A stretch of DNA of 64,000 bases from Rhinopithecimicrobium faecis (GTDB lineage: Bacteria; Bacteroidota; Bacteroidia; Sphingobacteriales; Sphingobacteriaceae), in the NCBI GenBank assembly GCA_017942165.1, contig JAGKSB010000006.1:62001-126000 (forward strand), written 5' to 3'. Positions within the stretch are counted from its first letter, which is position 1. The number at the start of each line of letters is the position of its first letter. The translations under genes and the position numbers were made by a program. Below the pieces are notes generated by a model. That model ran no database searches. It was not told where the DNA came from and worked only from the letters and a program-made list of their open reading frames with translations. Positions 1 to 64,000 of this stretch are shown here, in pieces.

Positions 1-343
1 GCTGTTAAAAGACCTTTTTCAGGTGGTAAATTATATTAATAACGATGAGCTATGGTCTAATCAGGTTGTGCAGATCTATGTGAATCAGAATGATGATATT
101 GAATTGGTGCCCAGAATTGGCGATCAACAATTAATCATAGGGACAGCAGACTCCCTAGACCAAAAGTTTGAATTGCTGCAAGTCTTTTATAAGAACATCA
201 TGCCTAAAGTAGGTATTGAAGCTTATGAAAAGGTAAATGTCAAATACGCTGGACAGATTATTTGTGAAAAGCGTGGCGACTGGTCTTTTGACGGAATGCA
301 AAAGAGCGCAGCGAATAAGGAAGAGGAAATAAAAGTATTATAA
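1..343 (+). CDS. ftsQ: Cell division protein FtsQ, C-terminal fragment
   Basis: The reading frame is open from the first bases of the window to the stop at 343, so this is the 3' end of a gene that starts upstream. About 113 residues are visible. FtsQ is a bitopic inner-membrane protein that joins the cytoplasmic and periplasmic halves of the divisome. The visible part fits the FtsQ beta/POTRA C-terminal domain in its mixed beta pattern and its final Tyr-Ala-Gly-Gln-Ile strand. The identification rests mainly on position, 26 nt before ftsA and followed by ftsZ, the classical order. A GTG at 23 is internal to the frame and is not taken as a start. The tail from about residue 100 is charged and probably disordered. 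Confidence 0.8.
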   Translation, partial: LLKDLFQVVNYINNDELWSNQVVQIYVNQNDDIELVPRIGDQQLIIGTADSLDQKFELLQVFYKNIMPKVGIEAYEKVNVKYAGQIICEKRGDWSFDGMQKSAANKEEEIKVL

Positions 344-369
344 TATTGAGCATCTATACACAGTAGCGT

Positions 370-1740
370 ATGAATTCAAAATCAGCAGAAATTGAAAGAG
401 AGAATCCAATTATCGTAGGTTTAGATATTGGAACAACGAAGATTTGTGTGACCGTCGGAAGACGAAGTGGCATAAATAAAATCGAACTTTTGGGTGTTGG
501 GAAAGCCGAGTCGGCAGGAGTGAATCGGGGCGTAGTGACAAATATCCAAAAGACGGTAAGTAGTATTTTAGAAGCTGTAGAAATTGCCGAAGGGCAGTCT
601 AACGTGGATATTAAAGTAGTGAATGTAGGTATTGCTGGGCAACACATAAAAAGCATTCAACACCGCGGAATCTTAACAAAAACAGATCATGATGATGAGA
701 TTTCTCGTAAAGATATCGAGAAACTTATTTCAGACATGTATAAATTGGTGCTCCCTCCGGGGGAAGAAATTATCCATGTGCTTCCTCAGGAATTTACCAT
801 CGATAATGAACCCGGGGTGAAGGAACCCATCGGTATGGCAGGGCGCCGTATTGAAGCTAATTTCCATATTATCTCCGGACGCGTTTCAGATATTAAAAAT
901 ATCAAACGCTGCATCGATAATGGCCAGTTAGAAGTCTCTGAATTAATCTTAGAACCCTTAGCCTCATCCGAAGCTGTGTTGGATGAAGCCGAAAAAGATG
1001 CTGGTGTGGTTTTAGTTGATATCGGTGGTGGTACGACAGATGTAGCCATTTTCCATGAAGGTATTATCCGCCATACAGCAGTGATTCCTTTGGGTGGAAA
1101 TATCGTTACCGAAGATATTAAACAAGGATGCTCTGTATTACGCAGCCAAGCAGAATTATTAAAAGTACGCTTTGGTTCGGCTCTAGCAGATGAGAATAAA
1201 GACAATGAAGTAATCTGTGTACCCGGTTTACGTGGCAAAGAAGCAAAAGAAATATCTGTTAAGAACTTAGCATTTATTATCCAAGCCCGTATGGAAGAGA
1301 TTATTGAACACGTATACTACGAAATTAAATCTTCAGGTTATGAAAGTAAACTGATTGGTGGCATCGTAATTACCGGTGGTGGGGCACAATTAAAACACCT
1401 TGTTCAGCTGGTAGAATTTATTACAGGTATTTCGTGCCGTATAGGTTTTCCAAATGAATACTTGGCAAAAAATGAAACCTTACCAAGACCGTTGTTTGAT
1501 GAGTTAAAAAGCCCTTTATATGCAACCAGTATTGGTTTGTTGATTAAAGGAATCCAAACTTTTGAAGAAGAAGAGGATGCACGTCGTGTTCTTCCAACAC
1601 CCACAGTTGAGAAGAAATCGCCTACACAAATTGTCGGTGAGCAGCAAGTGAAAAAACATAGCTGGTTGAAGCGAATTTTTAGTGAATTTGTGAAAGATGG
1701 CAATGAAATTGACGACGATAGCTTCTTAGATAAAAAATAG
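370..1740 (+). CDS. ftsA: Cell division protein FtsA
   Basis: FtsA is the actin-like ATPase that tethers FtsZ filaments to the inner membrane. The 456 residues show the actin-fold nucleotide motifs: GLDIGTTK at about 17-24, DIGGGTTDVAIF at about 217-228 and GGIVITGGGAQL at about 330-341. The FtsA-specific 1C (SHS2) domain lies between the first two. The C-terminus holds a WLKRIFSEF-type amphipathic helix expected to insert into the membrane, followed by a short acidic tail. The gene begins 26 nt after ftsQ and ends 120 nt before ftsZ. The length is normal for Bacteroidota. Confidence 0.97.
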   Translation: MNSKSAEIERENPIIVGLDIGTTKICVTVGRRSGINKIELLGVGKAESAGVNRGVVTNIQKTVSSILEAVEIAEGQSNVDIKVVNVGIAGQHIKSIQHRGILTKTDHDDEISRKDIEKLISDMYKLVLPPGEEIIHVLPQEFTIDNEPGVKEPIGMAGRRIEANFHIISGRVSDIKNIKRCIDNGQLEVSELILEPLASSEAVLDEAEKDAGVVLVDIGGGTTDVAIFHEGIIRHTAVIPLGGNIVTEDIKQGCSVLRSQAELLKVRFGSALADENKDNEVICVPGLRGKEAKEISVKNLAFIIQARMEEIIEHVYYEIKSSGYESKLIGGIVITGGGAQLKHLVQLVEFITGISCRIGFPNEYLAKNETLPRPLFDELKSPLYATSIGLLIKGIQTFEEEEDARRVLPTPTVEKKSPTQIVGEQQVKKHSWLKRIFSEFVKDGNEIDDDSFLDKK

Positions 1741-1781
1741 TTTTCCACATTTTAACATTTGTGGAAAATAAATGTGGAAAA
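1741..1781. promoter_or_regulatory. Three DnaA-box-like 9-mers between ftsA and ftsZ
   Basis: TTTTCCACA (1741-1749) starts directly after the ftsA stop. Its exact reverse complement TGTGGAAAA follows at 1760-1768, and a second copy is at 1773-1781. The first two form a perfect 9-bp hairpin with a 10-nt loop. Each 9-mer differs by one base from the E. coli DnaA box TTATCCACA. The array lies in the ftsZ leader, so it could be a DnaA-binding cluster, an attenuator hairpin, or both. Only the repeats themselves are seen; the function is inferred. Confidence 0.45.
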
Positions 1782-1860
1782 TTTACTATAATTACATTAC
1801 GTATATTGACTCAATTTTGAATAATTATTGTGTTCATTATAAGTTAAATAGGGATAAGTT

Positions 1861-3552
1861 ATGTCAATACAGTTTGAAATGTTAAAAGAACAATCGTCAA
1901 TAATTAAGGTTATTGGCGTTGGTGGTGGCGGCGGAAATGCCGTTAATCATATGTATAGTCAAGGAATTAGTGGGGTTGATTTTATTGTTTGTAATACAGA
2001 TGCTCAGGCTTTAGAGTTAAGTCCTATACCTAATAAAGTTCAATTAGGAACCAGCTTAACAGAAGGTATGGGAGCGGGTGCAGATCCAGATGTTGGTGAA
2101 AACTCCGCTATCGAAAGCATTGAAGATATCAAACGTATGTTAGGTACCAATACGAAAATGTTGTTTATCACTGCCGGTATGGGAGGTGGTACGGGAACAG
2201 GTGCTTCACCTGTGCTTGCTAAAGCAGCAAAAGAGTTAGGTATATTAACTGTAGCTATTGTGACTACTCCTTTTACATTCGAAGGTAAAAAACGTCGCTC
2301 CCAAGCTGAAGATGGATTGAATGAGCTACGCAAGTATGTAGATTCATACCTGGTAATCTCTAACGATCGCCTACGTCAAATCTTTGGTAACTTAACGATG
2401 ACAGCAGCTTTTGCTAAAGCGGATGACATTTTAACCACTGCTGCAAAAGGTATCGCCGAAATAATTACTATCCCTGGTTATGTAAACGTCGATTTTAAAG
2501 ATGTTCGTACTGTAATGAACGATTCTGGTGTTGCCATTATGGGGAACGCTGTGGCAACTGGTGACGACCGTGCATCACGCGCTGTGGAAGGAGCTTTAGC
2601 TTCTCCCTTATTAAAAGATAATGAAATTGAAGGTGCACGCTATATCTTATTAAATATTACTTCCGGTACGAAAGAAGTAACCATGGATGAGGTCGCAATT
2701 ATCACCGATTATATTCAAGAAAAAGCAGGCCTTTCTGCAGATTTAATCTGGGGTAACTGTATCGATGAGAATTTTGATGATGAACTATCTGTAACAATTA
2801 TTGCTACAGGATTTCAGACTTCGGAAGAACGTGTTAAGGAAAAGGAAAATGAAAAAGTCGCGCTACCTTTAAATGGTGATAGCACGGGTTCTCCATATGT
2901 ACGTCCTGTATCTCAGAATATCCCTCGTGAGCAACCTGCAGACTCCCTAGTGAAGCCTGTACAGAACCGTATTGAGCCAGCTTCTTCAACGCACTCAACC
3001 TATGTGCCGCCAACAAGCCCACAGAATAACACCTATTCTCAAGCCAATGCAACGGTACGTAATACCGTCGTAGAAAATGATACCGTAGTACGTCATGCCC
3101 TCGAGTTTGCAGAACCGGCTAAGGAAAATATCAGCAACCAACAGGATGATTTTGAAGTTAAAACTTCACCTTCTGTATTTCACTTCGAATTACCAACGGT
3201 ATTTGATGAGTATGCTACCCAGGAGCCTGTTGCACCAGTACCAGCAGCGCCTGTTTATAATACACAACAGCAAGAGCAACAAGAGCAATTGCAAGAAGCC
3301 GCGTCTTTTGAAGATCAATTGATGAGGACTAAAGAGCGTATCTTACGTCTGAAAGAGTTGAGTATGAAATTGAAATCCTCGAATGGCTTACAAGAATTGG
3401 AAAATGAACCGGCATACAAAAGAAAGCAAATGGCTTTAGATGATGTGCCGCACTCATCCCAATCGCAGGTTTCAAGATTTACCCTTTCCTTTGATGAAGG
3501 AAACACCGAAATAAAACCGAACAACTCATTTCTTCATGATAATGTAGACTAG
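1861..3552 (+). CDS. ftsZ: Cell division protein FtsZ
   Basis: FtsZ is the tubulin-like GTPase that forms the division ring. The GTP-binding loop GGGTGTG is at about 108-114, preceded by the N-terminal glycine loop VGGGGGNAVNHM at about 20-31. The T7 synergy loop NVDFKDVRTVM is at about 208-218. The globular domain ends near 325. About 200 residues of Pro/Gln-rich low-complexity linker follow, then a predicted helix near 480-510 and a conserved tail ending in NSFLHDNVD. At 563 residues it is much longer than E. coli FtsZ, which is usual in Bacteroidota and reflects the linker. A terminator follows directly. Confidence 0.98.
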   Translation: MSIQFEMLKEQSSIIKVIGVGGGGGNAVNHMYSQGISGVDFIVCNTDAQALELSPIPNKVQLGTSLTEGMGAGADPDVGENSAIESIEDIKRMLGTNTKMLFITAGMGGGTGTGASPVLAKAAKELGILTVAIVTTPFTFEGKKRRSQAEDGLNELRKYVDSYLVISNDRLRQIFGNLTMTAAFAKADDILTTAAKGIAEIITIPGYVNVDFKDVRTVMNDSGVAIMGNAVATGDDRASRAVEGALASPLLKDNEIEGARYILLNITSGTKEVTMDEVAIITDYIQEKAGLSADLIWGNCIDENFDDELSVTIIATGFQTSEERVKEKENEKVALPLNGDSTGSPYVRPVSQNIPREQPADSLVKPVQNRIEPASSTHSTYVPPTSPQNNTYSQANATVRNTVVENDTVVRHALEFAEPAKENISNQQDDFEVKTSPSVFHFELPTVFDEYATQEPVAPVPAAPVYNTQQQEQQEQLQEAASFEDQLMRTKERILRLKELSMKLKSSNGLQELENEPAYKRKQMALDDVPHSSQSQVSRFTLSFDEGNTEIKPNNSFLHDNVD

Positions 3553-3584
3553 TCTGCAGGAGCAAAAGAATTAAAATAGATATA

Positions 3585-3613
3585 AGGGGCCTTTTAAAGG
3601 CCTCTTTTTTTTT
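3585..3613 (+). terminator. Terminator after ftsZ
   Basis: The self-complementary GGCCTTT/AAAGGCC core is followed by an uninterrupted run of T. It closes the ftsQAZ transcript. Confidence 0.8.
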
Positions 3614-3712
3614 CTTTAATATTTGAAAATACTTTTAATTAACATATAAATACGTTATTTTTAGCTTGTTAAACCAATTTATTATTCTATTAAATATTTA
3701 AAACTATTAATT

Positions 3713-3898
3713 ATGGCTAATCTTGATAAATTCCAAGAACTTAAAAACATCGTGCATGAATTAGCAGCAGATGTCGATAAATTTTATGTAAAAGGAAATG
3801 CTGCAGCAGGAACTCGGGTGCGTAAATCGTTGCAAGATATTAAGAATCTTTCGCAAGAAATTAGAGTAGAAATTCAAAATTCAAAGAACGCAAAATAA
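3713..3898 (+). CDS. Histone H1-like (Hc1-type) small DNA-binding protein
   Basis: This 61-residue protein is predicted to be helical and has a Lys/Arg-rich middle (residues about 26-50: KGNAAAGTRVRKSLQDIKNL). It matches the short Bacteroidota proteins annotated as histone H1/Hc1-like, which are taken to be nucleoid-associated. It is a single-gene unit with its own terminator, starting 160 nt after ftsZ. It lacks the long AK-rich tail of chlamydial Hc1, so a chromatin role is inferred from family membership only. Confidence 0.75.
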   Translation: MANLDKFQELKNIVHELAADVDKFYVKGNAAAGTRVRKSLQDIKNLSQEIRVEIQNSKNAK

Positions 3899-3914
3899 TT
3901 TATTATAACCGCTG

Positions 3915-3944
3915 AAAAGTCCTACGAAGTAGGACTTTTTTTTT
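3915..3944 (+). terminator. Terminator after the histone-like gene
   Basis: A perfect 11-bp stem, AAAAGTCCTAC/GTAGGACTTTT, with a GAA loop is followed by a T run. Confidence 0.9.
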
Positions 3945-3988
3945 ATCTTTAGAAAGCTAAACTTTAATTTAAAGGCTAGAATCTAATT

Positions 3989-5128
3989 ATGAACGACAAT
4001 TTAAATAACCCAATCTGGGTGATGAGCTCCGCATTTGATAAGCTTTCATTACCCGAATTAATAGCCTCGGCACAGCAGATTGGTGCCTCCGGTATTGATC
4101 TTTGTGTATTTCGTAAAGACGGTACCCGTCAGGATCATACCGCCACCCATTTAGCGTATGAAAACTTCGGCTTAGCGGATGCTAAGAAGACGCTGGAGGA
4201 GTTTAATGCCGCAGGACTGCAGCTTTCCCTAGGAGCCTTTGAAAATATGATTGGAGGACAGCCTGAGGAGCGCATTAAGAATCAAAATCACCTGTTAAAG
4301 CTCATCCGTATTGCACACCTTTTAGGTGGCGATCAGAATAATATTAAAGTAGGCACTTTCGTTGGTTATAATCACAAGCTCGGCGCTGAAATTGATGGTT
4401 TTCAGAAAAATTTAGATGAATATAAACGCGTATTTGAGCCTATTGTAAATTATGCGGAATCTTTAGGGGTAACGATTGTCTATGAAAACTGTCCTATGGA
4501 AGGCTGGCGTTCATCGCGCTACGCCACCACCTATAATAACCTGCCCGCTGTACTTGCTGCAAGAAAATTAATGTATGCATTAATCCCGAGTAAGGCGCAT
4601 GGTGAAATTTATGACCCCTCGCATGATATCTGGCAAAATATTGATCCTACGGAAGTGATTAAGCAAACGGATATCTCGCGCTTACACCGTATTCATGTGA
4701 AGACAACACGGAATCTACAAACAGATGCAAAGATTCAATGGGGAGGGATGTACCCAATGCAGCAGGTAAGCGCTGAATTAGCCGCTCTAGCGGGCGTACA
4801 TACGCCACAGCATGACTGGGATAGACATCACTATGAAGCGATGTTACCAGGCTTTGGAGGTACCGATTCAATGGATTGGCGGGCTTTTGTTGACACCTTA
4901 CGCACAACCGGTTTTACAGGGCCTTTTGAGATTGAAAATGAAGCCCGTAATTCCAAAGATACCGGCGATTATGGTGCGACCATTCAAGGTTTTAAAGCAG
5001 CGTTAAACTTCTTAGCTCCGATGCTTTGGAAGTTGGAGCCTACAAAGGGGTACACCTATCAAAAAGGAGCTGAATTAAAGCATGTTGCCACCAAAGACAT
5101 CCCTGTTGTTACAATCGATCAGCTGTAG
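3989..5128 (+). CDS. Xylose isomerase-like TIM-barrel protein (sugar phosphate isomerase/epimerase family)
   Basis: The 379 residues fit the AP endonuclease 2/xylose isomerase-like TIM barrel. Candidate metal-site residues are spread along the strands: YENCPMEGW near 168-176, DPSHDIWQ near 209-216, HRIHVKTT near 233-240, and FEIENEA near 313-319. The strong HxxK and E/D pattern suggests a divalent-metal sugar isomerase or epimerase. The substrate cannot be told from sequence. There is no signal peptide, so it is cytoplasmic. It is monocistronic and faces a response-regulator gene across a long hairpin at 5177-5225. Confidence 0.8.
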   Translation: MNDNLNNPIWVMSSAFDKLSLPELIASAQQIGASGIDLCVFRKDGTRQDHTATHLAYENFGLADAKKTLEEFNAAGLQLSLGAFENMIGGQPEERIKNQNHLLKLIRIAHLLGGDQNNIKVGTFVGYNHKLGAEIDGFQKNLDEYKRVFEPIVNYAESLGVTIVYENCPMEGWRSSRYATTYNNLPAVLAARKLMYALIPSKAHGEIYDPSHDIWQNIDPTEVIKQTDISRLHRIHVKTTRNLQTDAKIQWGGMYPMQQVSAELAALAGVHTPQHDWDRHHYEAMLPGFGGTDSMDWRAFVDTLRTTGFTGPFEIENEARNSKDTGDYGATIQGFKAALNFLAPMLWKLEPTKGYTYQKGAELKHVATKDIPVVTIDQL

Positions 5129-5176
5129 ACTGCCGAAGCATTATACCACTTTCGAGTTGTAAGTTTCTTGAAAATA

Positions 5177-5225
5177 CATGCTGAAAATTAATCGGCTCAA
5201 TAACGGCCGATTAATTTTCAGCATG
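5177..5225. terminator. 20-bp perfect inverted repeat between convergent genes
   Basis: The arms at 5177-5196 and 5206-5225 are exact reverse complements, with a 9-nt loop. The right arm overlaps the last codons and stop (5211) of the minus-strand response regulator, so the left arm is an inverted copy of that gene end. No T tract follows on either strand. It is either a transcription barrier or a structure protecting the RNA 3' end. Confidence 0.6.
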
Positions 5226-5852
5226 TAAACGGTAAAGTTGGATTAATTCAGGAATATTAGTCACATTTAATTTTTCAAAAATACGACTCTTATAGGTGCT
5301 AATTGTTGATGCGGATAGATTTAATGCTAAAGATACTTCAATGATGCCTAAGCCCTGAATAAGGTGCTTAGCAACGTCTACCTCCCGGTTAGATAATTTC
5401 GCTAACGGATTCCGGCTCTGTAGCTGTGATTTTGTTTGTGTTAATTTCTGCACATACAAATCCTTGACTTCATTCGACATATACCGGCCACGTTCTTTGA
5501 TCGTCTGAATGGCATTCGCTAATTCAGCCATCGCCGTATTTTTATTTAAATATCCTACTGCACCGGCCTCGATGTAGCGTAAAGCATACAAGGATTCATC
5601 GTAAGAGGAAAATATTAAAATCTTGACGTCAGGTTGTAAACTTAGAATCTCATTGATGACCTTAATATTATTTCCCCCAGGCATATTTATGTCCAGTAAT
5701 AATAAATCAAAATCTTGCATCTTAAGTAATTTTTCTACTTCGATATAATCTTGTGCTTGCGTAATCACCGCAGTAGGAAAATTTTCTTTGATAATCACGG
5801 AAGCTCCTAACCGTACAATACTGTGATCGTCTGCAATGAGTACTCTTTTCAT
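5211..5852 (-). CDS. NarL/LuxR-family response regulator
   Basis: The gene encodes a two-component output protein of 213 residues. The receiver domain (1-120) has the acidic pair in IADDH (residues 8-9), phospho-acceptor Asp54 in LLLLDINMPG, and the conserved Lys104 in YLNKN. After a linker, residues about 151-210 form a LuxR-type helix-turn-helix (LSNREVDVAKHL...ASTISTYKSRIFEKL). No sensor kinase is adjacent. The hybrid kinase at 20.5-22.3 kb carries its own receiver, so a link to it is only a possibility. The gene is divergent from mscL across 238 bp. Confidence 0.93.
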   Translation of the reverse strand: MKRVLIADDHSIVRLGASVIIKENFPTAVITQAQDYIEVEKLLKMQDFDLLLLDINMPGGNNIKVINEILSLQPDVKILIFSSYDESLYALRYIEAGAVGYLNKNTAMAELANAIQTIKERGRYMSNEVKDLYVQKLTQTKSQLQSRNPLAKLSNREVDVAKHLIQGLGIIEVSLALNLSASTISTYKSRIFEKLNVTNIPELIQLYRLHAEN

Positions 5853-6023
5853 ATGATAGTTTGCTAAACGTTAGTTAAAACTTTTTTATATAATGTTTGT
5901 TTTAAACAGTGAATATAAGTAAATATAAGTAATTATATAATATCAAATACTATACCTAAATTCAATTTACTTAAGCATTTCGAAAAATATCGTCTATTAT
6001 TTAAAAATTATTATTGCATTTTT

Positions 6024-6054
6024 TTGATTAATAGCCGTTATTTTAACATTTTTG
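6024..6054 (+). promoter_or_regulatory. Probable mscL promoter
   Basis: TTG at 6024-6026 is followed, after exactly 20 nt, by CATTTTTG at 6047-6054. This is one mismatch from the Bacteroidota -7 box TAnnTTTG at canonical spacing, 36 nt before the mscL start. Confidence 0.5.
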
Positions 6055-6090
6055 CAAATAGTATTGTTTAAAACTAATTAATTTTAATTC

Positions 6091-6510
6091 ATGGGATTTA
6101 TTAAAGAATTTAAAGAGTTCGCTATGCGCGGAAGCGTTGTGGATTTGGCAGTCGGTGTTGTAATCGGTGGCGCATTTGGTAAAATAGTAACATCTATTGT
6201 AGATGATATCATTATGCCACCAATAGGTTACTTAACAGGAGGCGTAGATTTTTCACAAAAGAAAATCATCCTAAAAGATGCTGTTGCTGCCGTAGGCGAG
6301 CAAGCTGCACAAGCAGAAGTAGCTATTAATTATGGTAACTTTATCAATGTTGTCATTCAATTTTTAATTGTTGCTTTTTGTATTTTTTGTGTAATTAAAG
6401 CACTTAATTCTTTTAAACGTAAAGAGGAAGCAGCTCCAGAAGCTCCTGCTGCACCAAGCAAAGAGGAAACATTATTGGCTGAAATTAGAGATATTTTAAA
6501 AAATAAATAA
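6091..6510 (+). CDS. mscL: Large-conductance mechanosensitive channel MscL
   Basis: MscL is a homopentameric inner-membrane channel that opens under high membrane tension and releases solutes during osmotic downshock. The 139 residues show the diagnostic N-terminus ([29 protein letters not shown], whose second half is TM1), the periplasmic loop with the PPIGYLTGG segment, and TM2 ([22 protein letters not shown], about 88-109). The C-terminus has the [12 protein letters not shown] bundle helix after an Ala/Pro/Glu-rich linker. Length and order are normal. Confidence 0.97.
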
Positions 6511-6592
6511 TTCATCAACTTGATGAATGTGGGGCTACAGCACGATATTTATCAATATTTATGCTCAGCTTCAAAATTTTATCATATTAATG

Positions 6593-6624
6593 TTTGTTAT
6601 TTTATAAAATAAACTTTACTTTTG
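6593..6624 (+). promoter_or_regulatory. Promoter of rpmH-rnpA-yidD-tsaB
   Basis: TTTG (6593-6596), a 20-nt spacer and TACTTTTG (6617-6624) match the Bacteroidota consensus exactly, upstream of rpmH. Confidence 0.75.
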
Positions 6625-6682
6625 CGTTCCTATTAGGGAGTATAATTAAGAAATTAACACATAATTTAGCATATTAAGCGTC

Positions 6683-6841
6683 ATGAAAAGAACATTTCAG
6701 CCATCGCAAAGAAAAAGAAGAAATAAGCATGGATTCAGAGAGCGTATGAGTTCAGCAAATGGTAGAAGAGTATTAGCTTCTCGTAGAGCTAAAGGAAGAA
6801 AACGTCTAACTGTTTCTGACGAGTACCGTCACAAAGGTTAA
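6683..6841 (+). CDS. rpmH: 50S ribosomal protein L34
   Basis: This 52-residue Arg/Lys-rich protein has the L34 signature [22 protein letters not shown], followed by [20 protein letters not shown]. It is a structural component of the large ribosomal subunit. The start is the ATG at 6683, and the stop TAA spans 6839-6841. It heads the conserved rpmH-rnpA-yidD order, 61 nt before rnpA. Confidence 0.97.
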
Positions 6842-6902
6842 TTTCACATAGCCGGTGACCGTTAAACCGTGCTTTTATGCCGGCAAATTTTAGTCATCGT
6901 TT

Positions 6903-7316
6903 ATGAAAAATAATACATTCAAAAAGGAAGAACGTTTATGTAGTGTAAGGCTTATTGAAAGTCTTTTTGCTAAAGGTTCTTCCTTTGTATTATATCCTTA
7001 TCGCATTGTGTATTATATACCGCAGGAAGGAGTTTCTACGGTACCTGCACAGGCGATTATATCTGTCTCTAAACGCAGATTTAAGAAAGCTGTAGATCGA
7101 AACGCTATCAAAAGGCGTATGCGCGAATGCTATCGACTACAGAAGGATGACACCCTGTATCCTTTTCTTGCAGAACAACAAGTCAATTTATTATTAGCGA
7201 TTCAGTTTGTCGGGAAATCTTCCGTAGACTACCCACAGATGTATGCTAAATTAGAGAAGGCCTTAACCCGTTTTAAAGATGAATATCTTAAAGTTCATAC
7301 TGCAGCAATTACTTAA
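6903..7316 (+). CDS. rnpA: Ribonuclease P protein component
   Basis: RnpA is the protein subunit of RNase P, which with the catalytic RNA removes the 5' leader of pre-tRNAs. The 137 residues contain the family motif [17 protein letters not shown] (about 60-76), the basic RNR helix that contacts RNA. It follows rpmH and overlaps yidD by 38 nt, so translation of the two is probably coupled. Confidence 0.95.
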
Positions 7317-7530
7317 GGGTATTGGGGCTATCTTCTTATTGATCATTCGATTCTATCAGAAAGCTATTTCCCCATTTCTCGGCGCTCAATGCCGCTATAC
7401 CCCCACTTGTTCCCAATATGGCTATGAAGCTATTCGAAAGTATGGCCCTTTAAAAGGAGGCTGGCTAACGATTAAGCGTATTCTTTCTTGTAATCCTTGG
7501 GGAGGTCATGGGCATGATCCTGTTCCTTAA
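7279..7530 (+). CDS. yidD: Membrane protein insertion efficiency factor YidD
   Basis: YidD is a small membrane-associated protein that assists YidC-dependent insertion. The 83 residues show the whole family signature: an N-terminal amphipathic helix, [11 protein letters not shown], the cysteine motif [19 protein letters not shown], and [24 protein letters not shown]. The ATG at 7279 lies inside the end of rnpA. The N-terminal residues before the conserved QKAISP block match the usual length, which supports this start. YidC itself is not in the window. Confidence 0.93.
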
Positions 7531-7551
7531 TCTATTAAATTATTTTCTATC

Positions 7552-8259
7552 ATGCGTGCTTATATATTACAAATAGATACAGCTACTTCTGTCTGCACAG
7601 TGGCAATTAGTAAAGATGGTCAGACCGTACAGGCTGAATCACTACATGAAGATAATGTGCATGCGTCAAAATTAACCTTGCTTATTGATGCCCAATTAGC
7701 TGCGCTAGGGATTACTTACCAGCAATTAGCGGCGGTAGCGGTTAGTATGGGGCCGGGTTCTTATACAGGCCTGCGAATTGGGGTTTCTACAGCCAAAGGA
7801 CTGTGCTATGCGTTGGATATTCCATTAATAGGTATCAATACCTTAAAGGGGATGGCAATGGGCTTATTATCGGGCTACCAAGGGGATACTTTTAAGCAAC
7901 TCTTCTTACCGATGATTGATGCACGCCGCATGGAAGTTTACACCGCGTATTACGATGCTTCATCAAAGTTAATTCAAGATACCGCGGCCTTAATTGTCGA
8001 TGAGCATACTTTTGAAGCGTGGACTTCAAAGGGCTATCACTTAACATTATTTGGCTCAGGAGCGGATAAATTTTCCTTATTATTCCAGGATAACCCGCGC
8101 ATAAAAGTGCTGCATGAATTTGTAACCAATGCTTCTTATTTATCAGCGCTAGCATATGAAGCGTTCCAAAATGAACATTTTGAGGATGTCGCTTATTTTG
8201 AACCGTACTATTTAAAAGATTTTGTGGTTACCACAGCAAAAAAGAGGGTTGGCCTATAG
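7552..8259 (+). CDS. tsaB: tRNA threonylcarbamoyladenosine biosynthesis protein TsaB
   Basis: TsaB (YeaZ) is the inactive paralogue of TsaD that supports formation of t6A at position 37 of ANN-decoding tRNAs. The 235 residues have the ASKHA fold start ILQIDTATSVCTVAIS, the ASKLTLLIDAQL helix, and the diagnostic GPGSYTGLRIGVSTAKGL at about 66-83. It is 21 nt after yidD and probably cotranscribed. Its stop overlaps the stop of the convergent corA by 6 nt. mtaB, which modifies t6A further, lies elsewhere in this window. Confidence 0.95.
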   Translation: MRAYILQIDTATSVCTVAISKDGQTVQAESLHEDNVHASKLTLLIDAQLAALGITYQQLAAVAVSMGPGSYTGLRIGVSTAKGLCYALDIPLIGINTLKGMAMGLLSGYQGDTFKQLFLPMIDARRMEVYTAYYDASSKLIQDTAALIVDEHTFEAWTSKGYHLTLFGSGADKFSLLFQDNPRIKVLHEFVTNASYLSALAYEAFQNEHFEDVAYFEPYYLKDFVVTTAKKRVGL

Positions 8260-9156
8260 CCAACCTTTTCTTTTAAACCAAAAGTAGATCGCTAAAGATA
8301 ACACTGTCATAATAGCAATACATAGCGGGTATCCATAATACCAAGCCAACTCGGGCATATTCGCAAAATTCATCCCATAGATTCCAGCAATAAATGTTAA
8401 GGGCATAAAGAAAACCGAAAAAACGGTTAGCGTACGCATAATCTCATTGGTATGGTTGGAAGAAATATTAAAATAAATCGTCAGTAGCTGCGCTGTATTT
8501 TCAGATAAATTGTCGTACAGTAGGCAGCATCGTAGGTAAATATCTTCGATATCACGTGTATACAGATTTTTAAATAACTCCGTGTCAAAATGTGATACCA
8601 TCGGCCGGTACAATGCGAGGATTTTCTTTATTACATCCACTTGTCGCTTGATGTAGTATACATTCTGTAAGATAGGTTTTCTATTTTTTGTTAGGAATAC
8701 CACCTCTTCAAACTTATCAAGCCGCTCGGCAAGAAAGTTAGCAATATTCTCGTAGGAAGATACCGTCAGTAAGGCCAAGGCATAAGCAATATGACGTGGC
8801 CCCTTATAGCGTAAGTCTGCCTGCACCTCGCGTTTTAAATTCTCTAAAAACTCAATCGGCTTCTTATGGATGGTAATAATAAAATTAGCCCCATAAAATA
8901 TGGATAGACGTTCCGTAATTTCCACGATGGTATCTGAATTCTTCTTATATTTTTCAGAAAATGCCCGTAAAATAATAAAAGTGTAGGATTCAAAAGCCTC
9001 AATCTTTGGAAGGTGTGCAGGTTCTATACAATCTTTAATCGAAGCTTCAGAAAGATTATATTTCAATGCTATAGTGGCGAAGTCCTCTTTTGTAGGAGCT
9101 GAAATGTCGATCCATTCAAAGGAGTCTTTCTCTTTGTGTATAATTGGCGTAATCAT
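8254..9156 (-). CDS. corA: CorA family magnesium/divalent cation transporter
   Basis: This is a pentameric inner-membrane Mg2+ channel. It has 300 residues: a long cytoplasmic N-terminal alpha/beta and helical funnel domain, then two C-terminal transmembrane helices (about 238-258 and 272-291). The pore signature YGMNFANMPE lies between them, containing the invariant Gly-Met-Asn selectivity motif. The final KRKGWL is a typical basic CorA tail. It is convergent with tsaB and followed upstream by a shared terminator at 9197-9230. Confidence 0.95.
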   Translation of the reverse strand: MITPIIHKEKDSFEWIDISAPTKEDFATIALKYNLSEASIKDCIEPAHLPKIEAFESYTFIILRAFSEKYKKNSDTIVEITERLSIFYGANFIITIHKKPIEFLENLKREVQADLRYKGPRHIAYALALLTVSSYENIANFLAERLDKFEEVVFLTKNRKPILQNVYYIKRQVDVIKKILALYRPMVSHFDTELFKNLYTRDIEDIYLRCCLLYDNLSENTAQLLTIYFNISSNHTNEIMRTLTVFSVFFMPLTFIAGIYGMNFANMPELAWYYGYPLCIAIMTVLSLAIYFWFKRKGWL

Positions 9157-9196
9157 AAAAATGTGTTCCTAAATAATACCAACTGTAAGATGCAAA

Positions 9197-9230
9197 AAAA
9201 AAGCTATTTCTTTTCAGAAATAGCTTTTTT
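9197..9230. terminator. Terminator downstream of the OmpH-like gene
   Basis: AAAAAAGCTATTTC (9197-9210) and GAAATAGCTTTTTT (9217-9230) form a perfect 14-bp stem. It has A and T flanks, so it can act on both strands. It terminates the minus-strand gene at 9248-9859. Confidence 0.85.
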
Positions 9231-9247
9231 AACAAGGGAAAATAAAC

Positions 9248-9859
9248 TTATTTTTTCTTGCTTTTATATTCTTCGTTAAGTGCTTTAACAACTTCGTTGG
9301 TGATCTCTAACTTCGAGTCTGCATATAAAACAGCAGGGTTAGATTTTGAATATGTTAAGACAAATTTGTATCCATTTTCAGTAGCATGCTTCTTTAAATA
9401 TTCTGTAATTGACGTGTAGACAGCATTAAATTCCGAAGCTTCATCCTGTTGGATAGATGCGGAAGCATTTTGATCTAAACGTGCTAATTCATCTTGCTTA
9501 CGTGCTAATTTCTCTTCTGTAGCTTGACGCTCAGAAGCAGACATCGTACCTGCTTTTTGCTGATATTCTGCAACTTCACGTTGGAAAGCTTGGCTTTTTG
9601 CTTGTAAGTCAGTTTGAGCTTTCTTAACTTTTGCTTCTAATTTAGATTTTATATCCTTGAAGTAATCATATTTTTCAGATAAAGAATCCGAGTTGATATA
9701 TACGATTTTTTCTGCTGAAGGCGTATTTGCTACGGCAGCAGTCGTGGAGTCTGAAGAAGATGTAGCCGAAGATTTAGCGCCTTGATTACAAGAAACTACA
9801 GCTGTTGTTAGCATAATCGCTACAGATGCCTTTGTAAGTGTTGAAAAAATTTTATTCAT
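9248..9859 (-). CDS. OmpH/Skp-family periplasmic lipoprotein
   Basis: This is a Skp-like chaperone candidate for outer-membrane proteins. The start at 9859 is chosen because it gives a clean lipoprotein signal (MNKIFSTLTKASVAIMLTTAVVSC) ending at the lipobox Cys. An upstream non-ATG start would add 11 charged residues ahead of it. After a Ser/Thr-rich linker come the OmpH elements: YINSDSLSEKYDYFKDI, a long coiled coil (about 75-130, KLEAKVKKAQTDLQAKSQAFQREV and onward), and the C-terminal strands VLTYSKSNPAVLYADSKLEIT. Skp of E. coli is soluble; the lipid anchor here is a Bacteroidota variant. Confidence 0.85.
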   Translation of the reverse strand: MNKIFSTLTKASVAIMLTTAVVSCNQGAKSSATSSSDSTTAAVANTPSAEKIVYINSDSLSEKYDYFKDIKSKLEAKVKKAQTDLQAKSQAFQREVAEYQQKAGTMSASERQATEEKLARKQDELARLDQNASASIQQDEASEFNAVYTSITEYLKKHATENGYKFVLTYSKSNPAVLYADSKLEITNEVVKALNEEYKSKKK

Positions 9860-9992
9860 CAGTTTTTTAGTTATTTTCGATTTGAAAAACAAACCTACAT
9901 AAAAAAATACATTTTTTCATTTCTCTCCCAAAATACTTGCCAATAACAGGGTTTGAAGCGGTATTCCTTGCGTAGAATACTTGGTTATTTCC

Positions 9993-10023
9993 TTGCTTTC
10001 TGTGCTTAATTTTTGTATTTTTG
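9993..10023 (+). promoter_or_regulatory. gyrB promoter
   Basis: TTG at 9993-9995, a spacer of exactly 20 nt and TATTTTTG at 10016-10023 match the Bacteroidota -33/-7 pattern, 24 nt before the gyrB start. Confidence 0.7.
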
Positions 10024-10047
10024 AGTAGTAGTATTTAATGATTCTCA

Positions 10048-12006
10048 ATGAGCGAAGAAAATAAAAATGCATCGTCCTATTCAGCCGATAATATTCAAGT
10101 CCTTGAAGGTTTAGAGGCTGTTCGTAAACGCCCTTCCATGTATATTGGAGACACTGGGGTGAAAGGTTTACATCATTTAGTTTACGAGGTTGTTGACAAC
10201 TCCATCGATGAGGCCGTTGCGGGATATTGTGATAATATTAACGTAACGATTCACCCGGATAACTCTATTTCTGTACGTGATAATGGTCGTGGTATTCCAA
10301 CCGGAATTAATAAAAAAGAAAATAAATCAGCCTTAGAGCTTGTAATGACTGTATTACACGCGGGAGGTAAGTTTGATAAAGATACCTATAAAGTGTCAGG
10401 TGGTTTACACGGGGTAGGGGTATCTTGTGTGAATGCGCTATCAACTTTATTAGTTGCTGAAGTTCACCGTGAAGGGAAAGTCTTTAAACAAGAATATCAC
10501 CAAGGTAAGCCGCAGTATGATGTTAAAGAAATTGGTGTTTCTGAGGAACGTGGTACAATTGTAACATTCCATCCTGATCCTGCGATCTTTACGTTAACGA
10601 CTATTTATAACTACGATACCTTAGCAAATAGATTGCGTGAGTTGTCATTTTTAAATAAAGGTATCACCCTTTCTTTAGAAGATGAACGCGAGTCTAATGA
10701 AGATGGTACGCCTAAAAAAGACGTGTTCTTCTCGGAAGGTGGTCTTCAAGAATTTGTTAAATTCTTAGATGGCACACGCCAAGCAATCATTCCTGAACCT
10801 ATTTATGTGGAAGGAATTAAGCAAGGTATTCCTGTCGAACTTTCATTACAATACAATGATACCTATACGGAGAATGTACATTCTTACGTAAATAATATTA
10901 ATACCATTGAAGGGGGATCACATGTTGCGGGTTTCCGTAGAGGTTTAACGCGTACTTTAAAAAATTATGCCGATAAATCAGGCCTTTTAAAGAACATGAA
11001 GGTTGAAATTACAGGTGACGATTTCCGTGAAGGTCTTACGGCTGTAATTTCTGTAAAAGTAGCTGAGCCTCAGTTTGAAGGTCAAACTAAGACTAAGTTA
11101 GGGAATAACGAGGTGATGGGAGCTGTAGATATGGCGGTAGGAGAAATCTTAAATACCTATCTAGAGGAAAATCCTAAAGAAGCTAAGTTAATCGTGCAAA
11201 AGGTGGCAATTGCTGCTCAAGCGCGTGCTGCAGCTCGTAAAGCGCGTGATTTAGTACAACGCAAGACTGTAATGGGCGGCTCAGGACTTCCAGGTAAATT
11301 GGCCGATTGTTCTAGTAGCGATCCTGTAGAGTCAGAAATTTTCTTCGTCGAGGGGGATTCCGCAGGTGGTACAGCCAAACAAGGTCGTAACCGTCACTTC
11401 CAAGCGATTATGCCTTTACGTGGTAAGATCCTAAACGTTGAAAAAGCAATGGAACATAAGATCTACGAAAATGAAGAGATCAAGAATATGTTTACAGCCT
11501 TAGGAGTTTCCGTAGGTACTGCTGAAGATGCTAAAGCCCTGAATACTGATAAGCTGCGCTATCATAAGATTGTTATTATGACCGATGCGGACGTCGATGG
11601 TTCTCACATCGCTACGCTAATCTTAACTTTCTACTTCCGTTATATGAAGGAATTGATTGAGAAAGGTTATGTATATATTGCTACTCCACCACTATATCTT
11701 GTGAAAAAAGGTAAGGAGCATCAGTATGCATGGACGGAAGACCAACGATTAGCAGCTATTCAACGTTTAAAAGGTACGGGTAAAGAAGACTCTGTACACG
11801 TTCAACGTTACAAAGGTCTTGGAGAGATGAATGCGGAACAATTATGGGATACGACTATGAATCCTGAAAACCGTACGCTACGCCGTGTAACCATTGAAAA
11901 TGCAGCCGAAAGTGACCGTATTTTCTCTATGTTAATGGGCGATGAGGTCGCACCAAGACGTGAGTTTATTGAGAAAAATGCGCGCTACGCGAAGATTGAT
12001 ATTTAA
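10048..12006 (+). CDS. gyrB: DNA gyrase subunit B
   Basis: GyrB is the ATPase subunit of gyrase and drives negative supercoiling. The 652 residues include the GHKL ATPase motifs EGLEAVRKRPSMYIGD, EVVDNSIDEA, DNGRGIP and SGGLHGVGVSCVNALS. The Toprim motifs are EGDSAGGTAKQGRNR and MTDADVDGSHI, with Mg2+-binding Asp residues. The tail is QRYKGLGEMNAEQLW. The glycine-rich GGLHGVG loop and the length of about 650 residues fit GyrB better than ParE. It is a single-gene unit between its own promoter and a long hairpin. Confidence 0.96.
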   Translation: MSEENKNASSYSADNIQVLEGLEAVRKRPSMYIGDTGVKGLHHLVYEVVDNSIDEAVAGYCDNINVTIHPDNSISVRDNGRGIPTGINKKENKSALELVMTVLHAGGKFDKDTYKVSGGLHGVGVSCVNALSTLLVAEVHREGKVFKQEYHQGKPQYDVKEIGVSEERGTIVTFHPDPAIFTLTTIYNYDTLANRLRELSFLNKGITLSLEDERESNEDGTPKKDVFFSEGGLQEFVKFLDGTRQAIIPEPIYVEGIKQGIPVELSLQYNDTYTENVHSYVNNINTIEGGSHVAGFRRGLTRTLKNYADKSGLLKNMKVEITGDDFREGLTAVISVKVAEPQFEGQTKTKLGNNEVMGAVDMAVGEILNTYLEENPKEAKLIVQKVAIAAQARAAARKARDLVQRKTVMGGSGLPGKLADCSSSDPVESEIFFVEGDSAGGTAKQGRNRHFQAIMPLRGKILNVEKAMEHKIYENEEIKNMFTALGVSVGTAEDAKALNTDKLRYHKIVIMTDADVDGSHIATLILTFYFRYMKELIEKGYVYIATPPLYLVKKGKEHQYAWTEDQRLAAIQRLKGTGKEDSVHVQRYKGLGEMNAEQLWDTTMNPENRTLRRVTIENAAESDRIFSMLMGDEVAPRREFIEKNARYAKIDI

Positions 12007-12026
12007 TCGTATACTGTTATAAAAGT

Positions 12027-12070
12027 AACCAAGAAAAGCTTTCTTCCTATGAAGAAAGCTTTTCTTGGTT
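12027..12070. terminator. 20-bp perfect hairpin after gyrB
   Basis: The arms 12027-12046 and 12051-12070 are exact reverse complements around a CTAT loop. The right arm ends in CTTTTCTTGGTT rather than a pure T run. It probably works as a terminator or as an RNA 3'-end stabiliser. Confidence 0.7.
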
Positions 12071-12074
12071 TAAC

Positions 12075-12113
12075 AGCATTCTGTTAAAGCATACTGTTAA
12101 AGCCTGCTTTTAA
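12075..12113. repeat. Three tandem 13-bp units
   Basis: AGCATTCTGTTAA (12075-12087), AGCATACTGTTAA (12088-12100) and AGCCTGCTTTTAA (12101-12113) lie head to tail between the gyrB hairpin and the next gene. Confidence 0.8.
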
Positions 12114-12179
12114 AGCATAAATATAATAGTACGGTTTAGCTATCTAGTTTATCGAGGGCAAGAGCCTTCTAAGCTACCT

Positions 12180-14270
12180 ATGCTACGTGTTCTTAAAAGC
12201 GTCGTGCTATTTTTCATATTCTTCTTTTTAACAAGTATACTTTCCGCTCAGGAATACCTATCTGCTGCCGCAGATACCCTACTTCATGGGAGCCTGCAAG
12301 AACAGCTTGCCAACAACCTGATCGAGCAACTTTTAGAAAGTGTCGATAGTGAGCAGGATCCTACGGAATGGATGGAACGCTGGCAGCACTACATGGCCAA
12401 CCCACAGTCCATTCAAGCTATTAGCCAACGTGATCTTCAGGAGTTAGGTTTTATAAATGCGCTACAGCTTCAGGCATTTATTGCTTATCGCAACGAATAT
12501 GGGCCATTTACCAGCTTATTGGAGCTGCAGGCAATACCCCATTGGGATGCCAATACCATTCAACTCCTGCTCCCTTTTGTAAGCCTTCCACGCGCTTCTG
12601 AAAGGCAGCTTCTGAAAAACATTTTCCAACAGAAACCCCAGCAAGACCTCCTACTAAGGTATGCCAGAGCCTTGGAGACCCCAGAAGGCTATAAAATTGT
12701 AGACCCCACAAGAAGCCGTTATCTCGGCGCTTTGGATCGCTATTTAGTGCGCTATAGATTACACTTCGCCGACGACTTTCGTATCGCCATCACCATGAAG
12801 CAAGATGCTGGTGAACCCTTTTTCTCCCGCTATCAGCCTGAAGGATTTGACTTCTACGCCGCATCGCTATACCTGAAAAAATGGAAATCTTTCAAACAGC
12901 TGATTCTAGGCGATTATACCTTACAAATTGCGCAAGGTCTACTGGCTTGGGGAGGCTTGGGATTTGGGAAAGGTACGCAGGTGGGGCAGGTGGCTAAGCA
13001 AGGGGTAGGGGCAAAGCCTTACACCTCCTCCTTAGAATATAATTTTTTTCGAGGTATAACGGGAACCTATACTTTTCGCGCCCTGGAGTTTACTCCTTTT
13101 ATAGCCTTTCAATATGTCGATGGAAACGTTCAGAAAACCGATTCCGGGCGCTTTGTAAGTTCTTTTGGCCGTACTGGATACCATAGGACGCCCACAGAAA
13201 TTCAAAATAAAAATTCTTTAGCACAGCTTGTATATGGTCTCAATACCGTGTATAGAAAAAGGAGCTTAACCTTAGGTAGCGCTGTGCTGCATACCCGCTA
13301 TGATGCTTATAAAGTGCGCCCTAATACCTTGCGCAATTACTACGACTTTGAGGGTGATAACCTCCTTACTATGAATGTTTATGGAAACTATACCTTTAGA
13401 AATCTATACTTCTTTGGGGAGTACGCTTTTAATCCTAGTTATTCCGAAGGGCGAGCTTTTATTACAGGTCTTTTGGCAGGATTAACGAAGCGGGCATCAC
13501 TCGCTGTCGTATATAGAGATTATGGTAAAGAGTATAAGCATCTTTGGGGGAATGGGCTCGGAGAGAAATCAAATACGCAGAATGAAAGAGGGCTTTATAT
13601 GGGATTTGTATACCAGCAACCGAGGAAATTTGATTGGAATACATATGTCGATATTTTTTATTTTCCAGGCCCCAGTTATTTAGCAGACTTCCGTGCTCAG
13701 GGAATGGATTTGATGAGCCAATTTAACTGGATACAGAATAGGAAGGATCAGTATACCTTCCGCGTGCGCTACAGGCTACGCATGGAAAATTACCTCCCCA
13801 CAGGAGCGCCTGACAATAGTTTAGTCCCTATCGACCGTTGGCAGCTACGCCTGCAATATCACATGCAATATACCCCCGTTTGGAGTTTTCGCGCTCGTCT
13901 AGAAGGGGTCAGCTATCAGAAAGTTCCCGCTGCTGAGGAATTGGGATGGATGGTCTATCAAGATATATTCTACCGTAAAGCTGCCTATAGACTTAATATC
14001 CGCGTAGCCTATTTTGCTACAGCCTCTTATGCAGCACGCATTTATGCTTATGAAAATGATTTACTTTTTGCGGCTTCTTTTCCAAGCTATTTCAATCGCG
14101 GCTGGCGCTATTATCTCAATGTGCAGGTAAAATTAACGAAGAATTTAAACAGCTGGGTGCGTTATGCCAGATTTCAATACCCTGATTTAGAAAACTTAGG
14201 CTCTGGATTAGATCTGATAAGAGGAAATCAGCGTTCAGAGCTAAAGCTGCAGCTGCGATACCAATTTTAA
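12180..14270 (+). CDS. Outer-membrane beta-barrel protein with N-terminal helix-hairpin-helix domain
   Basis: The protein has 696 residues. A Sec signal peptide (1-24, ending LSAQ) is followed by a helical segment (30-75) and a ComEA-like helix-hairpin-helix domain at about 82-136 (RDLQELGFINALQLQAFIAYRNEYGPFTSLLELQAIPHW). The rest has the alternating aromatic pattern of a large beta-barrel (for example YNFFRGITGTYTFR, YLNVQVKLT) and ends in Phe (KLQLRYQF), as outer-membrane barrels do. HhH domains bind DNA non-specifically, and in ComEA they receive incoming DNA in the periplasm. comEC begins 4 nt downstream, so a role in DNA uptake is inferred. It could instead be a structural barrel whose HhH has another ligand. 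Confidence 0.8.
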   Translation: MLRVLKSVVLFFIFFFLTSILSAQEYLSAAADTLLHGSLQEQLANNLIEQLLESVDSEQDPTEWMERWQHYMANPQSIQAISQRDLQELGFINALQLQAFIAYRNEYGPFTSLLELQAIPHWDANTIQLLLPFVSLPRASERQLLKNIFQQKPQQDLLLRYARALETPEGYKIVDPTRSRYLGALDRYLVRYRLHFADDFRIAITMKQDAGEPFFSRYQPEGFDFYAASLYLKKWKSFKQLILGDYTLQIAQGLLAWGGLGFGKGTQVGQVAKQGVGAKPYTSSLEYNFFRGITGTYTFRALEFTPFIAFQYVDGNVQKTDSGRFVSSFGRTGYHRTPTEIQNKNSLAQLVYGLNTVYRKRSLTLGSAVLHTRYDAYKVRPNTLRNYYDFEGDNLLTMNVYGNYTFRNLYFFGEYAFNPSYSEGRAFITGLLAGLTKRASLAVVYRDYGKEYKHLWGNGLGEKSNTQNERGLYMGFVYQQPRKFDWNTYVDIFYFPGPSYLADFRAQGMDLMSQFNWIQNRKDQYTFRVRYRLRMENYLPTGAPDNSLVPIDRWQLRLQYHMQYTPVWSFRARLEGVSYQKVPAAEELGWMVYQDIFYRKAAYRLNIRVAYFATASYAARIYAYENDLLFAASFPSYFNRGWRYYLNVQVKLTKNLNSWVRYARFQYPDLENLGSGLDLIRGNQRSELKLQLRYQF

Positions 14271-14274
14271 CACC

Positions 14275-16323
14275 ATGCTATTACGTGTGTTAGTACCTTT
14301 GATTCTAGGGATAATTACAGGGTATTATATAGATAATATACTTTCTATTAGGGATATATTTATTGCGCAGACTTTTGTTTTCTTAGTGATGCTGCTTTTT
14401 GCGAATTATAAAATAGGTGTTTATAGTTTTAAGATACTTCTTTTTATAACCTTTTTATTTGCGGGATTATGGCGTGTGTATCTCGTGCATCCAAATGATC
14501 AATCGCAGTATTTCGCGAAATTTCCTTCCCCCTATTTACTGGCTAAGCTGCTGGATGAGCCCAAGGTCACAGCGGAGCGTATCCAGTATATCCTTACGAT
14601 TCAAGGGCAGGGCGATAGGCAGTTAATTACGGCGGCGACAGGGAAGCTTTCCGTGACGATATATGCACCACAAAATGCGCCGTTACAGTATGGGGATCTC
14701 TTGCTGCTAAAGGCAAACTATCAGGCCTTCACAAAGCCATTGAATCCTGGGGCATTTGATAACCGTCGCTTTATGTCTTCCAAAGCGGTCTATTTTCAAC
14801 AACATGGGGATGAAGGCACAATTATTCTGTTAGGTAAAGACTATGGTTCCGCAGTATACCGTGCATCATATATCCTGCGCGACCAACTTCTCATTAAATT
14901 TGGAAAATATCTTGGAGCGGGTTTTTCTTACCAGTTTCTTTCCGCTATTATCCTTGGGTATCGGGAAAATTTTGAGGCTGATAACTACGGTATTTTTACA
15001 GATACAGGTACCGTGCATCTACTCGCTATTTCAGGGATGCATGTAGGCATTTTATTTAAAATTGTACAGCTGATTTTACAGTTTATCCCCATTGTAAATA
15101 ATTGGAAATACCTGCAGCTATTGATGTTATTTGCTATTGTATGGGTCTATATATTTTGCACAGGACTTCCTCCTTCGGCCGTTCGTGCCGGCATTATGGT
15201 GAGCTATATCCTCCTTACGCGGACATATGGCATCTATAAGATTTCATTTAATACGATTTGGGTGTCGGCGATTATTTCGCTAGCTATTATGCCTATGCAT
15301 ATCTATTCCCTAGGTTTTCAATTTTCTTATTTAGCGGTTTTAGGGATTTTTATTTTCCAAGAACTTGCTGCTTTTCGAGGATTTAAAGGACGTCCCCTAC
15401 TCAGGTATTTTGTACTTTGTATAGGAATAAGTTTTAGCGCACAAGTAGTATGTACCCCCTTGTCATTATATATTTTTGGAACTTTTCCAAGCTACTTTCT
15501 ACTCGGTAATATCTGGTCGATTATCCCTATACACATCCTGATGTTTGGGGGCTTACTATTAGCTATAGGTTTTCCTTCCCTGGTCAATGAAATTGTGGCC
15601 TCGGCGATTTTATTTACTGTAGATTGGATTAGGCTGGGCCTTACGAAGATTACCACATTACCTTATGCTGTATTTCATGTCTATTCAATTGATGGCCTTC
15701 AGCTACTGGGTATTTACAGTTTTCTATTTTCTATGCTCGCCTGGATGCTATGGAGAAAGTTACGCTATTTGGTTTTTAGTATCCTCACTTTAATAGGCTT
15801 GATAGGCTATCTACATCAGCAACGTGCACGCACTAATAAGCTGGCTGCGCTCACGATTTATGCGATTCGCAGTCATTTAGTTTTCAGTATCTATCAAAAA
15901 CAGCAATTAAGCTTGTATTCGGATCTTTCTACATTAACACATCCCTCACATCAGTATAGTGTATATCCACATCTTAGGGTATATGGAGACTTACAGGCGA
16001 TGAAATTTACACCTTTAACGAAAGTAACGAATTATGATTTGAGAGCTTCCTCAGCGCAGATACTTGTTATTCAAAGTCCACTGTACTGCAGCTCGGGAGC
16101 AGTTTTTGACAGCTATAGGAGGGCGAATATCCTGCTTATTAAGGGGCTTCCGTTAGCTGATATCCTGCTTATCCTGTCCCGTATTTACAGTCCACAGATA
16201 GGTATCATGGGGAACTTTAGTGCTGCTGAGCGCGCGTTACTTGCTGCTATGGCCCCCAAGGGTGCGGAAGTAATGATCTTTCCTGCGGGGAGTCAATCCT
16301 ATCGCTTTCCGATCGTGCTTTAG
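14275..16323 (+). CDS. comEC: ComEC/Rec2-family competence protein
   Basis: ComEC forms the inner-membrane channel that passes single-stranded DNA during natural transformation. The 682 residues contain an N-terminal DUF4131-like part with two to three membrane helices and an OB-like soluble region (about 85-200). The Competence domain follows at about 215-480, with HLLAISGMHVGILFK at about 250-264 and several further helices. The C-terminal 170 residues do not contain the HxHxDH motif of the metallo-beta-lactamase domain found in many ComEC proteins, so the nuclease part is absent or degenerate. It is coupled to the HhH barrel gene (4-nt gap) and followed by recQ. Confidence 0.9.
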   Translation: MLLRVLVPLILGIITGYYIDNILSIRDIFIAQTFVFLVMLLFANYKIGVYSFKILLFITFLFAGLWRVYLVHPNDQSQYFAKFPSPYLLAKLLDEPKVTAERIQYILTIQGQGDRQLITAATGKLSVTIYAPQNAPLQYGDLLLLKANYQAFTKPLNPGAFDNRRFMSSKAVYFQQHGDEGTIILLGKDYGSAVYRASYILRDQLLIKFGKYLGAGFSYQFLSAIILGYRENFEADNYGIFTDTGTVHLLAISGMHVGILFKIVQLILQFIPIVNNWKYLQLLMLFAIVWVYIFCTGLPPSAVRAGIMVSYILLTRTYGIYKISFNTIWVSAIISLAIMPMHIYSLGFQFSYLAVLGIFIFQELAAFRGFKGRPLLRYFVLCIGISFSAQVVCTPLSLYIFGTFPSYFLLGNIWSIIPIHILMFGGLLLAIGFPSLVNEIVASAILFTVDWIRLGLTKITTLPYAVFHVYSIDGLQLLGIYSFLFSMLAWMLWRKLRYLVFSILTLIGLIGYLHQQRARTNKLAALTIYAIRSHLVFSIYQKQQLSLYSDLSTLTHPSHQYSVYPHLRVYGDLQAMKFTPLTKVTNYDLRASSAQILVIQSPLYCSSGAVFDSYRRANILLIKGLPLADILLILSRIYSPQIGIMGNFSAAERALLAAMAPKGAEVMIFPAGSQSYRFPIVL

Positions 16324-16338
16324 TTGTGTATAATTTTG

Positions 16339-16346
16339 TATTTTTG
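16339..16346 (+). promoter_or_regulatory. Probable recQ -7 element
   Basis: TATTTTTG fits TAnnTTTG, 29 nt before the recQ start. A matching -33 TTG at the usual spacing is not clear, because that region is the end of comEC. Confidence 0.45.
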
Positions 16347-16374
16347 GGGTAGCGCTTTTCGCTGATATGCACGC

Positions 16375-18267
16375 ATGAATAGTAGAGAGATTTTAAAGAA
16401 ATACTGGGGATTTGATGCCTTTCGACCGATGCAGTCCGAGATTATAGACTCCATTCTTCAGCAGCAGGATACATTAGCCTTATTGCCTACTGGTGGTGGG
16501 AAATCCATCTGCTATCAGGTGCCAGCACTGATGCAGGAGGGAATCTGTGTGGTAATAAGTCCATTGATTGCTTTGATGAAGGATCAGGTGGATCAATTGC
16601 GTAAGCGAGGTATCGAGGCGGTATCTCTTGTTTCAGGAATGTCTAAGCGCGAAGTGGATATCACCTTAGATAATTGCATCTTTGGAAAGATAAAATTCCT
16701 TTACCTTTCTCCGGAGCGTCTGTATTCAGATTTGGTCCAGGAGCGCCTTAGGCATATGCAGGTTAATCTGGTTGCCATTGATGAAGCTCACTGTATTTCA
16801 CAATGGGGTTATGACTTTCGTCCTGCATACCTATCCTTGGCAAAATTGCGTGCAATACTTCCGAAGGTACCTTTTTTGGCTTTGACAGCTACAGCTACGG
16901 CCGAGGTCGTTAAGGATATCCAGCTACAATTACAATTTGTTAAGGAAAATGTATTCCGTCTGAGTTTTGCGCGTCCTAATTTGGCTTATATGGTGCTTCC
17001 TGAGACGGATAAATGGGGGCGTATGTTGCGTATAATTCGGAAGACCGGGGGGGCAGGTGTCGTCTATGTGAAGACGCGTCGAGAGTCTATTGAGGTGGCG
17101 CGGGCTTTAGTTAATGAGGGTTTATCTGCGGACTTTTATCATGCAGGATTACCCGTTCAAGTGCGCCATCAGAAGCAGCACAGTTGGATGACGAATCGGA
17201 CAGCTATTATGGTTGCTACGAATGCTTTTGGCATGGGCATCGATAAGGCAGATGTACGCTTTGTAATTCATCTTTCACTACCCAGTTCTTTGGAGGCTTA
17301 CTACCAAGAAGCAGGACGTGCAGGGCGCGATGGAAAGAAAGCATTTCCCGTACTTCTTTATGCGCCACAAGATCTTGTTCTTTTAAAAGAACGTTTAGCA
17401 TTAAGTTTTCCTTCAGTAGGATTTATTAAAGAGCTGTATCATCATTTATGTAATTATTACCAAATAGCTTATGGTGCAGGAGCGGAGTTGAATTTTGATT
17501 TCGACTTGGTCGATTTTGCGAAGAAGTATCATTTAGATATTACCTCTTGTTTAGCAGCCTTAAAATTCTTAGAGCGTGATGGATGGATCAGTTTAACCGA
17601 GTCGGTATATATCCCTGCACGGTTGAAGTTTGAGGTTGATTACACAACGCTTTATAAAGTGCAGATACAGTATGTGAAGTTTGATAAGTTAATAAAAGCT
17701 ATTCTTAGAACTTATGGGGGGGTATTTGACTATCCCATTGCTATTAATGAGTATGAATTTGCTAAAGCCATCGGCTTGAGTCATGAGAAGGTCGTCGAGC
17801 TTCTGAAGAGTATGCAGCAGCTGCAGCTATGTACGTATATCCCACAGACAGATTCTCCACAGTTGCAATTTCGTGTCGCACGGGTGGATTATAAGCATTT
17901 GCATATTGATGCACAATTTATCAAGGAGCGTGCGGAGATTTTGGGGCGACAGCTGGCGGGAATTGAAGCTTATGTTTCGGAGGAAGGCTGCCGCAGTCAG
18001 TTGATCTTAGCTTACTTTAATGAGGCCGAAGCCGAGGCTTGTGGTGTTTGTGACTATTGTTTAATTAAAGCACATTCTGCGCGTAAGGAGCAGCGTTATG
18101 AAGCGCAGATACTGGCCTTTATAAGGGCCGAAAGGGAGCTTACTTTCACCGATTTATTAGATAAGTTTCCTATCCCAGAGCAGGGGGAGGTAGGGGTTCA
18201 TATTCGAGCGTTGTTGCGTAGGGAGCTGATACAGCTTACTGATCAGCATTATTTTACGCTTATTTAA
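16375..18267 (+). CDS. recQ: ATP-dependent DNA helicase RecQ
   Basis: RecQ is a 3'-5' DNA helicase acting in recombination and fork repair. The 630 residues show the superfamily 2 motifs: LLPTGGGKSICYQ (Walker A, about 37-49), the DEAH box with the RecQ loop AIDEAHCISQWGYDFRP (about 134-150), ALTATATAEV, ATNAFGMGIDKADVRFVIH and QEAGRAGRDG. A zinc-binding module is suggested by the late cysteines GCRSQLILAYF...CGVCDYCL (about 542-566). A canonical C-terminal HRDC domain is not evident, so this looks like the shorter RecQ paralogue common in Bacteroidota. It follows comEC by 51 nt and probably has its own promoter. Confidence 0.94.
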   Translation: MNSREILKKYWGFDAFRPMQSEIIDSILQQQDTLALLPTGGGKSICYQVPALMQEGICVVISPLIALMKDQVDQLRKRGIEAVSLVSGMSKREVDITLDNCIFGKIKFLYLSPERLYSDLVQERLRHMQVNLVAIDEAHCISQWGYDFRPAYLSLAKLRAILPKVPFLALTATATAEVVKDIQLQLQFVKENVFRLSFARPNLAYMVLPETDKWGRMLRIIRKTGGAGVVYVKTRRESIEVARALVNEGLSADFYHAGLPVQVRHQKQHSWMTNRTAIMVATNAFGMGIDKADVRFVIHLSLPSSLEAYYQEAGRAGRDGKKAFPVLLYAPQDLVLLKERLALSFPSVGFIKELYHHLCNYYQIAYGAGAELNFDFDLVDFAKKYHLDITSCLAALKFLERDGWISLTESVYIPARLKFEVDYTTLYKVQIQYVKFDKLIKAILRTYGGVFDYPIAINEYEFAKAIGLSHEKVVELLKSMQQLQLCTYIPQTDSPQLQFRVARVDYKHLHIDAQFIKERAEILGRQLAGIEAYVSEEGCRSQLILAYFNEAEAEACGVCDYCLIKAHSARKEQRYEAQILAFIRAERELTFTDLLDKFPIPEQGEVGVHIRALLRRELIQLTDQHYFTLI

Positions 18268-18301
18268 ATACGATAACAATAAGAAATACGATAACAAAAA
18301 A
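18266..18301. repeat. Tandem 18-bp duplication
   Basis: AAATACGATAACAATAAG (18266-18283) is followed directly by AAATACGATAACAAAAAA (18284-18301), with 16 of 18 positions identical. It overlaps the recQ stop codon (TAA, 18265-18267) and runs into the terminator. Confidence 0.85.
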
Positions 18302-18327
18302 AGCCCTAGCAAATTGCTAGGGCTTTT
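18299..18327. terminator. Bidirectional terminator between recQ and rpsA
   Basis: AAAAGCCCTAGCAA and TTGCTAGGGCTTTT form a 14-bp inverted repeat with A and T flanks between convergent genes. Confidence 0.9.
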
Positions 18328-18347
18328 ATTATGTGAAGAAGATCTAA

Positions 18348-20282
18348 TTATTTAGATTTTTTCTCATCACCTTCCATTTGCTCTTTCAATTGTGCAAGAA
18401 CGTCTAAATCACCTAAAGTAGATTTTTCAACTGAATCTTTCACTTTTTTCACAGCAGAAGAGGCAACTTTTGCTTCTTTTTTACGAGCATTGAATTCTTC
18501 AACACGTGCTTCAGCTCTTTCATCTTCCCAAATACGAGAGTGAGAAATTACTAAACGTTTGTTTTCTTTGTTGAATTCAATGATTTTGAATTTCGCAACT
18601 TCGTCAACTTTTAATGAAGCACCGTCTTCTTTAACAGAGTGTTTAGATGGACAGAATCCTTCAACACCATATTGTAAAGCAACGATATCACCTTTATCAC
18701 CAACTTTTAACACGGTACCTTCATGTACTGAATCAATTGTGAAGATTGTCTCGAAAGTATCCCAAGGGTTTTCTTCTAATTGTTTGTGACCTAAAGATAA
18801 CTTGCGGTTTTCTTCATCTAATTCTAAAACAACTACATCTAAAGTTTCACCTACTTTAGTGAATTCGTTAGGGTGGTTGATTTTTTTAGACCAAGATAAG
18901 TCAGAGATATGGATTAATCCATCGATACCTTCTTCTAATTCTACGAAAACACCGAAGTTAGTCATATTCTTAACTACAGCAGTTTGTTTCGAACCTACAG
19001 GGTAACGATCAGTGATGTTTTTCCATGGATCAGGAGTCAATTGTTTGATACCTAAACTCATTTTACGCTCTTCGCGATCTAATGTTAAGATCTCAGCTTC
19101 AATCTCATCAGAAACTTTTAAGAACTCTTGAGGAGAACGTAAGTTTTGAGACCAAGACATTTCAGAAACGTGGATTAAACCTTCAACTCCTGGGATGATT
19201 TCTAAGAAAGCACCGTAATCAGCAACTGTTACGATTTTACCTTTAACTTTAGAACCAACAGCTAAGTCTTTATCTAAAGATTCCCAAGGGTGCTCAGATA
19301 ATTGTTTTAAACCTAATGCGATACGTTTTTTCTCGTCATCAAAGTCTAATACTACTACGTTGATTGTTTGATCTAACGCTAACACCTCTTTTGGATGCTC
19401 GATACGGCCCCAAGAGATATCAGTGATATGTAATAAACCGTCAACACCACCTAAATCGATAAATACACCGAAGTCAGTAATGTTTTTAACAGTTCCTTCT
19501 AATACTTGACCTTTTTCTAATTTCGCTACGATTTCAGATTTTTGGTTTTCTAAATCGTCCTCGATTAATACTTTGTGAGATACGACAACGTTTTTAAATT
19601 CGTGGTTGATTTTCACAACTTTGAATTCCATTGTTTTACCTACGTATACATCGTAGTCACGGATAGGTTTGATATCGATTTGAGAACCTGGTAAGAATGC
19701 TTCAACACCTTTGATGTCCACAATAAGACCACCTTTAGTACGAGATTTAACAAAACCGTCAATGATTCTATCATTTTCCAATGCTTCGTTAATCGCTTCC
19801 CAAGATTTTTGAGTTTTAGCACGTTTACGAGATAATACTAATTGACCATTTGCATCCTCTTGTGATTCTACAAATACGTCAACAACATCACCAACTTTTA
19901 ATTCTGGTAAGTCACGGAATTCTGAAAGTGATACTAGACCGTCAGATTTGAAACCAACATTTAAGACAACGTCTTTATTGTTGATTGAAACAACAACACC
20001 TTCGATAATTTCACCTTGGTTGATCGAGTTGAAAGTACCAGCGTATTGCTCTTCAAGTTTCGCGCGCTCAGCATCGCTATAATTTCCGAAACCTTTTTCA
20101 TCTAAATCCCAGTCAAACTCTCCTTCTGGAGTGTTCCATGTGTTAGATTTGATTTCTTCGATTAATTTTGAATCAGCTTCTGACTCAATGTTTTCGTTGT
20201 CTTTCACCACTTTGGTGTCAGCACCTTGTAGCTCTGCGTTTTTCGCTGCTAACTCTTTTTCTGCTTCTTGTTTTTTTGCCAT
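18348..20282 (-). CDS. rpsA: 30S ribosomal protein S1
   Basis: S1 binds mRNA on the 30S subunit and helps initiation, which matters in a phylum that largely lacks Shine-Dalgarno sites. The 644 residues contain six S1 OB-fold repeats between about 90 and 600. Examples are GEIIEGVVVSINNKDVVLNVGFKSDGLVSLSEF, GTVKNITDFGVFIDLGGVDGLLHITDISW and AVVKNMTNFGVFVELEEGIDGLIHISDLSW. The N-terminus is acidic and disordered, and the C-terminus is a Lys-rich tail. AAGGAGAT lies upstream of the start, unusual for this window, with a longer than normal spacing to the ATG. Confidence 0.97.
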   Translation of the reverse strand: MAKKQEAEKELAAKNAELQGADTKVVKDNENIESEADSKLIEEIKSNTWNTPEGEFDWDLDEKGFGNYSDAERAKLEEQYAGTFNSINQGEIIEGVVVSINNKDVVLNVGFKSDGLVSLSEFRDLPELKVGDVVDVFVESQEDANGQLVLSRKRAKTQKSWEAINEALENDRIIDGFVKSRTKGGLIVDIKGVEAFLPGSQIDIKPIRDYDVYVGKTMEFKVVKINHEFKNVVVSHKVLIEDDLENQKSEIVAKLEKGQVLEGTVKNITDFGVFIDLGGVDGLLHITDISWGRIEHPKEVLALDQTINVVVLDFDDEKKRIALGLKQLSEHPWESLDKDLAVGSKVKGKIVTVADYGAFLEIIPGVEGLIHVSEMSWSQNLRSPQEFLKVSDEIEAEILTLDREERKMSLGIKQLTPDPWKNITDRYPVGSKQTAVVKNMTNFGVFVELEEGIDGLIHISDLSWSKKINHPNEFTKVGETLDVVVLELDEENRKLSLGHKQLEENPWDTFETIFTIDSVHEGTVLKVGDKGDIVALQYGVEGFCPSKHSVKEDGASLKVDEVAKFKIIEFNKENKRLVISHSRIWEDERAEARVEEFNARKKEAKVASSAVKKVKDSVEKSTLGDLDVLAQLKEQMEGDEKKSK

Positions 20283-20322
20283 TAATTAATTTATCTCCTT
20301 TTCTCTAGCTTTGTAGAGACTG

Positions 20323-20330
20323 CAAAAATA
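20323..20330 (-). promoter_or_regulatory. Probable rpsA -7 element
   Basis: On the minus strand this reads TATTTTTG (TAnnTTTG), about 40 nt before the rpsA start. A TTG lies 17 nt further upstream, slightly closer than the usual 19-20. Confidence 0.5.
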
Positions 20331-20454
20331 CGAAAAACTTTTAGTAACAAGTATTTATGTTTATTTTTTTTTACCCAACTTCTTCACATCGCTATTTTAA
20401 TGTTAATAAATCACGCCTTTGGAAGTCTTAAGCAGTACGCTTCTAGCTCTTAGT

Positions 20455-22347
20455 TTACTTTCTTTCAGAGGTCTGTAATACTTTTGTAATCAAGTTTATA
20501 AGTTCTTCTTTTTGAAAAGGCTTAAAGATTATTTCATCGAAATATAGTTCATTCTTCCATTCTAAAGCCTTAATTTGCTCTGGTGTTGAAGAAGTACAAA
20601 TGACTTTTGTACCAGGGTTTTTACCTTCTTGACGCAGTTTTTTCAGGAGTTCTAAACCCGAAACTTCGGGCATATTTAAATCCGTAATCACTAGGTCTAT
20701 AGGCTGCTCCCCTAATATAGCCAAGGCTTCAGCGCCATTTTTCGCTGTGTAACAGAGGTCGTGATCCTGTAACAGATGTCGTAAAAAGAGTAAATTTAAG
20801 GGGTTGTCATCAACGAGTAGGAGGCTTAAATGACTCGGTATAGCCGCTTTTTTTGCAGGAGCTCCTTCCGGGGGTTCTGTATCATTGGAGACGATGGTCA
20901 GGGGGAGGTTTATTGTAAAAGTGCTGCCCTTGTTTACTTCACTCTTAACCTGAATGTGACCATGCATGCCAGCAATGAGTTTTTTCGTGATATAAAGACC
21001 TAAACCTACGCCGGTGTTGACTGGAAGTTGTGGCGCCACCGTAAAATATCGGCGGAAGATGGAACGGTGCATCGTTGCGGGAATGCCGACACCTTGATCG
21101 CTAACTTGCAAACTTAATAAGCCATCTGTCCGGATAGATGCTTTACAATGGATCGTACCTTCATGGGAATATTTAATAGCATTGGAGATAATATTTATTA
21201 ATATTTGCTTTATTTTCAACTCATCTGCTTGCACGATCAGTGTTTGTGGGATCTCATTGCTAACTAGCAGCTGCAGATTTTTTAATAAGGCATCTTGCTG
21301 ATGCATCGCTATCGTACAGGCTATGGTGTCCCACAGCGTAAATGTTTCCTGACATTGAATTTTGCTGAGTTCATTTATCTTGGAGATATTAAGGATATCG
21401 TTAATGGTTTTCGAGGTATGGCGAATACTGGAATAGGAGGAGTCAATAAGCATCTTTTGGTCCTTATTGAGTCCTTGGATATTATCTTTGAGCATCTCTA
21501 TTATCCCTAATAGGGAGTTTAGGGGCGTTCTTATTTCATGACTTATCGTGGTTAACTTATCTGTTTTATCCTCCGCAAGTTGGGCCGCATAGTGTTTTTC
21601 CTCCAGCAGGCGTTTTTCAAAACCGCTCATATTATATTGATAGAAAAGGACTATCAGCAGTAGAAGCAGTGAGAGGCAGATGCATATAATCATCTCATAC
21701 TTGAGTATGTTGGCTTTTTCCAGTAGTTTCAGAAAAGTCTGCTCCGCATCTAGTTGATATCTTTTATTTTCATAGTCCACAATTTTTGTCAGGCTAAGAT
21801 GCAGATCATTCATAAGTTTTAAATTCTTAGCTATCGCCTGATTGAGGTTTTTTGTGGAGATTGTTGTTTCACTGAAATGTTGTTGATTGACCATCAACGT
21901 ACAATGATGAGGTAGAATTTTTAAATTTTTCTGCAGTTGGGGGATAATTGCTTGCGCGGTAGTCAGTTCTTCGGGCAATTCTTTGGCTAATATATTCAGA
22001 CTACTATCTTTTTTAAACTGCGCTAGTAGTTGTTTGTTCTGCACTACTTGACTTTGTGAGTCCAGTGCATTTAGCTGCTGGACATACCGCTTATAGGGGG
22101 TAGAATCTAAGTTTATGACATAGCGTATAAAGGCGTTTTCAGCTTCCGATTGCCGTTTTAAAAATACGCTGAATGGGGATTCGTAAGTTTGAATTTCCTG
22201 ATAGATACTGTGGATATGGTTTGTCAGAATACGATACTGACGGTATTGCGTATTAAATACCGTAGCAATTGTTAATAACAAAACAAAAGATAAGGTTATC
22301 AGTAATATTCTAAAGAGTTTATTTCGCTGTTGTTTTTTTAGTACCAT
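20455..22347 (-). CDS. Hybrid sensor histidine kinase/response regulator
   Basis: The protein is membrane-bound with 630 residues. TM1 is about 12-30, a helical periplasmic sensor of about 180 residues follows, and TM2 is about 219-237 (IICICLSLLLLLIVLFYQY). The HisKA domain carries the phospho-acceptor His270 in TTISHEIRTPLN. The HATPase part has the N-box NIISNAIKYSHEG, DQGVGIP and GVGLGLYITKKL. A C-terminal receiver (about 508-625) has Asp513/Asp514, phospho-acceptor Asp556 (VITDLNMPEVSG) and Lys609. It has no HPt domain or output domain, so it must relay to a separate partner. No partner gene is adjacent. The sensor is not a recognisable SusD-type sugar sensor. Confidence 0.93.
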   Translation of the reverse strand: MVLKKQQRNKLFRILLITLSFVLLLTIATVFNTQYRQYRILTNHIHSIYQEIQTYESPFSVFLKRQSEAENAFIRYVINLDSTPYKRYVQQLNALDSQSQVVQNKQLLAQFKKDSSLNILAKELPEELTTAQAIIPQLQKNLKILPHHCTLMVNQQHFSETTISTKNLNQAIAKNLKLMNDLHLSLTKIVDYENKRYQLDAEQTFLKLLEKANILKYEMIICICLSLLLLLIVLFYQYNMSGFEKRLLEEKHYAAQLAEDKTDKLTTISHEIRTPLNSLLGIIEMLKDNIQGLNKDQKMLIDSSYSSIRHTSKTINDILNISKINELSKIQCQETFTLWDTIACTIAMHQQDALLKNLQLLVSNEIPQTLIVQADELKIKQILINIISNAIKYSHEGTIHCKASIRTDGLLSLQVSDQGVGIPATMHRSIFRRYFTVAPQLPVNTGVGLGLYITKKLIAGMHGHIQVKSEVNKGSTFTINLPLTIVSNDTEPPEGAPAKKAAIPSHLSLLLVDDNPLNLLFLRHLLQDHDLCYTAKNGAEALAILGEQPIDLVITDLNMPEVSGLELLKKLRQEGKNPGTKVICTSSTPEQIKALEWKNELYFDEIIFKPFQKEELINLITKVLQTSERK

Positions 22348-22401
22348 GCTTGGGATAATGATACTGATAAATAATTTAACTTCAGCAATGCGATGTAGTC
22401 G

Positions 22402-23370
22402 TTATTCTACAATTTTGAAACTATTAATAATTTTTGGTGCTTGATACGTAATATTTTGTTTTGAAAGTGCAATGCTCGCATTTAATTCATAACCAATTAA
22501 TAGAATTAGTGAGTTTAGATACATCCAAATCATCATTACTAAGAGGGTACCAATGGAGCCATAAATTTTGTTGTATGTTCCAAAGGAGTTGATGTAAAAT
22601 GCAAAGCCCGAAAAGGTTAATATTGCTAAGATGGTGGCGAGCATAGCTCCGGGGCTAAAGAACTTCCACTTCTTGGAGTTTGAAGGCCCAATTTTATAAA
22701 GGCAACTGACTGTAAAAAAGTAGATGGCGAAAATTATAATCCATCGGATAGCCTTAATTAAGAAGGACCAGAACCAAGCTTGAAAGCTCAAGTTCTCTCG
22801 TAAATAGGCGATGATAACATTGGTTACAGTGAGGATCGCCATTCCTACGGTTAAGGCAATAATAATTAAGATGGATAAACCTAGGGCGATTAGTCGGCGT
22901 TTGCCCCATGATCTATTTTCCGAAACTAAGGATGATTTGTTGAAGGCCAACATCAGTGTTCCCACCCCATTGGTAGCGAAAAAAGTGGCTAGTAGGAAAC
23001 CAAAGGAGAGGAGCCCTCCATGTTGGTTTTGGACCACATCTTCCAGCGTCGTTTCTACAACTAAAAAGGCGTCATGTGGAATAACAATAACAAGAAAATC
23101 TAACAGCTGCTCTTGGAAATTGTCAATGGGAATATAGGGGATTAGGGTAAATAGAAATATGATACCTGGAAATATCGCTAACATAAAGTTATAGGCCAGG
23201 GAAGAAGCCTTATTTAAAATTGACTCCCGTGATATTTCTTTAAAAAAAAATAAAGCAACCGTATACAAAGGCAGCGAGCCAAAGCCTGGAAGCATAAGCT
23301 GCTTAGTCCAGGCGATAAATTGCTCAAGTGGTTTTCTTTGTAGTAACCAGTGCTTTATTTCTTGCTTCAT
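22402..23370 (-). CDS. YihY/BrkB-family inner-membrane protein
   Basis: The protein has 322 residues and six predicted membrane helices, with the family motifs NKASSLAYNFMLAIFPGIIFLF near the first helix and GSIGTLLVMMIWMYLNSLILLIGYELNA near the end. This family was once annotated as ribonuclease BN, which is incorrect; its role is unknown. The start at 23370 is preferred to an upstream ATG at 23421. It forms an ATGA overlap with the stop of the thioesterase gene, typical of coupled genes, and removes a 55-nt overlap. Confidence 0.88.
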   Translation of the reverse strand: MKQEIKHWLLQRKPLEQFIAWTKQLMLPGFGSLPLYTVALFFFKEISRESILNKASSLAYNFMLAIFPGIIFLFTLIPYIPIDNFQEQLLDFLVIVIPHDAFLVVETTLEDVVQNQHGGLLSFGFLLATFFATNGVGTLMLAFNKSSLVSENRSWGKRRLIALGLSILIIIALTVGMAILTVTNVIIAYLRENLSFQAWFWSFLIKAIRWIIIFAIYFFTVSCLYKIGPSNSKKWKFFSPGAMLATILAILTFSGFAFYINSFGTYNKIYGSIGTLLVMMIWMYLNSLILLIGYELNASIALSKQNITYQAPKIINSFKIVE

Positions 23371-23777
23371 GCGGGAAAATAAGGTTCCAATTTCTTCATA
23401 AATGCTGGCGGAGGAAGGCATGGTTTATTTTTCACCATATCTACAAATACTAAGGTTGTCTCGCCAATATTTAGAAGCTGTCCTTCCTCATTAAATATTT
23501 CATAGTGAAATACAATGCGTATGGAAGGTTTGATTCGAACTTGTGTTTTTATTGTTAATAAATCATCGTATCGTGCGGGCTTTATATATTTACATTTCAT
23601 TTCCAAGACGGGCATCATCACGCCTAGTTCTTCTAATTCCTTGTAAGAATATCCGGTGGTACGGAGCATTTCGGTTCTTGCAACCTCATAATAAGAGGCG
23701 TAATTCCCATAATATACATACCCCATTTGATCCGTTTCCGCATAGCGTACACGTACAGTGTGTTGTGATTCAAACAT
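23367..23777 (-). CDS. YbgC-type acyl-CoA thioesterase
   Basis: This 136-residue hotdog-fold enzyme of the 4-hydroxybenzoyl-CoA thioesterase family is predicted to hydrolyse acyl-CoA or acyl-ACP thioesters. The signature is VRYAETDQMGYVYYGNYASYYEVARTEML, with the catalytic Asp in the ETDQMGYV block (about residue 16). The start is 3 nt after the mltG stop, and the end overlaps the YihY start. It thus lies within a compact minus-strand envelope operon. In proteobacteria ybgC sits with tol-pal; no tol gene is seen here. Confidence 0.88.
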   Translation of the reverse strand: MFESQHTVRVRYAETDQMGYVYYGNYASYYEVARTEMLRTTGYSYKELEELGVMMPVLEMKCKYIKPARYDDLLTIKTQVRIKPSIRIVFHYEIFNEEGQLLNIGETTLVFVDMVKNKPCLPPPAFMKKLEPYFPA

Positions 23778-23780
23778 ACG

Positions 23781-24824
23781 TTATTTTTTTATATTGCGCT
23801 CATCAAGCGCTTTTTGGAATTTGCGCGCGTTTACTAAATGCGCTTCCATTGTTGTCGCAAAATTGTGATACCCTGAGAAATCCTCCTTAGCACACATATA
23901 AATGAAATCATGACTCTTATAGTTCAAAACAGCGTCTATAGCTGCGATACTAGGCAACATAATAGGGCCTGGAGGCAATCCTTTGTATACATATGTATTA
24001 TATGGGTTGTCTACCCGTAAATGTTTATTTAGTACACGACGTATTGTGAAATCATTATTTGCGAAGATGACAGTAGGGTCGGCTTGTAACAAGATACCTT
24101 TCTTTAGGCGGTTGAGATAGAGTCCCGCAATGGCTGGCATCTCATCTTTATGCAGCGCTTCACCTTTGACGATAGCCGCTAAGCTACTAACTTCTTGTGT
24201 CGTCAGATTCAGCGCTTTGGCTTTCGCTGTACGATCGGCATTCCAAAATTTCTTGTATTCTTCCTGAAATCTGGCAATGATCTTCTCAGGTTCCGTATTC
24301 CAGAAAATTTCATAGGTATTAGGAATAAACATGCTGAAAAAATTGTCCGCAGTAAAACCATAGCTTTGCGCTAGTGCTGTATCTGAAAGAACTTTTACGA
24401 AAGCGGCGGAATCTGCTTCAAAATTTTTCGCTAGAATGCCCGCGAAATCAGTCTTCAGGCGTACATTTTCAAAACGTAATTTTACGGGCTCTTGGTACCC
24501 CCCACGTAGATTCCCTATCAAACGACGGTTGTTCATGCCTTCCTTCAAGGCGTAACGCCCAGGTTTAACTTGAGAAGGGTATTTCTGGTAGTCCGCGGCA
24601 AATTCAAAAGATGCTATATCAGCAACAATCTCTTTATCCTTTAAAGTCTTTAGTACATCGGCATACGTATCGCCGGTTTTAATATAAAGGTATTCCTGCT
24701 TAGCAGTAACATTTCCGGCAAAGAATGCTTTATAAAATTTGAAGCCATAATAGCCCCCTACAGCAAGGATTATAACAGCAACTACAAGAAGCCACTGTGG
24801 GAATTTATTTTTTTTGTCTTTCAT
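23781..24824 (-). CDS. mltG: Endolytic murein transglycosylase MltG
   Basis: MltG cleaves nascent glycan strands and may set their length. The 347 residues have a short cytoplasmic N-terminus, one membrane anchor (about 10-30, WLLVVAVIILAVGGYYGF) and a LysM-like region. The YceG catalytic domain contains the presumed catalytic Glu in VKGEALHKDEMPAIAGLYLNRLKKG, LQADPTVIFA, and DNPYNTYVYKGLPPGPIMLPS. It follows the PASTA gene by 24 nt on the minus strand. ddl is divergent from that gene pair, so a cell-wall theme is clear. Confidence 0.94.
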   Translation of the reverse strand: MKDKKNKFPQWLLVVAVIILAVGGYYGFKFYKAFFAGNVTAKQEYLYIKTGDTYADVLKTLKDKEIVADIASFEFAADYQKYPSQVKPGRYALKEGMNNRRLIGNLRGGYQEPVKLRFENVRLKTDFAGILAKNFEADSAAFVKVLSDTALAQSYGFTADNFFSMFIPNTYEIFWNTEPEKIIARFQEEYKKFWNADRTAKAKALNLTTQEVSSLAAIVKGEALHKDEMPAIAGLYLNRLKKGILLQADPTVIFANNDFTIRRVLNKHLRVDNPYNTYVYKGLPPGPIMLPSIAAIDAVLNYKSHDFIYMCAKEDFSGYHNFATTMEAHLVNARKFQKALDERNIKK

Positions 24825-24848
24825 GTATTGTAAACTTTCTATGCTACG

Positions 24849-25598
24849 TTAATTTGCTAATGTTAAATCTATGGTTGCCCCAATGCTAATAAGACCCGAC
24901 TCTAAGCCTGGTGATTGGCTCACGACAAAGGCTGTCGTGGTATCTGTGCCCGTATAATTTATGGTGCCGAGCTGTAAACCCGCTCCTTGAAGTGCAAATT
25001 TTGCTTCTATCAAACTCAAGCCTGTTAAATCAGGGATTTCGACCTCATTAGCTCCTTTTCCATTCCCTAAATATAAATCGATGCGACTCCCTTTTGGAAT
25101 TGGGCGTCCATTACGTATCTGCTGCCCTGCAAATCGTGCCTCTAACACTAAGTCTCGCGCGATGTCAGCGACATAAATCGTGTCTCCTAGGCGCAAACCA
25201 TGATTCTTTAAGATCGCTGAAGCCTCAATAAATGTCTTCTCTGTGACCTCAGGGAAGTTAACCTCAGGAGCCGTCTGCGTAATAATCGTTAAATAAATCG
25301 TACGTCCTGATTTAACGTGGAAATTTTGTTCTGGATCCTGCTCGATCACTAAGCCAGGCTTTGCATCCATTTGAAAGACGGAATCTATTTGATAAGAAAG
25401 ACCGGCCTGCTCCAGCAGCGAAATGGCTTCGGAAATATGCTTTCCTTTTACTTGAGGCACAGCAATGGCTTCATCATGATTGGTGTAAATACGTAAACCG
25501 AAGAAAATTAAACAGAATAACCCCGCAAATGCAGCGATGGCCATTAATAGGTTTTTTCTGAAAGTCGAGGTACGTAAATACTTAAATATTTTGGACAT
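24849..25598 (-). CDS. Membrane-anchored protein with three PASTA domains
   Basis: The 249 residues comprise a short basic cytoplasmic N-terminus, one membrane helix (about 16-34, LLMAIAAFAGLFCLIFFGL), and three PASTA repeats of about 70 residues. The repeats have the usual openings: AVPQVKGKHISEAISLLEQAGL, NFPEVTEKTFIEASAILKNHGL and EIPDLTGLSLIEAKFALQGAGL. PASTA domains bind peptidoglycan or beta-lactams in Ser/Thr kinases and PBPs. Here there is no kinase or transpeptidase domain, so this is a stand-alone sensor or scaffold. Cotranscription with mltG suggests a role in wall synthesis. Confidence 0.92.
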   Translation of the reverse strand: MSKIFKYLRTSTFRKNLLMAIAAFAGLFCLIFFGLRIYTNHDEAIAVPQVKGKHISEAISLLEQAGLSYQIDSVFQMDAKPGLVIEQDPEQNFHVKSGRTIYLTIITQTAPEVNFPEVTEKTFIEASAILKNHGLRLGDTIYVADIARDLVLEARFAGQQIRNGRPIPKGSRIDLYLGNGKGANEVEIPDLTGLSLIEAKFALQGAGLQLGTINYTGTDTTTAFVVSQSPGLESGLISIGATIDLTLAN

Positions 25599-25867
25599 AG
25601 TTTTTTATTCGCTAATTAGTAACCTGTGAAAGCAATTTTAAAGCCATATTCACTCAATGTGTAGTTCATACTGTATTTATGTTATGAACGATGCTACTCC
25701 CTAAAGAAGCACGATAGGGTGAATACCAAGGCAAATATAATAAAGCATTGATTAAAATATGCAAATGATTGTATTAATGCCTTTCAAAATATAGTAGGGA
25801 TATAATTTTAATTAATCAAAAATTGATATAGCGCCTACAAATATTCGTTTTTCCGTCTTTAGCAAAT

Positions 25868-25875
25868 TATATTTG
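25868..25875 (+). promoter_or_regulatory. Probable ddl -7 element
   Basis: TATATTTG matches TAnnTTTG, 18 nt before the ddl start codon. No clear -33 box is visible. The rest of the 295-bp divergent gap holds no other recognisable element. Confidence 0.55.
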
Positions 25876-25893
25876 CGCTTACAATCGCTAATT

Positions 25894-26901
25894 ATGAAAA
25901 CAAAAATTGCATTAATTACTGGAGGTTATACGGGAGAGGCGGAAGTATCTTTAAAGAGCGCCGCATTTGTAGCTTCAAAAATAGATACACAAAAGTACGC
26001 TATTTATCCTATTCATATATCCCTAACTGATTGGTCATATGTCGCTGCCGATGGACAGCGTTTTCCGGTAGATAAAGCGAATTTTACAGTGCCTTTAGCG
26101 GATGAGGTCATTCATTTTGACCTTGCTTTCATTATGCTACATGGGAGCCCTGGGGAAGATGGTAGATTGCAGGGGTATTTGGATATGTTAGGTATAAAAT
26201 ATACTTCTTGTGACGCCTTAACGTCCGCTTTAACCATGAATAAAGGGTATACGAAATCAATATTAACGGGTATTCCAGATTTATTTATGGCGGAGTCGGT
26301 TCTTCTTTTTGAAAGTCATCGCGCTGCAGCTACGGCTCTTGTAACGGAAAAATTAACACTTCCCTATTTTGTGAAGCCAAATGCTGGTGGATCAAGTATA
26401 GGTATGACGAAAGTGAAGAGTCAGGATGCCTTACAAGCGGCTATCGATCTTGCTTTCGATGCTGAGAATACGGGAAAACAAGTATTAGTGGAAGAATTTG
26501 TATTCGGACGTGAGTTTTCTCAAGGAGTTTACCGCAACGCTGCGGGTGATTTAGTGGTTCTTCCAGCGACAGAAGTGCGTACAACGAGAGAGTTTTTCGA
26601 CTTTGAGGCTAAGTATACGCCCGGATTGACCGAGGAAATTACACCAGCCCCACTGAATGAGGAGCAGGTAACACGTGCAGCCAAGATTTTAAAAGAAATT
26701 TATGTGCGTTTGAATTGTAAGGGTATGGTCCGCATTGACTTCTTTCTAGAAAATGATACCGACTTATTTTATTTTATTGAGATAAACACCATTCCTGGGC
26801 AGACGGCAACAAGCTTTATCCCACAGCAGGTGCGCGCATTCGGATTGACAGAAACCGCTTTTTATGGCGAATTGATTGAGGTCGCTCTCCAAGGAAATTA
26901 A
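25894..26901 (+). CDS. ddl: D-alanine--D-alanine ligase
   Basis: Ddl is an ATP-grasp enzyme that makes the D-Ala-D-Ala dipeptide of the peptidoglycan stem. It has 335 residues from the ATG at 25894; a TTG 21 nt upstream overlaps the promoter and is not used. Visible motifs are ALITGGYTGEAEVSLKS (N-terminal Ddl signature), HGSPGEDGRLQGYLDMLGI, PYFVKPNAGGSSIGMTKV (ATP grasp), RIDFFLENDTDLFYFIEINTIPGQT (Mg2+ ligands) and the omega-loop region before it. A strong terminator follows. Confidence 0.96.
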   Translation: MKTKIALITGGYTGEAEVSLKSAAFVASKIDTQKYAIYPIHISLTDWSYVAADGQRFPVDKANFTVPLADEVIHFDLAFIMLHGSPGEDGRLQGYLDMLGIKYTSCDALTSALTMNKGYTKSILTGIPDLFMAESVLLFESHRAAATALVTEKLTLPYFVKPNAGGSSIGMTKVKSQDALQAAIDLAFDAENTGKQVLVEEFVFGREFSQGVYRNAAGDLVVLPATEVRTTREFFDFEAKYTPGLTEEITPAPLNEEQVTRAAKILKEIYVRLNCKGMVRIDFFLENDTDLFYFIEINTIPGQTATSFIPQQVRAFGLTETAFYGELIEVALQGN

Positions 26902-26927
26902 AAACGTATTTTAATACCTTTATAACG

Positions 26928-26963
26928 AAACCCCCAAGGAATTAAACTCTTTGGGGGTTTTTC
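26928..26963. terminator. Bidirectional terminator between ddl and the photolyase gene
   Basis: AAACCCCCAA (26928-26937) pairs with TTGGGGGTTT (26951-26960), followed by T. It serves the convergent genes. Confidence 0.9.
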
Positions 26964-26982
26964 TATTAGGATAAAATTTTTG

Positions 26983-28284
26983 TTATGCGTTTAAAGCAGA
27001 TTTATACGTTTTTAGGCAGCGTTCACGGGCAAGCGTATGGTCGACAATAGGCTGTGGGTAGCCAAAGCCAGTAAGCTCGGGAATCCACTTTTTTATATAC
27101 GTTAAATTTGGGTCAAATTTCTTTTGTTGTAACATGGGGCTAAATATTCTGAAATAGGGGGCGGCATCCGTTCCACATCCCGCAGCCCACTGCCAGTTTC
27201 CAATATTTGCCGACTGATCATAATCCAATAATTTTTCCGCAAAATAGGCCTCTCCCCATCGCCAGTCAATTAATAAATGCTTACATAAGAAGCTTGCACA
27301 GAGCATACGCACACGGTTATGCATAAAGCCGGAGTGATTTAGCTCCCGCATGCCCGCATCTACCAAGGGGTATCCTGTACGCCCTTCACACCAAGCTTGA
27401 AATTCCGCTTGCTGATTGCGCCAGACGATTAAATCATATTTCGGCATAAAAGCTTTGGTGACCGTATGTGGAAAATGGTAGAGGATCATCATAAAAAATT
27501 CACGCCAGATAAGCTCTTTTAAGAAGGTTTTTTCCACCATGCTGTAGGCTTCGGCAACGAGCTTACGGATGCTAATGGTGCCGAATCGTAGGTGCACCCC
27601 TAGGCGGGAAGTGCCATTTTCCAGGGATGGAATATCACGTGTGCTAAGGTAGTCTGCCATAACATCATAAGCTTCATTTTCAGGAAAATGGATTTCGCTG
27701 GCCTGAAAGCCAAGCTCCGCTAAACGTGGTAGGGGATGTATTCCTGGCTGCAGCAGTTGCAATAAATCTTCCGAAGCATAGCTGTCGCTTCCCGCTATTT
27801 CATACTGCGCCAGCCATTTGTTTTTATAAGCCGTATATACGGTATAGGGATTGCCATCCGCTTTTACGACGTCTTTTTCATGAAAGATTACCTGATCCTT
27901 AAAAGATTGAAAGGAGATATGCTGCTCCCCAAGGAAAGCCTGTATTTCAAGGTCACGTAGACCTGCAGCAGGCTCGTAATCACGGTTGCAAAAAACCTGC
28001 TGTGGGCGGAATTCAGCAACGATTTGTTGCCAAGCTTCCAAGCAGTGGTCATGATAAATTTTTATGGATGTGCCATAAGGAGCTAGCGCGGTATTTAAGG
28101 CCTGCAACTGCTGCCATATAAAGGTTACACGAGCATCCTTGCTGTCGGATAGACGTCCGAGAATGCTACGGTCAAAAATAAAGACAGGTTGCACAAGGTG
28201 GCCTGTCTGTAATGCTTGAAATAAAGCGTGATTATCGGCAAGGCGTAAATCACGGCGGAACCAGAAAATCACCGTATGCTTCAT
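26983..28284 (-). CDS. phrB: Deoxyribodipyrimidine photolyase
   Basis: This is a light-driven repair enzyme for UV-induced cyclobutane pyrimidine dimers. The 433 residues have the N-terminal antenna-binding Rossmann domain (VIFWFRRDLRLADNHAL) and the C-terminal FAD domain: GTSRLGVHLRFGTIS near 225-239, RTGYPLVDAGMRELNHSGFMHNRVRM, and WRWGEAYFAEKLLDYDQSANIGNWQWAAGCGTD. These fit a class I CPD photolyase rather than a (6-4) enzyme, though the cryptochrome/photolyase family is hard to split by eye. It lies 3 nt after folA, in an operon that makes and uses reduced folate. Folate is a common photolyase antenna. Confidence 0.92.
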   Translation of the reverse strand: MKHTVIFWFRRDLRLADNHALFQALQTGHLVQPVFIFDRSILGRLSDSKDARVTFIWQQLQALNTALAPYGTSIKIYHDHCLEAWQQIVAEFRPQQVFCNRDYEPAAGLRDLEIQAFLGEQHISFQSFKDQVIFHEKDVVKADGNPYTVYTAYKNKWLAQYEIAGSDSYASEDLLQLLQPGIHPLPRLAELGFQASEIHFPENEAYDVMADYLSTRDIPSLENGTSRLGVHLRFGTISIRKLVAEAYSMVEKTFLKELIWREFFMMILYHFPHTVTKAFMPKYDLIVWRNQQAEFQAWCEGRTGYPLVDAGMRELNHSGFMHNRVRMLCASFLCKHLLIDWRWGEAYFAEKLLDYDQSANIGNWQWAAGCGTDAAPYFRIFSPMLQQKKFDPNLTYIKKWIPELTGFGYPQPIVDHTLARERCLKTYKSALNA

Positions 28285-28287
28285 CGT

Positions 28288-28785
28288 TTATTTTTTTAAC
28301 GTATAAGTTTCAAAGCTGTAGGCATATGCATGACGCTCATCAGCAGGGTGTGCCTCTGTCGACTGCAGCTCCCAAATTGCAGGGTTTAAATCCGGGAAAT
28401 AGGCATCCCCCGCTAAGGATACATGTACCCTTGTTAGGAGTACCTTATCTGCTAAGGGTAGAAATTGTTGGTAGATATTCGCTCCACCGATAATAAATAT
28501 TTCCTGCTCATCACGGCAGGAGCTAAATACCTCACTGATGGAGTTTACGATATCACAATCTGCAGCTTGGTAATTAGCGTCTTTTGTCAAGATAATATTA
28601 CGTCGCTCAGGAAGTGCTTTTCCAATAGATTCAAAGGTCTTTCTGCCCATCACTACAGAGTGCAACAAGGTGTTCTTTTTAAAATATTTGAAGTCGTTGG
28701 GCAAATGCCATGGCATTTGATTTCCTTGGCCGATGACATTATTCTCAGCTGCGGCAACGATTAAGGTAATGCGTAAGTGATTCAT
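28288..28785 (-). CDS. folA: Dihydrofolate reductase
   Basis: FolA reduces dihydrofolate to tetrahydrofolate with NADPH. The 165 residues have the substrate-site N-terminus IVAAAENNVIGQGNQMPWHLPNDFKYFK (with the acidic Asp of LPNDF), MGRKTFESIGKALPERRNIILT, and IFIIGGANIYQQFLPLADKVLLT. It begins 1 nt after the thyA stop, the classical pairing in which DHFR regenerates the folate oxidised by thymidylate synthase. Confidence 0.96.
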   Translation of the reverse strand: MNHLRITLIVAAAENNVIGQGNQMPWHLPNDFKYFKKNTLLHSVVMGRKTFESIGKALPERRNIILTKDANYQAADCDIVNSISEVFSSCRDEQEIFIIGGANIYQQFLPLADKVLLTRVHVSLAGDAYFPDLNPAIWELQSTEAHPADERHAYAYSFETYTLKK

Positions 28786-28786
28786 T

Positions 28787-29608
28787 TTATATGGCTACCG
28801 GAGCTTTAATATGTGGGTGAAAGGTGTAGTTTTCCAATTCGAAATCTTCAAATTTGAAGTCCATTAGATCCCGTACCTCAGGATTGATCTTTAACTGCGG
28901 TAAAGGCATTGGCGTACGTGATAATTGAAGAGCTGTTTGCTCAAAATGGTTGTTGTAAATATGCGCATCTCCAAGCGTATGAACGAAATCTGCTGCTTCC
29001 ATATCACATACCTGTGCCACCATCATAGTCAATAGGGCATAAGATGCAATATTAAAAGGTACACCCAAAAAGATATCCGCCGAACGCTGATACAGCTGAC
29101 AGGATAGCTGGGGTTTAAGAATTCCTTTTTCGGGATCTGCAGGAGCGACGTAAAACTGGAAAAAAGCATGACATGGCGGTAAAGCCATATTTTCAATTTC
29201 TGCAACATTCCATGCTGATACAATAATTCTACGGGAGTCGGGGCTATTTTTTAATTGCTTTATTACCTGCGCAATCTGATCAATATGTCTGCCGTCTGGG
29301 GTTGGCCAAGAGCGCCATTGCGAACCATACACAGGGCCCAAATCGCCCTTTTCATCCGCCCATTCATCCCAAATGCTGACCCCATTATCTTTTAAATACT
29401 TAATGTTAGTATCTCCTTTTAAAAACCAAATAAGCTCATGTAAGATAGAGCGTAAGTGTAATTTCTTGGTCGTAACCATTGGAAAGCCTTCCTTTAAGTT
29501 GAAGCGCATTTGATAGCCAAAGACACTACGTGTACCTGTGCCCGTGCGGTCTGTCTTATCCACACCCTGTGTATATACATGCGCTAAAAGATCTAGATAT
29601 TGTCTCAT
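28787..29608 (-). CDS. thyA: Thymidylate synthase
   Basis: ThyA converts dUMP to dTMP using methylene-tetrahydrofolate. The 273 residues include the catalytic Cys in [13 protein letters not shown], the phosphate-binding Arg in [23 protein letters not shown], and [15 protein letters not shown]. It is nine residues longer than the 264-residue E. coli enzyme, owing to a small insertion (about [11 protein letters not shown]) before the SCQLYQRS strand. It is the first gene of the thyA-folA-phrB operon. Confidence 0.97.
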
Positions 29609-29670
29609 TTTGTTACGTTTATGTGTTATTTCTTGCTTTATAGCTTAAAAAATCAAAAATGAATCGGGGT

Positions 29671-29716
29671 ATAAAGCCTATCAGAATAAGGATATAAAGC
29701 CTATTAGAATAGGGAT
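29671..29716. repeat. Tandem 23-bp duplication upstream of mtaB
   Basis: Two adjacent units, 29671-29693 and 29694-29716, share 21 of 23 bases (ATAAAGCCTAT, C or T, AGAATA, A or G, GGAT). A partial third unit ATAAAGG follows. They lie in the divergent gap between thyA and mtaB. Confidence 0.85.
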
Positions 29717-29820
29717 ATAAAGGTAGGTAATCTTAGGGATGAATCAAATTGCTAGCATCCTTAGAATTGTTTATGAAAAATCATTTTTGCTAAAGAAAAG
29801 ATCTTTTGTAGGTTTTTGTG

Positions 29821-29828
29821 TATTTTTG
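29821..29828 (+). promoter_or_regulatory. mtaB -7 element
   Basis: TATTTTTG matches TAnnTTTG. Only nine bases separate it from the ATG at 29838, so the mRNA leader must be very short. This also supports the internal start chosen for mtaB. Confidence 0.6.
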
Positions 29829-29837
29829 CAACTTATT

Positions 29838-31160
29838 ATGAATAAAAAAGTCGCTTTCTATACTTTGGGATGTAAACTGAATTTTTCAGAAACCTCATCC
29901 ATCGGCCGTGTATTTAAAGATGCTGGTTACGAAACCACCGCATTTAATAGCCCCGCAGACGTTTATGTGATCAATACCTGCTCCGTTACGGATAATGCAG
30001 ATAAGAAGTGTCGTAAGGTGGTGAAGGAAGCTTTGAAGCATTCTCCAAACGCTTATATAACGATTGTTGGCTGTTATGCGCAGCTGAAGCCGAAGGAAAT
30101 TGCAGAAATTCCTGGGGTAGATATGGTCTTAGGTGCTGCGGAGAAGTTTAATATTATTGAGCATATCAACGATCTTACAAAACAAGAAAAGACCATTATT
30201 CATAATGCGCCCATAGATGAAACAAATCAGTTTGTAGCCGCTTATTCGATTGGTGATCGCACGCGTACCTTCCTAAAAGTGCAAGATGGCTGTGACTATT
30301 CTTGTACTTTCTGTACCATCCCTTTAGCACGTGGAGCTTCCCGTTCAGGAAAGATTGCTGAAATCGTGCAGCAGGCTGAGGAAATTGCAGCCTCAGGTGT
30401 TAAGGAAATTGTGTTAACGGGCGTTAATATTGGAGACTTTGGTATCCGTGATGGCCAGCGTGAAGATCGCTTTTTAGATTTAGTTCAAGCCTTAGACGAA
30501 GTCGAGGGCATTGATCGCATTCGTATCTCTTCCATAGAGCCGAATTTACTTTCCAATGATATCATTGAATTTGTCGCTAAGTCCAAGCGTTTTGTACCTC
30601 ATTTTCATATGCCTTTACAGGCGGGAAATAACAAGGTCTTAGGCTTGATGCGTCGCCGTTATAAAAGAGAGCTGTATACCGAGCGTGTAGAATTTATCAA
30701 ATCTTTAATGCCCGACTGTTGTATTGGCGTCGATGTTATTGTCGGCTTCCCTGGTGAAGAGCGCGAAGACTTCCTAGATACGTACAACTTCTTAAATGAG
30801 ATGGATATCTCTTATTTACATGTGTTCACCTATTCAGAACGGGAAAATACCATCGCTGCGCAAATGGATGGCGCTGTACCAGGATCTCAGCGTTCTGACC
30901 GTAGCAAAATGCTTCATATCCTTTCCGAAAAGAAACGCCGTGCTTTCTATGAGTCACAAATTGGAAAACTCGGAGATGTACTTTTTGAAGGCGATATAAA
31001 AGATGGGTATATGCATGGATTTTCACGTAACTACGTTAAAGTGCGTTCGCTCTATGATCCCTTATTAGTGAATGAAATTGTTCCTGTAAAATATTTAGCT
31101 GTTACAGATGCTGGAGAAGTGGATGTGCAAGAGATTGCGGCCCCATTAATCCATTCCTAA
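29838..31160 (+). CDS. mtaB: tRNA t6A37 methylthiotransferase MtaB
   Basis: MtaB is a radical-SAM enzyme that converts t6A to ms2t6A at position 37 of tRNA. It has 440 residues from the ATG at 29838; a longer frame starting at 29739 would run through the promoter. The MTTase domain has cysteines in TLGCKLNFSETS, NTCSVTDNADKKCRK and VGCYAQLKP. The radical-SAM cluster motif is VQDGCDYSCTFCTIP (CxxxCxxC). The TRAM region lies at the C-terminus. The GCKLN start and the CxxxCxxC context fit MtaB better than MiaB or RimO. Confidence 0.94.
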   Translation: MNKKVAFYTLGCKLNFSETSSIGRVFKDAGYETTAFNSPADVYVINTCSVTDNADKKCRKVVKEALKHSPNAYITIVGCYAQLKPKEIAEIPGVDMVLGAAEKFNIIEHINDLTKQEKTIIHNAPIDETNQFVAAYSIGDRTRTFLKVQDGCDYSCTFCTIPLARGASRSGKIAEIVQQAEEIAASGVKEIVLTGVNIGDFGIRDGQREDRFLDLVQALDEVEGIDRIRISSIEPNLLSNDIIEFVAKSKRFVPHFHMPLQAGNNKVLGLMRRRYKRELYTERVEFIKSLMPDCCIGVDVIVGFPGEEREDFLDTYNFLNEMDISYLHVFTYSERENTIAAQMDGAVPGSQRSDRSKMLHILSEKKRRAFYESQIGKLGDVLFEGDIKDGYMHGFSRNYVKVRSLYDPLLVNEIVPVKYLAVTDAGEVDVQEIAAPLIHS

Positions 31161-31178
31161 CTGTATATAGCTGTGTGT

Positions 31179-31210
31179 AAAGCCTTTCAATTCTTGAAAG
31201 GCTTTTTTTT
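31179..31210 (+). terminator. Terminator after mtaB
   Basis: AAAGCCTTTCAA (31179-31190) pairs with TTGAAAGGCTTT (31194-31205) and is followed by a T run. Confidence 0.9.
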
Positions 31211-31272
31211 ATTGCTATGCTCCGGGAAAATCTTGTTTTCACCTTTCTTTAAGAAGAGATTTCCCTATCTTT

Positions 31273-31314
31273 AATAAGCGATATAACTACTAAAATAAGC
31301 GATATAACTACTAA
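31273..31314. repeat. Perfect tandem 21-bp duplication
   Basis: Two identical 21-bp units, AATAAGCGATATAACTACTA plus A, occupy 31273-31293 and 31294-31314, just 18 nt before the NlpC/P60 gene. Confidence 0.9.
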
Positions 31315-31332
31315 TTTTAAGGACAATATTTT

Positions 31333-31905
31333 ATGAAGCTGCTACAATTTATAGGTTTTACACTAATTATAATGCTCACGTTTACAGGCTGTCACAGTAA
31401 GCGAAAAATAGCTTCTTCGGGGAGTGCTTCTCGGAATTCAAGTTTAACGGATGCTTCCTCTGGTCGAGGGACGGACTTTCGTGGTGAAAGCTTGGAAGCC
31501 TACGCAGACTTATTCAATGTCAATAAAAAGGAGCTAAAGAATAAAAAGTTATATAATTTTATCACAGACTGGTTAGGGAGTCCTCATCAGATGGGAGGTT
31601 CCTCTAAGAAGGGGGTAGACTGCTCCGGGTTTGTGGGATTGTTGTACCAGGATGTTTATCGTCAAGATCTGGCACGCTCTTCCCGTGACATGGGGGAGCA
31701 GGTAAAAAGGAAATTTGAAAATCAACTACAAGAAGGGGACTTGGTTTTTTTCTCCTTTGGAGGGAAAGCTATCGACCATGTAGGGGTATATTTGCATCAA
31801 GGGAAATTTGTACATGTTTCCACGCGTAAAGGAGTTATTATTTCCGATATTAAAGATGCCTGGTATTATAAGTATTTTTCACGTGCAGGAAGCTTAAAAC
31901 GTTAA
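31333..31905 (+). CDS. NlpC/P60-family lipoprotein peptidase
   Basis: This is a predicted cell-wall cysteine peptidase of 190 residues. The lipoprotein signal peptide ends at LTFTGC (Cys about 20). The NlpC/P60 domain (about 72-185) carries the catalytic Cys in GVDCSGFVGLLYQDVY, the catalytic His in AIDHVGVYLHQGKF, and the third polar residue probably His in KFVHVSTRKGV. These enzymes cut gamma-D-Glu-diaminopimelate bonds in stem peptides. The gene stands alone between the mtaB terminator and a small membrane protein. Confidence 0.92.
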   Translation: MKLLQFIGFTLIIMLTFTGCHSKRKIASSGSASRNSSLTDASSGRGTDFRGESLEAYADLFNVNKKELKNKKLYNFITDWLGSPHQMGGSSKKGVDCSGFVGLLYQDVYRQDLARSSRDMGEQVKRKFENQLQEGDLVFFSFGGKAIDHVGVYLHQGKFVHVSTRKGVIISDIKDAWYYKYFSRAGSLKR

Positions 31906-31960
31906 TAAGCATTTTTTTGTCATATCGACAAGAAATACTTTAATCCCTGTTAAAAAAAGC

Positions 31961-31968
31961 TATTTTTG
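31961..31968 (+). promoter_or_regulatory. Probable -7 element of the 31985 gene
   Basis: TATTTTTG matches TAnnTTTG, 16 nt before the start codon. No -33 TTG at canonical spacing is visible. Confidence 0.5.
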
Positions 31969-31984
31969 TACAAAAAATATTATT

Positions 31985-32491
31985 ATGCTCAGTATTAAGT
32001 CCAAGAAAATCTTTTTAGGTTTATGTATCGTGGTTCCATTTTTTATTTATTGCGTGTATTACTACAGCAATATGGTTAAAAATGCCCCTTATCGCTATGC
32101 AGATTTTGAATCTGTTGTGTATGTGTACGGTACACCGGATGAGATGGTTAACAAATATGATTCTAAGACACGTATCTTTCAATATTTGGATAAACGAGAC
32201 TCCCTAAATATCGACACGTTAAAGTTGAATAAAGACGATTTACTGTATATCCACCGCAAAGCACAAGAGTTGGGGTTTTGGAATTTAGATGATGATATGA
32301 CAGGCCCGGCTGCTAAGACGGGAGACACTTCTCAGGTCGTACCCCGCTATTATTTAGAATTAAATTATAAGGATAAGTCTAAAAAGGTTACCATCGATCA
32401 AGATTTTGCAGGTAACGAACGTATGCGTGAAGCCGCAAAGTCTATTTTTGATGAGGTGCAGCGTATTATTGCGCAAGCACATGCTCGTTAG
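31985..32491 (+). CDS. Hypothetical membrane-anchored protein
   Basis: I do not recognise a family with confidence. The 168 residues have a basic N-terminus and one membrane helix (about 9-28, IFLGLCIVVPFFIYCVYYYS) with no lipobox or clear cleavage site, so it is probably anchored with the rest outside. The soluble part starts YRYADFESVVYVYGTPDEMVNKYDS. Later segments (LELNYKDKSKKVTIDQDF) look like a small alpha/beta domain. It may be conserved only within the family. There are no catalytic motifs, and neighbours do not suggest a function. Confidence 0.7.
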   Translation: MLSIKSKKIFLGLCIVVPFFIYCVYYYSNMVKNAPYRYADFESVVYVYGTPDEMVNKYDSKTRIFQYLDKRDSLNIDTLKLNKDDLLYIHRKAQELGFWNLDDDMTGPAAKTGDTSQVVPRYYLELNYKDKSKKVTIDQDFAGNERMREAAKSIFDEVQRIIAQAHAR

Positions 32492-32541
32492 TCCTCCTAT
32501 AAATATTATTGATCCTATACGAAGCTAGGCTGTTCAAAAGG

Positions 32542-32640
32542 AAGCGTACTTACTATGACTGCAAAAATCACAGTGTTCATGGTAAGTACGCTTGCTAATC
32601 AACGTTCATAGTACGTAAGGTGCGCTAATCAGTGTTCATG
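32542..32640. repeat. Mixed inverted and direct repeats at the 3' end of the MscS gene
   Basis: AAGCGTACTTAC (32542-32553) is the exact reverse complement of GTAAGTACGCTT (32582-32593). The hairpin continues imperfectly inward. The block GCTAATCA-NN-GTTCAT occurs at about 32594-32609 and again at about 32623-32638, where it encodes the last codons and stop of the minus-strand gene. The gene end has thus been copied downstream at least once. Confidence 0.75.
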
Positions 32641-33974
32641 GCTACGACGGTTGCTAAGCGCTGCTGCGGTGCAAGATCCCTCAACTGTCGGATGTCAGTG
32701 GATGCTGGAAGTTCGAATATTTCCAATTTAAAATAGGGAATAGCAGCAAATACATGGTCAAAGATATCCGACATTATCCCTTCATAAGCGACGATTCCTG
32801 TCACATTCGTAAACATATACAATTCTAGCGGTAGCCCTTTTTCTGTTGGAGCCAGTTGACGCACAAAAAACAACATTTCTTGATGGATATTAGGGTTCTT
32901 ACGTCCATAGCGTACGATGTATTCCCGCAGGAGGCCTATATTTGTTAAATTGCGCCCATTTAAGGCCATGGATTTATCTACTTGATGATCGGTGTTAAAT
33001 TTATTTATTGCTGCCTGACGCTCCTCAATATAATCTTTTAAGAGAGTGATCTTCTTGAGTTCTGTCAGCTCCTCCTCTTTTAGAAATCGGATGGTAGAAA
33101 TTTTTATATGGATAGCCCTTTTTATACGTCTTCCTCCCGAGGCTTGCATTCCACGGTAGTTCTTAAAAGATTCAGTGGTCAAGAGGTGCGTTGGAATGGA
33201 TGTTATCGTCATATCCCAATTTTTTATTTTTACCGTATTAAGATTTATTTCAATCACATCACCATCGGCATTATGCTTGGGCATCTCCACCCAATCCCCC
33301 ACCCGTAGGAGATCATTTGTAGATACCTGTATAGAAGCTACAAACCCTAAGATTGTATCTTTAAACACGAGCATTAACACCGCTGATGCCGCTCCTAAGG
33401 ACACAAAGAATGACCAAGGTGAACTTCCTGTTAAAATCGAAAAAACAGCAATTGCCGAAAGACTGTAAGTTAGTATGGTGAATACTTGAAGATATGAATC
33501 TATGGGTTTGTCAGCAAAGCGTTTTCGGGTGCTTAAAACATCCCGAATTGTCTTTAGGATGGAGTTGACTAGAAGCGCTAAATTGATAACCATAAACACC
33601 TGAAATCCCTTGTTTACAACATTTGTCCAGGTGGGAAAGCCAATGAAAATTAAAGGAATTATACGCTGCCCTACTAAGAGGGGTAATAAATGGCAAGCAT
33701 AGTTTAGGGTGCTATTTTTGATGAGTAGATCATCCCATTTCGTTTCAGACTTTTGGATTAATAGTATTAATATATTTTTTAAAATCTTTCGAGAGAGAAA
33801 GTCAATTATTAATAAGAACAGGATGACAGCTAAGAGGATGCCGACGGAATTTAAAATATGTGCATATTCCGCTGGTATACCCGCTCGAAGTAAGTACTGG
33901 TATGACCAGTTATAAATTTTACTGGAGGAAACTTCTTTGATTAGTTCTAACGATATATTTTCTGCAATATTCAT
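32625..33974 (-). CDS. MscS-family mechanosensitive ion channel
   Basis: The start is the ATG at 33974, giving 449 residues. Several membrane helices occupy about 40-210, including ILLAVILFLLIIDFL near 48-62 and the pore-lining region FFVSLGAASAVLMLVFKDTILGFVASIQVSTNDLLRVGDWVEMP (about 190-233), the classical MscS TM3 and beta-domain entry. The large C-terminal cytoplasmic part resembles the YbdG/YnaI-type members more than short MscS. It probably protects against osmotic shock. A minus-strand TATCTTTG (33978-33985) ends three bases before the ATG, so a leaderless mRNA is possible. Confidence 0.9.
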   Translation of the reverse strand: MNIAENISLELIKEVSSSKIYNWSYQYLLRAGIPAEYAHILNSVGILLAVILFLLIIDFLSRKILKNILILLIQKSETKWDDLLIKNSTLNYACHLLPLLVGQRIIPLIFIGFPTWTNVVNKGFQVFMVINLALLVNSILKTIRDVLSTRKRFADKPIDSYLQVFTILTYSLSAIAVFSILTGSSPWSFFVSLGAASAVLMLVFKDTILGFVASIQVSTNDLLRVGDWVEMPKHNADGDVIEINLNTVKIKNWDMTITSIPTHLLTTESFKNYRGMQASGGRRIKRAIHIKISTIRFLKEEELTELKKITLLKDYIEERQAAINKFNTDHQVDKSMALNGRNLTNIGLLREYIVRYGRKNPNIHQEMLFFVRQLAPTEKGLPLELYMFTNVTGIVAYEGIMSDIFDHVFAAIPYFKLEIFELPASTDIRQLRDLAPQQRLATVVAMNTD

Positions 33975-34020
33975 ATACAAAGATACAAAATATGGCTAGT
34001 AGGATTTTAGTGAAAATAAA

Positions 34021-34056
34021 AATGAGTCCCCTTATTGAGGACTCATTTTTATTTTT
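34021..34056. terminator. Terminator between the nucleoside permease and MscS genes
   Basis: AATGAGTCC (34021-34029) pairs with GGACTCATT (34039-34047), with A-rich sequence before and T-rich sequence after. It lies downstream of the minus-strand permease gene. Confidence 0.8.
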
Positions 34057-34079
34057 TTTCAAGATACTTATGCTAAGCA

Positions 34080-35324
34080 CTAATATTTTTCTGCTCGTTC
34101 GTGTTTATGTTTAAACATGAAAGAGAAGAAGAAAGCGATTATTAAGGAGTATGCTGCAAATGAAAGCCATACTTCTTGCCATTGCAGACTTCCATCAGCT
34201 GCGGTAAAGTATTTTTCTATAACAAATCCAGAAACTTGAGATCCGAAGATTGCGCCAAATCCATTGGTCATCATCATAAACATACCCTGTGCTGAAGAGC
34301 GTATTTCCGATGATGTATTTGTTTCCACGAATAGAGAGCCTGAGATATTAAAGAAGTCAAAGGCCATTCCATAAATAATACAAGAGGCAACAATCATCCA
34401 TAATCCTGCACCAGGATCACCGTAAGCTAATAATGCAAAGCGTAGGACCCATGCTAACATAGAAATTAACATGACCTGTTTTATTCCAAATCGTTTTAAG
34501 AAGTATGGAATAGCCAGGATAAATAAAGTTTCTGAAACTTGCGAAATCGACATTATTATGGTCGAGTACTTGACGATAATTGAATCGGCAAACTGCTGTT
34601 GATCGGCAAAAGATGATAAATACGTGTCACCATACATATTTGTTAGCTGTAGGGCGCCTCCTAAGAACATGGAAAAGATGAAAAATAAGGCCATCTTAGA
34701 GTTGGCAAACAGCTTAAATGCTTTTAACCCAAATTGTTCAGCTAAGCTAATTTTTTCAGTTTTCTTATGTGTTGGTGGGCATGGAGGTAGTGTGAAGGAA
34801 TAGATTCCGAGTAAGATTGCTGCGACAGCTGAAAGGTAAAATTGTCCCGCTAACGCTTTATTACCAGATAAATTTGTAATCCACATGGCCGCAATAAATC
34901 CGATAGTTCCCCAAACTCGAATACTCGGAAAAACTTTGACAATGTCATACTTATTGCGTTTTAACACGGTATAGGCGATGGAGTTCGATAATGCGATGGT
35001 AGGCATATAAAAAAACATGGCTAACAAGATTACCCAAAAGAAGGTGTGTGGATCCGTGACCTGTGGTAAATATAAAAAGGTACAACCAAATAGAATATGC
35101 AAGATGCCATATAGGCGTTCAACATTCATCCATTTATCGGCGATGATTCCTGTTAGAGCAGGCATAAATAGGGATGAAATTCCTAGGGTAGAAAAGACAG
35201 CACCAAATTCTGCTCCCGACCACTGTTTATTTTGAAACCAATAAACACCGATGGTAATTAGCCAAGCTCCCCAAACAAAGAACTGTAAGAAGTTCATTAT
35301 GGTAAGCCTCAATTTAATAGACAT
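34080..35324 (-). CDS. NupG-type nucleoside:proton symporter (MFS)
   Basis: This inner-membrane transporter has 414 residues and about 12 predicted helices. The N-terminus LRLTIMNFLQFFVWGAWLITIGVYW and the GIIADKWMNVERLYGILHILFGC segment are characteristic of the nucleoside:H+ symporter family (NupG/XapB). Further blocks are NSIAYTVLKRNKYDIVKVFPSIRVWGTIGFIAAMW and YGMAFDFFNISGSLFVETNT. It imports nucleosides with protons. The gene is alone on the minus strand between terminators and the bifunctional nuclease gene. Confidence 0.92.
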   Translation of the reverse strand: MSIKLRLTIMNFLQFFVWGAWLITIGVYWFQNKQWSGAEFGAVFSTLGISSLFMPALTGIIADKWMNVERLYGILHILFGCTFLYLPQVTDPHTFFWVILLAMFFYMPTIALSNSIAYTVLKRNKYDIVKVFPSIRVWGTIGFIAAMWITNLSGNKALAGQFYLSAVAAILLGIYSFTLPPCPPTHKKTEKISLAEQFGLKAFKLFANSKMALFFIFSMFLGGALQLTNMYGDTYLSSFADQQQFADSIIVKYSTIIMSISQVSETLFILAIPYFLKRFGIKQVMLISMLAWVLRFALLAYGDPGAGLWMIVASCIIYGMAFDFFNISGSLFVETNTSSEIRSSAQGMFMMMTNGFGAIFGSQVSGFVIEKYFTAADGSLQWQEVWLSFAAYSLIIAFFFSFMFKHKHERAEKY

Positions 35325-35370
35325 AGTATATGTAGTATTTGTTAATTTATAGATGATTGCAGATGAAGGA

Positions 35371-36015
35371 CTATTTTCGACGCGCTATTTCGTCGCGTAG
35401 CGATGCCGCAGTTTCGTAGTTTTCCTCTTCTAAGGCTTTACTTAGCTCGGATTCAAGTTGTACATCAGAATAGCTAATCAGTGGATTTTTTGGTGGAGGA
35501 GGTTCCATGCGTATTTGTTCGTCACTCGTCTTTTTCTCACCCTTTTCATTCGACTCAATTGTCACATTTGTGCGGTCTAAATTCTCTAAAAATGCGAATT
35601 CATTGCCTTCAATAATAATTCCTGCTGAAGACATAATGAAATCGTAGGTGTAGATTGGAATCTCAAAGCGTACAGCCAGCGCTACAGCATCGGACGTGCG
35701 CGCATCAATTTCCTTGGTTTGCTGTCCGTCGGTACAAATTAATTTTGCGAAAAATACGCCGTCCACGAGATTATAAATCAGGACTTCAGAAATCTGTAGC
35801 GAGAATGCCTGCGCAAAATTCACAAATAAATCATGCGTTAATGGCCTACTAGGAGTCATTTTCTCGATTTTAATCGCGATAGATTGGGCCTCATTACTAC
35901 CTATGATTATAGGCAGTCTTCGATTTCCATTATTTTCTCCTAACACAAGTGCATAGGCTCCAGACTGTGTTTGGCTGTAGGAAAGACCGACAATATCTAA
36001 CTTGATTTTTTTCAT
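35371..36015 (-). CDS. Bifunctional nuclease-domain protein with C-terminal UVR motif
   Basis: The start at 36015 (MKKIKLDIVGLSY) is chosen over a non-ATG start 24 nt upstream. The 214 residues comprise a DUF151/BFN domain (about 1-135) with LPIIIGSNEAQSIAIKIE, RPLTHDLF and DARTSDAVALAVRFEIPIY. After a Lys/Glu-rich linker comes a UvrB/UvrC-type helical hairpin (LESELSKALEEENYETAASLRDEI, about 182-205). BFN domains have reported DNase and RNase activity in plants; the bacterial role is unclear. The UVR motif suggests a protein or nucleic-acid partner. Confidence 0.88.
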   Translation of the reverse strand: MKKIKLDIVGLSYSQTQSGAYALVLGENNGNRRLPIIIGSNEAQSIAIKIEKMTPSRPLTHDLFVNFAQAFSLQISEVLIYNLVDGVFFAKLICTDGQQTKEIDARTSDAVALAVRFEIPIYTYDFIMSSAGIIIEGNEFAFLENLDRTNVTIESNEKGEKKTSDEQIRMEPPPPKNPLISYSDVQLESELSKALEEENYETAASLRDEIARRK

Positions 36016-36064
36016 TTTTATGCTCTTACGCTTGTACAAATATCGAAATATTCAAAGCAAAAAA

Positions 36065-36104
36065 AAAACTACCGCCTCATTTTTTTAATAAGTCCGGTAG
36101 TTTT
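36065..36104 (-). terminator. Terminator after etfA
   Basis: AAAACTACCG (36065-36074) and CGGTAGTTTT (36095-36104) form a 10-bp stem. On the minus strand it ends in a long T run directly downstream of etfA. Confidence 0.8.
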
Positions 36105-36121
36105 CTGTAAATTTTAGGTGT

Positions 36122-37096
36122 TTATTGCCCTTTATAGGCTTTTAAAGCGGTTATTAACTGCGGTACAATCTCAAAGGCATCTCCTACAATTCCGTAATCT
36201 GCGACCTTAAAGAAGGGTGCTTCGGGATCTTTATTGATGACAACAATGGTTTTTGAGGAGCTGACACCTGCTAAATGTTGAATCGCTCCAGATATACCAA
36301 TAGCAATATATAGGTTAGGGCTTACAACAATTCCTGTTTGACCTACGTGTTCCGAGTGAGGTCTCCAGTCGGCGTCGGATACAGGCTTAGAGCATGCTGT
36401 AGCCGCTCCCAGTACATCGGCTAGCTCTTCAATCATACCCCAATTTTCGGGCCCTTTAAGACCTCTTCCTGCAGAGACGACAATCTCTGCCTCGGGCAGG
36501 GAAACCTTATCTGTAGCGCGTACAACCTCTTTAATAAGCACTCCTAAATCTGCTGCTGGAATCTGACTTTCATAAGTCTCAAGCTGTGCGGAGACTTCAT
36601 TTTCCTGAACTTCAAAGGCATTGGGGTTCAAAGAAATTACTTTGATAGGTGCCTGTAGGCTAAGTTTAGCAAATGCTTTAGCGGAGAAAGCTGATTTTGT
36701 TAAAGTCCAATTATCGCCTTGAATTTCAGGTAGTGAAATAGCGCCATCCGCGAGTGCTGCATCTAATTTTGTAGCCACACGGGGAGCTAATCCTTTTCCG
36801 GAAAATGAATTACTCAGGATGATCACTTGTGCCCCTTGCTGCTTCGCAACATCGGCTATAATGTGCGCATATGCGCGATTGATAAAGTTTGACAACTGAT
36901 TGCTATCGGCAGAAATAATTTTTTCAGCCCCATATTTCTGTAGCTTGGTAAGCTCCTCTGCTGCAACATGACCTATAGAGAGCGCTGTAACGGTGTTATT
37001 TGTAAGCGCCGCTATAGCTTTCGCATAAGAAACAACCTCAAAAGCTGATTTCTTAAACTTACCGTCTGTATTTTCTACATATACTAATAATGACAT
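36122..37096 (-). CDS. etfA: Electron transfer flavoprotein subunit alpha
   Basis: The alpha subunit of ETF takes electrons from acyl-CoA dehydrogenases. The 324 residues have the N-terminal alpha/beta domain and the FAD-binding C-terminal domain, with signature blocks VVSAGRGLKGPENWGMIEELADVLG, SKPVSDADWRPHSEHVGQTG, YIAIGISGAIQHLAG and VVINKDPEAPFFKVADYGIVGD (about 280-301). It follows etfB by 16 nt in a two-gene minus-strand operon. No dehydrogenase partner is adjacent. Confidence 0.96.
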   Translation of the reverse strand: MSLLVYVENTDGKFKKSAFEVVSYAKAIAALTNNTVTALSIGHVAAEELTKLQKYGAEKIISADSNQLSNFINRAYAHIIADVAKQQGAQVIILSNSFSGKGLAPRVATKLDAALADGAISLPEIQGDNWTLTKSAFSAKAFAKLSLQAPIKVISLNPNAFEVQENEVSAQLETYESQIPAADLGVLIKEVVRATDKVSLPEAEIVVSAGRGLKGPENWGMIEELADVLGAATACSKPVSDADWRPHSEHVGQTGIVVSPNLYIAIGISGAIQHLAGVSSSKTIVVINKDPEAPFFKVADYGIVGDAFEIVPQLITALKAYKGQ

Positions 37097-37112
37097 ACGA
37101 ATCTGATTTAGG

Positions 37113-37850
37113 TTAAATAACTTTTGCTTGGGTGTGTAATAAATCCACTAACTGGGAGACATTTCCTGGGTCTACTAAAGTGACTTTACCCCTTGGTGCA
37201 GGTGTTTCATAAGCGATAATTTCTGATAAGCTGCTGATCTCCTCCGCCGCAAGGACTGTAAGTGGCTTTGTGCGCGCACTCATAATCCCACGCATATTAG
37301 GGATTTTTGCAATAGCTACGCCTTCTGCTGTACCAATCACTGCAGGAGTAGGGAGGCTTAACACCTCTTTGCCACCTTCTATTTCTCGTTCTACCGTCAA
37401 GGTGTTATCCGTTAAGTCTATCTTTTTAGCGATAGAAATGGATGGTAAAGCTAATAGCTCACCAAGAATTGCAGCTACTTGAGCACCATTATAATCAATC
37501 GATTCTCTTCCTGTAAGTATTAAATCATACCCCTGATCTTTGGCATAATGGGCAATTTGCTTAGCGACAAAGCGAGCGTCCTTTGGCGCAGCATCAATAC
37601 GTACGGCATCATCTGCTCCGGCAGCTAACGCTTTTCGGATTGTCGGGTCAATGCTTGCTTCACCGACAGAAATTACCGTCACCGTACCTTTGCCACCCTC
37701 TGCGAGGTCTAGCGCACGTGCTAATGCAATCTCATCATACGGATTGATAATATATTGAATTCCAGTTTGGTTAAACGATCGGTTGTCCGCCGAAAACGTA
37801 ATCTTCGAAGTGGTGTCTGGGACATTACTTATACATACTAATATTTTCAT
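37113..37850 (-). CDS. etfB: Electron transfer flavoprotein subunit beta
   Basis: The beta subunit of ETF binds AMP and contacts the dehydrogenase. The 245 residues show MKILVCISNVPDT, the NPYDEIALARALDLAE block, and the ETF beta signature near 115-165 (LILTGRESIDYNGAQVAAILGELLALPSIS). It is the first gene of etfBA and probably expressed from the element at 37868-37875. Confidence 0.96.
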   Translation of the reverse strand: MKILVCISNVPDTTSKITFSADNRSFNQTGIQYIINPYDEIALARALDLAEGGKGTVTVISVGEASIDPTIRKALAAGADDAVRIDAAPKDARFVAKQIAHYAKDQGYDLILTGRESIDYNGAQVAAILGELLALPSISIAKKIDLTDNTLTVEREIEGGKEVLSLPTPAVIGTAEGVAIAKIPNMRGIMSARTKPLTVLAAEEISSLSEIIAYETPAPRGKVTLVDPGNVSQLVDLLHTQAKVI

Positions 37851-38199
37851 ATCATAACGGGTTTACACAAACCTAATATTTATTTTCCATTTTAAAAAGC
37901 CTATTTGTCAGCTGATTATCAGTGAAATACCAATCCTTGGTTTTGTGAAAATGATAATTATAATGGCTATTTTTAATAATATTTTGGCATTTTACAGTTA
38001 ATATTTCTTTATTATTAATAAAATATCAATTTCCTTACTGATATAGACCTTTTCAATAGGGATATTTATACGTCAGTAAATTGTCATAATTTCTATGCTA
38101 GCATAGTAAATTTTAGGTAACCCCTTCTTTTTATCTTCATGAGAATAGTCGTAACTTCTTCTTGAGAATAGTCGTAACTTCGCCGATAATTTAGAGATT
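37851..38199. promoter_or_regulatory. Divergent intergenic region etfB / TPR gene
   Basis: This gap of 349 bp is AT-rich. On the minus strand TAGGTTTG (37868-37875) fits the TAnnTTTG box for etfBA, 17 nt from its start. Near the plus-strand gene, GAGAATAGTCGTAACTTC occurs twice (38141-38158 and 38164-38181, period 23), 18 nt before the start codon. No RNA gene or coding frame was recognised in between. Confidence 0.55.
38141..38181. repeat. Tandem duplication with 18-bp exact repeat, period 23
   Basis: GAGAATAGTCGTAACTTC is present at 38141-38158 and 38164-38181, separated by TTCTT, directly upstream of the TPR gene. Confidence 0.9.
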
Positions 38200-38541
38200 A
38201 TGCAAACGAGATTAGAACAACTACAGGCTTTTATAGCTGAATCACCAAATGATTCATTTTTAAAATATGCATTGGCTACGGAGTACTTGAAGTTAGGTGA
38301 GCAGGAAGTTGCCCTAAAAGGATTCCAGCAATTAGTTCAAGAGGATCCAACGTATGTGGGCACCTATTATCATCTTGGAAAATTATTAGTCAGTCTTTCA
38401 CGTGTGGAAGAAGCAATTCAAGTTTATAAAGCGGGAATGGTAATAGCCCAGAATAAGCGTAATATGCATGCTTATGGGGAATTGAAAGCTGCGCTTCTAT
38501 TGCTTACAGAGGAAGATGATAGCGATGAAGATGATTATTAA
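38200..38541 (+). CDS. Small tetratricopeptide-repeat protein
   Basis: The 113 residues have two to three TPR units: FLKYALATEYLKLGEQEVALKGFQQLVQEDPTY (about 20-52) and VGTYYHLGKLLVSLSRVEEAIQVYKAGMVIAQ (about 53-84). There is no signal peptide, and the tail is very acidic (EEDDSDEDDY). TPRs mediate protein-protein contacts; the partner is unknown. The NlpE-like lipoprotein gene follows after 45 nt and may be cotranscribed. Confidence 0.85.
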   Translation: MQTRLEQLQAFIAESPNDSFLKYALATEYLKLGEQEVALKGFQQLVQEDPTYVGTYYHLGKLLVSLSRVEEAIQVYKAGMVIAQNKRNMHAYGELKAALLLLTEEDDSDEDDY

Positions 38542-38586
38542 CGTTGTTTAACACTCTTTAGCGGTAGTTTTGGTATTGCTTTTGTT

Positions 38587-39066
38587 ATGGTAAAGGTATA
38601 TTTAAAGAACGTGCCTAGAAGAAATATCATAGAAACCTTAAGCCTTGCCATAGCAATCACATTGTTTGCCTGGGCCTGTCAATCTGCCGAATCGGAGCAG
38701 CATGCTTCAGATGAAGGTATTATTACCTTGGCTGACACCATCGCAGAAGAAGAAAAAGATTTAGTGATCACGGATTTCGTAGGAGGCTATTTGGGCACTG
38801 TTCCCTGTGCGGACTGTGAAGGGATTCAAACTAAATTAACGCTCGCTGAAGATCACACTTTTGAGCTTTCTGCGGAGTATCTAGGGAAATCTAAGGAGAA
38901 GTATATAAGTAAAGGTACTTGGATTTCAGAAGGACATAAGATTACACTCTCAGATTTGAATTATCACTATAAATTTCGTGCGGGTGAACTGTGGCAGCTG
39001 GATGTTTCTGGCAATGATATTCTGGGAGATGAGGCCTTGAATTATAAGCTTGCAAAACAGGAGTAG
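38587..39066 (+). CDS. NlpE-like lipoprotein
   Basis: The 159 residues carry a signal peptide ending in a probable lipobox (LFAWAC, Cys about 31) and an NlpE N-terminal-like beta domain (about 63-155). Its hallmark is YLGTVPCADCEGIQTKLTLAEDHTFEL, with the CxxC pair. In E. coli, NlpE reports copper or surface-contact stress to the Cpx system. Here only the N-terminal module is present, which is usual in Bacteroidota, and no Cpx genes are near. The N-terminus is long for a lipoprotein, so the start is slightly uncertain. Confidence 0.82.
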   Translation: MVKVYLKNVPRRNIIETLSLAIAITLFAWACQSAESEQHASDEGIITLADTIAEEEKDLVITDFVGGYLGTVPCADCEGIQTKLTLAEDHTFELSAEYLGKSKEKYISKGTWISEGHKITLSDLNYHYKFRAGELWQLDVSGNDILGDEALNYKLAKQE

Positions 39067-39092
39067 CTCTATGCAAGAGATAAAGCATATTA

Positions 39093-39125
39093 AAGCCCCA
39101 AAAAGTTAGTTTCTTTTTGGGGCTT
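39093..39125 (+). terminator. Terminator after the NlpE-like gene
   Basis: AAGCCCCAAAAAG and CTTTTTGGGGCTT form a perfect 13-bp stem around a 7-nt loop. Confidence 0.85.
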
Positions 39126-39184
39126 ATTTATGAGCTTATCGTTTTTTTAGCCTTTGAAAATAGTTTTTCATCGCATCAATAAGG

Positions 39185-40315
39185 TTATTTCGCGCAAATT
39201 TCCTTTAGTTTATTAACCACTAAGTCGATTTCCTCCTTTGTGTTGTATTTAGAGAATGAAAATCTTACTGCTGGACGCTTAGGGTCCGCTTGAATATTGC
39301 GGAGTACATGAGAACCAATATCTGTACCCGAACTACAAGCTGATCCTCCTGAGCATGAAATGCCAGAAATATCCAAATTAAATAATAACATATCAGCCAT
39401 GTCAGTGCATGGAAAAGATACATTCAAAACTGTGTACAGTGATTTTTCAGGTGCAGTAACTCCGTTGAAGGTAACTCCAGGGATCGCTGCAGTAAGTTGC
39501 TCCTGCATATAAGATTTTAACCCTTGGATATAAGCATGATGTGCATCCATATCCTTATAAGCGATCTCCAATGCTTTCGCTAATCCAACGATACCATATA
39601 CATTTTCCGTGCCTCCACGCATATTACGCTCCTGTGCACCGCCATAGATAAAGGGCTTTATTTTATTATTTCCGTTGACATATAAAAATCCAACCCCTTT
39701 TGGGCCATGGAATTTATGCGCAGCTCCTGTAATAAAGTCAATTTTTAATGCCGATAAATCATGGATGTAATGTCCCATTGTCTGCACCGTATCCGAATGT
39801 AAGATAGCGTTATACTTTTGACATATTTCCGAAACACGCGCTAAGTCGGTGATATTACCGATCTCATTATTAGCATGCATTAGGGAAACAAAAGTACGTG
39901 GGTTACTTGCTAATAAAGTCTCTAAATGAGCTAAATCAACAGTGCCATCTGTACTTACTGGTAACAGATCCAGCTGAATCTTTCCATCTTTCTCAAGCTC
40001 CTCTAAGGTATGTAGTACCGCATGGTGTTCTAAAGGCGATGTAATCGCATGTGTAATTCCGAAATCTATAATAGAACGTACAATTGCCGTATTATCGGCT
40101 TCAGTACCTCCCGAAGTGAAAAATATTTCTGACGGTGATACATTTAATAATTGGGCAATCTGTTTACGCGCACGTTCAATAATAGTACGTGCTTGACGAC
40201 CATGTGTGTGTATGGACGAAGGATTTCCGAAATTCGTGTGCATGGTTTCCACCATGACTTGGATGACTTCTGGATCTAAAGCTGTAGTAGCAGCATTGTC
40301 AAAATATACTTGCAT
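39185..40315 (-). CDS. Cysteine desulfurase (NifS/IscS family)
   Basis: This PLP enzyme releases sulfur from cysteine for Fe-S clusters or thio-tRNAs. It has 376 residues: YFDNAATTALDPEV at the start, the PLP-binding Lys in GAAHKFHGPKGVGFLY (about 200-215), GGAQERNMRGGTENV, and the catalytic Cys in ISCSGGSACSSG (about 319-330). A minus-strand TAACTTTG box (40320-40327) ends four bases from the ATG, so the gene may have its own leaderless transcript besides read-through from lnt 31 nt upstream. IscS-type versus NifS-type cannot be decided by eye. Confidence 0.93.
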   Translation of the reverse strand: MQVYFDNAATTALDPEVIQVMVETMHTNFGNPSSIHTHGRQARTIIERARKQIAQLLNVSPSEIFFTSGGTEADNTAIVRSIIDFGITHAITSPLEHHAVLHTLEELEKDGKIQLDLLPVSTDGTVDLAHLETLLASNPRTFVSLMHANNEIGNITDLARVSEICQKYNAILHSDTVQTMGHYIHDLSALKIDFITGAAHKFHGPKGVGFLYVNGNNKIKPFIYGGAQERNMRGGTENVYGIVGLAKALEIAYKDMDAHHAYIQGLKSYMQEQLTAAIPGVTFNGVTAPEKSLYTVLNVSFPCTDMADMLLFNLDISGISCSGGSACSSGTDIGSHVLRNIQADPKRPAVRFSFSKYNTKEEIDLVVNKLKEICAK

Positions 40316-40346
40316 AAGACAAAGTTAAGGAAATGCACTTAATAGT

Positions 40347-41972
40347 TTATACTTTTTTAATATCCGGCTTTTGCGTGTCGGTATTACGTTTTAAAAGTAG
40401 CGATAGTAGCGTTATAAAAGCAATAAATAAACCCGCGAAGGCTGTGATATCACCAACCTTTGTGTAAGGAGTGATATGCTCATTAAGATTAATCTCTTGC
40501 GCCAATGCGGCTTCATTCCACCAGGTTGTCTGTTGGATGATATCCCCGCGTTGGTTAATCGTTGCCGATATTCCCGTATTGGCAGATCGCGCTACCCAAC
40601 GGCGTGTTTCTATGGCACGTAGACGCGCATATTGAAGGTGTTGATCTTTGCCGGAGGTATTTCCCCACCAGCCATCATTTGTTATAATAGCGATAAACTG
40701 AGCTCCTTGGGCGACATAATCTGCCACATAATTACCCCAAATTGATTCATAACAAATAACGGGCGCAGCGCCAATTCCTGACCGCGCATAGAATACCGAT
40801 GGCTCTGACTGCTTGCCATAACCTCCCGTGGTGCCACCAAATGCTTTAAATAATGGGGCGATAAAACTTAATGCGGAGCCAAAAGGTGTTTGTTCTACAC
40901 CGGGTACAAGTTTGGACTTATGGTAAAATTGTAGAATAGAGGAGTCATCAATTAGCACTGCAGCATTAAATGCATCTACATAGCGGCCTTCTATAGGTCG
41001 CGCGGTGGGCGTTTCCTGGTCTTTGTAAAAGCGTACAGACTCAATTCCTGAAAGAACATTCCCATTTTTATAGTCCTCTAAGAATGTTAACACCTGCTTA
41101 TAGCTATCGGCATCGCGGTATACTTCTTCGTCAATGTAGGAGCTACTAGAAATTGCGGTCTCTGGCCAAATAAAAAATTCCGTATTAGACTTAGCTACAG
41201 ACTTTGAAAGCCTCATTAATGTCTGCAATTGCTCATTAGGTGAGATACCTCCAAATTTCCCATAAGGATCAATATTCGGCTGTACGACCACAATCTGTGC
41301 CGGGTTTACCGCTTCTTCGTAGTTGGTATATCTTAATATGGAATAACCTATTGGGAGTATAACCCAAGAAATTGTGACAATCTTTAACCAAAGCTTCGCA
41401 GATTTTCTATGGGTGTACCAGTAGAAGAGGAGGAAATTAATCGTTAATATCCAAAAGGAACCCCCATAGACACCGGTATATTCATACCACTGAATAAGTT
41501 GATGGAAATTGGCAAATCCATTTCCTAGGGTCATCCAAGGGAATGCTAAATCCCATGATTGATGTAGGTATTCGTAGGTAATCCAAAATCCCGTCAACCC
41601 TAATAAGGACCATGCGAGGGAGTATTTTTTTCGTAGCTGGTAATAAAGTCTAAATGCTAAAGCCATTAAGGAGGCGCCAAGACAAAAGGGAATTAAGCTT
41701 ATTAAAAAGGCGATATACCAAGGCATAATTGAAGCAATGGAATTATATACCCAATAGATGGAGGCTGTATTCCAAATCAAGGCCGTAACTCCTGCTGTTA
41801 GATAGACTTTTCGGCCTTTTTTTTCCAGCTTATTATCGTTAATTATACGCTCAATTGCAAGTAACAAGGGGATAAAAGCAATAAATAGGAGTGGACTAGA
41901 GTATGGAATCGGAGGCCATGCTAGCCACAGTAAAAAGGCACTTAAAAGTGCCAGTAAATAGTTATTTTTCAC
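40347..41972 (-). CDS. lnt: Apolipoprotein N-acyltransferase
   Basis: Lnt adds the third acyl chain to lipoproteins in the inner membrane. The 541 residues have about seven N-terminal membrane helices (to about 205), a nitrilase-like periplasmic domain and a last helix (about 509-529). The catalytic triad is visible: Glu in FIWPETAIS (about 270), Lys in FYHKSKLVPGVEQTPFG (about 342) and Cys in APVICYESIWG (about 397). A lipid-anchored proteome is evident in the window (OmpH-like, NlpC, NlpE-like and SusD proteins). Confidence 0.94.
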   Translation of the reverse strand: MKNNYLLALLSAFLLWLAWPPIPYSSPLLFIAFIPLLLAIERIINDNKLEKKGRKVYLTAGVTALIWNTASIYWVYNSIASIMPWYIAFLISLIPFCLGASLMALAFRLYYQLRKKYSLAWSLLGLTGFWITYEYLHQSWDLAFPWMTLGNGFANFHQLIQWYEYTGVYGGSFWILTINFLLFYWYTHRKSAKLWLKIVTISWVILPIGYSILRYTNYEEAVNPAQIVVVQPNIDPYGKFGGISPNEQLQTLMRLSKSVAKSNTEFFIWPETAISSSSYIDEEVYRDADSYKQVLTFLEDYKNGNVLSGIESVRFYKDQETPTARPIEGRYVDAFNAAVLIDDSSILQFYHKSKLVPGVEQTPFGSALSFIAPLFKAFGGTTGGYGKQSEPSVFYARSGIGAAPVICYESIWGNYVADYVAQGAQFIAIITNDGWWGNTSGKDQHLQYARLRAIETRRWVARSANTGISATINQRGDIIQQTTWWNEAALAQEINLNEHITPYTKVGDITAFAGLFIAFITLLSLLLKRNTDTQKPDIKKV

Positions 41973-41974
41973 GT

Positions 41975-42634
41975 TTATATTTGTGATAGGAGTTCAGACT
42001 TTTTAGTTTCATATTCCGCTTGCGTAATCAGTTGCTTATCATACAGACGTTTCAATTTCTGTAAACGCAGCGTCAATTCATCCTCTTCTTCAGGAAGGGA
42101 GTTTTGGGGCTGTTCTTGGAAAATGGTTTCCGGCGCGTTTTCTACCTGCTCTTCTTGGGGGATTTCAAGCTTGGAATCATCACTAAGAACAGGCTCGTAA
42201 ATAGCTTCCTCAATGAATGTATCTGTAGGCTCGAGGGTGGGTGATGGTCCATTTTTAGCCTGCTCTAAGGAATCTTTAATGAGCTGATATAATTTCCTTG
42301 CCTGCGTTTTTGGGATGTAATCAATACTTAGATTCTCACCTGTATTAGGTATTACAGTAACTTTAGAACCAAATATCTCCTCCTTAAAAGCGATATCTTT
42401 AATCGATTCCCAAGAGAAAATTTCAAAATCTGTAGCCAAGCCTAGTTTAGTGAATTCACATAAGAATATCCGTTTATTACTAACCGTAATGGAATCTGGA
42501 AGAATGGTTACTGCAGGCTTTTTCTGCAGGGCAATATATTGTATATATTCACCTGTAGTAAGCATATCACGTACTTTTGTGAATAATTTTTCTACGACTT
42601 TCGGGTCTTGACCGTCTTTTATAAATTGATCCAT
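41975..42634 (-). CDS. Protein with PH-like and SHOCT domains
   Basis: The start is the ATG at 42634 (219 residues). The first part (about 8-115) looks like a bacterial PH domain: EYIQYIALQKKPAVTILPDSITVSNKRIFLCEF, then KDIAFKEEIFGSKVTVIPNTGENLSIDYIPKTQA. The middle is acidic and disordered. Residues about 188-219 (LTLRLQKLKRLYDKQLITQAEYETKKSELLSQI) are a SHOCT motif, a short C-terminal oligomerisation element. There is no signal peptide or membrane helix. It is cotranscribed with lnt (2-nt gap), and its function is unknown. Confidence 0.82.
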   Translation of the reverse strand: MDQFIKDGQDPKVVEKLFTKVRDMLTTGEYIQYIALQKKPAVTILPDSITVSNKRIFLCEFTKLGLATDFEIFSWESIKDIAFKEEIFGSKVTVIPNTGENLSIDYIPKTQARKLYQLIKDSLEQAKNGPSPTLEPTDTFIEEAIYEPVLSDDSKLEIPQEEQVENAPETIFQEQPQNSLPEEEDELTLRLQKLKRLYDKQLITQAEYETKKSELLSQI

Positions 42635-42673
42635 AGTTATTGATATCAAGAAGATACAAAAATTAATCGTTAA

Positions 42674-42716
42674 CTAGCTTAAGCCAGCAACGTTAGCTAG
42701 CTTAAGCCAGCAACGC
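42674..42716. repeat. Tandem 23-bp duplication copying the rsmI 3' end
   Basis: CTAGCTTAAGCCAGCAACG occurs at 42674-42692 and 42697-42715 (period 23). The second copy encodes the last residues and stop of the minus-strand rsmI (…VAGLS-stop). The first lies outside the gene. Confidence 0.9.
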
Positions 42717-43362
42717 AAAATACAAATTCTCCTTTAATAGGATTGTTTTCGTAATGTAATTTTAATTCGGTTAAAGTACCACGTACATTTTCCTCATATA
42801 ACTTACTTAATTCCCTCGACACAGAGGCTTGACGTTCAGCGCCAAAATATTGGATACACTCTTCCAAGGTCTTTAATATACGGTGTGGAGATTCGTAAAA
42901 TATCATGGTACGCGTCTCCTCCGCTAAAATTTTAAAACGCGTCTGACGTCCTTTTTTTACCGGCAGAAAACCTTCAAAACAAAAACGATCATTCGGCAGT
43001 CCTGAATTTACCAGGGCAGGAACAAAGGCTGTAGCGCCAGGTAGACACTGTACTTCTAAGCCTTCTTTTATTGCTTCACGAACAAGTAAGAAGCCAGGGT
43101 CAGAGATTGCAGGCGTTCCAGCGTCAGAAATTAGTGCTATTGTCTGACCCTCTTTTAAGAATTTAAGAATCTCAGAAACAGCTTTATGCTCATTATGTTG
43201 ATGGTGTGCGAACACTTTCTTTTCAATACCAAAGTGCTTTAATAGCGGCGCTGAAGTACGCGTATCTTCTGCTAAGATGATATCAGCCTCTTTTAAAATA
43301 CGAATCGCTCGGAAGGTCATATCTTCCAAATTGCCGATTGGCGTAGGGACCAAGTATAACAT
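42697..43362 (-). CDS. rsmI: 16S rRNA (cytidine1402-2'-O)-methyltransferase RsmI
   Basis: RsmI methylates the ribose of C1402 in the decoding centre, using SAM. The 221 residues have the tetrapyrrole-methylase-like fold with LVPTPIGNLEDMTFRAIRILKEAD, LAEDTRTSAPLLKHFGI, LISDAGTPAISDPG and LPNDRFCFEGFLP. It is shorter than the E. coli protein (286), as is common in Bacteroidota, lacking the C-terminal extension. The stop region is part of a 23-bp tandem duplication. Confidence 0.94.
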   Translation of the reverse strand: MLYLVPTPIGNLEDMTFRAIRILKEADIILAEDTRTSAPLLKHFGIEKKVFAHHQHNEHKAVSEILKFLKEGQTIALISDAGTPAISDPGFLLVREAIKEGLEVQCLPGATAFVPALVNSGLPNDRFCFEGFLPVKKGRQTRFKILAEETRTMIFYESPHRILKTLEECIQYFGAERQASVSRELSKLYEENVRGTLTELKLHYENNPIKGEFVFCVAGLS

Positions 43363-43458
43363 GTTTTATCTGCTTGAATTATAGACTACAAATTTAGTAA
43401 TAAATATGGAAGTCCTTGGATTAATATCAGAAGACTAAAAAATACGAATTACAATAAT

Positions 43459-43466
43459 TATATTTG
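43459..43466 (+). promoter_or_regulatory. Probable serS -7 element
   Basis: TATATTTG matches TAnnTTTG, 26 nt before the serS start. A -33 TTG at usual spacing is not evident. Confidence 0.5.
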
Positions 43467-43492
43467 CCGGTATATATAATAACACAAAAACT

Positions 43493-44764
43493 ATGTTGCA
43501 ACTTAATTATATCCGTGAGAACAGGGATCAGGTAATCGAGCGTTTGGGCATTAAAAACTTCAAAGAGCTGGGATTGGTAGATGAAATCATTGCCTTAGAT
43601 GAGTCGCGTCGTAAAATTCAAGCGGAGTCGGATGCCATTGCTGCGGAAGCAAATGCTTTAGCCAAGCAAATTGGTGATCTAATGCGTCAGGGTAAGAAGG
43701 ATGAAGCTGAAGAAATTAAGGCGAAGTCCTCGGGATATAAAGAGCAAACAAAAACTTTTACGGAAAAATTAGCATCCATTGAAGAAACGTTGTTAGCGAA
43801 GATTGTCATGGTACCTAATTTACCTCATAGCTCCGTGCCTGCTGGTTTTGGCGCTGATGACAATGAAGTAGTTTTAGAAAATGGTACTCTTCCTACGCTG
43901 GCAGAAGATGCGCTTCCTCACTGGGAGATTGCCAGCAAATATGATATTATAGATTTCGAGTTAGGAACAAAAATTACAGGAGCAGGGTTTCCAGTTTATA
44001 AAGGTAAAGGCGCGCGTTTACAACGTGCTTTGATCAATTTCTTCTTAGATCAGGCTGCAGAAGCAGGGTATGATGAATTGCAAGTGCCCATTCTAGTCAA
44101 TGAAGCTTCCGGATTTGGAACGGGACAGTTACCGGATAAAGAAGGACAGATGTACCATGTTGGAGTGGATGATTTATACTTAATTCCTACAGCTGAGGTG
44201 CCCGTTACGAACTTATACCGTGATGTCATTATTAAAGAAGAGCAGTTTCCAATTCGTCATGCTGGATATACACCTTGTTTCCGTCGTGAAGCAGGATCTT
44301 ATGGGGCACATGTACGTGGATTAAATCGTTTACATCAATTTGATAAGGTTGAAACTGTACAAATCGTACATCCTGACAAATCGTATGAGGTGATTGAAGA
44401 AATGAGCTTATATGTACAAGGGTTATTACAGCAATTAGAACTTCCTTACCGCGTATTACGTTTATGTGGGGGAGATATGTCTTTCACAGCCAGCCTAACC
44501 TATGATATGGAGGTTTACTCGGCAGGACAAAAGCGTTGGTTAGAGGTGTCTTCGGTATCTAATTTCGAAACATACCAAGCTAATCGACTGAAACTACGTT
44601 TTAAAAATGCTGCCGGCAAAATGCAGTTAGCTCATACATTAAATGGTTCAGCATTAGCTTTACCACGTATCGTAGCGTCTTTATTAGAGAACAATCAAAC
44701 TGAAAAAGGGATTAAAATTCCAGCAGTTTTAGTACCATATACAGGATTTGAGTATATAGACTAA
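43493..44764 (+). CDS. serS: Serine--tRNA ligase
   Basis: SerS charges tRNA(Ser) and tRNA(Sec). The 423 residues have the N-terminal coiled-coil arm (about 30-105) that grips the long variable arm of tRNA(Ser). The class II catalytic domain shows GAGFPVYKGKGARLQRALINF, LIPTAEVPVTNLYRD, TPCFRREAGSYGAHVRGLNRLHQFDKVE (motif 2) and LNGSALALPRIVASLLENNQ (motif 3). It is monocistronic with its own terminator. Confidence 0.97.
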   Translation: MLQLNYIRENRDQVIERLGIKNFKELGLVDEIIALDESRRKIQAESDAIAAEANALAKQIGDLMRQGKKDEAEEIKAKSSGYKEQTKTFTEKLASIEETLLAKIVMVPNLPHSSVPAGFGADDNEVVLENGTLPTLAEDALPHWEIASKYDIIDFELGTKITGAGFPVYKGKGARLQRALINFFLDQAAEAGYDELQVPILVNEASGFGTGQLPDKEGQMYHVGVDDLYLIPTAEVPVTNLYRDVIIKEEQFPIRHAGYTPCFRREAGSYGAHVRGLNRLHQFDKVETVQIVHPDKSYEVIEEMSLYVQGLLQQLELPYRVLRLCGGDMSFTASLTYDMEVYSAGQKRWLEVSSVSNFETYQANRLKLRFKNAAGKMQLAHTLNGSALALPRIVASLLENNQTEKGIKIPAVLVPYTGFEYID

Positions 44765-45362
44765 GTTGCTAGTTACAAATAATCAGTAAAAAAAGAAGGT
44801 ATTTCTAAAAGAGATACCTTCTTTTTTTTCAATTAAAATTACGTGCTGAATAAGCTGTTTAATTGTTAAAATTTCGTTAAATCAGCAATCTTCTATATAA
44901 AATTCGGAGAATTGCTGGATTTTCAGAAATTTCGATTGAAAAGGTTCTCATTGATTTATTTATAATCATTCTAGAGAATTGTTAGCTAGATTATTAAGTA
45001 AGAATAGATTTATTAAAAAGCTTGCAATAACAACTTTGACTCTATATATTTGTTTCCGCTAAATAATACATCTACTTATTTAGCCACTACTATCCATCAT
45101 AAATTTGCAAATCTTGAAAAGAACAATTTTGCAGATATTCATAAAGTCAACGCCTTAGTCGCTTCTATTGCAGATTAAAAGTTGTCTCTGTCACTCATTG
45201 ATTTATATCAATGCCCAATCCTGCATCTATATTTTTTGTTTTTTCACCCTAATGGTGGTGGATTAACTTGCTGTGAATATACATTTTTAGAAAAAATATA
45301 TTCATACACTGAACAAGGATATTATTATCACATTATATTAATTATTAATAAATTTTAAACAG
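44765..45362 (+). promoter_or_regulatory. Long upstream region and leader of susCD pair 1
   Basis: This 598-bp gap starts with the serS terminator. TTG (45022-45024), a 20-nt spacer and TATATTTG (45045-45052) form a good Bacteroidota promoter. The predicted mRNA start lies near 45058, where a perfect 9-bp hairpin (45058-45066 with 45076-45084, loop of 9) would sit at the very 5' end. A second small hairpin, CATTGAT/ATCAATG, is at 45196-45213. The leader would be about 300 nt, much longer than elsewhere in this window. No ORF or known riboswitch was recognised. Confidence 0.6.
44793..44829 (+). terminator. Terminator after serS
   Basis: AAGAAGGTATTTC pairs with GAGATACCTTCTT (one G-T pair) and is followed by a T run. 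Confidence 0.85.
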
Positions 45363-48300
45363 ATGAAACAACGATTACTTAGTTTCTTTTTAGTGTTAAC
45401 GCTTTTTGTAGGCGTAGCTTATGCACAAGGAAAAGAAGTGAATGGTAAAGTGACGGCCCTAGAGGGTGGCGCACCTATCCAAGGAGTTTCTGTTGCTGTA
45501 TTAGGAAAGCCTAATGCAACGCAAACAGATGCCGTTGGAAATTTCCGGATCCAAGCTGAAGATAATGCTGTATTAGTATTTTCTTATATTGGATATACGA
45601 CAAAAAAAGTAAATATTGGCCAATTAAAGGTGGTTAATGCACAATTAGCAGGAGAACAGAATGCGTTGCAAGAAGTTGTCGTTACTGCAATGGGCGTATC
45701 GAAAGATAAAAGAGCATTAGGATATGCGACGCAAATGGTGAAATCGGAAGATTTAACACGTGCTTCAAATACCAATATGGCTACAGCCTTACAGGGTAAA
45801 GTTTCAGGCGTCGAGGTAGCACCTTCTTCAGGTATGCCAGGAGCTTCTGCAAAAATTACAATTCGTGGTGCGCGCTCTTTTACAGGTGACAACTCACCCT
45901 TATATGTAGTTGATGGAATGCCTATTTCTTCGGCAGCAGATATGAGCACTGGAAACTCTGTTTCTGGAGCGGATTTCGCTAACCGTGGTGTGGATATTGA
46001 TCCGAATGATATTGAGTCTATTAATATCTTAAAAGGACAAGCTGCTTCTGCATTATACGGTATGCGTGCTTCCAATGGGGTTATCTTAATTACTACCAAA
46101 TCGGGTAAAGGCGCTAATAAAAAAGCGCAAATTACCTTAAATACAAATTTGGCGATGGAGAAGGTTTCTATTTTACCTGATTTCCAATCGACTTATGCAC
46201 AAGGTTCAAACGGTAAATATAACCCATTAAGCTCTAACTCTTGGGGTCCTCGTATAGGGGATTTAGCTAATGATGCAACATATGGTGGTAATACAGTTAA
46301 TAAATACACCAATGCTGATGGCTTAAAAGAAGGACAATATTATGTTCCTCAGCGTGCAAATGCTGGTTTAGACCCTTGGGCGACACCACAAGCATACAGC
46401 AATGCGAAAGATTTCTTTAATACAGGAACAACACTTTCTAACTCTTTAAATGTTGTTCAAGGTTTTGATAGAGGTCATTATTCCTTCACAATAGGTAATG
46501 CGAACTCTAAAGGTATTGTTCCTTCAACAGGAATGGGCCGTTACAACGTGAAATTATCTGCAGAGGCTAAATTATCTGATCATTTTACCACTGGTTTCTT
46601 CGGTAACTATGTGACTTCAAAAATCACCAAACAAACAGGGGCAAATAATGGAATTATGGCTACTGTTTACGGTGCACCGGCATCGTACGATTTAGCTGGC
46701 ATTCCTTCGCACATAGCTGGAGATCCATACACACAAAATACTTTCCGTGGTACTTCAGGTTTTGATGATGCTTACTGGGCGATAGAAAATAACTCCTTTA
46801 CAGAACGTTCTCAACGTTTCTTTGGTAATGCTTTCTTACGTTATGATTCAAAATTAGGAACAGATAACCAAAAATTAGTTTTAAAATACCAATTAGGTAA
46901 TGATGCTTATACAACGAACTATTCAGATATCTGGGGTTACGGGCATTCAAATTACTATGGTTCAGCTGAACAGTATAAGTATACCATCAATGAGGTTAAC
47001 TCATTAGCTACGGCTTCTTATAATTGGAAAATTTCTGATGACTTTGTATTCGATGCATTAGTGGGTAATGAGATTGTTCAAAAAACATTCAAATATGACT
47101 ACGCATATGGAGGTAACTTCAACTTCCCAGGATGGAACCATATGGATAATGCAACTGTTTACCAAGGGGCAGAATCTTTCCGTCGTACTCGTACATTCGG
47201 AACGTTCGCTAATGCTTCCTTAGCATGGAAAAATATGTTGTTCTTAAATGTAACGGGTCGTAATGATATAGTTTCCACGATGCCACGTAATAACCGTTCA
47301 TTCTTTTATCCAGCAGCCTCTTTAGGATGGGTATTCACAGAATTAGAAGGGCTTAAAAGTGATGTGTTATCGTACGGTAAAATTAGAGCTTCCTATGCAC
47401 AAGTTGGACAGTCGGCAATCTATTATCCTTCTTACTTCTCGAAACCGACTTACGGTGGTGGCTTCTCTTCAGGAACGCCTATCCAATATCCGATTGGTTC
47501 AAATAACGTTACGGCATTTACACCGAGTACGACAGTTTACGATCCAAACTTAAAACCACAAAATACGGTTTCTTATGAGTTAGGTGCTGATTTAACATTC
47601 TATTCGGGCTTATTTAACTTAGGGTATACTTTCTCACGTCAAAATGTGAAAGATCAAATCTTCCCTGTGCCTTTAGCTGGTTCAACAGGTTCAGGTGAAT
47701 ATATTACAAACGGTGGTGCTGTACATACGAATGTGCATGAGTTAACATTAAACTTCTCCCCAATTCGTAAAAGCGAAAACTGGAAATGGGATTTTGCATT
47801 TAACTTCTCGAAAATTGATAATTACGTAGATGCTTTAGCAGATGGTGTAAACTCTATTTTCTTAGGTGGTTTTGTGGAGCCTCAAGTACGTGCTTCTATT
47901 GGAGAGAAATTCCCAGTAATTTACGGTACTTCTTACTTACGTAACGATGCAGGTCAAATTGTTGTCGATAAGAAAGGTATGCCTCAAATAGGACAAGAAA
48001 CTGTTATTGGACGCGTATCTCCAGACTTCCAATTAGGATTTAATACACAAGTTGAATTCAAGAAATTCCGTTTCTCTGCGGTATTAGATTGGAAACAAGG
48101 TGGTCAAATGTACTCAGGTACTGCCGGTTTATTAGATTACTATGGGGTAACTCAGCGTTCAGCAGATCTGCGTGCGCCAGGAACGTCATTTATGTTCGAT
48201 CAACCAGCTGTTAAAGAGACAGGCTTAGATGCTTCTGGAAATATGACTTATGCAACGAATGATATTCAAATTTCTTCAGATCAAGCACAGAACTACCTAC

Positions 48301-48566
48301 AGTCTATCAACAATATCTCTGAGTCTATGATCTTTGATAACTCTTTTGTGAAATTAAGAGAGGTAACTATTGGCTACCCAGTAGTTAGCAAAAAATCAGT
48401 TAAGTTAGATGTTACAGGATTTGCTAGAAACATTTTATTATGGTCTGCAATGAAAAACTTAGACCCTGAGTCTGCACAAGGTAATAACAATATGGGGGGT
48501 GCTTTTGAGCGTTTCTCTTTACCATCTACCTCGAGCTTTGGTCTAGGTCTTAATCTTAAATTTTAA
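45363..48566 (+). CDS. SusC/RagA-family TonB-dependent outer-membrane transporter (pair 1)
   Basis: This is an outer-membrane importer for glycans, peptides or other large solutes, energised by TonB. The 1067 residues have a signal peptide (1-21, ending AYAQ), a carboxypeptidase-regulatory-like beta-sandwich (about 24-105, VNGKVTALEGGAPIQGVSV), and a TonB box-like EVVVTAMG segment near 112. The plug follows with ALQGKVSGVEV, the SusC motif ITIRGARSFTGDNSPLYVVDGMPI and ASALYGMRASNGVILITTKSGK. A 22-strand barrel ends in Phe (GLGLNLKF). The substrate is not predictable, because no hydrolase or peptidase gene accompanies it. susD follows after 11 nt. Confidence 0.95.
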   Translation: MKQRLLSFFLVLTLFVGVAYAQGKEVNGKVTALEGGAPIQGVSVAVLGKPNATQTDAVGNFRIQAEDNAVLVFSYIGYTTKKVNIGQLKVVNAQLAGEQNALQEVVVTAMGVSKDKRALGYATQMVKSEDLTRASNTNMATALQGKVSGVEVAPSSGMPGASAKITIRGARSFTGDNSPLYVVDGMPISSAADMSTGNSVSGADFANRGVDIDPNDIESINILKGQAASALYGMRASNGVILITTKSGKGANKKAQITLNTNLAMEKVSILPDFQSTYAQGSNGKYNPLSSNSWGPRIGDLANDATYGGNTVNKYTNADGLKEGQYYVPQRANAGLDPWATPQAYSNAKDFFNTGTTLSNSLNVVQGFDRGHYSFTIGNANSKGIVPSTGMGRYNVKLSAEAKLSDHFTTGFFGNYVTSKITKQTGANNGIMATVYGAPASYDLAGIPSHIAGDPYTQNTFRGTSGFDDAYWAIENNSFTERSQRFFGNAFLRYDSKLGTDNQKLVLKYQLGNDAYTTNYSDIWGYGHSNYYGSAEQYKYTINEVNSLATASYNWKISDDFVFDALVGNEIVQKTFKYDYAYGGNFNFPGWNHMDNATVYQGAESFRRTRTFGTFANASLAWKNMLFLNVTGRNDIVSTMPRNNRSFFYPAASLGWVFTELEGLKSDVLSYGKIRASYAQVGQSAIYYPSYFSKPTYGGGFSSGTPIQYPIGSNNVTAFTPSTTVYDPNLKPQNTVSYELGADLTFYSGLFNLGYTFSRQNVKDQIFPVPLAGSTGSGEYITNGGAVHTNVHELTLNFSPIRKSENWKWDFAFNFSKIDNYVDALADGVNSIFLGGFVEPQVRASIGEKFPVIYGTSYLRNDAGQIVVDKKGMPQIGQETVIGRVSPDFQLGFNTQVEFKKFRFSAVLDWKQGGQMYSGTAGLLDYYGVTQRSADLRAPGTSFMFDQPAVKETGLDASGNMTYATNDIQISSDQAQNYLQSINNISESMIFDNSFVKLREVTIGYPVVSKKSVKLDVTGFARNILLWSAMKNLDPESAQGNNNMGGAFERFSLPSTSSFGLGLNLKF

Positions 48567-48577
48567 TACATAAGACG

Positions 48578-50131
48578 ATGAAATTCATTTCAACAATAAA
48601 AAAATATTCGTGGATCTTAGCGGCTTTACCTTTAGCGCTATCTTCTGTATCTTGTTCAGAAGATGCGATGGATGAAGTTAATAAGGATATTAACCACGCA
48701 CAAGATGCACAAGCTAAATTTATTTTAGCGGACGTGATTACCCGTACAGCATTTAGTAATGCGGGTGGCGATATCAATACCTATGTTTCTACCTATGTAG
48801 AGCATGAAGCTGGTGTTCACAATCAATTATTTCTTGCCGAGACTCGTAATGGTGCGCCATCGACTTCTTCAACTTTTAACAACCCTTGGGGAAGTGTTTA
48901 TATTGCATTGAAAAATGCAAAATTAGTTATCTCAAAGTGTTCTGTTGGTGGACCGCAGGCAGGTAATGACGTAACCAAGGGTATGGGTGAAGTGCTTGCT
49001 GCATACAACTTAGCGTTGTTAACAGATATGTATGGTGATGTTCCATATAGCCAAGCGTTAACATTGGAAAATAAACAACCAGGTTTGGATAAGCAAGAGG
49101 CGATTTATAAGGAAATATTTGCCTTATTAGATGCTGCGATCGTTAATTTAGCAGGCAGAGATGCGCACGTATCTGGTGCTGCTGGAAATCACGATTTACT
49201 ATTTGCTGGAAATACTAGTAAATGGATTCAGTTTGCTTACGGCTTAAAAGCGCGTTACACAATGCGTTTACTGAAGCGTTCTACAAATGTTCAAGCAGAT
49301 ATGGCAAAGGTTATTGAATATGCTAATAAATCATTTACTTCAGCTTCTAATGAAGCAGCATTTGCTTATTACGATTCAAAAAACTTAAACCCATTATTTG
49401 ACTTTCAGTGGTCTCGTGACGGCTTAGCAGCTTCACAATCAATCTCTGATAAACTAGTTCAACGTAATGACCCACGTTTGTCGCGTGTATTTATTTCTTC
49501 TGACTGGAAGCAAATTGCTAATCCTGCAGCAGATACGTTGATGGCTCCAAATGGTGCTACGACAGAAATTCAGTACTACTACAATACGTCGGCTTTTATG
49601 TTTGCACAAACAGCACCGACTTTATTATTAAGCTACCACGAGGTATTATTCTTAAAAGCTGAGGCGATGGCTCGTTTGGGTCAAAATGCTGAACCAGTAT
49701 TAAAAGAAGCTGTAAAAGCTGGTATTGTAAATACCGAACGTTCTGTAACGGCAGCCTTCAATGCGCCTACTGTTTTAGGATATGGTGGTCTTTCGGCAGT
49801 ATCTTCGGCTATTACTCCAGCACAAGCTGACACTTATTTTGATAAACAAGTGAAGCCTCTTTTTGCTAAGAGTCCATTAAGTGAAATTGCTAATCAAAAG
49901 TATTTAGCATTCTTCGGAGCTTCAGGTGAAGCTACAGAAGCTTATAACGATGTTCGTCGTTACAAAGCTTTAGGAGAGTCTTGGATTACGCTAGCTAATA
50001 AAGGAAAATTCCCTTTACGCTTACCTTACGGTAATGATGATACGACTAATAACCCGAATGTGAATGCCGCATTTGGTGATGGTCAATATGTATATTCAGA
50101 AAATGTATGGTGGGCTGGCGGTAACCGCTAG
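48578..50131 (+). CDS. SusD/RagB-family lipoprotein (pair 1, SusD-like_2 type)
   Basis: This is a surface lipoprotein that caps SusC and binds the substrate. The 517 residues have a signal ending at a lipobox (ALSSVSC, Cys about 27) and an N-terminal TPR-like helical scaffold: DMYGDVPYSQAL (about 149-160), WIQFAYGLKARYTMRL and a late FLKAEAMARLGQ helix. The DMYGDVPYSQA motif marks the SusD-like_2 subfamily. It is cotranscribed with the SusC gene and followed by a strong terminator. Confidence 0.93.
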   Translation: MKFISTIKKYSWILAALPLALSSVSCSEDAMDEVNKDINHAQDAQAKFILADVITRTAFSNAGGDINTYVSTYVEHEAGVHNQLFLAETRNGAPSTSSTFNNPWGSVYIALKNAKLVISKCSVGGPQAGNDVTKGMGEVLAAYNLALLTDMYGDVPYSQALTLENKQPGLDKQEAIYKEIFALLDAAIVNLAGRDAHVSGAAGNHDLLFAGNTSKWIQFAYGLKARYTMRLLKRSTNVQADMAKVIEYANKSFTSASNEAAFAYYDSKNLNPLFDFQWSRDGLAASQSISDKLVQRNDPRLSRVFISSDWKQIANPAADTLMAPNGATTEIQYYYNTSAFMFAQTAPTLLLSYHEVLFLKAEAMARLGQNAEPVLKEAVKAGIVNTERSVTAAFNAPTVLGYGGLSAVSSAITPAQADTYFDKQVKPLFAKSPLSEIANQKYLAFFGASGEATEAYNDVRRYKALGESWITLANKGKFPLRLPYGNDDTTNNPNVNAAFGDGQYVYSENVWWAGGNR

Positions 50132-50659
50132 TTAAAGCACATCTTATTTTATTAAAGGCGCTTCTTTTTAAGAAGCGCCTTTTTTTTGTTACATAAATGC
50201 TGTCAATTTTTAGAATACTAATTTTACTAAACAACAAATCGCTCTCTTATAAAAGTGAAAATATGGTAATCTTAATTTTTTAGACACGCCTATTCGGTCG
50301 TATTTTTTTTTGCCATAAAAAAATTATAAGGAGATTTTTTAAATTGAAATCATTTTTTTTGATTGTTTTAAGAGGGTATACAGGGTGATAATTTTTTTAT
50401 TCTAAAAATAATGCTAATTAGGCTGATTTAATTAGAGTGCAATTTGGGGCGTTATTAGACTTGTATTTCTAGTAATGTATTAGTGGTTTTATTAGTTGCA
50501 TATTAATCTTTTGTATTTTTTTTTGAAAATATAATTGTTTGATGAATTTATTTAACATATTTTTAACATTACGATTTGCAATCTAACTTATCAACCTAGG
50601 CACTACGTGCCTGCTAAATAATATGGATGGCAATTTTACTTACTAACAAACCATTATAT
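50132..50659 (+). promoter_or_regulatory. Upstream region and promoter of susCD pair 2
   Basis: This 528-bp gap is very AT-rich. After the terminator it holds TTG (50535-50537), a spacer of exactly 20 nt and TATTTTTA (50558-50565), one base from TAnnTTTG. The same arrangement precedes pair 3. A 6-bp hairpin AGGCAC/GTGCCT (50598-50612) lies about 25-40 nt after the predicted start. The stretch between 50190 and 50530 shows no gene or repeat that I recognise. Confidence 0.55.
50154..50187 (+). terminator. Terminator after susCD pair 1
   Basis: AAAGGCGCTTCTT (50154-50166) pairs with AAGAAGCGCCTTT (50170-50182), followed by T. Confidence 0.92.
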
Positions 50660-53611
50660 ATGAAAGAAAAATTACTCTATTTTTTCTTTGCAATGCTGTT
50701 TACCATTGGTACATCATATGCACAAGAAAGATCAGTTACAGGCAAGGTAACTTCCACGGAAACTGGGAAAGGTCTAGCGGATGTAACTGTCTTAGTTCAA
50801 GGCTCAAGAACCGCTGTTAAGACTGATTCAGATGGGAATTTCACGATTAAAACAGATAAAAATAATTTAATATTTCGTTCTGTTGGATTTGATGAGAAAG
50901 TTATCAGCTTAGGACAATCTAATCAAGTTTCTGTAAACTTAGAAACCACTAATTCTGAATTAGAAGAAGTTGTTGTTGTGGGTTATGGTACTGGCCGTAA
51001 AGCTTCCAATGTTGTAGGTACAGTATCTCGTGTCTCAGCAAAAGAAATTGGTGGTAGACCTCGTGCAAATGCGTTAGAGTCTTTACAAGGAAAGGTACCA
51101 GGATTACAAATTTTCACATCTTCTGGGGAGCCTTCTGCAACGCAATCTATCCGTTTGAATGGAGCTGGATCATTAGGAGCTTCTTCGACCCCATTATTTG
51201 TGTTAGATGGTATTCCTGTTGAATCAGGATCCATCGTCAGTATGAACCCGGAGGATTTTGAAAGTATCACTGTTTTAAAAGATGCTTCAGCGACATCTAT
51301 TTATGGATCAAGAGCGGCGAATGGTGTTATTTATATGACTTCTAAGAAAGGTAAAATTGGTGATCGTGCTACAGTTTCTTTAAGATCTCAAATTGGGTGG
51401 TCAAAATTAGCAACTTCAAAAATGCAAGACAATCTAATGAATACGAAGGAATTGCAAAATTTTTGGTTAGAAACTGGTTATCGTACACAAGCGCAATTAG
51501 ATGCAATTAATGCTACATATCCTAATGATTATAAGTGGAAGGGGTTTTATTTTAAAGAGAATACGCCTTATCAACAGCATGATTTAAATATTTCTGGAGG
51601 TTCCCAGAAGACACAATATTATTTATCTACATCTTATTTAGATGAAGAGGGAGTAATGTATCGTTCAGGATTTGACCGTATCACTTTACGCTCAAATATT
51701 ACTAGTAAAATTAATGATTGGATGCGTGTAGGTTTAAACCTTTCTGGAGGTTATGATCGCCGTCAAACGAATCAATACACGTCAAATAGTTTAAACGGTG
51801 GCTTGTCCCTATTAGCTTTACCGTGGTATACGCCTATTGATGCTGATGGAAATGAATATTACGATAAGCAAATCCCAGGATTAGGAAGATATTCTCCTCG
51901 TTATTTAGCCGATAAATTACCTTCAATGGGTAAAAATCAACAGTTTAATCCTAATTTCTTTGTTGAACTTCAACCATTTGAGGGTTTGACAATTAAATCA
52001 CAAGGTGGTATGGATTTTTATAATTACCGTACATCTGCAAGAAGATTACCTTCTTATTTACCAAATATTGGTAATGGAACGGCAACGGAAGAGTTTGATC
52101 AAGCGTATACTCGTACATTAACGAATACAATTGAGTATAAATTTAATGTTAATAACATTCATAATTTCATCCTATTAGGAGGTCAAGAGTCGGTAGATTT
52201 TAGACAAGAAGGATTTAGTTCTTATGGTGTTGGCTTAACGGATGATAGATTAACATTATTGTCTAATACAACGTCTGGATATACTGTAGGCCAAACGAGT
52301 TCAGAATATAGTTTTAATTCACTTTTCGGTCGTTTAAGTTACTCTTTACACGATAAATATAGTGTTGACTTAACGATACGTCAAGATGCTTCTTCACGTT
52401 TTGGTAAGGATTTAAATAATTCAACATTCTGGTCTATTGGTGGAATGTGGAATGCTAAGAAAGAATCTTTTTTGGCGGATGTAAGTCAAGTTAATGAGTT
52501 ACGTGTTAGAGCTAGTTACGGTACTACTGGAAATGCATCTATTGGTAATTATGCACATTTAGCTACAGTGGCTGGATCTCAATATAATGGTCAAACTGGT
52601 TGGGGCTTAAATTCTCCAGGAAACCCTCAGTTAGGTTGGGAAGCTCAAAACTTATTAACTATTGGTGTTGCAGGTACCTTCTTTAAAGGATTAAATATTG
52701 ATGTTGATTACTTTAATAGAAATACAAAAAACATGCTTGTTGATGTACCTTTTGCATATACTTCAGGATTTTCAACTGTTAAGACTAATGTCGGTGTATT
52801 GAATAACAAGGGTATTAATTTACAATTAAGCTATAACTTAGTTCGTAATAATGACTTCTATTTTACTCCTTCCATTACTTTAGGCTACGTAAAACAAGAG
52901 ATTACAGAACTTTTCCAAGGAAAAGATTTTTGGATTGTTCCTAATACTGGAGTAAGTTGGGCTGTTGGTAAACCAGTTTCTTACTTTTATCCAATTCAAA
53001 AGGGTGTAAATCCTGAAACTGGATTGGTTGAGTGGTATAAGCCTGGAGATGATATTACAGTAACTAATAAGGATCCAAATAATGTTACTACTTCATTTAG
53101 TTCTGCGGCTTTACAACAAAGTACAGGAATTAATAGATACGCACCTTTAAACGGTGGTTTCGGTTTTAATACAGGCTGGAAAGGTTTGTATTTGGAAAGT
53201 TATTTCACATTTTCTTCTGGAAAATATTTAATCAATAATGATAGCTATTTCTTTGAAAATGCTTTTGGATTTGCTGGATATAATCAATCTAAAGGCATAT
53301 TAGATTACTGGAAAGAACCAGGTGATGTTACGCGTTATCCGAAATATGGTCAACCAAAACAGTTTGACTCTGCATTAATTGAAAATGCTTCTTTTATCCG
53401 TTTGAAAAATATAACAGTTGGGTATGAAATTCCGAAGTCAATATTAAAACGTTCCAAATTTTTTACAGGAGCAAAAATATATTACACAGGAAGAAACTTG
53501 TTGACATTCACGAAGTATAGTGGGCCAGATCCAGAGATTGATGCAAACTTAACAACAGGAGCGAATCCGAATACAAAACAATCTGTCATCGGTATTCAAT
53601 TATTATTTTAA
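50660..53611 (+). CDS. SusC/RagA-family TonB-dependent outer-membrane transporter (pair 2)
   Basis: The start is the ATG at 50660, which gives a proper signal peptide (MKEKLLYFFFAMLFTIGTSYAQ). An upstream start would add 11 residues before it. The 983 residues carry the CarboxypepD_reg-like domain (VTGKVTSTETGKGLADVTVLVQG), the TonB-box-like EEVVVVGYGTG, the plug with LESLQGKVPGLQIFTSSGEPS and PLFVLDGIPVESGSIVSMNPEDFESITVLKDASATSIYGSRAANGVI, and the barrel ending IGIQLLF. The cargo is unknown. Codon use in the barrel is more AT-rich than in pair 1, which may mean separate acquisition. Confidence 0.95.
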   Translation: MKEKLLYFFFAMLFTIGTSYAQERSVTGKVTSTETGKGLADVTVLVQGSRTAVKTDSDGNFTIKTDKNNLIFRSVGFDEKVISLGQSNQVSVNLETTNSELEEVVVVGYGTGRKASNVVGTVSRVSAKEIGGRPRANALESLQGKVPGLQIFTSSGEPSATQSIRLNGAGSLGASSTPLFVLDGIPVESGSIVSMNPEDFESITVLKDASATSIYGSRAANGVIYMTSKKGKIGDRATVSLRSQIGWSKLATSKMQDNLMNTKELQNFWLETGYRTQAQLDAINATYPNDYKWKGFYFKENTPYQQHDLNISGGSQKTQYYLSTSYLDEEGVMYRSGFDRITLRSNITSKINDWMRVGLNLSGGYDRRQTNQYTSNSLNGGLSLLALPWYTPIDADGNEYYDKQIPGLGRYSPRYLADKLPSMGKNQQFNPNFFVELQPFEGLTIKSQGGMDFYNYRTSARRLPSYLPNIGNGTATEEFDQAYTRTLTNTIEYKFNVNNIHNFILLGGQESVDFRQEGFSSYGVGLTDDRLTLLSNTTSGYTVGQTSSEYSFNSLFGRLSYSLHDKYSVDLTIRQDASSRFGKDLNNSTFWSIGGMWNAKKESFLADVSQVNELRVRASYGTTGNASIGNYAHLATVAGSQYNGQTGWGLNSPGNPQLGWEAQNLLTIGVAGTFFKGLNIDVDYFNRNTKNMLVDVPFAYTSGFSTVKTNVGVLNNKGINLQLSYNLVRNNDFYFTPSITLGYVKQEITELFQGKDFWIVPNTGVSWAVGKPVSYFYPIQKGVNPETGLVEWYKPGDDITVTNKDPNNVTTSFSSAALQQSTGINRYAPLNGGFGFNTGWKGLYLESYFTFSSGKYLINNDSYFFENAFGFAGYNQSKGILDYWKEPGDVTRYPKYGQPKQFDSALIENASFIRLKNITVGYEIPKSILKRSKFFTGAKIYYTGRNLLTFTKYSGPDPEIDANLTTGANPNTKQSVIGIQLLF

Positions 53612-53638
53612 TAATTCCCTTATTCAAATTAACTATTC

Positions 53639-55117
53639 ATGAGAAAATTAAAGTATATAGCTTCTGCCTTATTTATTTCTTTAGCAGTAAGCTCTTGTAA
53701 CCTAGATAAATTTCCGGAAAACTCAATTTCACGCGATCAAGCATTTGAAAAAGTATCGGATGCGAAAAATTGGGATACAAATTTCTATGCACAATTAAGA
53801 GCGCGCGTTTACGGATATTATTGGTACGTTTCAGATATTCAAGCTGACCAATTAAATGCTACCCTTGACTTTGGTAACAGTGTTGGTGCACCTCACCGTT
53901 GGTCAGATGATTTTAACTCTGATAACTATGAGATTAGAGATCAATACCTAAACTACTATAGCGCATTAAAAAATGTCAATTTATCAATTGAAAAATTCCC
54001 TACAATTCCAACAACTACTGAGGCGGAAAAGAAAGAATTGAATCAATACTTAGGCGATGCGTATTTAACACGCGCTTATTATAATTTCAAATTAGCAAAC
54101 CGCTATGCAAAGGCATATGATGCTAAGACAGCTGACACAGATTTAGGAATACCTTTGGTACTAACCTATGACATTTATGAATTACCTTCACGTTCAACTC
54201 TTAAGCAGACATACGATCAAATTCTTTTAGATTTAGGTCAGGCTAAAACCTTATTAGCTGGTGTAGCAGGTACGCCAGGTTCTAAATATTATACCATTGA
54301 TGTTGTAAATGCTTTAGAAGCGAGAATAAAATTATATATGGGTGATTGGGCTGGTGCTAAAGCGGCAGCAGATGCCGTTATTGCAACGAATAAATACGTG
54401 TTATATAATACCGCAGAAACTGTAAAAGCGATGTGGGCTGAAGATAAAACGAATGAGGATATTTTGATTTCATCAATATCATTAGTTGAAGGACCTAATC
54501 AAAATTCTGTTTATCATGGTTATGAAGCGGCAACCAAAACTTATAGACCGAGTTTTGTTCCTACACAAGGTGTTATAAACACATTTGAGGATTCTGATTT
54601 TAGAAAAAATGTTTATTTTAAAATGGTTGATCTATATCAGGGTGGAAAGTCATATCCCGGTTACATCGTGAGTAAGTATCCCGGAAATTCAGCGCTTCAA
54701 TCGTCTACAGCTAGTAACGTTAATACGCCTAAAATTTTCAGAATTGCAGAATCTTACTTGATTTCTTCTGAAGCAGCCTTCCAAGCAGGAAATTCTGCAG
54801 CTGCGCTAACTAGATTAAATGAATTACGTGTTGCACGTGGATTGAAAGCTTTAGTTGGTGTTACTGGTGACGCATTACTAAGAGAAATTAAAAGTGAACG
54901 TACACGTGAATTAGCTTTCGAAGGTTTCCGTCTTGATGATTTAAAACGTTGGAAAGAAGGTTTTACACGTAAAGATCCGCAGAATCTTGATTTCTTAAGT
55001 ACGGGTGAAGGTTATACGACTAAAACTGTACAAGCAAATGATAATAAATTTGTTTGGGGAATACCTGGTTATGATATGATCTTAAATAAAAATCTGGTTC
55101 AAAATCCAGGATGGTAG
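53639..55117 (+). CDS. SusD/RagB-family lipoprotein (pair 2)
   Basis: The 492 residues have a lipoprotein signal (lipobox AVSSC, Cys about 20) and typical SusD features. DAYLTRAYYNFKLANRYA lies in the helical TPR part (about 138-155). IAESYLISSEAAFQAGNSAAALTRLNELRVARGL lies near 380-413, then ERTRELAFEGFRLDDLKRWKEGF, the diagnostic SusD C-terminal block. It starts 27 nt after its SusC partner and ends in a strong terminator. Confidence 0.94.
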   Translation: MRKLKYIASALFISLAVSSCNLDKFPENSISRDQAFEKVSDAKNWDTNFYAQLRARVYGYYWYVSDIQADQLNATLDFGNSVGAPHRWSDDFNSDNYEIRDQYLNYYSALKNVNLSIEKFPTIPTTTEAEKKELNQYLGDAYLTRAYYNFKLANRYAKAYDAKTADTDLGIPLVLTYDIYELPSRSTLKQTYDQILLDLGQAKTLLAGVAGTPGSKYYTIDVVNALEARIKLYMGDWAGAKAAADAVIATNKYVLYNTAETVKAMWAEDKTNEDILISSISLVEGPNQNSVYHGYEAATKTYRPSFVPTQGVINTFEDSDFRKNVYFKMVDLYQGGKSYPGYIVSKYPGNSALQSSTASNVNTPKIFRIAESYLISSEAAFQAGNSAAALTRLNELRVARGLKALVGVTGDALLREIKSERTRELAFEGFRLDDLKRWKEGFTRKDPQNLDFLSTGEGYTTKTVQANDNKFVWGIPGYDMILNKNLVQNPGW

Positions 55118-55142
55118 TTTTTATCTATAAATAATTAACAAT

Positions 55143-55176
55143 AAATGGGATTACATTCGTAATCCCATTTTTTTTT
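55143..55176 (+). terminator. Terminator after susCD pair 2
   Basis: AAATGGGATTAC (55143-55154) and GTAATCCCATTT (55159-55170) form a perfect 12-bp stem with an ATTC loop and T run. Confidence 0.95.
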
Positions 55177-55247
55177 GTATTGAAATTAATTAGCTAACTT
55201 TTAAATTAGTTGTATATTAAATAATTATCATATTTTTTGTAAAAAAA

Positions 55248-55278
55248 TTGATAATTCAGTTTATTTAATATATTTTTA
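55248..55278 (+). promoter_or_regulatory. Promoter of susCD pair 3
   Basis: TTG (55248-55250), a spacer of exactly 20 nt and TATTTTTA (55271-55278) are seen, about 105 nt before the start codon. It has the same -33 spacing and the same A for G change in the -7 box as the pair 2 promoter. Confidence 0.6.
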
Positions 55279-55382
55279 GCAATCTTAAATGTTGTTTATC
55301 TAATCAGTAATTGTTGTTTTTTATGAAAAGGAATCCAATTATTAATAACCAAACATTTTAGTTCTCTAACAAACTATTTTTT

Positions 55383-58300
55383 ATGAAACAAAAATTACTC
55401 AGTCTTCTTTTAGGCGGTATGATACTTTCAACAGTTTCATTCGCTCAAGAGAAAAAAATTTCTGGGAGAGTTACCAATGCCGAAGGTAAGGGACTTCCTG
55501 GTGTAACTGTCTTAGTACAAGGTGCGAATCAAGCTACTCAAACAGATGCTGAAGGTAACTACACTTTCAATAGCATAGCTACGGGAAAAACATTGATTTT
55601 CCGATCGATAGGATTTTCTGATCAAATATTAAAAGTAGGAGCTAATTCTTCTATTTTTAACGTTAATTTGACGAGTGCTGACTCGCAGTTAGATGAGGTT
55701 ATTGTAACAGGTTACGGTACGCAAAAGAAACGTGAAGTAACGGGTTCCATCGCATCTATTAAAGGGGAAGCTTTCCGCGATGTGGCAGGACCTTCTATTG
55801 ACAAAGCTTTACAAGGGCAAGCTGCCGGTGTACAAGCTGCAAATACTTCCGGTATTTTGGGTCAACCAGCAAAAATCCGTATCCGTGGTACAAACTCCAT
55901 TTCAAGTTCTTCAGATCCATTATATGTAGTTGATGGGGTGCCTTACATATCTGGTGACCAAGGGGCAAATACAGCTTCCAACCCATTATCCGATATCAAT
56001 CCGAATGATATCGCTAATGTAGAGGTATTAAAAGATGGTGCTGCAACAGCAATCTATGGTTCTAGAGCTTCCAATGGGGTAATTTTAATTACTACTAAAA
56101 AAGGAAAAGCGGGTGCTCCAAAGTTAACATACAACAACTGGTTTGCACTTGCTACGCCATCAAAATACTACGATGTTTTAGATGCTAAGCAGTTTATTGA
56201 TATCACGAATGAAAAGTTAACTAACGTAGGACGTCCAGAAGCTGCATTCGAAACGATTGATCCAACGTCAAAAAGTGTGATTGACAAAGATTGGCAGAAA
56301 GAAGTATTCCGTACTGCTTTTCAAATGAATCATGCGGTATCTATGTCCGGAGCGACGGAACAAACGAACTATTTCTTCTCTGCAGGTTACGCAAATTTAG
56401 AAGGTATTTCGGATGCTAATACGCAGAAAAAATATACTGTACGTGGTAAGTTAGAGCAAAAAGCATTCAACGATCGTTTTACTATCGGCTTAAATACGGC
56501 TATTGCACATACGACCAATAGAGGATTTAACAACTCAGAAGCTGCTTTATCTGGAAACGTGGGTGCGGCATTATTTGCTTTCCCGAATGCGCCAGCAATG
56601 TGGGCTGATGGCTCATACAACTTATCAGCTGATGGTACATCGTTAGGTCCTGCGGCCAATAAATTGCCAATTTATGGTAACTATACCAACCAACGTTGGG
56701 TATTAGATAATAATATTTATAAAAATGCTTCCTTAAATATTAACGGTTCGGCATTTGCGAATATTGAAATTATCAAAGGCTTAAACTTAAGAACTACGAT
56801 TGGTACGCAATTAATCAATGGTGAGGATTATTTATACTATGCACCAGGTCATGGTGATGGTAAATCTGTAAATGGTCGTATTTATCAATACTCCATCCCT
56901 AACTTCCGTTACAACTGGCAAAATACATTAAACTATGATACGCAATTTGGCGCGAATCGTATTAATGTAATCGTTGGTACTGAAAACCAAAAAACAAGAA
57001 ATAGAAATTTCTTTGCACATGGCTACGGTCTTTCGAATACTTACTTTGGAGAAAATGAAAATATTATCTCTGGTTCATTAACAAATCAGCTATTAGGTGG
57101 TGGCGCTTCTGAAAATGCTTTAGCATCGATTTTTGGTCGTGCTAACTATGTGTTTAAAGACCGTTATTTTATCTCAGGAACTTTGAGAAGAGATAAGATT
57201 TCTTCCCTTCCTTACGGCAAACAATCCGCAGTTTTACCAGGAGCTTCCATTGGTTGGGATGTTGCTAAAGAAGAGTTTTTCAAATCTTCTTTCGTAAGTC
57301 AATTTAAAGTACGTGGGGGTTACGCAAAAGTAGGTAATACTGAAATTGGTAATTATCCTTATGCTGGTTTATTCGGTGCACGTAACTATGGTGACTACAA
57401 TGGTATTTCATACAACCAAGCAGGTAATGCGGAGTTGAAATTTGAAACTAGTAAGAAAATAAACATTGGTTTAGATTTAGCTTTCTTACAAGACCGTATT
57501 ACATTTTCTGCTGACTACTTCAAGAATGATATCGATAATATGATTCTTGCTGTTCCTATGGCTCCATCATTAGGGGTGCCTCAGAACTTTATCAACCAAA
57601 ACGTTGGTAAAATGTTCAATAAAGGTTTTGAATTCGTATTAGGTGGTACTGTGATTGATAAAAACGGATTTAACTGGAATGCAAGCTTAAATGCTACTTT
57701 CGTTAAAAACGAAATTTCACAATTAGTAGACGGAAATGATATCGTTACTCCATACCACATTAACCGTGTAGGTGAGTCGATTGGTTCATTCTTTGGATAT
57801 GAATTCTCAGGTGTAAATAGCGCAAATGGAAACGCGATTTACAAAAAAGCTGATGGCTCTTTTGTACAGTCCGTATTCAATTCGACTAGCTATGCTGTTT
57901 ATGATGCAACAAAAAAAGATGATGTTAGTCAAAAAGCTACTTTAGGATATGACGATAAGCGTGTGTTAGGAATTTCTACACCTACATGGTATGGTGGTTT
58001 CAATAATACATTTACTTATAAAGGCTTTGACTTAAACGTATTTTTAACGTACTCTGGAGGTAATAAGGTTTATAACCAAACACGTCAAGAGATCTTAAAT
58101 AATATGAATTTTGCCAATGCTGGTACGGAATTATTAGATCGTTGGACTACACCAGGTCAAGAGACAGATGTACCTAAATTAGCGTACGGTTTCGATAACT
58201 CTATTAACTTAAATGGAAGTTTAAATAGCCGTTTCTTAGAAAATGGATCTTTCTTACGTGTACAGAATATTGGTTTAGGCTATGCTGTTCAAGATGGTGC

Positions 58301-58493
58301 ATTCTTAAGAAGCTTAAAAGCTACAAACTTAAGGTTCTTTGCAAATGTTCAAAATGCCTTTGTATTCACGAAATATACAGGTATTGATCCAGAGGTAGCA
58401 AATAGCTCAACAACAAATTCTAGAGCTAGTTTAGATAACCGTTCAAATCCTGTTCCTAGAACATTTACTATTGGTCTTAATGTTGGTTTCTAA
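55383..58493 (+). CDS. SusC/RagA-family TonB-dependent outer-membrane transporter (pair 3)
   Basis: The 1036 residues have a signal peptide (1-21, SFAQ), a CarboxypepD_reg-like domain (ISGRVTNAEGKGLPGVTVLVQG), TonB-box-like DEVIVTGYGTQ, and the plug with ALQGQAAGVQAANTSG, IRIRGTNSISSSSDPLYVVDGVPY and AIYGSRASNGVILITTKKGK. The barrel ends FTIGLNVGF. It is close in layout to the pair 2 protein but clearly not a recent duplicate. The susD gene follows after 10 nt. Confidence 0.95.
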   Translation: MKQKLLSLLLGGMILSTVSFAQEKKISGRVTNAEGKGLPGVTVLVQGANQATQTDAEGNYTFNSIATGKTLIFRSIGFSDQILKVGANSSIFNVNLTSADSQLDEVIVTGYGTQKKREVTGSIASIKGEAFRDVAGPSIDKALQGQAAGVQAANTSGILGQPAKIRIRGTNSISSSSDPLYVVDGVPYISGDQGANTASNPLSDINPNDIANVEVLKDGAATAIYGSRASNGVILITTKKGKAGAPKLTYNNWFALATPSKYYDVLDAKQFIDITNEKLTNVGRPEAAFETIDPTSKSVIDKDWQKEVFRTAFQMNHAVSMSGATEQTNYFFSAGYANLEGISDANTQKKYTVRGKLEQKAFNDRFTIGLNTAIAHTTNRGFNNSEAALSGNVGAALFAFPNAPAMWADGSYNLSADGTSLGPAANKLPIYGNYTNQRWVLDNNIYKNASLNINGSAFANIEIIKGLNLRTTIGTQLINGEDYLYYAPGHGDGKSVNGRIYQYSIPNFRYNWQNTLNYDTQFGANRINVIVGTENQKTRNRNFFAHGYGLSNTYFGENENIISGSLTNQLLGGGASENALASIFGRANYVFKDRYFISGTLRRDKISSLPYGKQSAVLPGASIGWDVAKEEFFKSSFVSQFKVRGGYAKVGNTEIGNYPYAGLFGARNYGDYNGISYNQAGNAELKFETSKKINIGLDLAFLQDRITFSADYFKNDIDNMILAVPMAPSLGVPQNFINQNVGKMFNKGFEFVLGGTVIDKNGFNWNASLNATFVKNEISQLVDGNDIVTPYHINRVGESIGSFFGYEFSGVNSANGNAIYKKADGSFVQSVFNSTSYAVYDATKKDDVSQKATLGYDDKRVLGISTPTWYGGFNNTFTYKGFDLNVFLTYSGGNKVYNQTRQEILNNMNFANAGTELLDRWTTPGQETDVPKLAYGFDNSINLNGSLNSRFLENGSFLRVQNIGLGYAVQDGAFLRSLKATNLRFFANVQNAFVFTKYTGIDPEVANSSTTNSRASLDNRSNPVPRTFTIGLNVGF

Positions 58494-58503
58494 TTGACTA
58501 AAA

Positions 58504-60114
58504 ATGAAAAAACTATTAAAATTTAACTATAAATCAGCATTCGCCGTGTCTACACTAGCTTGTGCTTTAATCTTCACTTCTTGTGAAAAATTTACCGAGT
58601 TATCACCTTTATCATCCTTAGATGAGAAAAATGCTTTCTCTACAGCTCAAAATGTAGAATTAGCCATGAACGGTGTATACTGGCAAGCAGCAGTAGGCTA
58701 CTATGATCCAGGAACTGGATTAACGACAGGTCGTGGATACCCTTTCGGGGGAGCTTCTATTGAGCAAGGTGAGATGCGTGGTGAAGATATGATGAATGTG
58801 CAAGCATTCTACCAGTTTACCTATGAGTCGACTTACACAATTTCTACAGCGAATAACGTCAATATGTGGGAGCAGTTATATGCCCTTATCAACCAGGCGA
58901 ATGTTACAATTGAAGGTGTGAAGGGAGCAATTGCTTCAGGTGTAATCTCTCAAGCTACGGGTAATGCTTATATCGGAGAATGTTTATTCTTACGTGCAAT
59001 TGCGCATCATGAATTATTATTAAACTTCTCGCGTCCATATGTTGATGGTAAGGGTTCGAATTTAGGCGTTCCTTATCGTACAACGGCCATTTCTACGCCT
59101 TCATCTATTGAAGAAGCTAAAAAGGCTACACGTGGTACGGTTGCTGAAGCTTATACTAACTTGTTAAAAGATTTAGATGAGGCTGAAAGCTTATTGCCAG
59201 ATACAAGATCAGCGAAGGATGTTTCTATCTCTAGAGCAACCAAAGGAGCTGCTATCGCACTTAAAACGCGTGTGAAATTACACCAAGAGGATTACGATGG
59301 CGTAATTGCTGAGGCAAATAAATTAGGTGCTAATGCTACAGGTAATTTTACTTCAGCTATTGGTAACTATAAATTAGAAGCTTCACCGGTAACACCGTTT
59401 ACAAGCTATAAAAATAATACGGAATCTATTTTTTCAGTTGCCCAAAGTTCAGCATCTAATGGTGGTGTGAATGGTGCGATTTCCAATATGTTTGGAGCTT
59501 CTTCGTTAAGTGGTCGTGACTTAATTTCTACAAGTCCGCTCTTATATAACCAAGATTTCTGGAAAGCTGATGATATCAGAAAAACAGATCTTCATTTACG
59601 CCAAAATACAGGAAACTACAAGTTTGTATTTTCTAAGAAATACTCCCGTATAGGTATCAATGATGATTGGAATCCATTAATTCGTTATGCCGAAGTATTA
59701 TTAAATGCTGCGGAAGCATACGCATATAAGGGTAACAATGCACAAGCTTTAAATTTATTGAATGCTGTTCGTAACCGTGCTGTAAAGGCAGCTGACCGTT
59801 ACACGACAGCTCCAGCTGATTTAAAGTTAGCAATTTACCAAGAACGTCGTATTGAGTTTACAGCAGAAGGTAAGCGTTGGGGAGATATCCACCGTTTAGC
59901 ATTAAACTCTACCTATGGTACGAAAGGAATTCCTGCGAAAGTATTAGCTACACAGTTGACTGCAGCTGGTTTAGATAATTATACGATTGGGGTTACTATT
60001 ACGCCTAGTAAAGCTGCTATTCCTTATGCTGATAATCGTTTTGTATGGCCACTTCCAACATCTGAGATGAATTCAAATCCAGTGTTAAGAGGTGAGCAGA
60101 ATCCAGGTTATTAA
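58504..60114 (+). CDS. SusD/RagB-family lipoprotein (pair 3)
   Basis: The 536 residues have a lipoprotein signal (lipobox FTSC, Cys about 27) and the SusD fold: GECLFLRAIAHHELLLNFSRPYV (about 160-182), an inserted ligand-binding region, LIRYAEVLLNAAEAYAYKGNNAQALNLLNAVRNRA (about 396-430), and YQERRIEFTAEGKRWGDIHRLAL. The end RFVWPLPTSEMNSNPVLRGEQNPGY is a classical SusD C-terminus. It is the last gene of the three susCD pairs. Confidence 0.95.
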   Translation: MKKLLKFNYKSAFAVSTLACALIFTSCEKFTELSPLSSLDEKNAFSTAQNVELAMNGVYWQAAVGYYDPGTGLTTGRGYPFGGASIEQGEMRGEDMMNVQAFYQFTYESTYTISTANNVNMWEQLYALINQANVTIEGVKGAIASGVISQATGNAYIGECLFLRAIAHHELLLNFSRPYVDGKGSNLGVPYRTTAISTPSSIEEAKKATRGTVAEAYTNLLKDLDEAESLLPDTRSAKDVSISRATKGAAIALKTRVKLHQEDYDGVIAEANKLGANATGNFTSAIGNYKLEASPVTPFTSYKNNTESIFSVAQSSASNGGVNGAISNMFGASSLSGRDLISTSPLLYNQDFWKADDIRKTDLHLRQNTGNYKFVFSKKYSRIGINDDWNPLIRYAEVLLNAAEAYAYKGNNAQALNLLNAVRNRAVKAADRYTTAPADLKLAIYQERRIEFTAEGKRWGDIHRLALNSTYGTKGIPAKVLATQLTAAGLDNYTIGVTITPSKAAIPYADNRFVWPLPTSEMNSNPVLRGEQNPGY

Positions 60115-60132
60115 TCTATTATTACACTATAG

Positions 60133-60165
60133 AAATGGGTATCTTTTTAGATACCCATTTTTTTT
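60133..60165 (+). terminator. Terminator after susCD pair 3
   Basis: AAATGGGTATCT (60133-60144) and AGATACCCATTT (60149-60160) form a perfect 12-bp stem followed by T. Confidence 0.95.
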
Positions 60166-60248
60166 GTTCTTAATTTTCTACCTTTTTATGTTCTTTAACA
60201 GCGCGCGTATGTTCGCGAGTTTCATTATATTTACTAAAAAAATATAAG

Positions 60249-60998
60249 ATGAAAAAATACCACTTTATAACATTTCTTAGTATTATCGGTCTTTTCTTAT
60301 TGCAATCCTGCTCCACGAACTATCTCACACATATTGCATCAACCTCTGATTTAAGGCAAAATAATAAGGGAACTTTTATCTATGAGAATGATACCCTAAA
60401 AGTATTCTATCGTTTTTTTGGTCTTGATGGACCCTTACAAACACGTATAGTCAATAAATTACAAAGCCCTCTTTTAGTGGACTTACAGCAGTCTTCATTT
60501 GTCTTTAATGGTAAAGCTTATAGTTTTTTAGGGAACGAGATTACAACTAATAATTACCTGCCAGCACAAGAAATACGTATTCTTGCCGGTCAGCACTATG
60601 ATAGTGAGGGACTTCATTTGGTTGATTTTGTGCCTTTAGCATACAATCCTGATTCTTTAAAAGGCGATTTTGTCATGGGTACAAAAGGACAGCAAATTAA
60701 AGCCAAGACAGTATCCTTTGATACGGCGTCAACACCCTTGCTTCTACAGAATTATATTAGCTATAAGGTCGAAGGAATAAATACGGAATATGTCGATCAG
60801 ATGCAATCCTTCTATATTCAAAAAATAGCACAAATAAAAAATGTGAAGTTGGCAGATCTTCAAGCGGTAGCTGCTGCGCAATCCAATGTGTTTATGATTC
60901 GCAAAACGAAGAGTAATAAGTATATTTCTACCATAGGAATAGGCTTGATATCATCAGGCTTAAGCATTGGCTTTGGTGTAGGAGGGGTTGCTTTTTAG
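60249..60998 (+). CDS. Hypothetical lipoprotein
   Basis: I do not recognise a named family. The 249 residues begin with a lipoprotein signal (LLQSC, Cys about 21). The middle (about 40-190) looks beta-rich (TFIYENDTLKVFYRFFGLDGPLQTRIVNKLQSPLLVDLQQSSFVFNGKAYSF). Near the C-terminus a glycine-rich hydrophobic stretch, ISTIGIGLISSGLSIGFGVGGVAF, could insert into a membrane. It has its own terminator and sits between the susCD block and the sigma/Cas12f-like locus, with no clear link to either. Confidence 0.75.
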   Translation: MKKYHFITFLSIIGLFLLQSCSTNYLTHIASTSDLRQNNKGTFIYENDTLKVFYRFFGLDGPLQTRIVNKLQSPLLVDLQQSSFVFNGKAYSFLGNEITTNNYLPAQEIRILAGQHYDSEGLHLVDFVPLAYNPDSLKGDFVMGTKGQQIKAKTVSFDTASTPLLLQNYISYKVEGINTEYVDQMQSFYIQKIAQIKNVKLADLQAVAAAQSNVFMIRKTKSNKYISTIGIGLISSGLSIGFGVGGVAF

Positions 60999-61042
60999 TT
61001 ACATAAATGTAATTGTACTACATCTTGTTTATTACTGCTTAA

Positions 61043-61076
61043 AAGACTGAAATACCCCGTATTTCGGTCTTTTTTA
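61043..61076 (+). terminator. Terminator before the sigma-factor gene
   Basis: AAGACTGAAATAC (61043-61055) pairs with GTATTTCGGTCTT (61059-61071) with one G-T pair, then T. It insulates the sigma/Cas12f-like locus from the genes upstream. Confidence 0.88.
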
Positions 61077-61129
61077 TGTAATAAATATTAATTTTATTGA
61101 TATTATTTATATATAAAGATAATTTAACA

Positions 61130-61137
61130 TATCTTTA
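61130..61137 (+). promoter_or_regulatory. Possible -7 element of the sigma/Cas12f-like operon
   Basis: TATCTTTA is one base from TAnnTTTG and lies in TTTAACATATCTTTAGG, which resembles the -7 region of susCD pair 2 (TTTAACATATTTTTA). No TTG stands at the usual distance upstream, so the call is weak. Confidence 0.35.
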
Positions 61138-61203
61138 GGTTAATGTTATATATTTAAGCAAGCATATACGCAGGGCTTAAAATGTTGACACCTTAATTTC
61201 GGG

Positions 61204-62052
61204 ATGTTGATAGAAACACTTAACCTTTATAATAGTTCAGGTATGTTGAATTCAGATTTTACAAATTCTCATCAAGTAAATTATGACTTGTTTAAGCTGG
61301 GAGATGAGAAGGCCTTTACCTACTTTTATAATTTTTATTATAAATTATTCGTCTATCGTGCTGCGCGTTATGTGAAAGATGATGTGGTGTCGAATACCAT
61401 TGCTCAGGAAGCTTTTCTAAGACTGTGGGTGATGCGTAGTATTATTGTTGATCTTGACCATATGCTTTCTTTTTTAAATCAGCAGGTCAAGGAAGCTGTT
61501 AAATTATTCTATAAGCACAGTGCGAGTCGCTTTCATCGTGCTATGCTACGTATTGACGCCATTGAGAATTTTCATGACTTCTTTTATTGTGATTCCATGG
61601 AACCCGTAGAAGATGATGTCTATTATATCGATGAGCTCGCTGAAGAGAAAAGGCTACAGATAAAAAAAATTAATAGCTTAATTCCGAATATCAGTGAGGA
61701 GAACCAACTGTATATCCGCTTATGTTTGAAATTTAGTTTTAACTATGAGCGAATAGCCTATTATTTAGGAGGTATTTCTGATTATGAAGTGGGGCTGAAT
61801 GTTGAGAAATGTATTCTAAAGCTAAAGATTCTACTCACTAATGCGAGTAATATGAAGGCCTTACAGGTGCAAAAGCCCCTGCTGGCTGAAGGGGAATTTT
61901 CTGAGGATCAGATCAAAATTTTTCAACTCCGATATGATTTAAATTACTCCTTTGAAAAGATCGCTGACTGCCTAAAATTGAATAATGAAGAGGTGAGGAA
62001 AGCGTTTGTACAAGCCCATTTATCCTTAAAGGCAGGAGCGAAGTTAAACTAA
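61204..62052 (+). CDS. Atypical sigma-70 family (ECF-like) factor paired with a Cas12f-like protein
   Basis: The 282 residues are long for an ECF sigma factor (usually about 170-200). Region 2 is seen at about 29-80: LFKLGDEKAFTYFYNFYYKLFVYRAARYV, then NTIAQEAFLRLW in place of the usual AEDIVQEVFLRLW. Two helical segments follow that each look like a region-4 helix-turn-helix: about 151-213 (ISEENQLYIRLCLKFSFNYERIAYYL) and about 233-276 (FSEDQIKIFQLRYDLNYSFEKIADCLKLNNEEVRKAF). No anti-sigma (FecR) gene is present. The Cas12f-like gene starts 11 nt later, so the two are almost certainly cotranscribed. Another ATG (61243) would shorten it by 13 residues. I infer that it is recruited by the RNA-guided partner rather than by its own promoter sequence. 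Confidence 0.8.
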   Translation: MLIETLNLYNSSGMLNSDFTNSHQVNYDLFKLGDEKAFTYFYNFYYKLFVYRAARYVKDDVVSNTIAQEAFLRLWVMRSIIVDLDHMLSFLNQQVKEAVKLFYKHSASRFHRAMLRIDAIENFHDFFYCDSMEPVEDDVYYIDELAEEKRLQIKKINSLIPNISEENQLYIRLCLKFSFNYERIAYYLGGISDYEVGLNVEKCILKLKILLTNASNMKALQVQKPLLAEGEFSEDQIKIFQLRYDLNYSFEKIADCLKLNNEEVRKAFVQAHLSLKAGAKLN

Positions 62053-62063
62053 ATTTAAAATGT

Positions 62064-63161
62064 ATGTCGAAAGAAAATACCATCGTACTGACGCGTAAGA
62101 TTCAAGTTTTTATAGACTGTGATGAATTGGAACAGAAAAGAGCCTATTATAAGATGATTTATCTCTGGCAGAATCTCTGCTTCCGAGCAGCTAACTATAT
62201 CTTTACGCATCAGTATATTCAAGATCAACTAAAGGAGTTTTTGTATTTAAAAGATGAATTTAAGGTGAAGCTGACGAACTATTTACAAGGGCAGGAGGGC
62301 ATTTTTAATACCTCTCGCATGAATACTACCTATCGTCTATTGTCCGAGAAATATAAAGGTATATTGCCTTCGGATATATTTTCCAATCTTAATAACACGC
62401 TTATTAAGCATTATAACTCCGAAAAGCAAGATTATTGGAAAGGTGTCAAGTCGCTAAGGAATTATAAAAGAAATATCCCTATTCCCTTTTCAGCGCGATC
62501 GATTAGATTTAAAGTGAATGAAAATTCCCATAATTTTAAGTTTTCGCTGTTCAAAATTCCCTTTCAAACGTATTTAGGAAAAGATAAAACCGATAAAAAG
62601 ATGCTTCTTCAGCGGGTGATTAAAGGTTCTTTGAAAATGTGTTCCTCCAGCCTCAAGATAGATAAGAATAAAATCTACTTGATTGTATCCTTCGAAATGG
62701 AAAAAGATAACCATGTCTTAGATAAAAACATCATTGCTGAAGCTGACCTATCACTGGAATTTCCTATTACCGTAAAAATTGGTGCTGATCATTATCAAAT
62801 AGGCAATAAGGAAGAATATCTCCACCGCAGGCTGGCCATACAATCTGCCAGACAGCGTTTATTAAAGGGAGCAACCTATAATCGGGGAGGGAATGGTAGA
62901 AAGCGGAAGCTGAAAAGTCTAGTCGATTACGCTCAGAAAGAGAAAAATTATGTCAATAATAAACTCCATAATTATTCTAAACGCTTGATTGAATTATGCG
63001 TCCGCTATCAGGTAGGAACAATCCTGCTGGTGAATCAAGATCAAAAGGAGAAATTTGCCCGTGAGGAAGGATTTATTCTTAGAAATTGGAGCTTTTATGG
63101 CTTAAAAGAAAAAATATATTATAAAGCAGAAAAAGCGGGCATATATATTATTGAAGAATAA
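62064..63161 (+). CDS. Nuclease-dead Cas12f/TnpB-like RNA-guided DNA-binding protein (predicted)
   Basis: The 365 residues have the Cas12f/TnpB order. A wedge and REC-like part occupies about 1-215 (RKIQVFIDCDELEQKRAYYKMIYLWQNLCFRAANYIF; later SLKMCSSSLKIDKNKIYLIVSF). RuvC-I is ADLSLEFPITVKIG (Asp228), followed by the GGNGRKRKLKSLVDYAQKEKNYVNNKLHNYSKRLIELCVRY helix. The RuvC-II strand is TILLVNQ, where the catalytic Glu expected in VEDL is Asn324. The protein ends at YYKAEKAGIYIIEE, just before the CxxC zinc ribbon and the RuvC-III Asp, which are missing. Cleavage is therefore not expected, while guide and DNA binding may remain. There is no TnpA, Cas1/Cas2 or CRISPR array nearby. It is paired with a sigma factor upstream and a structured RNA downstream. 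A plain TnpB remnant is the alternative, but the intact frame and operon argue against decay. Confidence 0.8.
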   Translation: MSKENTIVLTRKIQVFIDCDELEQKRAYYKMIYLWQNLCFRAANYIFTHQYIQDQLKEFLYLKDEFKVKLTNYLQGQEGIFNTSRMNTTYRLLSEKYKGILPSDIFSNLNNTLIKHYNSEKQDYWKGVKSLRNYKRNIPIPFSARSIRFKVNENSHNFKFSLFKIPFQTYLGKDKTDKKMLLQRVIKGSLKMCSSSLKIDKNKIYLIVSFEMEKDNHVLDKNIIAEADLSLEFPITVKIGADHYQIGNKEEYLHRRLAIQSARQRLLKGATYNRGGNGRKRKLKSLVDYAQKEKNYVNNKLHNYSKRLIELCVRYQVGTILLVNQDQKEKFAREEGFILRNWSFYGLKEKIYYKAEKAGIYIIEE

Positions 63162-63167
63162 TATAGC

Positions 63168-63284
63168 TATACGCTGAGGTTGCTTGTGACACCGTAGGGT
63201 GAGGTTCTTGTTAGCACTCACTAAATTACAGCTTATCGTAATACACAATATAGGACGGGCTTTTAATATAATTTTTAAAAAAAA
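63168..63284 (+). ncRNA. Predicted single guide RNA of the Cas12f-like protein
   Basis: The RNA begins near the Cas12f-like stop codon. Elements in order are: GGUUGCUUGUGACACC (63178-63193), a short GGU/ACC stem that resembles the GGCUGCUUGCAUCAGCC element of Cas12f tracrRNA as I recall it; a GUGAG/CUCAC hairpin (63199-63203 with 63217-63221, 13-nt loop) followed by UAAAUU; and an AUUAC/GUAAU hairpin (63225-63229 with 63238-63242, 8-nt loop), which would correspond to a fused antirepeat and repeat. After ACAC (63243-63246), the segment AAUAUAGGACGGGCUUUUAA (63247-63266) is the most likely guide. Transcription would stop at 63285-63309. The boundaries and the guide register are inferred, not shown. 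Confidence 0.55.
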
Positions 63285-63309
63285 GGAGAATTAATTCTCC
63301 TTTTTTTTT
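63277..63309. terminator. Bidirectional terminator after the guide RNA and the methyltransferase gene
   Basis: An A run (63277-63284), the perfect palindrome GGAGAATTAATTCTCC (63285-63300) and a T run (63301-63309) serve both strands. The methyltransferase stop codon (63291) lies inside the palindrome. Confidence 0.9.
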
Positions 63310-64000
63310 GGTTCCATGCGAACTAAATATTGGTCATTCTCATCCTCAAAGAGTACTTGAACGACCCAATCCATCTCATGGGCAATTTCTATCAGTTTTT
63401 TTTGATCAATATATAACCAGCGGAAAGGAGCTCCTTGTTCTCCATTATAGGCATAATGATAGGAGATCTCTCCGAAATAGTGTGCTGGACGGGGAACCTC
63501 ATATTCATCGTATAAATAAGAAATATCCGAAGAGTCAAAGAGTAATTGGCCACGATCCGTAAGGAGGGTCTTCGCAAAGGTTAGCAGCTCCCTAAAGCCG
63601 TCTATGGTTCCCGTAAGACCTATTCCATTCATCAAAAATAATAAGGTGTCATATTTCTTATCGGTAAGATTAAAGAAATCCTGCTCCAAAATATGCTTTA
63701 CGCCACGCTGCTGCATAATCGTGCAGGCAATAGCGGAAAGCTCAATGGCCTCTACATCAACCTTCTTATCTTGCAGATAGAGACTGTGGCAGCCAGCACC
63801 GGCCCCCACATCAAGCACCTTCCCATCGGTTAAGGAGAGCGCTATATATTCTAACTCCGTAAAATCTTCTTCCTCACGGAAGAATACCTCCACAGGCATC
63901 TCTTCTGTGTCGCCGTAGCTGCTATGTAATAAAAGTGGCTTTTGTGCCGCTTCAGGGTTTTTATAATAAGCAAGTAATGCTTCTCCGTAAACGTCTTTAA
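63291..64000 (-). CDS. Class I SAM-dependent methyltransferase, N-terminus beyond the window
   Basis: An ATG at 63899 gives 202 residues. The frame stays open to the window edge, and the upstream codons read as good protein (DVYGEALLAYYKNPEAAQKPLLLHSSYGDTEE just before that Met). The real start is therefore probably outside, and this is a 5'-truncated gene. Motif I of the SAM-binding Rossmann fold is GKVLDVGAGAGCHSLYL, followed by VEAIELSAIACTIMQQRG and TLLFLMNGIGLTG. The substrate is unknown. It converges on the guide-RNA region and shares its terminator. Confidence 0.85.
   Translation of the reverse strand, partial: KDVYGEALLAYYKNPEAAQKPLLLHSSYGDTEEMPVEVFFREEEDFTELEYIALSLTDGKVLDVGAGAGCHSLYLQDKKVDVEAIELSAIACTIMQQRGVKHILEQDFFNLTDKKYDTLLFLMNGIGLTGTIDGFRELLTFAKTLLTDRGQLLFDSSDISYLYDEYEVPRPAHYFGEISYHYAYNGEQGAPFRWLYIDQKKLIEIAHEMDWVVQVLFEDENDQYLVRMEPKKKEN

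Follow-up and report, generated by a model that had tools for sequence, protein, structure and literature searches.

The question raised by this locus is whether a sigma factor gene, an adjacent gene for a nuclease-dead Cas12f-like protein and a putative guide RNA form a system in which the guide selects the gene to be transcribed. The window, as the whole analysed stretch of 64,000 nucleotides is called here, corresponds to G000:C31:62001-126000 in a genome (G000) of 3.14 Mb and 34 contigs; its features are collected in Table 1. The preliminary description had placed an operon of two ORFs here, and its coordinates were borne out: both genes lie on the plus strand, 11 nt apart, with intact frames. 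Its span holds for the operon, but the 3' end runs, together with an exact 32-nt palindrome, into the last codons of the convergent methyltransferase-like gene. As it had also noted, the surroundings of the operon showed neither a CRISPR array nor an adaptation gene nor a transposase, with domains checked in 14 of the 57 window ORFs of at least 100 aa. Database searches returned 21 plasmid records, all below 60% identity (about 22% for the eight listed), and two phage records with 21-30% identity.

Table 1. Features of the window and of related elements in its own and other genomes.
Feature	Position or locus	Strand	Remarks
ECF-like sigma factor gene	61204..62052	+	282 aa
Nuclease-dead Cas12f-like gene	62064..63161	+	365 aa
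Guide-RNA scaffold, conserved stems	63174..63249	+	covariance model R1, 58.2 bits; covariation
Predicted guide, ~17 nt	63250..63266	+	placed by scaffold end; length by analogy
Perfect palindrome with A and T tracts	63277..63308	.	likely two-way terminator common to the convergent gene
Methyltransferase-like gene, convergent	63291-63998	minus	Pfam matches below cut-off
Three SusC/SusD pairs upstream of the operon	45363-50131, 50627-55117, 55383-60114		
Leader element before susC-like genes	L121, L122, L124-L126, L127, L128, L130, L132, L134, L136, L137		
Leader before sigma gene	L069:9008-9138, L071:9003-9133, L079:9002-9132		
Leader before sigma gene	L090:8999-9129, L107:5717-5845, L109:8945-9073		
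Leader-related element, own genome (L217)	G000:C6:69058-69196	minus	sequence in model R3
Leader-related element, own genome (L218)	G000:C15:1549-1693	minus	not in model, E 1.7e-8

The Cas12f-like protein scored 66.2 bits against the guided_TnpB model (cut-off 100, not reached) and was matched as Cas12f by PADLOC with an E-value of 7e-59. Its best PDB match is the 'Nuclease-deactivated Cas12f' chain of 9n9q, and in a comparison of folds, proposed at the outset as a check against Cas12f and TnpB, the top matches were dCas12f and Cas12f structures, all of which agrees with the initial Cas12f/TnpB-like assignment. The sigma factor scored 45.6 bits against TIGR02985 (cut-off 126.4) and 37.1 bits against TIGR02937 (cut-off 42.9); with both curated cut-offs unreached, it is by sequence an atypical ECF-like sigma factor, as had been described. 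Its best PDB match is the RpoE chain of the same entry, 9n9q (E 1.3e-30), and because the alignment to this chain begins only at sigma residue 26, the true start may be a later in-frame ATG, e.g. codon 14.

Alignment with active Cas12f placed the RuvC-I position at Asp228 of the window protein (codon 62745-62747), where 9n9c carries Ser. Among the 120 listed of 516 homologues found, the window's own protein included, Ser occupies this position in 108 and Asp just in the window protein and in P0002, an identical-looking record; Asp228 could have arisen by reversion or by chance. RuvC-II has no Glu, the corresponding stretch reading LLVNQ, with Asn324 shared by 114 of the 120 listed homologues. 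The chain stops at residue 365 and lacks the C-terminal Zn-ribbon and RuvC-III; a CxxC pair in the last 110 residues was found in none of the 120. The window protein is without two of the three DNA-cutting residues, and from the joint loss of RuvC-II Glu, Zn-ribbon and RuvC-III we infer that it is unable to cut DNA. The inactivated RuvC of the preliminary description stands as regards these losses, but the RuvC-I Asp is kept and the site is only partly changed.

The stretch 63162-63310, earlier called structured and non-coding, folds in a way that 4 of 200 shuffles equal or exceed (terminator included), and holds a conserved scaffold. A conserved block 3' of the dCas12f gene was found by blastn against related loci, and a loose pattern collected 131 scaffold copies in these loci, the window's included. 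Alignment A2, which comprises 23 single-guide copies (one of them from the window) and is the source of covariance model R1, has two stems with compensating changes and 98.0% of its cells paired; 28 cells are changed on both sides, and neither this count nor the covariation score was reached in any of 500 shuffles. Pairs with double changes (141 of 500 shuffles) and pair types (491 of 500) are not above the shuffles. R1, with the window itself in the model, finds the window scaffold with an E-value of 2.7e-13; it matches 76 of 79 related loci (missing L053, L093 and L098) and 56 of the 59 that contributed no sequence to the model. Beside the window scaffold (E 5e-13) the own genome holds no other strong copy; the next match, G000:C24:71566 (E 0.037), was rejected as a second scaffold, being weak and showing the first hairpin alone. 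Rfam gave four matches on the locus, all sub-threshold.

Folded alone, the scaffold has a third hairpin directly before ATACACAAT, which is replaced by another pairing in the fold with guide and terminator. The scaffolds of relatives end in a similar ATACAAC, beyond which the sequence differs among lineages, and since this conserved end stops there in the window, the guide should start at 63250. A length of about 17 nt is predicted by analogy, because 17 nt are common to the guides of five Flavobacteriaceae loci. With the scaffold present at 63174-63249, the locus appears to encode a guide RNA, for which a role in binding the protein is predicted. The palindrome likely ends both convergent transcripts; it lends substance to the strong terminator claimed earlier, although a simple terminator scan listed none in the locus.

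Entry 9n9q thus holds the best PDB matches of both window proteins, and the titles of 9n9c and 9n9m name a dCas12f-gRNA and a dCas12f-gRNA-DNA complex, respectively; these solved structures back what the preliminary description says of dead Cas12f proteins acting with cognate sigma factors. Like the window system, the dCas12f-RpoE system of 9n9c, 9n9m, 9n9o and 9n9q is nuclease-dead and has the same fold, and both its proteins are homologous to those of the window over most of their length; it differs in carrying Ser where the window protein has Asp at RuvC-I, the two share 47-49% identity in structure alignment, and for the window guide the target was not found. We take this system to be the RNA-guided transcription by dCas12f-sigmaE described by Hoffmann and colleagues in 2025. 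In their preprint, dCas12f is said to recruit sigma factor and RNA polymerase, with the start set by the distance from the guide site, and a 5'-G motif reportedly lies beside the guide-matched DNA. A literature search of limited coverage found no paper on dCas12f-sigma transcription.

Judged by its sequence, the locus is a member of the known dCas12f-RpoE kind, having homologous proteins, the gene order and the guide scaffold, and its operon is likely an RNA-guided transcription activator of that kind, a function suggested by homology to dCas12f-RpoE. The RNA-guided transcription system originally proposed thus gains support from homology to a solved complex, from the pairing of the two genes in 75 of 79 related loci and from the covarying scaffold. 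The guide RNA would derive from the 3' end of the operon transcript. Bound to this RNA, dCas12f would open DNA matching the ~17-nt guide, and RNA polymerase would be recruited to that site by the dCas12f-bound sigma factor, so that the transcription start is fixed by the guide instead of a promoter motif. Such a bacterium would start transcription where a small RNA directs, with no need for a promoter motif; the system would be nature's parallel to CRISPR activation and a compact source of tools. Added by this locus is a single-guide case whose scaffold is mapped to the base, and it raises the questions of what role an apparently orphan guide plays and whether a leader conserved before nutrient-uptake genes is what guides read. 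Counting against activation are the absence of a convincing target in the own genome, the presence of Asp228, the two covariation measures within the shuffles and the third hairpin lost in the full fold; the first two, with the single guide, are the oddities of the window copy.

For the target search, guide nt 1-18 were compared with the own genome at up to 3 mismatches, giving 4 non-self matches against 2 for the reversed control; ORFs contain three of the four, a terminator-like hairpin the other. The match with 2 mismatches was rejected as a target, lying inside an ATP-synthase-alpha-like ORF (named by eye). Guide nt 5-22 at the same threshold gave 1 non-self match against 1 in the control. 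Upstream of the sigma gene and of 46 SusC-family genes, 45 of them above the family cut-off and one under it, the guide matched at best 13 of 18 bases, where 30 shuffled guides reach 13 to 15. A self-target upstream of the sigma gene (13/18) was at first reached by none of 60 shuffles, but then by 80 of 2000 shuffles and 15 of 327 window tiles, and was rejected. Viral contigs held no exact match to the guide. The guide offers no support for control of the adjacent SusC/SusD genes.

The main rival is a non-working guide, i.e. a decaying copy in which proteins and scaffold are intact, the guide has drifted from its target and nothing is regulated in this strain. We consider this unlikely: both frames, the scaffold stems and the terminator are intact, and a target missed in the own genome, which would otherwise speak for decay, could sit in the gaps between the 34 contigs or on DNA outside this genome, or be recognised through fewer paired bases than the searches required. 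The distribution in the genus also fits decay, as a dCas12f match was found in just 54 of 93 same-genus genomes, several being fragments or containing stops, and by these sequences the system seems to have been lost often; likewise, Parapedobacter proteins (61-64%) are nearer to that of the window than most from Sphingobacterium are.

Far less probable is a TldR-like repressor, in which the dead nuclease would block a promoter and the sigma gene would be a mere neighbour. The sigma gene lies 5' of dCas12f in those 75 of 79 loci, overlapping it or within 17 nt in 72 and at 106-750 nt in three, and homologues of both window proteins occur in one solved complex entry; both points argue against chance proximity, even though the guided_TnpB model matches below cut-off and nuclease-dead TnpB relatives that act as repressors, TldR, exist according to the available part of PMC13418256. 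From that part, TldR resembles the window system in being nuclease-dead, RNA-guided and domesticated, and differs in that it represses, descends from TnpB and has no paired sigma factor named there (PMC13418256). The best matches of the window protein are dCas12f and Cas12f, among compared models that apparently include none for TldR.

Type V-F nucleases (Al3Cas12f, AsCas12f, CnCas12f1, OsCas12f) differ from the window protein, which has neither the complete RuvC triad nor the Zn-ribbon of active Type V-F Cas12f, is paired with a sigma factor and has no array in sight. An array repeat end was absent from the own genome at up to 2 mismatches (at 3 mismatches, 11 matches against 3 in the reversed control), and a hidden array or second guide was rejected on the repeat-end and scaffold searches. 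A still active Cas12f serving defence, to which the PADLOC match, the RuvC-I Asp and the arrays of some relatives might point, is exceedingly improbable given the missing RuvC-II Glu, Zn-ribbon and RuvC-III and the absence from the genome of an array repeat at up to 2 mismatches; the locus is not an immune Cas12f.

In relatives, at least 3 exact repeat units at 55-80 bp spacing were found in 19 of 79 loci. The main period is 65 or 66 bp in 13 of the 19, with up to 24 units (Parapedobacter luteus); in the remaining six it is 57, 63, 75 or 79 bp, and these may not be such arrays. CRISPR-like arrays of 65-66 bp period with several interspersed scaffold copies were observed at L034:11277-14832, L039, L061, L072 and others, and four tandem scaffold copies lie behind dCas12f in Olivibacter sp. 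XZL3 (L099:9909-10494). In most Pedobacter and Flavobacteriaceae loci read, the scaffold directly follows dCas12f, as in the window.

Guide targets in relatives were searched with 16 nt of the guide common to five Flavobacteriaceae, at up to 2 mismatches, in six Flavobacteriaceae genomes. Of the 24 matches obtained (reversed control 5), 12 fall in one conserved element and six in guide genes, namely the five that share the query and one second guide gene; five more lie in ORFs and one between ORFs (L135). The sixth genome (L110) has a guide other than the query; leaving this genome out reduces the element matches to 8, in 5 genomes. Downstream of 7 element matches out of 12 (5 of 8 without L110) a SusC-like ORF starts within 0.2-0.64 kb, the one at L124 being a weak SusC-like match (E 0.001); among the others, four end at the contig end, and L132 has none in the available stretch. 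All 12 have a G immediately before the base matched to guide nt 1, but as homologous copies they are not independent. A guide match upstream of a gene and next to a G is seen in these Flavobacteriaceae relatives, not in the window's genome.

The element is a conserved leader of about 130 nt with three arms, the middle arm being the guide sequence, which can pair with the 5' arm (as judged by eye and from single folds) or with the 3' arm. The pairing of middle and 3' arm covaries, with 7 pairs showing double changes (0 of 500 shuffles) and pair types reached in 38 of 500; a scan of 8 loci against Rfam gave no match to the leader. The leader also stands directly upstream of the sigma gene in 6 of 79 loci. 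As a tentative and rather doubtful joint reading, guides of this clade may copy the middle arm of the three-arm leader before susC, and transcripts begun near this arm by guided initiation would lack the first arms, bypassing an attenuator; in some relatives the operon behind the same leader would form a self-regulating loop, and the window copy, with its single guide, Asp back at RuvC-I and a guide no longer matching susC leaders, would be a rewired branch with a different target. Against the leader mechanism, guide and own leader agree in no more than 11 of 14 bases around GGGCTCT at L069, L071 and L090, and in just 9-10 of 14 at L079, L107 and L109.

Searched against its own genome (G002), the guide-like stretch of Sphingobacterium alkalisoli L057 found itself and three matches with 3 mismatches (control 3), and the array region of Parapedobacter luteus found 4 other matches in its genome, none clearly before susC. 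The two leader-related elements of the window's genome were rejected as guide targets, their middle arms mismatching the guide and no SusC-like ORF being noticed beside them (by eye). Both adjoin small ORFs, and a transposase-like ORF (by eye) lies behind L217.
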